Source of the DNA: a bacterium
GTDB taxonomy: Bacteria > Patescibacteriota > Minisyncoccia > Phycocordibacterales > Phycocordibacteraceae
DNA length: 37,703 nucleotides
Direction of reading: 5' to 3'
Assembly (NCBI GenBank): GCA_021778295.1
Contig: JAJYCP010000004.1
Coordinates: 1 to 37,703 of the forward strand
The stretch's first letter is position 1; each line of letters begins with the position of its first letter. Below the pieces are notes generated by a model, which saw nothing but the letters and a program-made list of their open reading frames with translations, searched no databases and was not told the origin of the DNA. This document shows, piece after piece, positions 1-37,703 of this stretch. A program made the translations under genes and the position numbers.

Positions 1-2
1 CC

Positions 3-407
3 GAAGGCACTGCCCTTCACATACACCAGCATCTCGATTTGCGTATCAATGGCAGTCCCGTTGCCGTTCCCGCGGGAATCGGAATAGACGAATCGGCCGG
101 GTTTATCTCGCCCGTTCACACGCACGACACCAGCGGCATCATCCATGTCGAATCGGACACCATCCGTAACTTCACGCTCGGAGAATTCTTCGACATCTGG
201 GGCGTGCGCTTTACAAAAGATTCTATCGGCGGCTATACGGCTTCCGCGACGACTACGCTCGCCGTCTATGCGAATGGTTCGCTTGTGACGGGCGATCCCC
301 GCAATCTCGTGCTTACCGAACACCAGGAAATCGTCATCGAGTATGGTACGAACAAAGAAATGCTTAAAACCGTACCCACGTCGTACACTTTCCCTCCCGG
401 TTATTAA
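3..407 (+). CDS. Secreted/envelope His-motif protein, C-terminal part (5' end outside window)
   Basis: The reading frame is open from the first bases of the window, so the start lies upstream. A TTG at 39 is in frame, but the sequence before it (HIHQHLDL) is the conserved part of the domain, so that TTG is not taken as the start. The visible protein has a His-x-His-x-His-Leu stretch, then a PVAVPAGIGID segment, an HTHDTSGIIHVE segment, and an FTLGEFFDIWGVRF segment. I know this pattern from conserved extracytoplasmic proteins of CPR and some Gram-positive bacteria with no firmly assigned function. The clustered histidines suggest a metal site, possibly copper, but that is inference. The TAA stop lies inside the left terminal repeat of the element that follows. 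Confidence 0.6.
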   Translation, partial: EGTALHIHQHLDLRINGSPVAVPAGIGIDESAGFISPVHTHDTSGIIHVESDTIRNFTLGEFFDIWGVRFTKDSIGGYTASATTTLAVYANGSLVTGDPRNLVLTEHQEIVIEYGTNKEMLKTVPTSYTFPPGY

Positions 408-620
408 AACCCACCTCAAACTCCCGCTCGGGTATGCGACAGAAAGGAGTACGCCGTCTTTTTGTGCTCTAAAAGCGGCTCGTACTCGTTCCCGTTACCA
501 CAGAGAGTACTTCCAAGTTTCTAATTCGCTTCGCTCATAAGAAACTTTAAGTCGCGCACTCCGTAAGCCTCTTTCTGCCGCATACCCCTCGCGGGGAGGC
601 GGGGGTTGAGGTGGGTTCTA
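405..620. repeat. Repeat element copy A, 216 bp with terminal inverted repeats
   Basis: The left end (from 405, starting TAAAACCCACCTCAA) is the inverted complement of the right end (ending TTGAGGTGGGTTCTA at 620). The inverted similarity continues imperfectly for about 40 bp, through a GTATGCGRCAGAAAG block. The interior holds a smaller stem (515-522 with 540-547). A full second copy lies at 16351-16568 and a solo end at 18784-18823. An open frame runs through both full copies, but its similarity follows the DNA similarity and it has no credible start, so it is treated as noncoding. It could be a MITE-like element, a REP/BIME-type element, or a large structured RNA or terminator at a gene 3' end. 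Confidence 0.8.
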
Positions 621-652
621 GTGAAATATTTCCGCGCGGCGCGTGTATATCA

Positions 653-658
653 TATAAT
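653..658 (+). promoter_or_regulatory. Predicted -10 box (TATAAT)
   Basis: A perfect TATAAT lies 28 bp upstream of the ATG at 687, just after the right end of repeat copy A. No convincing -35 is seen at the normal distance. It probably drives the 687-1079 gene and the aroE-like gene behind it. Confidence 0.5.
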
Positions 659-675
659 GGAAGACGGCGATACTT

Positions 676-680
676 GGAGG
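676..680 (+). promoter_or_regulatory. Ribosome binding site fixing the start at 687
   Basis: GGAGG ends six bases before ATG 687. This is why that ATG was chosen over the longer reading frame opening at 606, whose extra residues have no ribosome site and run across the promoter. Confidence 0.65.
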
Positions 681-686
681 ACGAAC

Positions 687-1079
687 ATGCTAAACCCTAG
701 CCATAAAGACCGGCCTGAGATTTGGTTTCGGCCGAGTCCGAAAGTGCCCCTGGCAGTTCTTTCGGAGCTCATTGCCAATAAACGTGTCACGGCTACCCCT
801 CGCTTTGGTGCCCGAAACGGCGACCATCCGAAGGGCTACACGCGGGGAGGGATTGCGGTGCTTCGCGTATTTGATGATACGAATACCGAACATCTGAATC
901 GCACTGTACGCATTGAGACGATTGTCGTTTCGCCACTCCGGCAATTGACACCGATCGATCTGCGCAACACTCTCTCGTACAAAAACTGGAAGGAGGTGCA
1001 ACGCGAACTTTCTTTTTTCGAGAAACGCCCTGTAGGAGGCGACGAGGACGCGAGTATCATTGAGTTCTCATACCTTTAA
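687..1079 (+). CDS. Small conserved protein, possibly ASCH-like
   Basis: 130 residues starting at the ATG with a good GGAGG. There is no signal peptide or membrane segment, so it should be cytoplasmic. The fold pattern (a basic N-terminal part, a GYTRGGIAVLRVFDD strand region, a VRIETIVVSPLRQLTPIDL segment and a charged C-terminus ending in an EFSYL strand) resembles small ASCH/PUA-like RNA-binding proteins, where a basic groove binds nucleic acid or modified nucleotides. No diagnostic catalytic residue is seen, so the family call is tentative. The stop is 17 bases before the AroE-like start, so the two are almost certainly co-transcribed, but this gives no firm clue to function. An unrelated hypothetical protein remains possible. 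Confidence 0.55.
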   Translation: MLNPSHKDRPEIWFRPSPKVPLAVLSELIANKRVTATPRFGARNGDHPKGYTRGGIAVLRVFDDTNTEHLNRTVRIETIVVSPLRQLTPIDLRNTLSYKNWKEVQRELSFFEKRPVGGDEDASIIEFSYL

Positions 1080-1096
1080 CCGACGTGGAGTACGAC

Positions 1097-2116
1097 ATGA
1101 CAATTAACGGCTTGCTACGTGAAGGGATTCTGAAGATTGCTTCGCTTCCTCCCGAAAATTGGCGGGACATCGACATCGAGGATGCGACGTCTCTCACCGT
1201 GCCGTTGATTGCCGAAGATTATCCGGCAAAAACGGCACTCATGTGGAATGCGGCATATGCGAAGTTCATGATGCCGGATCATAACAGCATGATGGTAGCC
1301 GACCCAAAGCACATCGTCCGCATCATGCAGGTGTTTCGAAGTGATGAACGGTATCGCGGCGGAGGCGCAGGTATCGGATTCAAGGAGGCGGTTATATCGT
1401 GTCTCGATGACATAACGCCTCTCGCCAAAGCGATGGGCGCCGTCAATATCATCAAAAAGATGCCTGATGGCAGCCTGGCCGGCGATAACACCGACGGTAC
1501 CGGCTATGTGCAAAGTCTTGAGAAAGAGTTTGCACTGCAGGGTCGAGAACTAAAAGGAGCGCAGGTACTCATACTCGGCGCTGGCGGTTCGGGGCGAGCG
1601 ATTTCTTTCGCTCTTGCGCAAAAGGGCGCGCGACTTATCATTTTGAATCGGACCGAGAAGAAAGCCGAAGAACTCGCGGAAGCTCTGAACACATACGAGG
1701 GATCGGCCATAGCGACGGGAGGAGGACGAGCGTTCATCCCCGAAGTGCTCCCCTCGCAAGATGCGGTGATTTCGGTTGTTGACGATGCACAGTCCCCGCT
1801 TGATGAGTACTCAGCCCTTGGCGACATGGAGTTTCCGGTGACACCGGACTCTATCAGGGAAAATCTTGACCGGACAGCGATGCTCTTTCGCAGGACAAAA
1901 CCGAATCTGATCGTCTCGGACATTCGCATCCGCAAAATGGAAACACCGATGCTCGCAGAGGCGCGGCGACAAGGAAAGCCGGTCCTTGACGGGATCCCCA
2001 TGGTGGTGAACCAAGGAGTCGCGGCATTCTGGTGGCTCTATCAGGAGGAGCTCGTAGGGCGCAGTATCGCGCGTGCAGATGTTGAGGACGTGATGCGGCG
2101 TGCCGTCGGAATGTAA
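1097..2116 (+). CDS. Divergent shikimate dehydrogenase family protein (AroE-like)
   Basis: 339 residues. ATG 1097 is preferred over the in-frame GTG at 1085 because that GTG is part of the GTGGAG ribosome site. AroE enzymes reduce 3-dehydroshikimate with NADPH. The NADP-binding loop GAGGSGRA (residues 161-168) and the following NRT are intact, as are the N-T-D-G motif (131-134), a lysine at 96 in a GFKEA context matching the catalytic lysine, and a C-terminal segment resembling the family Q/GMLVxQ region (MVVNQGVAAFWWL). The N-terminal shikimate-binding S-x-S/HN motif is replaced by PAKTALMWN, and there is an N-terminal extension of about 30 residues relative to E. coli AroE. Substrate recognition may therefore have changed. 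It lies 17 bp after the preceding gene and ends just before a clear terminator. No other shikimate-pathway gene is present. Confidence 0.8.
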   Translation: MTINGLLREGILKIASLPPENWRDIDIEDATSLTVPLIAEDYPAKTALMWNAAYAKFMMPDHNSMMVADPKHIVRIMQVFRSDERYRGGGAGIGFKEAVISCLDDITPLAKAMGAVNIIKKMPDGSLAGDNTDGTGYVQSLEKEFALQGRELKGAQVLILGAGGSGRAISFALAQKGARLIILNRTEKKAEELAEALNTYEGSAIATGGGRAFIPEVLPSQDAVISVVDDAQSPLDEYSALGDMEFPVTPDSIRENLDRTAMLFRRTKPNLIVSDIRIRKMETPMLAEARRQGKPVLDGIPMVVNQGVAAFWWLYQEELVGRSIARADVEDVMRRAVGM

Positions 2117-2143
2117 ACTGGACAGAATCTTCAATCGAATAAC

Positions 2144-2180
2144 AGAGCCCGCTTGGATAACCTCGCGGGCTCTTTTTATT
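2144..2180 (+). terminator. Rho-independent terminator after the aroE-like gene
   Basis: AGAGCCCGC at 2144-2152 pairs with GCGGGCTCT at 2165-2173, followed by a T-rich run (TTTTTATT). It sits 27 bp after the stop, between convergent genes. Confidence 0.85.
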
Positions 2181-2211
2181 CAACCGTGGAAGCGCAACTC
2201 TGCCATGTCCC

Positions 2212-2820
2212 TTAGAGTCGCACGGTGCGGAGTCGAGGGAAAATCTCAATCAGCAATTCATCTCCGTTCTCGTCTTTTATTGGGCCGAAAATAATGCGCA
2301 CGAACGGTACCTTGCTGTGCGCGCAAAAGTCCGCAAGCGCCTGCCAGTTAGGCGTGTGCACTTGCGGGGCAAGATTGATCGGAAGGTAGAGGCTCAGGTA
2401 CTGCGATGGTGTATAGCCTTTCGCGAAAATCTTTCCCAATTCTTGGGTAATGGTGCTATCGAAATCCCCGTTGAACTGACGGTCGGTGATCCGCTTCATC
2501 TGAAATACGTCACCGCTGACGCTGTCACGGAGAGTGGCACTGGAGTCAGCGGCATCGATGATCACAAAATCAACATCTGTGTTATCCTTGCGGAATTTCT
2601 TAATGGCACCGTTTTTGGAGATGGACCCCGAATTCAACTGCCGAAGTCCTTCTTGGGTGACAGGAATACCGATCAAAAACGGCTTCTTGAATTCCTTTTC
2701 GTAGAGCCGTTTAATCCTCACCGCCTCCGAAAGTTCGGTATCGCGGCTATCGCGACCCATTCCAAAATTGCGGAGATAATCAGCAATTTCTTCCTCGGTG
2801 CAGTAGACGAAATTTTCCAT
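2212..2820 (-). CDS. Unrecognised 202-aa protein, possibly nuclease-like
   Basis: 202 residues, no signal peptide or membrane segment. I do not recognise the family with certainty. The N-terminal 70 residues are charged and helical. The middle has a hydrophobic strand with acidic residues (DVDFVIIDAAD) followed some 20 residues later by VFQMKRI. The spacing of acidic residue(s) and a Q-x-K strand is reminiscent of PD-(D/E)xK nuclease cores, but this is pattern matching only. The C-terminal half has strands and a short FVRIIFGPIKDENGDELLIEIF region. The ATG at 2820 has no clear ribosome site. tRNA-Ser lies upstream on the same strand and could share its transcript. The gene converges on the aroE-like gene across the terminator at 2144-2180. 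Confidence 0.6.
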   Translation of the reverse strand: MENFVYCTEEEIADYLRNFGMGRDSRDTELSEAVRIKRLYEKEFKKPFLIGIPVTQEGLRQLNSGSISKNGAIKKFRKDNTDVDFVIIDAADSSATLRDSVSGDVFQMKRITDRQFNGDFDSTITQELGKIFAKGYTPSQYLSLYLPINLAPQVHTPNWQALADFCAHSKVPFVRIIFGPIKDENGDELLIEIFPRLRTVRL

Positions 2821-2886
2821 AAGATGTTTGTGGGTCGCTACGAAGTTCCGAGTTCACTGAAACATATCTATACAAAGTTGTCAATG

Positions 2887-2972
2887 CGGAGGCGGTGAGA
2901 TTCGAACTCACGATACCTTGCGGTATACCGGTTTTCGAAACCGGCGCACTAGACCAACTATGCGACGCCTCC
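2887..2972 (-). tRNA. tRNA-Ser (anticodon CGA)
   Basis: Acceptor arms GGAGGCG/CGCCTCC pair fully. The anticodon stem CCGGT/ACCGG holds the loop TTCGAAA, giving anticodon CGA (codon UCG). A long variable arm (TATACC-GCAA-GGTATC) confirms a class II serine tRNA. The T arm contains GAGTTCGAATCTC. CCA is not encoded. Confidence 0.95.
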
Positions 2973-3023
2973 TGTGCTCGCCATCCTAGCATTTCATGCT
3001 GAAAATGATAAGGTTTCGATAAC

Positions 3024-3095
3024 GGCCCTATCGTCTAACGGTTAGGACAGCGCCCTTTCACGGCGTAAATCGGGGTTCGATTCCCCGTGGGGTCA
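3024..3095 (+). tRNA. tRNA-Glu (anticodon TTC)
   Basis: Acceptor GGCCCTA pairs with TGGGGTC with two G-U type pairs. The anticodon stem CGCC/GGCG holds the loop CTTTCAC, giving TTC (codons GAA/GAG). The D arm and T arm (CGGGGTTCGATTCCCCG) are canonical. CCA is not encoded. Confidence 0.95.
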
Positions 3096-3174
3096 CAGAG
3101 TGAAATTTCGGCAGGTGTGAACGAAGAAATGGTGCGCGCTCGGTATCGCCATTCAAATATAAGTCAACGAGCGC

Positions 3175-3192
3175 ATCGAGCTTTCGCTCGAT
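3175..3192 (+). terminator. Weak hairpin downstream of tRNA-Glu
   Basis: ATCGAGC (3175-3181) pairs with GCTCGAT (3186-3192) around a TTTC loop. Only a mixed CTCCTTTC tract follows, so termination would be weak. It lies in the 146-bp gap before the ATPase gene. Confidence 0.35.
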
Positions 3193-3202
3193 CTCCTTTC
3201 GA

Positions 3203-3234
3203 TTGGTTTTCATCCGTTCGACGGATAGTATACT
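3203..3234 (+). promoter_or_regulatory. Predicted promoter of the P-type ATPase gene
   Basis: TTGGTT (3203-3208), a 17-bp spacer, and TAGTAT (3226-3231) overlapping a second candidate TATACT (3229-3234). The ATG follows at 3242 with no Shine-Dalgarno sequence, so the message would start at, or only a few bases before, the start codon. Confidence 0.5.
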
Positions 3235-3241
3235 TGGCGAG

Positions 3242-5617
3242 ATGACCCAGGAGGAGCAGTCGCGAACAGGGCCTACCAATACTGAAGTACTTGCTTCGTC
3301 TGTTGGATTACAAAGTGATTCGATTGAACGGCTTCGTGCACAATATGGATATAATGAAGTCCCCGCGCATCGCGAGAATCTGGTGCTCTTGTATCTGAAG
3401 AACTTTTGGGGACCGTTGCCATGGGTCCTGGAAGTTACCATATTCATCACCTTTTTTATCGGGAAACAAGCAGAGGCCATTGCCATCATAGTTCTGTTCT
3501 TTATCAATGCGGGGATTAATATCTACCAACACCAATCAGCCGACGCAGCGCTCGAGCTACTACGAAAGAAGATCCAGATGTTCGCACGCGCGAAACGTGA
3601 TAACACGTGGGTAACATTGCCGGTACGAGAACTCTTGCCGGGAGACGTCGTCCATCTTCAGATGGGAGATATTGTGCCTGCAGACCTCATTATCAAAGAA
3701 GGGTCACTGAGTGTTGACTTCTCAATGCTTACAGGCGAATCGCTTCCCAAGGAGGTTGGGGCCGGCGAGGAGATCTTTTCAGGGGGAATCATCCGACGCG
3801 GCGAAACGGCTGCGCTCGTCGAGCGAATAGGTGCCAATACTCGTTTTGGCAAAACGACAGAGCTGCTTGAGACCTCGCATGCGCCAACACATATAGAACG
3901 CGTTATTTTCTCTGTTATAGAGTATTTCTTTTTCTTGAATATCGGGCTTATTGCGATCATAGCGACTTTCGGAATCTGGGCGCACGCGCCAAGCGGGCAA
4001 ATACTGAACTTCGTCGTCGTGCTTCTCTTAATGTCGGTCCCTGTCGCCTTTCCCGTGATGTTCGCGGTCGCGCAGAGTTATGGGGCACTGCAGCTGGGAG
4101 AGAGGGGTAGAGTAAAAGTCCTGGTCCGGCGGCTAGCTGCGGTACAGGACGGAGCGATGATGGACGTGTTGTGCAGTGATAAAACCGGAACGCTTACGAC
4201 AAATCACCTGAGTATAAACGAAGTGACTCGGTACGGGGCGGCAGACCAGACAAGAGTGCTCACGCTTGCCGGAATCTGTAGTGATAAGGCTGATAACAGC
4301 ACCATCGATGATGCGATTTTTGAGCGCATAGCGAGAGAAAATATAACACTTCCTGCGCGGGAGCATTTCGAGCCGTTCGATTCGATCTCAAAACGGACCC
4401 GAGCAGAGTTTATAGGAGAACATGGAGAGCTCGAAAAGATCAGCATGGGGTTGCCTGAGGCATTGCTTTCAAACGATGTCGCATACGCACCTGAAGCCCT
4501 ACAGGATGAAGAACGCTTTGCAGCAAAAGGGTTTCGCGTCCTCGCCCTCGTTTCTGAAGGGACGGCAGGAAAACGATGCGAGGGGTTGATCGCGCTGTCG
4601 GATCCGGTACGACCGGATGCGGCCCAACTTATACGAGACCTTCTTGCTGCCGGGATAAGGACCATCATGATCACGGGTGACGGACGAAGAACCGCACGGA
4701 CCGTTGCCGCTGAATTGGGTCTTACCGGAGATGTGTGTACGCCGAAAGACCTGCACCTCGATCCGAGTATTGCCTTGCGGGCGAGCGTCTTTGCGGAAGC
4801 ATATCCGGAAGACAAGATCTCCATCATTAAAGCGCTACAGAAAGCAGGTCATGTCGTTGGCATGACGGGCGACGGAGTCAACGACGCGCCCGCGCTTCAA
4901 CAAGCAGAAAATGGTATTGCGGTTGAGAGTGCAGTCGATGTGGCTAAGCAGTCAGCGAGTTTCATTCTTACTACCCCGGGGTTGGAAGGAATACTGCAGA
5001 TGGTGATAGTGAGTCGAGAAGTGTACTTCCGCTTGCGCACGTGGACACTGAATAAAATCGTAAAATCCATTGAAGTCATTATCTTCACTACCGGCATATT
5101 TTTTATAACTCGTTCGTATATACTCTCGCCTCTTTTTGCAGTGTTGTTGCTCTTTGCTAATGATTTCATTTCCATCTCCCTCGCGACGGATCGGACGGGA
5201 GTCATCGCTCGGCCCGTGCACTGGAATGTTGGGAGACTTATCCTGGGCTCAAGCATATTCGCGATGGCCCCGCTTCTGAGTCTGGTGCTCATCTACAGCA
5301 CCGTCCATCTCTTTACCGGGTATTCATTTAGTACATTACGAACCGTGACCTATGTTTCCCTTGTCTTCTATGGGATAACGACGTTACTGGCAATCAGAGC
5401 ATGGCCGAGCGGGTTTAGTGTGCGTCCAAGCAAAACACTCCTCTTAGCTATCCTTTTCTCGTTCGTATTTACCTCCACCATAGCGCTGTCAGGCTTCCTC
5501 ATTACCCCCTTGTCCTGGCCGGTTATGATGCTGATCATCGGAACGGCAATCCTGAACTTCTTTATCATTGAGCTCATAAAGCGATTCGTCGTGGTACGCA
5601 AACTCATCGGCATATAG
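3242..5617 (+). CDS. P3A-type plasma-membrane proton ATPase
   Basis: 791 residues from ATG 3242. The longer frame from the TTG at 3203 would translate the promoter. P3A ATPases pump H+ out of the cell at the cost of ATP. Domains in order: cation-ATPase N-terminal region, first membrane pair, actuator domain with TGES, second membrane pair with a proline-rich PVAFPV, phosphorylation motif DKTGTLT with the phosphorylated Asp at 313, nucleotide-binding domain, hinge TGDGVNDAP (542-550), and a C-terminal bundle of about six helices. The helix after the hinge has an ANDFISISLATDR segment; its Asn-Asp matches the position of the proton-carrying Asp of plant AHA pumps. The long autoinhibitory tail of plant and fungal pumps is absent. 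Pumping of another cation cannot be excluded by sequence alone. Confidence 0.88.
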   Translation: MTQEEQSRTGPTNTEVLASSVGLQSDSIERLRAQYGYNEVPAHRENLVLLYLKNFWGPLPWVLEVTIFITFFIGKQAEAIAIIVLFFINAGINIYQHQSADAALELLRKKIQMFARAKRDNTWVTLPVRELLPGDVVHLQMGDIVPADLIIKEGSLSVDFSMLTGESLPKEVGAGEEIFSGGIIRRGETAALVERIGANTRFGKTTELLETSHAPTHIERVIFSVIEYFFFLNIGLIAIIATFGIWAHAPSGQILNFVVVLLLMSVPVAFPVMFAVAQSYGALQLGERGRVKVLVRRLAAVQDGAMMDVLCSDKTGTLTTNHLSINEVTRYGAADQTRVLTLAGICSDKADNSTIDDAIFERIARENITLPAREHFEPFDSISKRTRAEFIGEHGELEKISMGLPEALLSNDVAYAPEALQDEERFAAKGFRVLALVSEGTAGKRCEGLIALSDPVRPDAAQLIRDLLAAGIRTIMITGDGRRTARTVAAELGLTGDVCTPKDLHLDPSIALRASVFAEAYPEDKISIIKALQKAGHVVGMTGDGVNDAPALQQAENGIAVESAVDVAKQSASFILTTPGLEGILQMVIVSREVYFRLRTWTLNKIVKSIEVIIFTTGIFFITRSYILSPLFAVLLLFANDFISISLATDRTGVIARPVHWNVGRLILGSSIFAMAPLLSLVLIYSTVHLFTGYSFSTLRTVTYVSLVFYGITTLLAIRAWPSGFSVRPSKTLLLAILFSFVFTSTIALSGFLITPLSWPVMMLIIGTAILNFFIIELIKRFVVVRKLIGI

Positions 5618-5647
5618 GTTTGATTTGAGACGATAGCGGCGTGCCTA

Positions 5648-5656
5648 TGTTAGCAT
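5648..5656 (+). promoter_or_regulatory. Extended -10 box before the beta-propeller gene
   Basis: TGTTAGCAT matches the extended -10 pattern TGnTAnnnT. It ends six bases before ATG 5663 (the second of two consecutive ATGs), predicting a leaderless transcript. Confidence 0.45.
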
Positions 5657-5659
5657 CCT

Positions 5660-7075
5660 ATGATGCAGACCTTGTTCGCGATAGTTCTGAGTGGCTCTCT
5701 CGCCACCTTTTCTTTTTTCGGCCATTCACTCCAGCCGATTATTACTTTTGTGGACGAACACTTGCCATCGTCATTTGGGGATGGCATGGGTGGAAACGAT
5801 GAGAATGCACCCGTGCCAGCGGCCACTTCAACAACACCCGCCGAAACGCAGCAGCAGCCGCAGAACATGACGGCGCTCGGCAGGTACAACGTACTCATTG
5901 CCGATCGGGGAAACAATCGAGTCATTGAAGTGACGCCTGACAAGAGAATAGTGTGGGAATACAACTTTGCACATCTGAAAAAAGGTTTTGGCGCCGACGA
6001 TGCATTCTTTGCCGACAACGGGAATACCGTCATGATGAGCCTTGAAAATTACAATCTCATCGAACAGGTCGACTATGCGACCCAAAAGATAGAGTGGCAG
6101 TACGGCACTCCGGGCGTCGCGGGGTTTCGCGCCGGACGTCTCCATACTCCCGATGATGCCTACAAGTTAGCGAATGGGGATGTTGTTGTGGCGGATATAC
6201 AGAATTGCCGCGTCATTGAGATTTCTCCGGAAGGAAAGATTGTCCGGCAATACGGGGTTACCAGACGTTGCGGGACCGCTCCCGGACTTCTCGATTCCCC
6301 CAATGGCGACACGCCGCTTCCAAATGGCGGCCTGCTCATAAGCGAAATCAAACCGCACGATATTGTCGAACTTAATAAAAACTGGAAGGAAATCGCGAGG
6401 TATCCCCTTCCAATCACCTACCCCTCCGATCCGCAACCGATGCAAAACGGCGATATTCTTGTTGCCAACTACCGCAACCCGGGTGCGCTCATCGAACTAA
6501 ATCCGTCGACGGGGAAAGTCGTGTGGCAATTTTCATATACAAGCGGCGACCGGCGCCTCAACAGACCGTCGCTCGCCATCGAAATGCCAAACGGCATCAT
6601 CCTTTGCAATGATGACTTGAATCACCGCGTCATCGCCATCGATAAAAATACGAACCAGATTGTCTGGCAGTACGGGGTAACCGGCAAACCCGGAGATGGT
6701 CCCGGTCAATTGAACATTCCCGACGGGATTTCCATAATCATGCGTGCGCCAAAAACAACATCAACGCCGCAGTCTTTGCACATGCCGGTATACACCATCG
6801 GTTATGTCATGCGCCATGCCGCTTATTTCTCCAACACAATGGTCGAGATGCACGGGTATGTCTTGAAGGATAACGGAGCCTACAGCATCGTATCGGATGA
6901 AAAGAACGGGGCCGTAACTGCGGGTGACCTGCCCATCGCGAGTACCGCGCTCGAAAAGCTTGCTCCGAGGACATCCTATCTTTTCAGAGGGACATTGGTG
7001 AAAGGCGGTCTTACGGCTTCAAACAGAAATCCGTACCATCTTGAACTGGCGAATGATCCTGTTCCGTATCCTTAG
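5660..7075 (+). CDS. Exported beta-propeller protein with C-terminal accessory domain
   Basis: 471 residues. The N-terminus is a hydrophobic signal or anchor (MMQTLFAIVLSGSLATFSFF), followed by a Pro/Thr/Gln-rich linker to about residue 72. Residues 75-370 contain repeated blades of the type 'VLIADRGNNRVIEV...IVWEY', 'VVVADIQNCRVIEI...IVRQYG', 'GILVANYRNPGALIEL...VVWQF' and 'CNDDLNHRVIAID..IVWQYG', typical of NHL/PQQ-like propellers and the arylsulfotransferase-like group. No sulfotransferase catalytic residues could be confirmed. After residue 385 a separate domain of about 90 residues begins (VYTIGYVMRHAAYFSNTMVEMHGYV), possibly OB-like. It should act outside the membrane in ligand or surface-polymer binding. 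Start could be 5660 or 5663. It is followed by tRNA-Val. Confidence 0.75.
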   Translation: MMQTLFAIVLSGSLATFSFFGHSLQPIITFVDEHLPSSFGDGMGGNDENAPVPAATSTTPAETQQQPQNMTALGRYNVLIADRGNNRVIEVTPDKRIVWEYNFAHLKKGFGADDAFFADNGNTVMMSLENYNLIEQVDYATQKIEWQYGTPGVAGFRAGRLHTPDDAYKLANGDVVVADIQNCRVIEISPEGKIVRQYGVTRRCGTAPGLLDSPNGDTPLPNGGLLISEIKPHDIVELNKNWKEIARYPLPITYPSDPQPMQNGDILVANYRNPGALIELNPSTGKVVWQFSYTSGDRRLNRPSLAIEMPNGIILCNDDLNHRVIAIDKNTNQIVWQYGVTGKPGDGPGQLNIPDGISIIMRAPKTTSTPQSLHMPVYTIGYVMRHAAYFSNTMVEMHGYVLKDNGAYSIVSDEKNGAVTAGDLPIASTALEKLAPRTSYLFRGTLVKGGLTASNRNPYHLELANDPVPYP

Positions 7076-7131
7076 ATCGTTGCCCGCGTGCGCCTTTAGA
7101 TTGGAGATGCTCTGTGGTAAAGTACCCGCAC

Positions 7132-7207
7132 GCGCGGTTAGCTCAGTTGGTAGAGCATCTCATTGACGTTGAGAGGGTCAGGGGTTCGAGTCCCTTACCG
7201 CGCACCA
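7132..7207 (+). tRNA. tRNA-Val (anticodon GAC), CCA encoded
   Basis: Acceptor GCGCGGT/ACCGCGC pairs perfectly. The anticodon stem TCTCA/TGAGA holds the loop TTGACGT, giving anticodon GAC (codons GUC/GUU). The D arm and T arm (AGGGGTTCGAGTCCCTT) are canonical. The discriminator A is followed by an encoded CCA, unlike the other five tRNAs here. Confidence 0.96.
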
Positions 7208-7288
7208 ATGCGGCCGAAACAACACGTCGGGAAATCTTATCGAGCTGGTTCTGCCAGAGGAAAAAACTCGTCTGCCGGAAAGGTATAC

Positions 7289-8035
7289 ATGTACGGCAAA
7301 CATGCTCTCATGGAGGCGCTCGCTGAAGGCGCCTTGCCGACCGGTACACAAGCGAAAGTCATTCGCAAGGTATTCCTCGCAGCTGATATGCGGGACGGAG
7401 AATTGCAGGCACTTTTAAAAAAGCACGCAATTGCGACGGCGACACTCGCCGCCGGCAAGGACAAAGAGCTCGTTGGAAGAGATGCGGCACATCAGGGCGT
7501 TATTGCGCTCATGGACCCGTCTGCCCTTTTTGTGCCCTTTGATGACTTTGTAGCGTCACTCGACCTGAAGAAAAATCCGGCGATAGCCATCCTCGGCGAG
7601 GTGCAGGACCCGCACAATGTCGGTGCCATTATCCGCTCCGCTGCTGCCTTCGGCCTCGCCGGCGTTTTTATTCCCGAACACAATCAAGCGCCCATCACCG
7701 GCGCGGTCGTAAAGGCATCAAGCGGCATGGTGTTCCGTGTCCCGCTCGTTTCCATAGGCAATGTAAACACTACGCTCAAGACGCTTAAAGAAAAGGGCTT
7801 TTGGGTCTACGGGCTCGCAATGATGGGAACGACGACGCTCGGTACGGAAGCATTCGATGCGCCAAGCGTATTTGTCATCGGGAACGAAGGCGCGGGAGTT
7901 CGAGAAAAAACGCTCGCCGCGTGTGATGTCACACTCTCAATCCCTATGCACCGGCGGACCGAATCATTGAACGCCGCCGTCTCCGCCGCGGTCGTCTTCT
8001 ACGAGTGGTCGAGGAAACATCCGGAAGCGTTATGA
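7289..8035 (+). CDS. rlmB: SpoU/TrmH-family RNA 2'-O-methyltransferase (RlmB-like)
   Basis: 248 residues from ATG 7289, which has GGAAAGG just upstream and begins MYGKHALMEAL, the usual start of RlmB proteins. The longer open frame upstream runs through tRNA-Val and is not used. Enzymes of this group methylate the ribose 2'-OH of guanosine in 23S rRNA or tRNA. Residues to about 95 form the small L30e-like substrate-binding domain. The SPOUT knot domain carries motif 1 (DPHNVGAIIRSA), motif 2 (VIGNEGAGV) and motif 3 (SIPM...ESLNAAVSAAV), including the motif 1 Asn/Arg and motif 3 Ser/Asn used for SAM binding and catalysis. The exact target is inferred from family. Its stop overlaps the next start (ATGA), so translation of the two is coupled. 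Confidence 0.85.
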   Translation: MYGKHALMEALAEGALPTGTQAKVIRKVFLAADMRDGELQALLKKHAIATATLAAGKDKELVGRDAAHQGVIALMDPSALFVPFDDFVASLDLKKNPAIAILGEVQDPHNVGAIIRSAAAFGLAGVFIPEHNQAPITGAVVKASSGMVFRVPLVSIGNVNTTLKTLKEKGFWVYGLAMMGTTTLGTEAFDAPSVFVIGNEGAGVREKTLAACDVTLSIPMHRRTESLNAAVSAAVVFYEWSRKHPEAL

Positions 8036-8907
8036 CGAAAAAATTAAATTGCGATCAGCACCTCCTTTCCCTTCCCTGGAGCGACTACGAACTTCTCGAT
8101 TCCGGCGATTCCATGAAGCTTGAGCGCTTCGGCGCTATCGTCGTCGCCCGCCCCGAAACACAAGCGCTCTGGAAAAAAGAGCGGCCCGAGCTTTGGGAGA
8201 AGGCGGACGCCGTGTTCGCGTTCCACGAGAAAAAGGGCGCGTGGGATATCAAGAAGTCCGTGCCCGAGTCCTGGGAACTCTCGTGGGGTCCTACGCGCTT
8301 CTCTGCACGCCTTACCGGCTTCAAACACACCGGCGTGTTTCCGGAACAAGAACCGAACTGGCTCTGGTCAAGAACACAGATCGAGAAGATCGAGAGGCCG
8401 AACATTCTGAATTTATTCGGATACACCGGCATCGCTTCTCTGGTCGCGGCGGGCGCAGGTGCATTCGTCACGCACGTCGACGCCTCGAAGCAGTCGCTTG
8501 ACTGGGCGTGCACAAACGCACGGCTCTCGAATATTCCCGAGGATAAAATTCGCTGGGTACTTGACGACGCCCTCGCGTTTGCAAAGCGTGAAGCGCGACG
8601 CGGCGCTTCCTACGATGGCATCATTCTCGATCCGCCTGCGTTTGGCCGCGGCGCAAAAGGCGAAGTCTGGAAGATAGAAGAAGATCTTCCGATCCTGCTT
8701 GAAACGCTGAAAGACCTGCTTTCAGACAAGCCCGGTTCTTTCTTCCTTATAAACGGCTATGCCGCCGGCTATGCGCCGCGCTCTTTTGCGCAGGCTCTCG
8801 AGAGCGTTTTCGGCAATGTACAGGGGGAATGCGGTGAATTGCATATCCAGGAGACGCAGTCGAAGCGCGTTATCCCTTCCGGTATCTACGTACGTTTCGT
8901 GCGGTAA
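8032..8907 (+). CDS. Class I SAM-dependent RNA methyltransferase (RlmI/RlmK-like)
   Basis: 291 residues; ATG 8032 overlaps the previous stop by ATGA and fits the protein start better than upstream in-frame codons. The N-terminal 120 residues form a small substrate domain (an ERFGAIVVARPETQALW region). The Rossmann domain starts near residue 125: NLFGYTGIASLVAAGAG is SAM motif I, THVDASKQSLDWA is the acidic motif II strand, and DPPAFGRG is motif IV with the DPPxF pattern of m5C/m2G rRNA methyltransferases in the RlmI/RlmKL group. It probably modifies rRNA in the cytoplasm together with the upstream SpoU enzyme. The exact base is not predictable. The usual N-terminal PUA domain of RlmI is missing or reduced. 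Confidence 0.8.
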   Translation: MTKKLNCDQHLLSLPWSDYELLDSGDSMKLERFGAIVVARPETQALWKKERPELWEKADAVFAFHEKKGAWDIKKSVPESWELSWGPTRFSARLTGFKHTGVFPEQEPNWLWSRTQIEKIERPNILNLFGYTGIASLVAAGAGAFVTHVDASKQSLDWACTNARLSNIPEDKIRWVLDDALAFAKREARRGASYDGIILDPPAFGRGAKGEVWKIEEDLPILLETLKDLLSDKPGSFFLINGYAAGYAPRSFAQALESVFGNVQGECGELHIQETQSKRVIPSGIYVRFVR

Positions 8908-8916
8908 ACTGTCTCT

Positions 8917-9780
8917 ATGCACCACCAGCAGACCGTCATCCTCTATCACGGCAAATGCCCCGACGGTTTCGGCGGTGCCTATGCGGCATGGAAGAAGTTC
9001 GGCGACGCGGCTGAATACATTCCTATGCAGTATGGCAAGCCGATTCCGGAGCACATGGCCGGCCGCGATATCTACTTCATTGATTTCTGCTATGACCGAG
9101 AACGCATGAATCAGCTCGTGTCCATTGCTAAATCAATTACCGTGCTTGACCATCACGAAGGTGTCCGGGAAGTCGCAACTGCCTTCCCGGGAGTCTTTGA
9201 CCCGAGTCGTTCCGGTGCGGCCATCGCGTGGGAATATTTTCATCCGAATGTCCCGGGGCCTTTTCTTTTTGAATACATTGAAGATTATGATCTCTATCGT
9301 TTTTCGCTCCCCGACACGAAAGCGCTGAATGCCTACCTCACGCTCGAACCGTACGAATTCGAGCGCTGGGATGAGATCGTTTCCTCTCTTGAGGATCCGG
9401 AGCGGCGAGCCAAGATTATTGAACGGGGGAGAATATACGCTGAACATACCGATGCCCTCATTCAGCACATCGCCGCAAGCGCGGATTTGGTTGAGTTCGA
9501 AGGCCACACCTGTTACCTCTCGGGTACCGTACTCCAGGCGTTCACTGACTATCTCGGACATGAGCTTGCAAGAAAACAGCCGCCCTTTGCGCTCATGGTG
9601 CGTCCGGCTGCGGATGGGTTGCGCGTTTCTCTGCGGAGCGTCGATGATTTCGACGTCGCAGTGCTTGCGCGCAAATACGGCGGTAACGGACACCCGGCTG
9701 CTGCGGCATTTCGCATACCGTGGGGCGATCCGATTCCCTGGAAGCCGGTCGAGAAAAAAGATGAAGATCCTCGCGATTGA
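8917..9780 (+). CDS. DHH/DHHA1-family phosphoesterase
   Basis: 287 residues. DHH proteins are Mn-dependent phosphoesterases that hydrolyse short oligonucleotides, cyclic dinucleotides or related phosphodiesters. The metal motifs are in order: HGKCPDGFGGA (Asp16), IDFCYD (Asp56), LDHH (78-80), and an Asp in the IEDYDLY region. The C-terminal DHHA1 domain ends with GGNGHPAAAAF, the family GGGHxxAAG-type substrate-binding motif. The length suits the NrnA-like or cytoplasmic 'exopolyphosphatase-like' group; no CBS, PAS or membrane domain is present. The previous stop codon is part of a TAAACT -10-like box only six bases before this ATG, so it may also have its own leaderless mRNA. Its 3' end overlaps tsaD by 20 bases. 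Confidence 0.8.
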   Translation: MHHQQTVILYHGKCPDGFGGAYAAWKKFGDAAEYIPMQYGKPIPEHMAGRDIYFIDFCYDRERMNQLVSIAKSITVLDHHEGVREVATAFPGVFDPSRSGAAIAWEYFHPNVPGPFLFEYIEDYDLYRFSLPDTKALNAYLTLEPYEFERWDEIVSSLEDPERRAKIIERGRIYAEHTDALIQHIAASADLVEFEGHTCYLSGTVLQAFTDYLGHELARKQPPFALMVRPAADGLRVSLRSVDDFDVAVLARKYGGNGHPAAAAFRIPWGDPIPWKPVEKKDEDPRD

Positions 9781-10963
9781 AACGAGCTGCGACGAGACGG
9801 CAATCGCCATACTAAAAGCCGAGGGCGATGAGAAGGCGGCGCAGTTCACCGTACTCGGGAACGCGCTCCTCTCGCAGATAGATATTCATCGGGAATACGG
9901 CGGCGTCTTCCCCGCTCTCGCCAAGCGCGAACACGCAAAGAATCTCGTGCCGATTCTCGAGGCGGCGCTTGAGGAAGCGGAACTCCTGCATGAAGATACG
10001 CAGGCGATACCGGAAGAAACGCGCGCCAAAATTTCAGAAATTTTGGCGCGCGAGAGCGGCCTCGCCGAAGCGTTTTTCGAATTCGTCGGCGAGTGCGAGC
10101 CGCCGCCCATTGACGCCATTGCGGTCACGTCGGGCCCCGGGCTTGAGCCGGCGCTCTGGGTCGGTATCAATTTCGCCAAAGCGCTTGCGCTTCTCTGGGA
10201 GAAACCGCTCGTCGCGGTCAATCATATGGAGGGGCATATTTTCACCGCACTTGCGGCAGAAAAGCGTCTGCAGGATGCGGAAGGCACTCCTCTGCATATC
10301 AAGGATGTTTCCATGCCGGTGCTTGCGCTCCTTATCTCAGGTGGACATACGGAACTTGTCGTCATGAAAAAGTGGCTCGAGTACGAACTCGTCGGGCAGA
10401 CGCGCGACGATGCGGTCGGCGAAGCGTTCGACAAAGTCGCTCGCATGCTCTCCCTCCCCTACCCGGGCGGGCCGGAGATATCGCGTCTTGCCGAATCTCT
10501 TCGTTCCTCACTTGGCGGTTTCACCGCCAAGTACTCGTTGCCACGACCGATGCTCAACGACGCGACGTGCGACTTTTCCTTTTCAGGATTGAAAACCGCC
10601 GTACTGTATCTCTTGAAGAAAAACCCCGCGATGAGCGAGCACGAGAAACAGCATCTCGCCCACGAATTCGAGAATGCGGTGACCGAAGTCCTCTGGGAAA
10701 AGACGTCGCGCGCGCTTGAAAAAACGCGGGCAAAAACACTCACTCTAGGCGGCGGCGTCTCGGCAAACAAACATATCCGCCGCACTTTTACGGAAAAAAT
10801 AAAAAACGAATATCCTGATGTGACGCTCCGCATCCCTTCCGCCGCACTCACCACCGACAACGCCATCATGATCGCGCTTGCCGGCTTCTATCGCACGCTC
10901 CGGGGCGACTTCCCCGGATTGGATGCCCTATCGGCAAACGGCAACCGTACGCTCGCCCCGTGA
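9761..10963 (+). CDS. tsaD: tRNA N6-threonylcarbamoyladenosine transferase subunit TsaD
   Basis: 400 residues from ATG 9761 (MKILAIETSCDET), overlapping the DHH gene by 20 bases. TsaD transfers the threonylcarbamoyl group to A37 of ANN-decoding tRNAs, working with TsaB and TsaE. The ASKHA ATPase core is intact: N-terminal AIETSCDET, metal-binding HMEGH (His155, His159), LLISGGHTEL, and C-terminal TLGGGVSANKHIR. The family is usually near 340 residues. The excess lies mainly in an acidic, helical insertion at about residues 74-115, and that DNA contains a perfect 15-bp-arm inverted repeat (10020-10052). A second short palindrome lies at 10510-10532. Both are in frame and do not disturb conserved motifs. 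Confidence 0.95.
   Translation: MKILAIETSCDETAIAILKAEGDEKAAQFTVLGNALLSQIDIHREYGGVFPALAKREHAKNLVPILEAALEEAELLHEDTQAIPEETRAKISEILARESGLAEAFFEFVGECEPPPIDAIAVTSGPGLEPALWVGINFAKALALLWEKPLVAVNHMEGHIFTALAAEKRLQDAEGTPLHIKDVSMPVLALLISGGHTELVVMKKWLEYELVGQTRDDAVGEAFDKVARMLSLPYPGGPEISRLAESLRSSLGGFTAKYSLPRPMLNDATCDFSFSGLKTAVLYLLKKNPAMSEHEKQHLAHEFENAVTEVLWEKTSRALEKTRAKTLTLGGGVSANKHIRRTFTEKIKNEYPDVTLRIPSAALTTDNAIMIALAGFYRTLRGDFPGLDALSANGNRTLAP
10020..10052. repeat. Perfect inverted repeat inside tsaD
   Basis: CGCGCGCCAAAATTT (10020-10034) and AAATTTTGGCGCGCG (10038-10052) are exact complements around a 3-nt CAG loop. It codes for part of the TsaD insertion (RAKISEILARE). Confidence 0.9.
10510..10532. repeat. 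Second perfect inverted repeat inside tsaD
   Basis: ACTTGGCGGT (10510-10519) and ACCGCCAAGT (10523-10532) pair fully around a TTC loop. It encodes the SLGGFTAKY segment. Confidence 0.85.
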
Positions 10964-11012
10964 GATACCCGCAGAGGTCTTCCTCGCGAGACGAGCAGAT
11001 CCGCCTTATTTT

Positions 11013-11021
11013 TGCTATATT
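11013..11021 (+). promoter_or_regulatory. Extended -10 box before valS
   Basis: TGCTATATT matches the extended -10 pattern and ends nine bases before ATG 11031. An overlapping alternative TATTTT (11018-11023) ends seven bases before it. No clear ribosome binding site is present. Confidence 0.45.
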
Positions 11022-11030
11022 TTACAGGCA

Positions 11031-13154
11031 ATGCCCGATAAGTTCTTAATCCCGTACGATCCGACCGCAACCGAAAAACGCTTGTATGAAGCGTGGGAAG
11101 CGAGCGGCTTTTTTAATCCGGACAACCTGCCGGACGACGGGAAGCCTTTTACCATCGTCATGCCGCCTCCGAACGCGAATGGATCGCTTCATGCCGGACA
11201 CGCACTTTTCATTACGCTTGAAGACATACTGATCCGTTTCAAGCGCATGCAGGGATATAAAGCGCTCTGGCTCCCCGGCGCCGACCATGCAGGCTTCGAG
11301 ACGCAGGTGGTATACGAGAAGAAGCTTGAAAAGGAAGGCCGCTCGCGCTTCCAGATGGAAGCGAAGGATCTCTATAACGAGATTTACGCGTTTACCCTAT
11401 CGAATAAAGCGCACATGGAGGGACAAATACGGCGGATGGGCGCTTCATGCGACTGGTCGCGCGAGAAATTCACGCTTGACGAGGCGGTCGTGCGCGAAGT
11501 GCAAAAAACATTTCTAAAAATGTTTGCGGACAATCTTGTCTATCGCGGGAACCGAATCGTGAATTGGTGTCCGAAACATCAGACATCGCTCTCGGACGTC
11601 GAGACGACGAGCATCGAAGAGACCGCGCCGCTTTACTATTTCAAATACGGGCCGTTTACCATCGCGACGGCGAGGCCGGAAACGAAATTCGGCGATAAGT
11701 ACGTCGTCATGCACCCGGATGATACGCGGTATGCGCAGTGGAAAGAGGGCGACACTCTCGAGGTGGAGTGGATTAACGGGCCTATTACCGCAACCGTCAT
11801 TAAAGACACCGCGATCGATATGGAATTCGGCACGGGCGTCATGACCATCACGCCCTGGCACGATGCGATCGACTTCGAAATCGCAAAACGACATGCGCTT
11901 CCGTACGAGCAGATCATCGACTGGCGGGGCAAGCTGCTCCCGGTCGCCGGAGAATTCGCCGGCATGAAGATACTCGATGCGCGTCCGAAGATCGTCGAAA
12001 AACTCGCGGCAAAAGGCCTGGTCGAAAAAATAGACGAGGCGTATCGGCATGTCGCAAAGCATTGTTACAAATGCAACGCATTTATCGAACCGCATGTACG
12101 AGATCAATGGTTCGTGAAGATGGCCCCGCTCGCACAGATGGCAATTGAAGCGGTAAATGCCGGCAGCGTACGGTTTGTTCCCGATAATTATGAGAAGATA
12201 TTCCGCTACTGGATGGAGAATACGCTTGACTGGAATATTTCACGGCAGATCGTATGGGGAATTCCCATTCCGGCATGGTTTCGCCATCGCGGCACCGCCA
12301 CCGAGGAGTCGGTCGTGTCACTTGAAAAACCGGAGGGCGAAGGATGGGAGCCGGACACCGATACGTTTGATACCTGGTTCTCCTCCGGACAATGGCCGCT
12401 CATTATGACGGGATTCCCGGACGGAAAGGATTACGCGACCTATTACCCTACGGATGTCATGGAAACCGGGCACGATCTTATCTTTAAATGGGTGCCGCGC
12501 ATGGTTATTTTCGGTCTGTATCTCGGGAAGAAGGTCCCGTTCCATACCGTTTACCTTCACGGACTCGTAAACGATTCTCAGGGGAAAAAGATGAGCAAGT
12601 CAAAAGGAAACGTCGTGAATCCACTCGATCTTACGGATAGATACGGGACTGATGCATTGCGTATGGCGCTTGTCGTCGGCAACACTCCCGGCACCAACCT
12701 TGCGCTTTCTGAAGACAAGGTACGGGGCTACAAACATTTTGCGAACAAGCTCTGGAACATCGCGCGCTTCGTGTTGGAGCATACGGGCGAAGCGGATATG
12801 AAGACACCGCTTGCGGCACCCGACGCGGCGCTGCGCAAAAAAGCGGAAGACCTCCTCGCGGAAGTAACGAAGGACATCGAGGAGTATCGCATCTACCTAG
12901 CGGCCGAAAAACTCTATCACTACGTTTGGCATGAGTTTGCCGACAAGATACTCGAGGACTCCAAAGAGATCCTCCAAAGCTCCGATGACGAAGCGAAAGC
13001 ATCGCGACGAGCGTTCCTCGTCCATACGCTTGACGCATTCCTGCGTGCGCTCCATCCTTTCATGCCCTTTCTCACCGAAGAAATCTGGCAATCCATGCCG
13101 ACTAAAGACGCCGAGTTCCTCATGGTGGCACACTGGCCCGAAACGACAGGGTGA
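11031..13154 (+). CDS. valS: Valyl-tRNA synthetase
   Basis: 707 residues from ATG 11031 (MPDKFLIPYDPTATEKRLYEAW). The longer open frame upstream overlaps the tsaD end and is not used. The enzyme charges tRNA-Val with valine. The class I signatures are HAGH (54-57, in PPPNANGSLHAGHA) and KMSKS (520-524). The CP1 editing insertion is present but short, with TARPET-type and WHDAIDFEIAK motifs. An SRQIVWGIPIPAW block follows, then the anticodon-binding helical domain (from about 560) with ERxxxxxALHPFMPFLTEEIW-type sequence. Bacterial ValRS is usually 850-950 residues and ends in a tRNA-binding coiled coil. That tail is missing here because the protein stops shortly after the anticodon domain, as in other reduced CPR enzymes. 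A CYKC pair may be a remnant of a zinc site. Confidence 0.95.
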   Translation: MPDKFLIPYDPTATEKRLYEAWEASGFFNPDNLPDDGKPFTIVMPPPNANGSLHAGHALFITLEDILIRFKRMQGYKALWLPGADHAGFETQVVYEKKLEKEGRSRFQMEAKDLYNEIYAFTLSNKAHMEGQIRRMGASCDWSREKFTLDEAVVREVQKTFLKMFADNLVYRGNRIVNWCPKHQTSLSDVETTSIEETAPLYYFKYGPFTIATARPETKFGDKYVVMHPDDTRYAQWKEGDTLEVEWINGPITATVIKDTAIDMEFGTGVMTITPWHDAIDFEIAKRHALPYEQIIDWRGKLLPVAGEFAGMKILDARPKIVEKLAAKGLVEKIDEAYRHVAKHCYKCNAFIEPHVRDQWFVKMAPLAQMAIEAVNAGSVRFVPDNYEKIFRYWMENTLDWNISRQIVWGIPIPAWFRHRGTATEESVVSLEKPEGEGWEPDTDTFDTWFSSGQWPLIMTGFPDGKDYATYYPTDVMETGHDLIFKWVPRMVIFGLYLGKKVPFHTVYLHGLVNDSQGKKMSKSKGNVVNPLDLTDRYGTDALRMALVVGNTPGTNLALSEDKVRGYKHFANKLWNIARFVLEHTGEADMKTPLAAPDAALRKKAEDLLAEVTKDIEEYRIYLAAEKLYHYVWHEFADKILEDSKEILQSSDDEAKASRRAFLVHTLDAFLRALHPFMPFLTEEIWQSMPTKDAEFLMVAHWPETTG

Positions 13155-13171
13155 TGGGGTAGAATGGAACG

Positions 13172-13876
13172 GTGACCCTCACCACGCTCGGCTATGCGTT
13201 TCTCGGCGGACTTTTGCCGTCCCTCATCTGGCTCTATTTTCTTCTCAAGGAGGATGCGCGCTGTCCGGAACCGCGTACGCTGATAGCACTTGCGTTTGTC
13301 GCGGGTATGGCGGCAGTACCGCTTGCGCTCCCCTTGGAACAATACGCGCTGACGCACCTGACCGGTGCTCTTTCGATTTATGTCGCCTGGGCGACCATCG
13401 AGGAACTGCTCAAATACGGCATGGCGGCTTCGTTCATTCTTTGGCGCCGCGCAGTCGACGAGGCGCCTGATTATGTCATATATATGATTACCGTAGCGCT
13501 TGGCTTTGCGGCCGCGGAAAACATGCTTTTCCTCCTTGCCCCGCTCTCGGGCGGGCATTTCACCGCCGGTCTGCGCACTGACGACCTACGTTTTCTCGGA
13601 TCAACGTTACTGCACGTCATTGCCTCCGCAGCGATCGGTTTTGCGCTTGCCTTCTCCGCCGCGAAAGGTCCGGGGGTACGGGTTGTGGCAGCGGCATCCG
13701 GACTTATCCTCGCCATCGCGTTGCACACCGCCTTTAACATGCTTATCATAAACGGAGGCGCTTCGACCGCACTTGCCGCCTTCTTCCTTGTCTGGATGGT
13801 TGCAGTCGTTTTCTTCGCGGCATTCGAGGTGCTAAAATATTTTCAGTACCGTAACACCCCTAATAATACTTGCTAA
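13172..13876 (+). CDS. PrsW-family intramembrane metalloprotease
   Basis: 234 residues from GTG 13172. It has about eight hydrophobic helices. The PrsW/CAAX-like metalloprotease motifs are all present: EELLKY (Glu77, Glu78), GFAAAEN (Glu116, Asn117), His148 in LLHVIASAAIGFALA, and AIALHTAFNM (His185, Asn189). These residues should bind the catalytic metal inside the membrane. The known family member PrsW of Bacillus cleaves an anti-sigma factor; the substrate here is unknown. A TAGAAT box ends six bases before the GTG with no ribosome site, so the transcript may be leaderless. It starts 17 bases after valS and is followed by Hsp20 with a three-base gap, suggesting a shared envelope-stress role. 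Confidence 0.82.
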   Translation: MTLTTLGYAFLGGLLPSLIWLYFLLKEDARCPEPRTLIALAFVAGMAAVPLALPLEQYALTHLTGALSIYVAWATIEELLKYGMAASFILWRRAVDEAPDYVIYMITVALGFAAAENMLFLLAPLSGGHFTAGLRTDDLRFLGSTLLHVIASAAIGFALAFSAAKGPGVRVVAAASGLILAIALHTAFNMLIINGGASTALAAFFLVWMVAVVFFAAFEVLKYFQYRNTPNNTC

Positions 13877-13879
13877 GAT

Positions 13880-14392
13880 ATGAACATGAAGCGTACGTTT
13901 TTTGAGCGTCTCTCCGGCGGCCCTCCGGTCGGGAATGATGCTTTCGATTCCTTTGATGATGAACTGCCCGGAGCGACGATACCGGCGCGCAAGGAGATAC
14001 GGATGCACACCAGCGGGGTATCGGCCGCTCCTTCGCCGCTTGATGACGATCGTCCGGAAGGGAAAGGGCAGCTTCCGGTCGACGTGCATCAGACTGCAAG
14101 CGATATCATCATCCGCGCCTTTGTCGCAGGCGTGCGTCCCGATGAACTCAATATTTCCATAAGCCGCGACATGGTTGAACTCGAGGGATCACGCATGGAA
14201 CGCGAGCAAGTCGCCGCTCCCGATTATTTCACCCGCGAGCTTTTTTGGGGCGCATTCTCGCGCACGATCCTCCTCCCGCAGGAAATAGACGTCGAAGCGT
14301 CCTCTGCGAGCGCCAAGGATGGCCTTTTGACCATTATTCTTCCGAAACTTGATAAAGCACGCCAAACGAAATTACGCGTAAAAGCCGGGTAG
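13880..14392 (+). CDS. Hsp20/alpha-crystallin small heat-shock protein
   Basis: 170 residues. Small heat-shock proteins hold unfolding proteins without using ATP. The N-terminal 65 residues are acidic and low in structure. The alpha-crystallin domain runs from about residue 68 (LPVDVHQTASDIIIRAFVAGVRPDELNISI) to the signature ASAKDGLLTIILPK near residues 145-160, followed by a short basic tail without a clear I-x-I motif. Two ATGs compete: 13880, and 13886, which lies six bases after an extended -10 box (TGCTAAGAT, 13871-13879). The second would match the leaderless pattern seen at other genes. Its stop is only four bases from the stop of the opposing DUF2914 gene, with no hairpin between them. 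Confidence 0.88.
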   Translation: MNMKRTFFERLSGGPPVGNDAFDSFDDELPGATIPARKEIRMHTSGVSAAPSPLDDDRPEGKGQLPVDVHQTASDIIIRAFVAGVRPDELNISISRDMVELEGSRMEREQVAAPDYFTRELFWGAFSRTILLPQEIDVEASSASAKDGLLTIILPKLDKARQTKLRVKAG

Positions 14393-14396
14393 GAGC

Positions 14397-15482
14397 TTAT
14401 TTCAATGTGATAGTTTCGAGTGTGGGTGCGGATGTTTCCTGTGTGACTATAAAAGGTAGGTAGGCGATGAGGCGTCCGTCGGCGGTCTCTATGTTGACAC
14501 GCCACTTCCCCGCCGCAGCGATAGGTACTGTAGAATACCCGCGATAACCGCCATCGCGACCGCCGACAATCGGATAAGGGATGACCGCTTTCGTCACCCA
14601 TTGTCCCGTAGCCGGGTCATACCACTGCCAACGGTGCACGATGGTGGTGGTGAGCGTCGTTGGCGCAAAAACGGCGCTATACGCGTAGAGCGACTCGCCC
14701 AGAGTAATGTGCAAGGTCGGTGGAAAGCCGAGGAAACGTACTTGCCAGGGCTCTTGCTCGTCTGCGGCGAGATATGCGCCCGGGACGCGCCATACGGCAT
14801 GATAGATGCCTCCCGCCTCCGCAGAGAGCGGAAGCGGCGGCAGGATATTGGTGAAATACGATACGTTGATAATGATGATCACGAGAAGCGCACCGATGCG
14901 GATATGCCGCACATCGGCAAGATAACGCTCACGCCCGAGGATGCGGAGCAGAATGGTGAAAAACGCAAAGAGTACGATTGCAACGGCTCCGCTCTCGAGA
15001 AAAGTCAGCGTTCCCATGGTGCCGGTGTAAATCGGCACGGAAAATATCGCATAAGAATAGAGCGCAAAGAAGAAAAGGATGGTCGTGAAGACAAGTCGGT
15101 CATGGTAGTGGTGGAAATATTCGCTACCGATAAGGAGCGCGACGAGAAGAAGCATGAAAGGCCATGATGCGGGAAGAACTGCCGAGCGGCCATAAAAGAT
15201 GAAAAAACCGCTCCAGAAACCGCCGAGTGCGAATTGCGTCGCGATGGGGAGCAGTGCGCGGGCGCGTGGGCGCGGGATACCGCGCGCCGCGCGCGCTTCA
15301 ATCCAGTGCAGAAGCGGTATGGTGAAGAAACAAACGGCAGTGTAGACGGCGAAAACCGCTTGAGTTCGCCAGAGATCGACGCGGCCGAAGAACAGGTTAT
15401 CGACGATGAAACCGGCAACCATCGCGGCGGCCGAAAGATGACGCTCGTATTTTTGCATCCATGCAAAAGACTTCTGGAACAT
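14397..15482 (-). CDS. Membrane protein with C-terminal DUF2914 domain
   Basis: 361 residues with about seven to eight hydrophobic helices to residue 220, then a soluble extracytoplasmic domain. The C-terminal domain has the DUF2914 pattern: SLYAYSAVFAPTTLTTTIVHRWQWYD, then GGRDGGYRGYSTVPIAAAGKWRVNIETADGRLI and a terminal strand. The function of this domain is not established. The ATG at 15482 lies four bases beyond the tRNA-Phe discriminator, so the protein probably reads off the same transcript as the tRNA; an internal ATG at residue 9 is the alternative. The gene converges on hsp20 with a four-base gap. Confidence 0.75.
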   Translation of the reverse strand: MFQKSFAWMQKYERHLSAAAMVAGFIVDNLFFGRVDLWRTQAVFAVYTAVCFFTIPLLHWIEARAARGIPRPRARALLPIATQFALGGFWSGFFIFYGRSAVLPASWPFMLLLVALLIGSEYFHHYHDRLVFTTILFFFALYSYAIFSVPIYTGTMGTLTFLESGAVAIVLFAFFTILLRILGRERYLADVRHIRIGALLVIIIINVSYFTNILPPLPLSAEAGGIYHAVWRVPGAYLAADEQEPWQVRFLGFPPTLHITLGESLYAYSAVFAPTTLTTTIVHRWQWYDPATGQWVTKAVIPYPIVGGRDGGYRGYSTVPIAAAGKWRVNIETADGRLIAYLPFIVTQETSAPTLETITLK

Positions 15483-15486
15483 GCGG

Positions 15487-15559
15487 TGCTTGGAGTCGGG
15501 CTCGAACCGACGACCCCCGCCTCTTCAGGGCGATGCTCTACCAACTGAGCTATCCAAGC
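15487..15559 (-). tRNA. tRNA-Phe (anticodon GAA)
   Basis: Acceptor GCTTGGA/TCCAAGC pairs fully. The anticodon stem TCGCC/GGCGG holds CTGAAGA, giving GAA (codons UUC/UUU). T arm GTCGGTTCGAGCCCGAC. After the discriminator A only CC is encoded, followed by G. Confidence 0.95.
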
Positions 15560-15563
15560 GTTA

Positions 15564-15860
15564 TTAGAGGGCCGGCGACCCCGCTTTGAACGAGTTTATC
15601 AGCTTTTGGAGCTCAGCGGTAGTCGGGAGACCAAAAAGTCCGGAGGAGGTGGTGGTGCCGGGTGTTGCAGAAAATTTACTGACAATCGGCTGCAGATACT
15701 GCTGGTATAGGTAGAGCGGCAGAAGAAGCACGATGATCCAGATGATGATCTTCCCCACAAAACCGAACCATTGATCGCGTCGGATTGCGCGGAGTATGCG
15801 ATGGTTCTCTCTTGCAAGCGCATGCGTCTCTTCAAGCAGCCGTTTTAACTCCGGATCCAT
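15564..15860 (-). CDS. Small one-helix membrane protein
   Basis: 98 residues starting MDPELKRLLEETHALARENHRILRAIRRDQ. Residues 1-30 form a charged coiled-coil-like helix, 31-53 a strongly hydrophobic transmembrane segment with aromatic edges (WFGFVGKIIIWIIVLLLPLY), and the rest is a Ser/Thr/Gly linker ending in a short amphipathic helix (TTAELQKLINSF). Proteins with this N-terminus recur in Parcubacteria-type genomes without known function. They resemble membrane anchors that present a coiled coil in the cytoplasm. The gene has a perfect extended -10 box eight bases before the ATG. Its stop is close to tRNA-Phe on the same strand, so they may share a transcript. Confidence 0.7.
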   Translation of the reverse strand: MDPELKRLLEETHALARENHRILRAIRRDQWFGFVGKIIIWIIVLLLPLYLYQQYLQPIVSKFSATPGTTTSSGLFGLPTTAELQKLINSFKAGSPAL

Positions 15861-15868
15861 ACTGCTCT

Positions 15869-15877
15869 AGTATAGCA
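15869..15877 (-). promoter_or_regulatory. Extended -10 box (TGCTATACT) of the 98-aa gene
   Basis: On the minus strand TGCTATACT is an ideal extended -10. Eight bases separate it from the ATG at 15860, and no Shine-Dalgarno sequence is present. Confidence 0.6.
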
Positions 15878-15896
15878 AGTGCTGATTGCCCATGTG

Positions 15897-15968
15897 TGCC
15901 CCCTCCAGGAGTCGAACCTGAATCAGCTCGTTAGGAGTGAGCCGTTCTATCCATTGAACTAAGGGGGC
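15897..15968 (-). tRNA. tRNA-Arg (anticodon CCT)
   Basis: Acceptor GCCCCCT/AGGGGGC pairs fully. The anticodon arm GCTCA/CGAGC (one A-C mismatch at the loop end) holds CTCCTAA, giving CCT (codon AGG). T arm CAGGTTCGACTCCTG. CCA is not encoded. Confidence 0.92.
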
Positions 15969-15985
15969 GATACGGAATGAGCGTA

Positions 15986-16020
15986 ACACAACGCGCGCGG
16001 CAGAGCCGCGCGCGTTGTGT
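15986..16020 (-). terminator. Strong GC-rich hairpin after the glutaredoxin gene
   Basis: ACACAACGCGCGCGGC (15986-16001) pairs perfectly with its complement at 16005-16020 around an AGA loop. It lies between the glutaredoxin stop and tRNA-Arg on the minus strand. The T tract is poor, so it may be a processing or mRNA-end structure as well as a terminator. Confidence 0.6.
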
Positions 16021-16029
16021 ATTTGCACC

Positions 16030-16272
16030 TTATGCCGAAACGCCAAGCGTCGAAGCGATCCGCTCCTTATCGAAACCAATGATCATCTCGTTACCGATGA
16101 AAATGACCGGGACGCCCATTTGGCCGGACTTTTGGATCATCTCCTGGCGCTTGCCGAGATCGTGCGCAACGTCAAAATCGGTGTAGCTGATGCTCTTTTC
16201 CTTGAGAAAATCCTTGGTCATCTGGCAAAAATGACAAGTCGGCGTGCTGTAAATGGTGACGGTTTTATCCAT
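16030..16272 (-). CDS. Glutaredoxin / NrdH-like redox protein
   Basis: 80 residues from the ATG at 16272 (MDKTVTIYSTPTCHFC). A longer open frame upstream has no support and overlaps the promoter. The thioredoxin fold has the redox pair C-H-F-C (Cys13, Cys16), the cis-proline in GVPVIFIG and a terminal GFDKERI helix, as in NrdH and glutaredoxin-3-like proteins. It should reduce disulfides in the cytoplasm. The ribonucleotide reductase in this window has a C-terminal cysteine pair that needs such a partner, so it is a candidate electron donor (inference). A TGGTATACT extended -10 lies about 28-36 bases upstream, followed by an A/T-rich leader. The gene ends before a GC-rich hairpin. Confidence 0.85.
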   Translation of the reverse strand: MDKTVTIYSTPTCHFCQMTKDFLKEKSISYTDFDVAHDLGKRQEMIQKSGQMGVPVIFIGNEMIIGFDKERIASTLGVSA

Positions 16273-16299
16273 ATTTATTTTTATTTCGTTATGGGAGCA

Positions 16300-16308
16300 A
16301 GTATACCA
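16300..16308 (-). promoter_or_regulatory. Extended -10 box of the glutaredoxin gene
   Basis: TGGTATACT on the minus strand, 27 bases upstream of the ATG at 16272. Just behind it lie a perfect DnaA-box-like 9-mer and a short palindrome. Confidence 0.55.
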
Positions 16309-16315
16309 TGCAAAG

Positions 16316-16335
16316 TTATCCACAGAAATATCTGT
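16316..16335. promoter_or_regulatory. DnaA-box-like 9-mer and adjacent palindrome
   Basis: TTATCCACA (16316-16324) is the textbook DnaA box. It overlaps a CACAGA-AATA-TCTGTG palindrome (16322-16337 region). Only one such box is present, so it is more likely regulatory or chance than an origin. A related CCACAGAAATAT sequence precedes the rnpB promoter. Confidence 0.4.
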
Positions 16336-16350
16336 GCCTCTCCCCACCCC

Positions 16351-16568
16351 TAGAACCCGTCTTAAGCCCCCGCGAGGCGTATGCGGCAGAAAGGAGTACG
16401 CCGTCTTTTTCTGCTCAAAAAGCGGCTCGCGCTCGCGCCGTTACCACAGAGGGTACTTCCACGTTTCTAACTCGCTCCGCTCATAAGAAACTTTAGGTCG
16501 CGCGCTCCGTAAGCCTCTTTCTGCCGCATACGCCTCGCGGGGGAGGTGGGGGGTTTGAAATGGTTTTA
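16351..16568. repeat. Repeat element copy B, 218 bp
   Basis: Matches copy A (405-620) along its full length and in the same orientation, with shared blocks such as GAAAGGAGTACGCCGTCTTT, CTCATAAGAAACTTTA and CCGTAAGCCTCTTTCTGCCG. Its ends (TAGAACCCGTCTTAAGCCCC and the inverse at the right) are diverged terminal inverted repeats. It fills most of the 376-bp gap between the glutaredoxin and the small secreted protein. Confidence 0.85.
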
Positions 16569-16580
16569 GTTGTGAACTAG

Positions 16581-16612
16581 AGCAAAACCGCCACGTATGT
16601 GGCGGTTTTGCT
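16581..16612 (-). terminator. Bidirectional hairpin terminator
   Basis: AGCAAAACCGCCAC (16581-16594) pairs with GTGGCGGTTTTGCT (16599-16612) around GTAT. On the minus strand it follows the small secreted protein gene by about 36 bp, with the U-rich part inside the arm. Confidence 0.75.
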
Positions 16613-16648
16613 TTGCGAACTCATTTCCCTCGATGCAAACAGAGAGAT

Positions 16649-16981
16649 TTAGCGCTCCGAAGTCGAATCCGTCCCCGCCGCGTCCTGATGTCCGCTCTGG
16701 ATATCCGGTGTGCCCGGCGCCTCCGGAGCATCCTTCGGTTCACTGCTCTTTGCTTCGATCGCGTCGGATCCCGTCCCCGCGGCATCCTGATATCCGGTTT
16801 GAACATTAAGGCCGCCCGGAGCCTCAAGCGTGCTTGTTTCAACACCGGTTATTTGAGCGGGAGCACTGACGATCGGAGCGGCCGGCGTCTGCGCAAATGC
16901 CTGCGCCCCGATGGAGGCAACGCCGCCGACAGCGACTGCGCCTCCGGTAAACAGAGCGAGTGCTTTTTTAGAGATATTCAT
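16649..16981 (-). CDS. Small secreted protein with duplicated motif
   Basis: 110 residues. The N-terminus is a typical Sec signal (MNISKKALALFTGGAVAVGG), with a likely signal peptidase site after AQAFA (about residue 30). The mature part is Ala/Pro/Gly/Ser-rich and contains two imperfect copies of a motif: GLNVQTGYQDAAGTGSD and TPDIQSGHQDAAGTDST. No cysteine, membrane anchor or enzyme motif is visible. Function unknown; the composition suggests a flexible surface or secreted polypeptide. A CATAAT -10-like box lies nine bases before the ATG. The histidine kinase gene lies upstream on the same strand, separated by about 125 bp. Confidence 0.7.
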   Translation of the reverse strand: MNISKKALALFTGGAVAVGGVASIGAQAFAQTPAAPIVSAPAQITGVETSTLEAPGGLNVQTGYQDAAGTGSDAIEAKSSEPKDAPEAPGTPDIQSGHQDAAGTDSTSER

Positions 16982-17105
16982 GTTGTTTTTATTATGGATG
17001 AATAATGTGCCTCGCGAGTGTCACTGCTTTGCGTGAGCAAATAGGTTTTGTGACTCACCTGAGCGCGAGATAGGCGGAGCGTACATGCCGTGCATGAAAT
17101 GACGG

Positions 17106-18131
17106 TTAAGAAGCGCACGGGAGCAGGATGCGAACGGTTGTTCCCTTTCCAAGGGCGCTCTCGATGTGCAACTTCCCGCCGTGCGTTTCTATCGCCTCTT
17201 TCACGATGGCGAGGCCGAGGCCGGAGCCGCTCACGAGCGCCCGCGCGCTATCGGCGCGATAAAAGGGTTCGGTGACAAACAGGAGATCTTCAGGAGCTAT
17301 TCCGCAGCCGGTATCGGTAATGTTGATTTCGAACATAGTCCCTTTTCGCCCGAGTGTTACCGAAACTTTTCCTCCCGATCCCGTATATTTAATGGCATTC
17401 TCGATGCTGTTTGCGAATGCCCGCTCCAACGCTTCTTTCGTACCGTGAACCCGTTCCTTTTCGCTGCCCACTTCAAAAAAAGAACTGAGGGAAACGTCGC
17501 GAGCGAGCGCAAGCGGCGTAAGCTTGCGCACGACTTCGGTAAGCACTGCGGTTGGCGTGACAAGCGAATCGGGATTTTTATTATTTTTGACATGCATGAT
17601 ATCAAGCAACCCGTTCGCGATGCGTGCAAGCGCATCGACTTCGTCGATATTCTTTTTCAGAAGTTCTTTCGTATCGTCAATCGTTGCGGAATGATCCCGC
17701 AATAACACTTCGCTATCGGTCTTCATGATGGTGAGCGGCGTACGTAATTCATGCGCGGCATCCGCAAGGAAACGGCGCTCGCGCGCGCGAGATTCTCTGA
17801 GAGGGCGAAGCGTGAGGCTTGTGAGGAAAAATACTGCAACGACAACGACAAGAAGCACGATGCCGTCGAGAGTAAGCAGTTGGGTTTGGAGCACGTCTGC
17901 GACCTGTTTCAGTGCAATTTGCTGGGCGGCATCCGTTGCGAAGTTCCCTTCGAGGGAATTTGCGATGCCGTTCATGAGCACTCCGTAGAGCAGGTAGCTG
18001 AATAGTCCGAGAATGACACTGGCCGTCGCCGCATAGATACCCGTGAGCGCAAGGCGCGCGGAGAAGAACTCGTCACGCTTCCAGTTTGTAGCCAATGCCG
18101 CGAATCGTTTTGATGCCGGTATGTGCGTCAT
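17106..18131 (-). CDS. Sensor histidine kinase
   Basis: 341 residues from the ATG at 18131; a GTG at 18143 and a TTG at 18095 are other options. Membrane-bound sensor of a two-component system. There are two transmembrane helices (about 27-50 and 90-107) enclosing a short extracytoplasmic loop of about 40 residues without a recognisable ligand domain. No clear HAMP domain follows; the dimerisation box comes soon after with AHELRTPLT (phosphorylated His127). The ATPase domain has the N box (NSIENAIKYT), G1 (DTGCGIAPED) and G2 (GSGLGLAIVKEAIE). The short loop suggests membrane-stress sensing rather than a soluble signal. The gene overlaps the 3' end of the regulator gene upstream, so the two are translated together. 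Confidence 0.9.
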   Translation of the reverse strand: MTHIPASKRFAALATNWKRDEFFSARLALTGIYAATASVILGLFSYLLYGVLMNGIANSLEGNFATDAAQQIALKQVADVLQTQLLTLDGIVLLVVVVAVFFLTSLTLRPLRESRARERRFLADAAHELRTPLTIMKTDSEVLLRDHSATIDDTKELLKKNIDEVDALARIANGLLDIMHVKNNKNPDSLVTPTAVLTEVVRKLTPLALARDVSLSSFFEVGSEKERVHGTKEALERAFANSIENAIKYTGSGGKVSVTLGRKGTMFEINITDTGCGIAPEDLLFVTEPFYRADSARALVSGSGLGLAIVKEAIETHGGKLHIESALGKGTTVRILLPCAS

Positions 18132-18741
18132 GTAGTTTCCCACGAAGATTTTTTATATGCACATCGACCGTATTGCTAAAGGATGAGTCGGCAAAATCCC
18201 ACGCATGCGCATAGAGCGTATCACGGGTTACCGCTTCGCCCTCATGCCGCATGAGATACTCGAGCACCATGAACTCTTTTAACGTGAGGATAAGCGGCTG
18301 GCCGTTGAGCAGAATTACATGTCCCTGGATATCCAGGGTCAGATCCCCGACGCCCAGGGTAGACAGCTGCCGGGCCGGTTCGCGACGCAAGAGCGCGCGA
18401 ATGCGCGCAATGAGTTCATCAAATGCAAATGGTTTTGCAAGATAATCATCGGCGCCTGCGTTTAATCCTTCCACGGTTTCTTCGGTCATGCCGCGTGCGG
18501 TGAGCATGAGCACCGGCAAGTAAATCCCCTCCGCCCTCCACGCGCGGCACACCGCAGTGCCGTCTTTCCCGGGAAGCATGACGTCAAGCAGTACGAGGTC
18601 ATACTCCTGCCGATTGACACTGATCCGCCGCTCGGCCTCCCTGCCGTCATATACACAGTCAACCGCGTAGCCTTCCTGTTCAAGCCCTCGTTTGAGGCTT
18701 GTGGCGAGCTTTTGATTATCTTCGACGACAAGAATTTTCAC
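18073..18741 (-). CDS. OmpR/PhoB-family response regulator
   Basis: 222 residues from the GTG at 18741 (MKILVVEDN). An ATG at 18756 would sit only two bases after the predicted -10, so it is less likely. The receiver domain has the acidic pocket (Glu7, Asp8), the phosphorylated Asp53 in LVLLDVMLPGKDG, Thr81 and Lys103 (LAKPF). The C-terminal winged helix (about 125-222) includes LTLKEFMVLEYLMRHEGEAVTRDTLY and NTVDVHIKNLRGKL, and binds DNA. It should be phosphorylated by the overlapping kinase. A direct repeat of GACTTCAT-like sequence just upstream of the -10 box is a possible own-binding site. Targets are unknown; neighbouring envelope genes are candidates. Confidence 0.93.
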   Translation of the reverse strand: MKILVVEDNQKLATSLKRGLEQEGYAVDCVYDGREAERRISVNRQEYDLVLLDVMLPGKDGTAVCRAWRAEGIYLPVLMLTARGMTEETVEGLNAGADDYLAKPFAFDELIARIRALLRREPARQLSTLGVGDLTLDIQGHVILLNGQPLILTLKEFMVLEYLMRHEGEAVTRDTLYAHAWDFADSSFSNTVDVHIKNLRGKLHDAHTGIKTIRGIGYKLEA

Positions 18742-18758
18742 TTGGATACGGTACATCA

Positions 18759-18782
18759 ATTGTATGAAGAAGTCATGAAGTC
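18759..18782 (-). promoter_or_regulatory. Promoter and direct repeat upstream of the response regulator
   Basis: On the minus strand a -10 box TACAAT (complement 18759-18764) is preceded by GACTTCATGACTTCTTCAT (18764-18782), two near-direct repeats with an 8-bp period. OmpR-family regulators usually bind direct repeats, so autoregulation is plausible. Confidence 0.45.
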
Positions 18783-18783
18783 C

Positions 18784-18823
18784 TTTCGTGCCACGCCCCT
18801 CGCGGGGGTTTGAGAAGGGTTCT
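18784..18823. repeat. Solo terminal repeat of the dispersed element (copy C)
   Basis: Read on the minus strand, it starts TAGAACCCTTCTCAAACCCC and continues CGCGAGGGGCGTGGCACGAAA. It follows the terminal repeats of copies A and B, but no interior sequence follows. It lies between the regulator promoter and tRNA-Gly. Confidence 0.65.
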
Positions 18824-18855
18824 AATATGACGTCCTTTGCATGAGCACTAGAGGG

Positions 18856-18926
18856 TGCGGGTACCGGGAATCGAACCCGGGTCTCAACCTTGGGAAGGTC
18901 GCATTCTGCCACTAAACCATACCCGC
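18856..18926 (-). tRNA. tRNA-Gly (anticodon CCC)
   Basis: Acceptor GCGGGTA/TACCCGC pairs fully. The anticodon stem CGACC/GGTTG holds TTCCCAA, giving CCC (codon GGG). T arm CCGGGTTCGATTCCCGG. CCA is not encoded. Confidence 0.94.
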
Positions 18927-18936
18927 TCCTATTTCT

Positions 18937-19272
18937 TCAGAACCAGCTCCAGAAACGCTGCCACCAGGTCGGCGTCGCGGTCGGCGTCGCGGTCGGCGTC
19001 ACCACCACGATAACCTCTTCCCCGGGTCGCGCAACCCCGAATGCGGTTCGAATGGCCGCATCCTGTCCATGAGCTGTTTTAAGCGCGGCAAGATTCGCTT
19101 CGAGCGTCGTTTTCCGCTTTTCGAGTGCCTGATACTGCCACTGCACGTCGTGCGCTTGAGACACCGCAACTTGGGCTTTTTCGACGAGCCCCCAGATACT
19201 CGACAAAAGCCAAAAAATAACGAGTAAAAGCACCCCTATGATAATCCCTTGCCGCATTTGTCTTGCGCGCAT
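18937..19272 (-). CDS. FtsB/DivIC-like septum protein
   Basis: 111 residues. It has a short basic N-terminus, one transmembrane helix (about 9-28: GIIIGVLLLVIFWLLSSIWG), a coiled coil (30-68) and the family C-terminal motif RTAFGVARPGEEVIVVV. FtsB/DivIC links FtsQ to FtsL and the septal synthase during division. Beyond the normal end there is a TPTATPTATPT linker encoded by three 12-bp tandem repeats, and a C-terminal WWQRFWSWF. That aromatic tail could reinsert into a membrane or bind a partner. A TATACT box lies seven bases before the ATG, with no ribosome site. The only gene closely behind it on the same strand is tRNA-Gly. Confidence 0.82.
   Translation of the reverse strand: MRARQMRQGIIIGVLLLVIFWLLSSIWGLVEKAQVAVSQAHDVQWQYQALEKRKTTLEANLAALKTAHGQDAAIRTAFGVARPGEEVIVVVTPTATPTATPTWWQRFWSWF
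18967..19002. repeat. 12-bp tandem repeat, three units, in the ftsB-like gene
   Basis: GGTCGGCGTCGC occurs twice and then GGTCGGCGTCAC. On the coding strand it gives the PTAT repeat. Such arrays can change copy number without shifting the frame. Confidence 0.85.
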
Positions 19273-19279
19273 GGTTTCC

Positions 19280-19285
19280 AGTATA
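19280..19285 (-). promoter_or_regulatory. -10 box of the FtsB-like gene
   Basis: TATACT on the minus strand, with seven bases to the ATG at 19272. No Shine-Dalgarno sequence. Confidence 0.5.
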
Positions 19286-19312
19286 ACGCAGCGGACAAGA
19301 GAGCGATAACCG

Positions 19313-21130
19313 CTACCGATCGCTCTCTTGCACCATCTTCATGAAGACTTCCTCGGGAATGTTTACCTTGCCTTTGCCGCGTTCGAGCATTTTCTTTTTC
19401 CCGCGTTTCTGCTTATCGAGAAGCTTGTTTTTACGCGATACGTCCCCGCCGTAGAGATAGCCCGTGACATCCTTTCGCATCGCCGAGAGCGTTCTGGACG
19501 CTATGATGCGTCCCTGCGATCTTGCCTGGATCTTAGTCACAAAAAGCTGTTTCGGCAGGATCGCATACAGCCGCTCCACCATCTTCTCGGCTTCTTCCTG
19601 GACTCTGCGCCGCGCGACAACACGCGCAAATGCCGGTACTGGCTCCTCGGCGACGAGCACATCGAGCCGTACGACGTCTGCCGGACGTTCGCTCATGAGT
19701 TCGTACGAGAGCGATGCGTAGCCCGAAGAAATATTTTTCAACGTATCGAAAAAACCGCGCATGAGCTCCCGGAGCGGCATCTCTACCATCATTTCGATGC
19801 GTCCGTCCTGATGGGTCTCGGTCGCGAGTGTCCGCGCCTCATGCTCGTACAGCACCTGGATGAGCGCGCTCAACGCGTCCGGCGGCGTAATGATAGTGAC
19901 TTTCGCCCACGGCTCCTCGATTTTCGCGATAGTGCCATGCTCGGGAAATTTTGCAGGCGTATAGACGATCTCGCGCGCGCCGCTTGTGCTGGTGACCGTA
20001 TAGGAAATGGTCGGGATGGTAACGATGAGCGAAAGGGCGAATTCGCGCTTCAGGCGCTCGGTGATTATCTCAAGATGCAAGAGCCCGAGGAAGCCGCACC
20101 GGAATCCTCTTCCCAGCACGCCGGAAGATTCCTCCTCGAAAGAAAGCGAGGAGTCGGAAAGGCGCAGGCGCAGGAGCGATTGCCGCAGGAGCGGAAGGTC
20201 ATCCTGGCTTTCCGGGTATAGTGAGGCCCAGACGACCGGGCGCGGACGCCCATAACCGGGTAATGCCGGCAGGCTCCCTCTTGCGGCCCCGATAGTGTCG
20301 CCGACCGCGACGATGCCCGGTTCTTTGATGCCCGTCACGACATAACCGATTTCTCCTTCCGAAAGCGAGTTGGTGGAAGTTTCTTCAGGCGCAAAGATGC
20401 CTGTTTCAAGCGCGGTGAAATTTTTCCCCGCAGCGCGAAACGTAAGCGGCTGGCCCTTTCTGAAGATACCGTCAAAGACGCGCAAAAATACCGTGACGCC
20501 GCGGTGCGTCGAATAGGAAAAATCGAAAATGAGGCCTCGCGGTTCCGTGCCGGAACCGGGCGCGAAACTGCGGGGTGCCGGTATGCGGCTCACGATCGCT
20601 TCAAGGAGCTCGTCAACGCCTGCGCCTGTCTTCCCCGACACGGCACATACTTCTTCTTTCGATACGTGGAGAAGATGTGCCAGCTCGCGGACGACTTCCT
20701 CCACGCGCGCGGCGGGAGAATCGATTTTTGAGACAACCGGAATGATCGCGCATTTCTGCGCCTGTGCCGCCGCGAGCGTCGTCAGCGTTTGCGCCTGTAC
20801 GCCTTGCGTTGAATCAACAAGAAGGAGTACTCCTTCGACCGCCTTCAGGGCCCGAGAAACTTCGTAGGAAAAATCGATGTGGCCCGGAGTATCAATGAGG
20901 TTCAGGACATATTCCGTCGATCCGTCTCGGGCGCGATAGTGCATGCGCACGGGCTGCATTTTTATAGTTATGCCGCGCTCTCGCTCGAGATCCATGCGAT
21001 CGAGCACCTGATCGCGCATCAAACGCGCCGGAATAGTCCCGGTGCGCTCGAGGAGTCGGTCTGCAAGCGTCGACTTCCCGTGGTCGACGTGCGCAATGAT
21101 GGAAAAATTACGGATATGTTCTGGGTTCAC
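19313..21130 (-). CDS. lepA: Elongation factor 4 (LepA)
   Basis: 605 residues, normal for the family. LepA is a ribosome-associated GTPase linked to back-translocation and 30S biogenesis. The G motifs are AHVDHGKST (G1), DTPGH (G3) and a NKxD-type SKID (G4). Domains II, III and V follow as in EF-G, and the LepA-specific C-terminal domain ends in SRKNKLLDKQKRGKKKMLERGKGKVNIPEEVF. The start is a GTG (MNPEHIRNFSIIAHVDHGKS). It overlaps the murJ stop as GTGA, which gives translational coupling. No separate promoter is visible. Confidence 0.97.
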   Translation of the reverse strand: MNPEHIRNFSIIAHVDHGKSTLADRLLERTGTIPARLMRDQVLDRMDLERERGITIKMQPVRMHYRARDGSTEYVLNLIDTPGHIDFSYEVSRALKAVEGVLLLVDSTQGVQAQTLTTLAAAQAQKCAIIPVVSKIDSPAARVEEVVRELAHLLHVSKEEVCAVSGKTGAGVDELLEAIVSRIPAPRSFAPGSGTEPRGLIFDFSYSTHRGVTVFLRVFDGIFRKGQPLTFRAAGKNFTALETGIFAPEETSTNSLSEGEIGYVVTGIKEPGIVAVGDTIGAARGSLPALPGYGRPRPVVWASLYPESQDDLPLLRQSLLRLRLSDSSLSFEEESSGVLGRGFRCGFLGLLHLEIITERLKREFALSLIVTIPTISYTVTSTSGAREIVYTPAKFPEHGTIAKIEEPWAKVTIITPPDALSALIQVLYEHEARTLATETHQDGRIEMMVEMPLRELMRGFFDTLKNISSGYASLSYELMSERPADVVRLDVLVAEEPVPAFARVVARRRVQEEAEKMVERLYAILPKQLFVTKIQARSQGRIIASRTLSAMRKDVTGYLYGGDVSRKNKLLDKQKRGKKKMLERGKGKVNIPEEVFMKMVQESDR

Positions 21131-22809
21131 GGTTGTGCCGGTTCGTCGGCGGAAGGTGCCAGAACAGCGACTCGTCCGCTCCTTGAGCGCACGAGCCTGT
21201 CCAACGCATTTACCATAACGCTAAATTCTTCGTTTTTCACGACGAGGAGCACAAGTGTCGCAACGGCAAGGCCCACCATACCCGCGATAAATCCTTGTGT
21301 TAGGACGGATGCAAGCGTCGTCAGAGGCGCGATACCGCCCTCAATCGCAAGAACGACGTGGGCCGCTGTACCGCCGAAAAGAGCTGCGGCGAACCCGTCT
21401 CGAAGCGGGCGCAAGAGCGTCCGCGAGAGCCCCGGAGCGACGCTATGAAGTGCATACAATGAGAGGATGGCGAGAAATATCTGGCCGAGCGTCGCGGCAA
21501 GGGCGAGAAGCAGAATATCGGTCCCGGGCACATTGCCGACACGCAAGAAAGTAGCGAGCATGGAAGGGAGTCCCGTTTTCGGCAAAAGGAGAAACCCGAT
21601 CGCGAGAAACGCGGTGAGTACGCCGCCGGCGAGCTGATAGAAAAGCGGCCGCCATGACTGCCGTACCGCATAGAGCGCACGCGAGAAAAGGAGGACGAGC
21701 CCTTGCGCGACCAATCCCACGGCAAGGATTGCCAGGAGCGCCGCAGTGAGACGCGTCGCACCCCAGTCAAATGCGCCGGTTCCAAGGATCACACGCACGA
21801 TATGCGCGCGCAGGACGATAATGAGCCCGAGAAACACTATCGACCAGAGGATGATGTGTCGTGCGCTTGCCGAGAGAATCCCGGTAAACTCGGCGCGGCG
21901 CTCAAGTGCCGATGCTTCGGAAAGCGCCGGGAATGCCGCTACGGCGTATGAACCGCCGATGAGCGCGAGCGGGACCGCTTCGAGATTGCCGGCGAGCGTG
22001 AAGACGGACACCGCGCCCGTGCCGAGCCGCGAAGCGAGTGCGGTAAGCACGAGCGCGGTAATCGAGCCCATACCAAGTGCGAGCGAACGCGGCACGGAAT
22101 CGCGCACGATTGGCACTATGCGCGCAAGAGTCGGCGGCCGCAGGCGCGGCATTACGCCCGCATGCATCACGACCGGAATATGCACCACGAGATACGCGAG
22201 CGCGCCCATGACGACACCTGCGCCGATTCCCGGGAGACCGAAACGCGGGTACAGGAAGAGTATGCCGAAGATGATGCCGAGATTGTAGAGCACGGGCGAG
22301 AGCGCGAAGATGAAGAATCGCCGGTGCACCTGCGTCACGCTCGCGAGTACGCCGGAAAGCCCGAGCAGTATGGGCTGCAGAAGCAGGATGCGCGCGAGCA
22401 GCACGAATTCCGCCTGATGCGCCGATGTGGCGAGATCCGGATACAGCAGCGCCAGCAGTTGCGGCATGAAGACCGCAAGTACCACGCAAATCGTGCCGCC
22501 GACACCGAGCAAGAATGATGCCGACTCAGAGAGAAGCTTCCGCGTCGTTTCCCTATCCATTCCCGTAATGCGGGGAATGATGACGTACGCGCTCACGAGC
22601 GAGGAAACGAGAGCGAACACGAGATCCGGAACGCGGAATGCCGCGTAATAGAGGTCGAGCACCGGCCCCGCTCCGAATGTGTGCGCGAAAGTACGATCGC
22701 GCAGGAGTGCGAGGGCTTGCGAGGCGAAGGTGAGCGCTGCGAGCAAATACGCGGCCTGGTGCAGGCCGCGTACTGGTGCCGCAATGCGATTAAGAAGCTT
22801 CCGAACCAT
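21127..22809 (-). CDS. murJ: Lipid II flippase MurJ
   Basis: 560 residues with about 14 transmembrane helices of the MOP-superfamily type. MurJ moves the lipid-linked peptidoglycan precursor from the inner to the outer face of the membrane. The N-terminal region (AALTFASQALALLRDRTFAHTFGAGPVLDLYYAAFRVPDLVF) is characteristic, with the conserved basic/acidic pattern and the GaG-D-yy-A-fr-P signature. The C-terminal 40 residues are cytoplasmic and vary within the family. An extended -10 box (TGATACCAT) ends seven bases before the ATG. It overlaps lepA by GTGA at its 3' end. The ligase/TPR gene ends 23 bp upstream, so both may also be read from a longer message. Confidence 0.93.
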   Translation of the reverse strand: MVRKLLNRIAAPVRGLHQAAYLLAALTFASQALALLRDRTFAHTFGAGPVLDLYYAAFRVPDLVFALVSSLVSAYVIIPRITGMDRETTRKLLSESASFLLGVGGTICVVLAVFMPQLLALLYPDLATSAHQAEFVLLARILLLQPILLGLSGVLASVTQVHRRFFIFALSPVLYNLGIIFGILFLYPRFGLPGIGAGVVMGALAYLVVHIPVVMHAGVMPRLRPPTLARIVPIVRDSVPRSLALGMGSITALVLTALASRLGTGAVSVFTLAGNLEAVPLALIGGSYAVAAFPALSEASALERRAEFTGILSASARHIILWSIVFLGLIIVLRAHIVRVILGTGAFDWGATRLTAALLAILAVGLVAQGLVLLFSRALYAVRQSWRPLFYQLAGGVLTAFLAIGFLLLPKTGLPSMLATFLRVGNVPGTDILLLALAATLGQIFLAILSLYALHSVAPGLSRTLLRPLRDGFAAALFGGTAAHVVLAIEGGIAPLTTLASVLTQGFIAGMVGLAVATLVLLVVKNEEFSVMVNALDRLVRSRSGRVAVLAPSADEPAQP

Positions 22810-22816
22810 CCCTTAT

Positions 22817-22825
22817 ATGGTATCA
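22817..22825 (-). promoter_or_regulatory. Extended -10 box of murJ
   Basis: TGATACCAT on the minus strand ends seven bases before the ATG at 22809. No ribosome site is present apart from an AGGG directly touching the ATG, which is too close to work. Confidence 0.5.
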
Positions 22826-22832
22826 CCCCTGC

Positions 22833-25205
22833 TTACTTCACCGGTGTCGAGGATGCTGAGAGAAGATTCGCGGGGAATGGATCTTGGTTCTTTTGCAGTG
22901 CCGTGATCTGCGCCCCAACCGCTTTTGCATTGCTTGCTGAGAAATCCGCAATGGCCTGCAGCTGTGCGAGTGCATTTTTGTAATCGTTCTGTTTTGCATA
23001 CACGGCCGCAAGGAAGTAGCGCGCATTCGCAAACTGAGGATTTGCGGCGACCGCTCCCGAAAGTGCGGCGGTAGCGCCGGCGAGATCGCCCTCGGCGGCG
23101 CTCAAGATGCCGACCTGGAAGAGGATGTTCGGATTGTTCGGTGTGAAGTAGGCGGCAGCTTCTGCGGATGCGAGAGCGCCTTTCACGTTGCCGTCCTGAA
23201 CCTCAAGTTGCGAGAGGAGGAAAATTGCCGCTGTATAATCCTGCTTCAACGCAATGGCGGATTTCAAGTCGGTCTCGGCTGCGGCGGTGTCACCGTTTGC
23301 AATGTTGAGCTGCGCGATGATGTACGGTATCTGCGGATCCGTCGGATTGAGGGCCTGCGCTTTCTCATAGGCGGTGTTTGCGCTCGCGTAGGCGCCGGAA
23401 ATCTTCAAGGGTACCGCCTGTGCGTAAAGATTCCCGAGCATGAGCCAATTTCGGTAGTCGGAGGGCGCGAGATTTGCCGCAGTGAGAGCCGCATTGATGC
23501 CGGAGGAGAGTGATGCTTGGAATTGCTGTTGCGCGGCGGTTTTTGATATCGTTGAAGAAGCAACTATCTGTCCGAGGCGTGCGGTGGCGACGCCGGCTTC
23601 GATTTGATAAGCGGCCGCGCTCGGTGCGAACGAGATAGAGTTCTGTGCTGCCTGGTCGGCCGCATTGAGATTGCCGGCAGCAAACGCGTTCTCCGCTTTT
23701 GTAAGCTCAGTTGCGGCTATGTAGTGTCCGACGAGCGCATACGCGGCAACAACCGATGAGAGCAAGAGAAGCGTGAGGAAGAACACGATAACGAAACCGA
23801 GGCGAGGACTGCGTGCGAACAGCACTCCTCGCTGTCCGCTGCCAAGAGCGAAGCGTGTCGTCGACACGAAGAGACCCGCGAAGACGAAAGCGAGAACGAG
23901 AATCACCGTGTTTGGCAGACCGAACACCGCGGTGGTAAAGAGGTAGAGCATCGCGACAAACGACAGTATCGCGACGTAACGGGTAAAGGCATCCTGCGGC
24001 GCCCGCAAAATAAGCATGCGCAGACCGAATACGAGAAGCAGCCCAAAAAAGGCAATCCACGCAAAGGCCCCCACAAGGCCGGTCGTCACGAACGAGGTCG
24101 GGATGAATCCGATGCCGGAGGCGAAGTCGACGTTCCAAAAGACGGTCGAGTTGAGCGCCGCGTCACGATACTTGAGCCACTCGACGCCAAAGGTGCCCGG
24201 ACCGGAGCCGAAGATTGGAGCCGTGGCGTACACGTTATGCCCAACCGAGAGCGTTGACTGCAAAGACGGACGGACGGAGAGCAGGTTTACATGGAGCGCG
24301 TTTGCTAAAGCGTTCCCGAGCGTCCCTCCCACGAGGAAAAAGAGCGAGAGAGCGAGTACCGTAAGCGGAAGAACGAGCGGGCGATGGCCTGTGTCCGTGC
24401 CGGACGGCGCTTCGCTTATGACGACCGTCTCGTCGAGATCGGTATCTGCGGCTTCCGGACCGCGATGCATCACCGCCTCAACGAAGAGGCCGAGTGAAAC
24501 GAGGGCAATCAGGGTCCAGATGAATGAAGAGTTCGCAACCGCAAGCAGCGCGAGCGCGAGAACACCGCTGGCAAGAAGCGCTCGATGCGCGCGCTCCGGA
24601 AGCTCGAGGAAGCGGAGCGTGATGAGTATGGCGACGACGCCAAGTCCAAGCAGGAATGCGAGATCGCCGAAAGAACCGACTATCGAAAATGACGGAGCGA
24701 TGAAATTCGGCGCGAACTGTCCGACGACAAGAACGAGCATTTCAAGAACGACGATGATGCTGAACACGAAAAAACCAGTGGAAAGAAAAGAACGGTAGTG
24801 TTCGGGACGCCGCAGCACGAAAGCCGTCAAGGTGGCGAGAACAGTCGCCACGAGCATGAAGCCGAGCGTATCCGGCTCAAGCATGTTCCCCCAAAGGGCG
24901 CTCATAAATGAAACTCCTGAAAATACCGCCGAAAGCGCATAAGCGGCAACCGGAAGCCATAGCGCGCCAATAAGCGCAAAAGGCGGCACAATTATGTTGC
25001 CCTTCGAAAGACGAGCGAGGATATAGAGCGCAAGCGTCACCAGCGCACCCGCGGCAAGGATGAAAGTCTTCGTCGCCGTAAATGGTACCGATGCGGACGG
25101 GATAAAGACGAACAGCGCTGCGATAAGCGTAACGTTCAGAGCCCATATGCTGAGCGTCTCGAGCGAACGGGAACGCGGGACGACGGCTGATTGCTGTAAA
25201 GACAT
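22833..25205 (-). CDS. O-antigen ligase/polymerase-like membrane protein with TPR tail
   Basis: 790 residues. About 12-14 hydrophobic helices fill residues 15-500. A large extracytoplasmic loop with the Wzy_C/WaaL-type segment GHNVYATAPIFGSGPGTFGVEWLKYRD lies around residues 325-360. The last 280 residues form tetratricopeptide repeats (for example TAYEKAQALNPTDPQIPYIIAQLNIANGDTAAAETDLKSAI), likely outside the cell and ending in a Ser/Pro tail. WaaL/PglL-like proteins attach or polymerise glycans on lipid carriers, including protein O-glycosylation; the acceptor here is unknown. It lies with murJ and near a GT4 enzyme and a deacetylase. The N-terminal Met has no clear ribosome site. Confidence 0.8.
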   Translation of the reverse strand: MSLQQSAVVPRSRSLETLSIWALNVTLIAALFVFIPSASVPFTATKTFILAAGALVTLALYILARLSKGNIIVPPFALIGALWLPVAAYALSAVFSGVSFMSALWGNMLEPDTLGFMLVATVLATLTAFVLRRPEHYRSFLSTGFFVFSIIVVLEMLVLVVGQFAPNFIAPSFSIVGSFGDLAFLLGLGVVAILITLRFLELPERAHRALLASGVLALALLAVANSSFIWTLIALVSLGLFVEAVMHRGPEAADTDLDETVVISEAPSGTDTGHRPLVLPLTVLALSLFFLVGGTLGNALANALHVNLLSVRPSLQSTLSVGHNVYATAPIFGSGPGTFGVEWLKYRDAALNSTVFWNVDFASGIGFIPTSFVTTGLVGAFAWIAFFGLLLVFGLRMLILRAPQDAFTRYVAILSFVAMLYLFTTAVFGLPNTVILVLAFVFAGLFVSTTRFALGSGQRGVLFARSPRLGFVIVFFLTLLLLSSVVAAYALVGHYIAATELTKAENAFAAGNLNAADQAAQNSISFAPSAAAYQIEAGVATARLGQIVASSTISKTAAQQQFQASLSSGINAALTAANLAPSDYRNWLMLGNLYAQAVPLKISGAYASANTAYEKAQALNPTDPQIPYIIAQLNIANGDTAAAETDLKSAIALKQDYTAAIFLLSQLEVQDGNVKGALASAEAAAYFTPNNPNILFQVGILSAAEGDLAGATAALSGAVAANPQFANARYFLAAVYAKQNDYKNALAQLQAIADFSASNAKAVGAQITALQKNQDPFPANLLSASSTPVK

Positions 25206-25290
25206 AGAATTCGTATTGAATTTATTCGGTGCTAATACCGTTCAGTATACCGTGTAGTCATACTTGTCTAGACACTCGTCCACAGAAATA

Positions 25291-25304
25291 TAGTGTGGTA
25301 TAAT
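25291..25304 (+). promoter_or_regulatory. Promoter of the RNase P RNA gene
   Basis: A perfect extended -10 TGGTATAAT ends at 25304, six to seven bases before the first base of the RNA. A CCACAGAAATATAGTGTGG palindrome (25280-25298) overlaps its upstream edge. No good -35 is seen. Confidence 0.7.
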
Positions 25305-25310
25305 ATGGTC

Positions 25311-25672
25311 CGGCCGGGCCAGGTGATTGCCCCTAAAAAAATTGCGGGGAGGAAAGTCCGAACACGGCCCCGTCTTCAAGGCGGGGAGAACGGTAGCGGG
25401 TAACGCCCGCACGCCGTAAGGCGCGAGGTGCGAGCAGAGACGCTTCCGACGAAAGGCAGGAAGCGTCTTCCGGAGCGAAAGCTCCGGAAGACGAGTTCTC
25501 GAGGCGACTCGGGAGGTGAAACGGCTAAATCCTTACCTCCGTGCAAGGCCGTGTCCGTCCTTTGTGACGGAAGTGCCGCTTGAGGTTCCGAGCGATCGGG
25601 ATCCCAGATAAATAATCACCTCGGTTCTCTTCAGGGGAATCCAGACAGAATTCGGCTTATCGGCCCGGCCGA
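25311..25672 (+). ncRNA. rnpB: RNase P RNA, bacterial type A
   Basis: About 362 nt. The 5' end (CGGCCGGGCC) pairs with the 3' end (GGCCCGGCCG), forming P1. The universal core is present: GAGGAAAGTCCGAACAC near the 5' side and ACAGAATTCGGCTTAT near the 3' side, which form P4 and adjacent conserved regions. Additional stems are clear, such as CTTCCGGAG-CGAA-CTCCGGAAG. The RNA is the catalytic part of RNase P and matures tRNA 5' ends. A strong hairpin terminator follows directly. Confidence 0.97.
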
Positions 25673-25673
25673 T

Positions 25674-25715
25674 CAAATGCGAAAACCCACGCTCCTGCGT
25701 GGGTTTTCGCATTTG
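25674..25715. terminator. Bidirectional terminator between rnpB and the reductase gene
   Basis: CAAATGCGAAAACCCACGC (25674-25692) pairs perfectly with its complement at 25697-25715 around a TCCT loop. It can end both rnpB (+) and the converging reductase gene (-). Confidence 0.9.
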
Positions 25716-25741
25716 CTGGTGTGAAGAAGCGCTGGAACGGC

Positions 25742-28135
25742 CTATAGTATCTCGCACGTACCTCCGGCGCACGCGAGCTCTTTTTTCATTTCCGTCTCAT
25801 CCTGACGCTCATAGGCGATGAGTTTTGAGTAATCGATCTTTGGAAAGCGAGACATGCGTTCTTCGTATTCTTCTTTAGTAATGGTCTCGTACGGCGCGAG
25901 GCGATAGACATGATTGGAACGCGGGAGGAATGAAAGCCCGCCGATGATATTCCAATTCTTTTGGACCCAATCGACAACGCCGATCCATTCATCCTCGCCG
26001 ACCGAGATTGTCGCCGAGGGGTTGTGCTCGGTATAGTTCAATTTCACGAGCCGCCAGTACTCGAGCTGGTCAATCGCCGAAAGATCGTCCTTGAACCGCG
26101 CTTCCTTTGAGTGGTCAGGCGACTTGACCGGGAATTCAAGCACATACGTGTTTGCCTCCTCCATCGATTGTCCGACTTCCGGATAGTACGGCACTCCTTG
26201 ATCGCGCATCATCTTGAAAAGCGAATCGGTGGCGCTGATGCGCACGCGGCGGATGTAGTACGGGGCATGGCGCGGATGAATGCCCGATGCGCAGTTGAAA
26301 GTCTGTGAGACCGTGCCGGATGGTTTTACAGCGGTAACCGCCATTGACCGTTCGACGCCGAAGCGCTTTGCGTAGGTGACGTTCGTTTTCACCGCGACAT
26401 CGCGGATTTTTTGCATCGTTGCAGCATTGCGCACCACCGGACTATCCCACTGTCCGGTTATCGATACTCCGAGGAGCCGTTCGGCGCGATTGTGATCGGT
26501 CCATTCCTGTGAAATATATCCGAATTTCGTAAGCGTTGACTGATAGGTGCCGATGATCGAAGCGAGACGGGCCTTGCGCACGAGCGAAGCTTCCGTATCA
26601 TGCGCACGCGCGATTATCTCCGAGAGATTACAGAATTGTTTCGATTGCAGGATAATTTCCGCGCACGGATTCGTACCGACCGACCCGCGTACTACGCCGT
26701 CCTCTCCGAGAAAACCGACTTTCCTGAAGTAGTCGGTGCGTCGCTTCGGCAGCGTCTGCGCAAGCGAACCGCGGTTGAAGATGCCGCGCTCGCCGGAACC
26801 GCTTTTCATAAGCGCGACCCATTCGTCCATAAGTTCGGTATTGGTCGGCTGCGTTTCATACACCGCGGAATTGTTCGCTACAGAGCGGTGAGGATCGGTC
26901 ATGTAGAACTGGCCCTTCTTGGCATCGCGCATCTCTACGTCGTCAAGGTCGGAAAGCGAGATCATCGCGGTACGTCGTACGCCGCCCGCGACGACGCATT
27001 CGCCGATCTTGCAGATGATGTCGTGCGCATCGATGGCGCGCAGTCGCCGGCCCTGGCGCGCGAGCACGCGCTCGCGCGAGAATGCGAGTAAAGAGCGCAG
27101 CGGCTCCGGACCGCTTGCTTTTCCTCCCATGGTTTTCAGACGCGCGCCCGCCGGGCGGATTTGAGAAAAATCAAAAGCGATATCCTTGCCGGAATACCAG
27201 GTCGTGAGGCCGAGCGTGAGCGCATCGCACCATCCTTCTTTTGAATCGCTGATGAGATGCGTCGGCAGTTTCTTCTGTCCCTTCTGCTTCATGATTTGCG
27301 GAAGCTGTTCGATGTTCTGGCTTTCGACTGCAAACCCGACGCCGCATCCCTGCATTGAGAGGTACATGATCTCGGCAAAATCTTCGAGTTTTGTCGGTGC
27401 CGTGAAGGTGCAGTTATACGCACAGGTGTTGCAGCGGCGCGCGGCTTCGCCCGCAAACTGCATAAGGCGCATCGAAGGCATCACCTCTTGTTTAAGGATG
27501 CCCATGCGCACTTCTGAATATTCTTTTTCGGTGAGTTTCGTCCCGAGGTTCTCACGCATGAAATGTATGTAGCGGTCGACGGTTTCTATCCAGGTCTCCC
27601 GCCGACCCTCCTCGGGAATCCATTTCGCATAGGTACGCAGATAGACGAACTCGCCAAGCGCATTGCCCTCAAAATATTTCTTGCTCTCCGCAACCAGTTT
27701 CTGCACATGCTCCGGGATGTCGACTTTTGTCGCGCGCAACTGGGAACGCTTGTCGCGGTACAGGATATACGTCTTTGCCGTCTTCACGTAATCATTGAGT
27801 ATGAGATATTTCTCGACTGAGTCTTGTATGCCCTCGACCGTCGGAAGAAAACTCTTGTATTTCTTTGAAAATCGTCCGAGTTCTCCGGCAACTTGATGCG
27901 CAACAAGGTTCGCATCGTCCTGACTGCCTTCTTCCGCCGCTGACATCGCTTTCCAAATCGCTGCTGCGATCTTATCAAAATCAAACGGTACAAGCCGTCC
28001 GTCACGCTTCTCGATTTTGGGAATCATTTCGCGATAACGGATCGTTTCTTTCGATATTTTCTCTTGCTCTGTCACATCGGCATTACTCGATACACGCGTT
28101 TTTGTACGAACCTGAGCTTTTGCGACTTTTGACAT
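25742..28135 (-). CDS. nrdJ: Class II (adenosylcobalamin-dependent) ribonucleotide reductase
   Basis: 797 residues. It reduces ribonucleotides to deoxyribonucleotides using a thiyl radical generated from vitamin B12 coenzyme. The N-terminal 40-130 region is an ATP-cone (PKIEKRDGRLVPFDFDKIAAAIWKA) that senses ATP/dATP. The barrel contains RRCNTCAYNC, SMQGCGVGF and NPCAEI, with the radical cysteine at 491 followed by the catalytic Glu two residues later. The C-terminus ends CAGGTCEIL, a redox pair (Cys789, Cys794) that is re-reduced by a thioredoxin or glutaredoxin. The size and motifs fit the monomeric triphosphate-reductase branch. There is no NrdB partner. The upstream 117-bp region carries small hairpins but no recognisable cobalamin riboswitch. 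Confidence 0.93.
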   Translation of the reverse strand: MSKVAKAQVRTKTRVSSNADVTEQEKISKETIRYREMIPKIEKRDGRLVPFDFDKIAAAIWKAMSAAEEGSQDDANLVAHQVAGELGRFSKKYKSFLPTVEGIQDSVEKYLILNDYVKTAKTYILYRDKRSQLRATKVDIPEHVQKLVAESKKYFEGNALGEFVYLRTYAKWIPEEGRRETWIETVDRYIHFMRENLGTKLTEKEYSEVRMGILKQEVMPSMRLMQFAGEAARRCNTCAYNCTFTAPTKLEDFAEIMYLSMQGCGVGFAVESQNIEQLPQIMKQKGQKKLPTHLISDSKEGWCDALTLGLTTWYSGKDIAFDFSQIRPAGARLKTMGGKASGPEPLRSLLAFSRERVLARQGRRLRAIDAHDIICKIGECVVAGGVRRTAMISLSDLDDVEMRDAKKGQFYMTDPHRSVANNSAVYETQPTNTELMDEWVALMKSGSGERGIFNRGSLAQTLPKRRTDYFRKVGFLGEDGVVRGSVGTNPCAEIILQSKQFCNLSEIIARAHDTEASLVRKARLASIIGTYQSTLTKFGYISQEWTDHNRAERLLGVSITGQWDSPVVRNAATMQKIRDVAVKTNVTYAKRFGVERSMAVTAVKPSGTVSQTFNCASGIHPRHAPYYIRRVRISATDSLFKMMRDQGVPYYPEVGQSMEEANTYVLEFPVKSPDHSKEARFKDDLSAIDQLEYWRLVKLNYTEHNPSATISVGEDEWIGVVDWVQKNWNIIGGLSFLPRSNHVYRLAPYETITKEEYEERMSRFPKIDYSKLIAYERQDETEMKKELACAGGTCEIL

Positions 28136-28252
28136 GAGCGAAGATTGCTAGGGATAATGGCGAGCGTTCGCTTTCTCCGATACCGGGGGTCTCGGACGCT
28201 TCGTAGGAGCTATTTTACTCCTCCGTGTGTGCGAAATGCCCTGTGGACAGTG

Positions 28253-28729
28253 TTACTCCGAAACGCTTGGCCAATTTTGCAATACGAACGGAGTGCCGGT
28301 TGCAATTCCATGCGCCTGCGCAAAGCCTGCGGCAGTCTCAAGGACATAACGCGCAGGCACTGACGGATAAAAGACTCCCGGGTAGGTCGATGTAGCGACA
28401 TTCTGAGCCATAGATACGACTTGTCCTTTATCGTCGAGCCAGAACATATCGAGCGGGATGAGCGTATCCTTCATCCAGAAACCGTAGTAACCGTCCCATG
28501 GGAATACGAAGAGCATCCCATAATCGTTCGGGATGCTCTTGCGACCGCCGAGCCCTTTCTCGCGCGCTGCGGTCGTCGTTGCGAATTCTATCCTCAAGGA
28601 CACCCCTCCGAACTCTCCTCTGGCATAGTATCCGATTCCCCGCGGTTCTGTCCTATAGAAAGACAGCGCGAGCAAAGCCGTAAGACCAATTCCGAGAAAT
28701 AAGAGACCGAAGTAAAAATATCGTGACAT
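28253..28729 (-). CDS. DUF192 protein, membrane-anchored
   Basis: 158 residues. An N-terminal helix (residues 4-25, YFYFGLLFLGIGLTALLALSF) anchors it, and the DUF192 domain faces outward. Family landmarks are present: REKGLGGRKSIPNDYGMLFVF, FWMKDTLIPLDMFWLD and VPARYVLETAAGFAQAHGIATG. The function of DUF192 proteins is unknown; some genomes place them near envelope genes. The coding DNA includes a small palindrome (GAGCATCCC...GGGATGCTC). Its ATG lies only ten bases after a long perfect palindrome that also contains its own likely -10 box (TACACT). Confidence 0.85.
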   Translation of the reverse strand: MSRYFYFGLLFLGIGLTALLALSFYRTEPRGIGYYARGEFGGVSLRIEFATTTAAREKGLGGRKSIPNDYGMLFVFPWDGYYGFWMKDTLIPLDMFWLDDKGQVVSMAQNVATSTYPGVFYPSVPARYVLETAAGFAQAHGIATGTPFVLQNWPSVSE

Positions 28730-28737
28730 GCACAGCG

Positions 28738-28743
28738 AGTGTA
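28738..28743 (-). promoter_or_regulatory. -10 box of the DUF192 gene overlapping the palindrome
   Basis: TACACT on the minus strand, with eight bases to the ATG at 28729. The box shares bases with the edge of the hairpin at 28740-28781. Confidence 0.4.
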
Positions 28744-28781
28744 CAACAAAAGCGTCTCCGAGGAGACGCTTTTGTTGTACA
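28740..28781. terminator. Long perfect palindrome/terminator between the DUF5666-like and DUF192 genes
   Basis: TGTACAACAAAAGCGTCTCC (28740-28759) and its exact complement (28762-28781) flank a two-base centre. On the minus strand the second arm supplies a T-rich stretch after the GC core, so it can end the DUF5666-like gene. Confidence 0.8.
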
Positions 28782-28807
28782 GCTCTTGAACGTTCTATCG
28801 AACGCGC

Positions 28808-29509
28808 TTATCGCGGAATTGATACGTCGCGGAATACCGAAGCCGAGATCGTTGAACTCGCTACCGGCCCCCAGACTCGGACCGTATCGCCGTTGTGCAC
28901 CGTGCTGAAGTCAAGCGTTGCCCAGTTCCTTTGCAGCGTCTTCGCGCCGGAGACAAGCGAAACGGAGTAATTCGTACCGCTCCTCGCGGTCAGAGTGAAG
29001 GTTTCAGCCGATGCGTCGAGATTGCTCAACGTGCCCTCGACGACTCTCGGAGTTCCCGAACGCATTACTTCGCGGACCGCGCGAATATTTCTCGTAATCC
29101 CCTGCCGCGCCGTCATTCGTGCCGTCCAGTCGTGCACGATCTTCGCGTCAATGGTGAAGCCTGCGCTTTGATTTACCGTACCCAAAACACCTACAAAATC
29201 ACCTTGTCCGAAACCGGAGACCGCCGTACCGTGCGGCAACACTTCCGCACTGGCGGGGACCGTTATGGTCCAGCTTCCGCCCCAGCTTTTTACGGTAAGC
29301 GAATCCGCCGATGCGGATTCCACGGTACCGCGCAAAAGCACTCTTCCTGCGGCGCCGATCTCGAGCACCATCGGTTCCGTTCTCGGTTGTATAGTCGTCA
29401 CGGCCGATGACGCTACGGCGCTCCCTGTCGCAGTCGTTTGCGCCAGTGCGACTCCTGCAGTCGCGAGGAACCCGATCATCCCGAGCACTGCTAACATCTT
29501 TTTCGTCAT
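28808..29509 (-). CDS. Secreted protein with two DUF5666-like domains
   Basis: 233 residues with a clear signal peptide (MTKKMLAVLGMIGFLATAGVALA, cleavage near residue 23). Two beta-rich repeats follow: residues about 58-125 (LRGTVESASADSLTVKSWGGSWTITVP...GDFVGVLGTV) and about 155-230 (VEGTLSNLDASAETFTLTARSGTNYSVSLV...GDTVRVWGPV). The pattern of a G-T-V-x-S start, a T-x-T strand and a GDxVxVxG end is that of DUF5666/OB-like extracytoplasmic domains. The role is unknown and binding of a ligand or surface polymer is only a guess. A TATAAA box lies six bases before the ATG. It ends 27 bp before a strong palindrome. Confidence 0.75.
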   Translation of the reverse strand: MTKKMLAVLGMIGFLATAGVALAQTTATGSAVASSAVTTIQPRTEPMVLEIGAAGRVLLRGTVESASADSLTVKSWGGSWTITVPASAEVLPHGTAVSGFGQGDFVGVLGTVNQSAGFTIDAKIVHDWTARMTARQGITRNIRAVREVMRSGTPRVVEGTLSNLDASAETFTLTARSGTNYSVSLVSGAKTLQRNWATLDFSTVHNGDTVRVWGPVASSTISASVFRDVSIPR

Positions 29510-29515
29510 ATTCGT

Positions 29516-29521
29516 TTTATA
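29516..29521 (-). promoter_or_regulatory. -10 box of the DUF5666-like gene
   Basis: TATAAA on the minus strand, six bases before the ATG at 29509. No ribosome binding site is visible. Confidence 0.5.
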
Positions 29522-29571
29522 CTGACCTTATAATGCGAACCTTCACGAACCGCGTATAGTATAGCGCCCGC

Positions 29572-30438
29572 TTAGAACTTCTTTTCAAAAAGGGCTGTGG
29601 TCGTGGGGGCGTTCATAGCGCTGAGATCGTAGAGCCGATTCGCCGTCTGTTCTCCGCTGAAGTAGTCCCCCCGGGCGCTTGCGTAACCGGCTTTCTTTAC
29701 AAGAGTTTGTATGGCGGTGTTGTACGCTCCGAAGGGATAGGCGAATTCATTGATGGAAACGCCGAGCTGCTTCTCCAGTAGTTTTTTGCTGCCGTCTATT
29801 TCATTCCAAAGAACGGTCGAACTCGATATGCCGGTAAGATAAGGGTGCGAACGCGTATGATCGCCAATGGTCATACCGGCCGCGAGTAACTGGCGCAATT
29901 CGTTCCAGGAAAGGAACCCGCGATGGCCGATCGCATTCGTGAAAACAAAAAAGGTTGCCGTATAACCGTATGCTTTGAGAATCGGGAACGCATACGCGAA
30001 TTGATCGCTCCAACCATCATCGAAAGAAAGAATGATCGGTTTCGGCGGAAGCGGCGCGCCAGTTTTAAAATACGCCTCGAGATCGCCAAAATGCACGACA
30101 TGATACCCCGCCGTCCGTAAGTATTTCATCTCGGCACCAAACGTTTCGGGCGTAAGGGCGATGGCGCGCACCGCCCTGCTGTCGCCCGGGTAGCTCGGCC
30201 GGACGATGTGGTACACCAGAATAGGCAGATTGAGTTTTTCGACAGAAAAAGCGGGAGCGGCGGAGGTTTGTTGCGAGGTCGTCGATAGTTCCGCGTAGCG
30301 TGCCTGATTTTCGAGCGGAGTTCCCTGCAGTGGAAGCGGTCCGGAGATTCCGCTCTGGTCTTTCGCAAAGAAAATAACTCCGCTGGCAACGGACAGGCCG
30401 AGGACGAGGAGAACAATGGTGCGGATGTGAATCTGCAT
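29572..30438 (-). CDS. Polysaccharide deacetylase (NodB domain), membrane-anchored
   Basis: 288 residues from the ATG at 30438; the in-frame GTG at 30450 lies too close to a TATACT box to be transcribed. The N-terminal helix (IRTIVLLVLGLSVASGVIFFA) anchors the protein. After a Ser/Thr linker the NodB catalytic domain shows LSFDDGWSD (metal-binding Asp-Asp), DHTRSHPYL (the H-x-x-x-H metal pair) and FAYPFGAY. These enzymes remove N-acetyl groups from peptidoglycan or exopolysaccharides outside the membrane. It follows the GT4 gene by about 40 bp, so both may act on the same cell-surface glycan. Confidence 0.9.
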   Translation of the reverse strand: MQIHIRTIVLLVLGLSVASGVIFFAKDQSGISGPLPLQGTPLENQARYAELSTTSQQTSAAPAFSVEKLNLPILVYHIVRPSYPGDSRAVRAIALTPETFGAEMKYLRTAGYHVVHFGDLEAYFKTGAPLPPKPIILSFDDGWSDQFAYAFPILKAYGYTATFFVFTNAIGHRGFLSWNELRQLLAAGMTIGDHTRSHPYLTGISSSTVLWNEIDGSKKLLEKQLGVSINEFAYPFGAYNTAIQTLVKKAGYASARGDYFSGEQTANRLYDLSAMNAPTTTALFEKKF

Positions 30439-30480
30439 ACGCCGGAGCACTACAGTATACCGATTATTCCAAAAGGCGGA

Positions 30481-31494
30481 TCAACGGATGAAACGGAGAT
30501 TGTTCAGAAAAGCGTCTGTAGAGTGATCCCACGAATACTCAAGTGCCTTGGTGCGGCAATCGGCGGACGAGAGAGTAAGGCAAGCAAGCGCAGCCGTACG
30601 CAGATCTTCGCTCAAACAGCCGTCCTTTCCGTCGGTGATGATGTCGCGCGGCCCCATGACAGCGTGCGCGGCGACGGGTATACCACACGAAAGCGCTTCA
30701 AGAATGACCAGACCGAATGTTTCGGTGCGGGACGGAAATACCAGCACGTGAGACAGCGACAGCCAGTCGACAAGCTCTTGTCCTTGTTTGTAGCCGACGA
30801 ACATATTCTCTTTGCCGTATTTTTTCTCCAGTTTTTGCCGGTCGGGACCGTCGCCTATGACGAGTTTGGTACCCGGCAGTGCGAGTTTCAGAAATTCTTC
30901 CGGACTTTTCTCCGGTGCAAGACGGCTGAAAAAAAGGAACACCGGAGCGGGAAGCGCCGGCAGAGGCGGTGCGGGATTGCGGACGAAGCGTTCGGTGTCG
31001 ACGCCGAGCGGCACCACAATTATATTTTTCTCAAAACCGGAGGCCTCGAGTTCGCTCTTGAGGCTCTCGGTCGAAACGAATGTCGCCGCCGCCCTTCGGT
31101 GAAATCGTTTCAGGTACCCGTACACCGGCCGCATGAATATGCCGATAGTGCGCGCACGCGTATAGAGCGCGAAATGCGTGTGGTAGGAAGAAGTGAAAGG
31201 AATGCATTGTGAGATACAGACCGCCCGCGCGGCAAACCCGAGCGGTCCTTCGGTCATGATATGCACCGCATCGGGCTGTGCTTTCTCAAGGATCCTCTTT
31301 ATGCGCGCACGCGGAAAGAGCGCGAGACGAATTTCCGGATATCCGGGCAGCGGAATGGTCGTGAATTGCCCCGGCTCGATGATACTGACTGCATAACCGC
31401 GCGCCGTAAGGGCCGCCGCAAGTACTGAAAGCGTTTGCACGACGCCGTTGACCTGCGGTACCCATGTATCGGTCACGAACACTATTTTTTTCAT
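30481..31494 (-). CDS. GT4 family glycosyltransferase
   Basis: 337 residues with the GT-B fold of family 4. The N-terminal donor-side fold begins MKKIVFVTDTWVPQVNGVVQTLSVLA, with the acceptor loop YHTHFALY. The C-terminal half carries FFSRLAPEKSPEEFLKLA and the nucleotide-sugar motif SRTETFGLVILEALSCGIPV (E-x7-E type). The closest named groups are GDP-mannose-dependent or similar alpha-mannosyl/glucosyltransferases, but the sugar is not certain. It works on the cytoplasmic membrane face, building a lipid-linked or surface glycan. Its start is two bases after the stop of the upstream gene. Confidence 0.88.
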   Translation of the reverse strand: MKKIVFVTDTWVPQVNGVVQTLSVLAAALTARGYAVSIIEPGQFTTIPLPGYPEIRLALFPRARIKRILEKAQPDAVHIMTEGPLGFAARAVCISQCIPFTSSYHTHFALYTRARTIGIFMRPVYGYLKRFHRRAAATFVSTESLKSELEASGFEKNIIVVPLGVDTERFVRNPAPPLPALPAPVFLFFSRLAPEKSPEEFLKLALPGTKLVIGDGPDRQKLEKKYGKENMFVGYKQGQELVDWLSLSHVLVFPSRTETFGLVILEALSCGIPVAAHAVMGPRDIITDGKDGCLSEDLRTAALACLTLSSADCRTKALEYSWDHSTDAFLNNLRFIR

Positions 31495-31496
31495 GA

Positions 31497-32387
31497 TTAC
31501 CGAGTCGGGTGCACGATAAAACGAGCGAAATAGTCGGACGCGCTCGTTGTCGCGGCTTTTGCCGTTACATCCACTTCCCCGGTCCCGTTAAATTCATAGT
31601 AGTACGACCAGCAGCCGGGATTGCCTTCGGTTCCAAATCCCTCGCCATACGGTCCGGCATTCGATACCCAGCCGGCCGTTGCGGTGCCGCTCACCGTTTT
31701 AAATTGGAGATTATGTTCTCTACTGGGATACGCGTCTTTGGGCAGGTTGATAAACAACCGCGTGGTTTCCGTTATGTTTTGCGTGGAGTCGTTTGGGATG
31801 CCGCCGCACAAGAGAATGTTCCCATTTACCGACGGAGTTCCCGAAGAAGGGAGCGGCGTAAGCGGTTTGCTTGCCAGAATCGTAGCAACCTCCTGGTATC
31901 CGGCCGGAAAAGCATAGTTATAGCGCGCAGGAAGGGCGAAGACATAGACGGCATTCGCGCCGAGCAAGCTCGGATTGATCGGTGCGGCGCTGACCGCAAA
32001 CTTGTTTCGCAACAGAGCGTCCCATTGTGAAAGCGTGAAGATCATGAGGGGAATATCCTGATACGGTTTCGCTGCGGTCCACGCCGGATTTCTGATTGAA
32101 ATCAAAGGGCCTTGTGCGACCGTGGTATCGCCTGCCGGTCCGGTATTTGCAAATCCTTTCCAGGTGCCCTTTACGATGGAGTACCCCTTCCAACTTTCCG
32201 GCAGTGAAAAATTGAAGCCGTAGCGCGCATTTTGATATACGACTGAACTGGTCGCTTGTGTCGCAAGGACCGGAGGAGTTTCAACCGGAGCTGGCGATTT
32301 TTTAGAAAGGAACGCGTACCCGCCGGCAATGAGAATCAGTGCACCGCCTATCGCCATGTATGTATTTGAAAATCTTCGCATGCGCAT
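31497..32387 (-). CDS. Membrane-anchored extracytoplasmic protein of unknown function
   Basis: 296 residues from the ATG at 32387 (MRMRRFSNTYMAIGG), which has AGAGG just upstream. The longer frame to 32489 would run through two promoters and is rejected. A single N-terminal hydrophobic helix (AIGGALILIAGGYAFL) is followed by a Pro/Thr linker. The globular part begins QNARYGFNFSLPESWKGYSIV, a beta-strand pattern seen in PsbP-like and similar CPR extracellular domains. Two cysteines (in ILLCGG and GNPGCW) could form a disulfide. I do not recognise the function. It is the first gene of a likely operon with the GT4 enzyme and is divergent from the marR operon. Confidence 0.65.
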   Translation of the reverse strand: MRMRRFSNTYMAIGGALILIAGGYAFLSKKSPAPVETPPVLATQATSSVVYQNARYGFNFSLPESWKGYSIVKGTWKGFANTGPAGDTTVAQGPLISIRNPAWTAAKPYQDIPLMIFTLSQWDALLRNKFAVSAAPINPSLLGANAVYVFALPARYNYAFPAGYQEVATILASKPLTPLPSSGTPSVNGNILLCGGIPNDSTQNITETTRLFINLPKDAYPSREHNLQFKTVSGTATAGWVSNAGPYGEGFGTEGNPGCWSYYYEFNGTGEVDVTAKAATTSASDYFARFIVHPTR

Positions 32388-32405
32388 GTTCCCTCTAAGG
32401 TAGAC

Positions 32406-32414
32406 ATGATACCA
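32406..32414 (-). promoter_or_regulatory. Extended -10 box of the divergent minus-strand operon
   Basis: TGGTATCAT on the minus strand. It lies about 19 bases before ATG 32387 and leaves a short leader containing a real AGAGG ribosome site, unlike many other genes here. Confidence 0.55.
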
Positions 32415-32433
32415 CGCAGTAGTGTACGCGTCA

Positions 32434-32462
32434 TTGACAAACAGACAGAGATAGGTAAGTAT
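32434..32462 (+). promoter_or_regulatory. marR promoter
   Basis: A perfect -35 TTGACA (32434-32439), then 17 bp, then AAGTAT (32457-32462) as a weak -10. The -10 lies within the palindromic operator described separately. The transcript would begin within a few bases of the ATG at 32474. Confidence 0.5.
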
Positions 32463-32470
32463 CTTACGTA
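32452..32470. promoter_or_regulatory. Candidate MarR operator palindrome
   Basis: TAGGTAAGTATCTTACGTA is an inverted repeat around a central TAT, with seven of eight positions paired (only G32454/G32468 mismatched). An outer A32451/T32471 pair extends it. It covers the -10 region and ends four bases before the marR ATG, a classical place for a self-repressing MarR dimer. Confidence 0.6.
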
Positions 32471-32473
32471 TAT

Positions 32474-32905
32474 ATGCTCGATCGCTCAAAACAGCTGCAA
32501 GAAATACTGGAGGGGTTTCATAAAATGAAACGGCACGCGGACATCAAGGGCTCCTGTACGCCCGGCGGCCTTGCCATCACTAATTCGCAATGGATGACCT
32601 TGAGCCTCATTTCGCGTATCGGAGCCGTATCGATCAAAGATATTCGCCTGGCATTCGGCATCACGAGCAGTGCGGCAACCCAGGTAGTGGGAGAACTTGT
32701 AAAAAAGCGCTACGCCATAAAAGCGACAAGCGATAGAGATAAACGCACGACCGTCATACGCCTCACGCCGAAAACGAAACAAGCCATGGCACGCGCGCGG
32801 CGCGCGGCGCACATGCATATGGTCCGCTTGTTCTCAGCGTTAACCGACAAAGAGTTTGTTGAGTACGCCAGGCTCAACAAAAAAATTATTAACAGCTTCC
32901 AATAA
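32474..32905 (+). CDS. MarR-family transcriptional regulator
   Basis: 143 residues. The winged-helix core is visible: LTNSQWMTLSLISRIGAVSIKDIRLAFGITSSAATQVVGELVKKRYAIKATSDRDKRTTVIRLTPKTKQAMARARR, where the second and third helices bind DNA and the RDKRTTVIRLT wing is typical. N- and C-terminal helices form the dimer. MarR proteins usually repress their own efflux operon until a small ligand binds. No cysteine suggestive of redox control is seen. It is the first gene of the operon, 13 bases before the membrane-fusion protein, and a palindrome overlaps its promoter. Ligand unknown. Confidence 0.9.
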   Translation: MLDRSKQLQEILEGFHKMKRHADIKGSCTPGGLAITNSQWMTLSLISRIGAVSIKDIRLAFGITSSAATQVVGELVKKRYAIKATSDRDKRTTVIRLTPKTKQAMARARRAAHMHMVRLFSALTDKEFVEYARLNKKIINSFQ

Positions 32906-32918
32906 TCAATGAGTCTGT

Positions 32919-34535
32919 ATGTCGGCATTTTCTAAATTTCGCGCATTTCTTTCACGCCTGCCGAAACGCGCCGTAATCGTGGCGGCGGCGGCGCTTGTCA
33001 TAGGCATTCTCGGCATACACTGGCTCACACGACCCTCCGCTTCTTCCAGTGCCCAAGACACGGGAACGGCACACGTCAGCGTCGCGACTGTTGCGAGCCT
33101 GTCTTCCGCGACAAGCTCATTACCGGTTACCGGCGTGGTAACTTCCGTAAGCCAAGCGACTGTCCTTGCACAAACATCCGGCGAGATCGTCAGTCTCCGT
33201 CATTCCCTTGGCGACCGGGTAGCGGCGGGTACGGTCATTGCAGAATTTTCAAACGGTGCGCAGCGGGCGAACGTACTGCAGGCGCAAGGAGCCTATGAAG
33301 CGGCTCAGGCGGAACTTGCAAGCGCGCTCAATGCCGGAGGAACGGGCTCATCCATTTCGCTCACGCAAGCACAGCAGGGTGTTCAAAATACAAAAAACGC
33401 GCTGCAGAACGCGCTGCAGAGCACCTATGCCGCGCTCGATGATGCCGTACATGCAAAGGCAGATCAGCTTTTCTCAAATCCGAATACTTCGTCAGTACAG
33501 ATCATTCTTACCGTTCCGGACAATCAATTGGTATCCCAGTTGCTGCAAGAACGTATCCAATTGCAATCCATATTCGGCACCCTTCTTCCCTACACGAAGG
33601 ATTCCGCTTCCGCCTCCTTGGACGCTCACAGTACGGATATGATCACGGCGGTTGGAACTATCACTCAATTTTTGAACAACCTCGCAACCGCGGTTAACGA
33701 AACACCGCCGAGCCAAAACGCAAGCTCCGCGACACTGACAGGCTACGCCGCATCGCTTAGTGCGGCTCACACCGAAGTAACCGTTGCTTTGTCGAGCCTC
33801 ATCGCGGCAAAAAGCGCATACGATACGGCTCTTTCCGCTTCGCAAACCGCGGTGAATGCCGCCACAAACGGGGCGCCGAACAGCATTGCGCTTGCCGAAG
33901 CGCAAGTAAAACAAGCGCTCGGTGCGTACAACGCCGCGCGCTCCAACCTGGAAAATACGATCATCCGCAGTCCTGTAGACGGCGTGATCGTCAGCCTTCC
34001 TATCACACAAGGCGATTACGTATCTGCTTTTTCTCCTGTTGCTATCGTCTCAAATCCGCATGTGCTTTACGTCGACACATCAGTGACTTCTTCGGACGCC
34101 CGAACGCTCGCCGTAGGAAATCAGGCGCTTATAAACGGGAGCACGAGCGGCGATATAACATTCATCGCTCCCGCACTGAATCCGCTCACGGGTAAAATAG
34201 AGGTCAAGATAGGCATACCCGGGTCGACGACCTCTCTTGTTGACGGCGAAACCGTTTCGGTTGTGCTCGATCGAACGCTGCCTGCTCCAAACACTCCCGG
34301 GGTGCGCATTCCGCTTGCGCTGTCTATTCCGATTGCAGCCGTGAAAATGACCCCGAGCGGAGCGATCGTTTTTACCGTGAGCACGTCGAGTGCGGTCGTT
34401 GCTCATGCGGTTACGCTTGGAGCTATTACCGGCGATACGGTTGCCATTCTTTCCGGCGTCACGCCCGATCAGTACATCGTGACTGACGCGCGCGGACTTG
34501 CAAATGGACAAACAGTCATAGTGAACACTCCATAA
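32919..34535 (+). CDS. RND-type membrane-fusion protein (HlyD/AcrA family)
   Basis: 538 residues, longer than the usual 370-420. One membrane helix (about 17-36) holds it in the membrane. The lipoyl halves lie near residues 75-110 (VTGVVTSVSQATVLAQTSGEIVSLRHSLGDRVAAG) and 345-375 (TIIRSPVDGVIVSLPITQGDYVSAFSP). Between them lies an unusually long Ala/Ser/Gln-rich helical hairpin, about 230 residues. Beta-barrel and membrane-proximal domains follow to the end. The adaptor should work with the RND permease encoded three bases downstream. No outer-membrane channel gene is present, which fits a single-membrane organism. The long hairpin might reach through a thick wall or S-layer. Confidence 0.87.
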   Translation: MSAFSKFRAFLSRLPKRAVIVAAAALVIGILGIHWLTRPSASSSAQDTGTAHVSVATVASLSSATSSLPVTGVVTSVSQATVLAQTSGEIVSLRHSLGDRVAAGTVIAEFSNGAQRANVLQAQGAYEAAQAELASALNAGGTGSSISLTQAQQGVQNTKNALQNALQSTYAALDDAVHAKADQLFSNPNTSSVQIILTVPDNQLVSQLLQERIQLQSIFGTLLPYTKDSASASLDAHSTDMITAVGTITQFLNNLATAVNETPPSQNASSATLTGYAASLSAAHTEVTVALSSLIAAKSAYDTALSASQTAVNAATNGAPNSIALAEAQVKQALGAYNAARSNLENTIIRSPVDGVIVSLPITQGDYVSAFSPVAIVSNPHVLYVDTSVTSSDARTLAVGNQALINGSTSGDITFIAPALNPLTGKIEVKIGIPGSTTSLVDGETVSVVLDRTLPAPNTPGVRIPLALSIPIAAVKMTPSGAIVFTVSTSSAVVAHAVTLGAITGDTVAILSGVTPDQYIVTDARGLANGQTVIVNTP

Positions 34536-34538
34536 CAT

Positions 34539-37500
34539 ATGCTGTGGCTGTGGAATTTTTTTCTTGAGAAGCGGCAGTTTAGTTACGTACTTATTGCGAC
34601 CTTGGTAGTCGCCGGTTCTTTTTCGCTCTTACAAATCCCAAAAGAGGTTGAGCCGCCTATCAATATCCCGGAAGGGGTCGTCGTAACGACGCTTCCGGGC
34701 GCGTCTGCTGCAGATATTGAAACGTTGATCACCAACAAGCTGGAAGACCAGATATCCGGCATCAGCAATATAGATACGATGACGTCGGTCTCCAGTAACG
34801 GCGTTTCGCAGATCACTGTGCAATTTCTGGCGAACGCAGACATCACTCAGTCCATTCAAGATCTTCGCGATGCGGTAGCGAAAGTCGTCCCGAACCTGCC
34901 CGCTGACGCTTCAACTCCTTCGGTAACCAAGATCAGTTTCTCCAACACACCAATTCTTATCGCCTCCGTGTCTTCTGACGTGCCGCCGCTCACGCTTTCT
35001 ACAGTCGGACAAACGGTGTCGGATGCCTTGAAACGCATTTCCGGTGTCTCCGACGTAAGCGTCACCGGCGTTCCCGACAGACAGGTTGATGTCGTCGTTG
35101 ATAAGAAAGCGCTTCTGTTATACGGATTGCAGATCTCGGATGTCATTTCCGCCATACAAACAAGCAATGCGACGCTGCCCATCGGGTCTATTTCCATGGA
35201 CGGCATTTCCTATAACGTAAATTTTAAAGGGAGCATCACCAATCCCGACACCATTCAAAACATAGTGGTCGCAAACAAAAACGGCACGCTCATTTATCTT
35301 CGCGATGTTGCAACGGTTTTTAACGGCCTCGCACCGGCAACGACTTATTCCCGCCTATCCATTCTCGGCGCGCCAAGCCAGAACGCGATCACTTTTTCTG
35401 TATACAAGCAATCGGGCGCATCTACCCAGGGGGTGGCGGACGCAGTACGGCAGGCACTCATCTCAATGGAAAAAACAACGCTGACGGGTTTTAACGTCTA
35501 CATCTCGCCTTCCACGGACATGGGGGTGCAGGTCGGCAAACAGTTGGGAGAGCTCGCCAAGACCGGCGTTGAGACGGTTGCGCTGGTCATTCTCGTCCTC
35601 TTGATCACCATCGGTTGGCGCGAAGCGATCGTCGCCGCGGTCTCTATTCCGCTTTCGTTCCTCATTGCCTTTATAGGCCTGTACTTCACGGGTAATTCAT
35701 TGAATTTCATTACGTTGTTCGCTCTCATTTTGGCGGTGGGCATTTTGGTAGACTCGGGCATCGTCGTGACCGAAGCCATTCATGCGCGCATGCGCGGGAA
35801 CGGCGACGCACTTGCCGCCGCACAGAAAGCGCTTGCAGATTATGCGTGGCCGCTCATCGCGGGTACGATGGCGACCGTCGCGGTGTTTTTGCCGCTCTTT
35901 TTCATCACCGGCATTATCGGCAAATTCATCGCCGGCATTCCGTATACGCTTATATTCGTGCTCCTGGCGTCGATTTTCGTTTCGCTCGGGTTGGTACCGC
36001 TCATCGCCATTCTTTTCAGCACGAAACGGAAAAATAAATTGACGATGCTGCAGGAAGCATACACCGACCGATTTACTGCATGGTACAAACGACTGTTGCG
36101 CACCATACTGGAGCATCGCCATACGCAAAAAATCTTCCTGCTGTCCTTGGGAGGACTCTTTCTGCTCTCCATTTCCCTTCCGCTATTTGGCTTGATACAG
36201 ACGGTCTTCTTGCCGCAAAGCAATCAGGATTATGTTTTTATCAATGTGACCGAACCCCAGGGAACCACGCTTGCGGTTACCGACAATGCCGTACGCCAGG
36301 TCGAGACGGTGCTGCGGCACGATCCTGACATCTACTCTTTCCAAACAACCGTGGGCCAGAGTTCGGCATTCACCGATATGCTGAGCGGGGGCGCAAACGG
36401 AAGTAACGTCGCGAACATCACCGTCAATTTGCCGCTTGGCCACGCAAAGACGAGCACCCAGGTGGTGAATGATCTGCAAAAAAGACTCACGCCTATCACC
36501 GATGCCACGATTCAAGTGCTGCAGGCAAGCGGCGGACCGCCGAGCAGCGCTCCCATACAAATCCAATTTGAAGGAAATAACCTCAATGATCTCATCACTG
36601 CCGCCGATAAGGGCGAACAATTGCTCGCAACCATTCCCCACGTGACGAATCTCACCAGTAGCACGCAAAACAACGGGACCGAATTTGACCTCACTATCGA
36701 CCGCTCGAAAGCGGCGGCACTCGGCGTGAATACGCTTCAGGTCGCGCAGACGCTCCACAGCGCTCTGCAGGGCACCAAAGCGATCAGCATCACTCAGCCG
36801 AACAAAAATATCGATGTTGTCGTCATGATGAATCTCAATTCGGCTTATACGAAGCCGTCCAACACCAATCAAACGACCATTGAGAGCATCAAAAATCTCA
36901 CCATTGAGGGTTCTAACGGACCCGTGTTGCTTGGATCCATTCTCACCGACTCGCTCGCGCAAAGCAACGCGAGTATCGCGCATAAAGATAAAGTGCGCGT
37001 GGAGACTGTCTCCGCATATCCTGATAGCCATACGACGGCATCGGCGGTGGTGAGCGCTTTCCAGAACCGCCTGAGTTCCCTCTCCCTGCCGCCCGGCGTC
37101 TCGGTCTCCTACGGAGGCGACACACAGAACATCAACCAATCATTTTCGCAAATGTTCGTGGCGCTCATCGCCGGTCTTGTGCTCATGTTTATGATCCTTA
37201 TCGTCGCGTTCAATTCGTTCCGCTATACGTTCTATCTCATCATGATCGTACCGCTTTCACTCATCGGCGTACTCGATGGATTGGCGCTTGTGGGACAGCC
37301 TATTTCTTTCTCTTCGCTTCTCGGTGTCATCGCACTCGGCGGCGTCATCATCAACCATGCGATTATTTTGATGGATTCAATGATCCATCGTTTGCGTGCG
37401 GCGCCCGACCTCCCGCTCATTGATGTCGTCATCGACTCGGCGGCAACCCGCTTGCGCCCTATCGTGCTCACGACCATTACCACCGTCATCGGCATGATCC

Positions 37501-37643
37501 CGCTGTCGCTGAGCAATCCGACGTGGGGACCGCTTGCTTTCAGTATTATGTTCGGACTTTCCTTTGCTATCGTCCTCACCCTCATACTCGTGCCGGTCTT
37601 GTTCTACCGTGCTCCCCACAAGACGCAGGCAACGTCTGCGTAA
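34539..37643 (+). CDS. RND-family efflux permease (AcrB/HAE-like)
   Basis: 1034 residues with the two-fold RND layout: TM1 at residues 12-30, a large pore/docking loop (about 35-330), TM2-6, an internal amphipathic helix, TM7, a second large loop (about 560-860) and TM8-12. It uses proton influx to export substrates through an adaptor. In TM4 the usual Asp-Asp pair is GILVDSGIVV, so Asp405 is kept and the second position is Ser406. In TM10 the AcrB lysine position is Asn939 in GGVIINHAIILMD, as in several non-AcrB families. Proton coupling is likely but altered. Start ATG 34539 is three bases after the adaptor stop. Substrate is unknown; the MarR context suggests toxic small molecules. Confidence 0.92.
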   Translation: MLWLWNFFLEKRQFSYVLIATLVVAGSFSLLQIPKEVEPPINIPEGVVVTTLPGASAADIETLITNKLEDQISGISNIDTMTSVSSNGVSQITVQFLANADITQSIQDLRDAVAKVVPNLPADASTPSVTKISFSNTPILIASVSSDVPPLTLSTVGQTVSDALKRISGVSDVSVTGVPDRQVDVVVDKKALLLYGLQISDVISAIQTSNATLPIGSISMDGISYNVNFKGSITNPDTIQNIVVANKNGTLIYLRDVATVFNGLAPATTYSRLSILGAPSQNAITFSVYKQSGASTQGVADAVRQALISMEKTTLTGFNVYISPSTDMGVQVGKQLGELAKTGVETVALVILVLLITIGWREAIVAAVSIPLSFLIAFIGLYFTGNSLNFITLFALILAVGILVDSGIVVTEAIHARMRGNGDALAAAQKALADYAWPLIAGTMATVAVFLPLFFITGIIGKFIAGIPYTLIFVLLASIFVSLGLVPLIAILFSTKRKNKLTMLQEAYTDRFTAWYKRLLRTILEHRHTQKIFLLSLGGLFLLSISLPLFGLIQTVFLPQSNQDYVFINVTEPQGTTLAVTDNAVRQVETVLRHDPDIYSFQTTVGQSSAFTDMLSGGANGSNVANITVNLPLGHAKTSTQVVNDLQKRLTPITDATIQVLQASGGPPSSAPIQIQFEGNNLNDLITAADKGEQLLATIPHVTNLTSSTQNNGTEFDLTIDRSKAAALGVNTLQVAQTLHSALQGTKAISITQPNKNIDVVVMMNLNSAYTKPSNTNQTTIESIKNLTIEGSNGPVLLGSILTDSLAQSNASIAHKDKVRVETVSAYPDSHTTASAVVSAFQNRLSSLSLPPGVSVSYGGDTQNINQSFSQMFVALIAGLVLMFMILIVAFNSFRYTFYLIMIVPLSLIGVLDGLALVGQPISFSSLLGVIALGGVIINHAIILMDSMIHRLRAAPDLPLIDVVIDSAATRLRPIVLTTITTVIGMIPLSLSNPTWGPLAFSIMFGLSFAIVLTLILVPVLFYRAPHKTQATSA

Positions 37644-37703
37644 ATTGCATTCTTAAAATCCGCGCGGGACTCTCCTTGGAGATTATTTAATCTTCTGCAG
37701 TGT

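Follow-up and report, generated by a model that had tools for sequence, protein, structure and literature searches.

A patescibacterial RND permease with a single TM4 aspartate and a clade-specific TM10 histidine at the putative proton site

We identified, at the end of the window (the whole stretch of 37,703 nucleotides that was analysed), an RND permease that carries the residues DS/NH at the positions corresponding to AcrB 407-408/940-941. With a probability of roughly 0.5, we interpret it as the pump of a proton-driven MarR-adaptor-RND exporter in which D405 would be the sole proton carrier of TM4 and H940 its probable titratable partner. Judged by sequence, the DS/NH relay is a new form of a known type of relay; no pump examined outside its clade carries the histidine. 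The same comparison indicates that a lone TM4 aspartate without a TM10 lysine is common and not peculiar to this pump. The pump is encoded with two other genes in a presumed operon:

32474..32905, + strand: MarR-family regulator, 143 amino acids (MarR/MarR_2), first gene of the presumed operon
32919..34535, + strand: adaptor of the membrane-fusion/HlyD-RND_mfp family, 538 amino acids (HlyD_3, HlyD_D23 and TIGR01730 above cut-off)
34539..37643, + strand: RND (AcrB-type) permease, 1034 amino acids (open reading frame, ACR_tran match of 613.8 bits, AcrD/AcrB fold match)

The permease is the final gene in the window and the sole full-length ACR_tran permease that a family search found in the assembly. 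Its match to the Pfam family (PF00873, cut-off 28 bits) spans residues 5-1023 and profile positions 2-1018 of 1021, and 12 transmembrane helices are predicted. It shares the full-length ACR_tran architecture and the fold of AcrB, MdtB and MdtC (HAE-1, E. coli) at about 23-25% identity, and scores below the cut-off of every NCBIfam HAE subfamily (best NF033617, 524.8 versus 1250; TIGR00915, 341.9 bits versus 940). Considered as a gene, it is by its predicted protein an ordinary RND pump. The adaptor stops three bases ahead of the permease start and scores 115.9 with TIGR01730 (cut-off 94.9), as an adaptor of a tripartite pump does. It lies directly 5' of the permease in all relatives with available upstream DNA, and a MarR homologue adjoins it in L004, L009, L010, L011 and L026. 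This regulator suggests substrates that are small and amphiphilic or toxic. On a plasmid of the Gram-positive Brevibacillus laterosporus (L093, 274-3402 and its neighbours), MarR, adaptor and RND genes likewise lie next to one another.

The window is the entire contig C7 and terminates 60 bases past the permease stop. Its final 262 bases (37442-37703) align at 96.6%, in the opposite orientation, with the end of the 9957-base contig C4; the assembly probably broke here because of strain variation, and the gene after the pump may therefore lie on C4. Elsewhere, the window encodes a 797-amino-acid ribonucleotide reductase homologue (25742-28135) with an ATP cone, a B12-RNR insertion domain and a weak, partial match to the barrel domain. 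A further frame, of 544 amino acids (9329-10963), overlaps a DHHA1-like one (8917-9780); its TsaD match starts only from residue 256, and its true start may be further in.

Alignment with AcrB of E. coli MG1655 gave the following equivalences at the proton site:

35751..35756, + strand: TM4 D405-S406 (codons 35751-35753 and 35754-35756), equivalent to AcrB D407-D408 (AcrB alignment and 21-sequence alignment)
35772..35774, + strand: TM4 E412, equivalent to AcrB E414, retained (alignment)
37353..37358, + strand: TM10 N939-H940 (codons 37353-37355 and 37356-37358), equivalent to AcrB K940-N941, H940 being a clade-specific change (alignment)
37374..37376, + strand: TM10 D946, equivalent to AcrB E947, retained (alignment)
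37449..37451, + strand: TM11 R971, equivalent to AcrB R971, retained (alignment)
37470..37472, + strand: TM11 T978, equivalent to AcrB T978, retained (alignment)

The first-pass annotation had reported Asp-Ser in place of the TM4 Asp-Asp pair and an asparagine in place of the TM10 lysine; the alignment bears out both, and adds a third change missing from that list, AcrB N941 to H940. Relative to AcrB, MdtB and MdtC, the pump therefore differs by D408 to S406, K940 to N939 and N941 to H940, whereas the equivalents of D407, E414, R971 and T978 are kept. The HAE-1 triad of a TM4 Asp-Asp pair and a TM10 lysine is absent, and the TM11 pair R971 and T978 is present and invariant in the clade. Coupling sites other than this triad are known in TM4 and TM10 of MmpL3 and SecDF (PMC6463170, PMC8277102), the former with Asp-Tyr dyads and the latter with a TM4 Asp and a TM10 Tyr. 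The window pump has no such tyrosine, and the Asp-Tyr dyads of the MmpL (HAE-2) type are missing from its TM4 (VDSGIVV) and TM10 (IINHAII).

The DS/NH residues are not an error or a chance occurrence, since a permease that is 97% identical and has the same motifs occurs in a separate MAG (L004) and the residues are invariant in relatives. Other close relatives (62-81% identity), which include Kaiser-, Adler- and Nomurabacteria and other Patescibacteria/Paceibacterota records, share the motifs (TM4 VDSGIVVTEAIH, TM10 NHAIILMDS) wherever the site is covered. In a 21-sequence alignment with a mean column identity of 77%, D405, S406, E412, N939, H940, D946, R971 and T978 are all invariant. An AlphaFold2 model built from these 21 sequences is weak (mean pLDDT 64.9, pTM 0.52) and was used only for helix limits and fold family. 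In it, TM4 spans 390-419 and TM10 spans 924-954, which would put D405 and N939/H940 mid-helix. A Foldseek search of PDB structures with this low-confidence model returned AcrD, BpeF and AcrB on top (E 1e-47, TM about 0.68).

We tabulated D, E, K, R, H and Y across all predicted transmembrane helices against AcrB, the sister pumps and the remaining permeases. No conserved compensating acid was found in TM4 or TM10, and no second acid that would restore the standard relay was seen there, in agreement with the initial reading of the site; E412 and D946 are the equivalents of AcrB E414 and E947 and not new acids. D913 in TM9 was considered and rejected as a compensating acid, being present in 17 of 25 clade members and absent from the DS/NN sisters. 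H415 is clade-invariant, yet many other permeases have His at the same position, and it was rejected as a distinctive residue.

To place these residues in the family, we compared 112 permeases with both sites aligned, taken from the phylum, the class, extra regions and plasmid records of other phyla; this sample is weighted to Patescibacteria and the window's clade, and its counts are not natural frequencies. The states were DD/KN (26), DS/NH (25), DP/NV (11), DS/NN (9), DN/ND (9), DN/NN (6), DD/RN (5), and DD/NN, DS/ND and DD/TN (3 each), with ten rarer ones. D407 is invariant in the 101-sequence set where it was counted, and in 73 of the 112 permeases D408 and K/R940 are both missing. One TM4 Asp with no TM10 Lys beside it is the state of most pumps of this phylum, of two Bacillota, of an alphaproteobacterium and of metal pumps (CusA, CzcA). 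Examples are Acetoanaerobium (Clostridia, L092, DN/NN), Brevibacillus (Bacilli, L093, DF/NN), Phaeobacter (L129, DG/NT) and CzcA (L126, DG/LN), and the solved ZneA has the same pattern (VDG in TM4, VLN in TM10). ZneA and CzcA, like the window pump, have no TM10 charge at the Lys position. Among other solved pumps, MexK and 6vej, which we take to be TriC, have DD with Arg in TM10. The different coupling arrangement suggested in the first-pass annotation gains partial support, in that the triad is absent and no conserved acid in TM4 or TM10 compensates for it, but this does not set the pump apart, as 73 of 112 have neither residue. In the DP/NV group of Patescibacteria (L055, L056, L100, L102, L103, L105 and L112-L116), Pro replaces D408, TM4 has one Asp, and neither TM10 position is titratable. 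A literature search for RND pumps of Patescibacteria or Parcubacteria gave no relevant paper.

Of the 112 permeases, 31 have D408 as well as K/R940 and 73 have neither; seven have D408 only, and one, of Salinivibrio (L135, DN/KN), has kept the lysine with D408 gone. Independent contrasts, drawn on a tree from which the TM4 and TM10 columns had been left out, gave a mean of 4.8 concordant pairs (mostly 4-6) and none opposed. The sign test for this linkage is not significant (median p 0.0625, and at least 0.0625 at each sample size of 84, 101 and 112 sequences), and the joint loss of the two residues is suggestive. Such a joint loss would keep the formal charge of the site at -1, in which case the site would have been rebuilt and not broken.

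H940 is invariant in all 25 non-redundant clade members, down to 48-51% identity, and only this one clade has His at the N941 position, with a single origin on the tree. Of the titratable residues in the TM4/TM10 core, H940 alone is fixed throughout the clade and missing from the sister pumps. The nearest outgroups on the tree are the DS/NN pumps of Patescibacteria (L068-L070, L040 and L041; 34-44% identity), which share the TM4 D-S and N939 of the window pump and differ from it in having Asn at 940. The Brevibacillus and Acetoanaerobium pumps (26-28% identity), which we take to be of the SwrC kind, likewise have one TM4 Asp and the TM10 Asn, and again have Asn where the window's clade has His. 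Within the class sample, the histidine is carried by the window pump and six others (L064-L067, L071 and L063), all from the window's order or closer; a DNA motif pattern, strict enough that it may miss members, matched 4 of 380 phylum genomes, all of the same order. No permease relative was found in viral contigs by a search with the alignment, and the one viral contig that matched the TM10 His pattern was rejected as it holds an 82-amino-acid reading frame and not an RND permease.

Other Patescibacteria often have Asp at the N941 position (ND). About seven changes to or from Asp occur there on the tree, a sign that the position probably matters to the proton site. In the extrusion state of AcrB, K940 turns toward T978/N941 (PMC11058585), which also puts residue 941 at the site.

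In AcrB, the transmembrane repeats engage and disengage with protonation, and every residue of the triad is needed (PMC8277102). In the exporter proposed here, D405 would be the only proton carrier of TM4, moving about one proton per cycle; N939 would be neutral, and R971 and T978 would act as in AcrB. H940 occupies the position of AcrB N941, which the moving K940 touches in the extrusion state, and could pair with D405 (His+/Asp-), assuming part of the role of the lysine, or alternatively serve as a proton relay linking D405 with the side of R971/T978. AcrB simulations favour D408 as the proton carrier (PMC11058585), the residue lost here, and the carrier role given to the D407 equivalent is therefore an assumption taken from CusA. 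The number of protons per cycle in AcrB and the Asp that carries them are themselves still argued (PMC11058585). The boldest form of the proposal, in which the D405/H940 pair replaces the triad, with one proton per cycle, an operating pH set by the histidine and export across a single membrane, is tentative, and we would rather doubt it than rely on it. The DS/NN sisters with Asn for His are a counterpoint, being presumably functional, which implies that a D-S/N pump does not require the histidine. No coupling measurements on these sequences were found in the literature searched.

The most serious competitor to the D405/H940 partnership is a plain single-Asp RND pump, in which D405 is the only proton carrier and H940, fixed by descent, forms hydrogen bonds much as Asn would and takes no part in proton transfer. 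We consider this somewhat less probable, but a real contender. It would suit the sisters without His and the D-x/N pumps of Bacillota, other Patescibacteria and an alphaproteobacterium, and a histidine gained once makes invariance in one clade weaker evidence than repeated gain would be. Against it stand the conservation of H940 without exception, even at 48-51% identity, and the seven or so Asp changes at the N941 position, which suggest that titratability matters there.

A proton gradient is a plausible energy source for the pump. The genome is reduced (495 kb, 87% complete). Its ATP-synthase c subunit (...GIGIGLIGGG...VFTEALGIL...) lacks the Gln and Ser/Thr that are the signature of Na+-type c rings. 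A Na+-driven pump, with S406, N939 and D405 as the cation site, is improbable. Loss of the TM10 Lys does leave a neutral, polar Ser/Asn cage around one Asp, but the c subunit has no Na+-type ligands, our searches returned no Na+-coupled close relative, and His would be an unusual residue to find invariant at a Na+ site. Neither a TolC-type OEP (PF02321), the outer-membrane part of a tripartite system, nor Omp85 had a match in the 87%-complete genome, where an assembly gap could hide either gene; both searches were positive in Gram-negative control genomes. The host cell probably has one membrane, as the first reading had presumed.

Export of heavy metals by a pump of the CusA/CzcA (HME) type is more improbable still. 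CusA works with one TM4 Asp, the essential D405, plus E939 and K984 (PMC8092243), and single TM4 Asp residues are also seen in Cupriavidus CzcA (DG/LN) and ZneA (VDG/VLN), as in CusA itself (VDAAI). However, the window pump keeps only the Asp of the CusA relay: TM10 E939 and TM11 K984 are absent, with N939 and I975 at these positions. It scores 316.6 with TIGR00914 (CusA/CzcA), against a cut-off of 701.45, and branches within the Patescibacterial ACR_tran permeases, in a different clade from CusA. Least credible of all is a degenerate or uncoupled permease whose triad was lost by gene decay: the genome is reduced and any triad substitution in AcrB abolishes efflux (PMC8277102), but the reading frame is intact and full-length, the operon with the adaptor is conserved, the site residues are invariant across 25 sequences, and the tendency of D408 and K940 to disappear jointly is unlike random decay.

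For the family as a whole, the Asp-Asp-Lys triad fails as a description, as most permeases in this Patescibacteria-weighted sample lack it, and its absence matters where relay residues serve to annotate function. Natural pumps with the D407 equivalent only and no lysine, among them those of this clade with their added histidine, would test the one-proton model.
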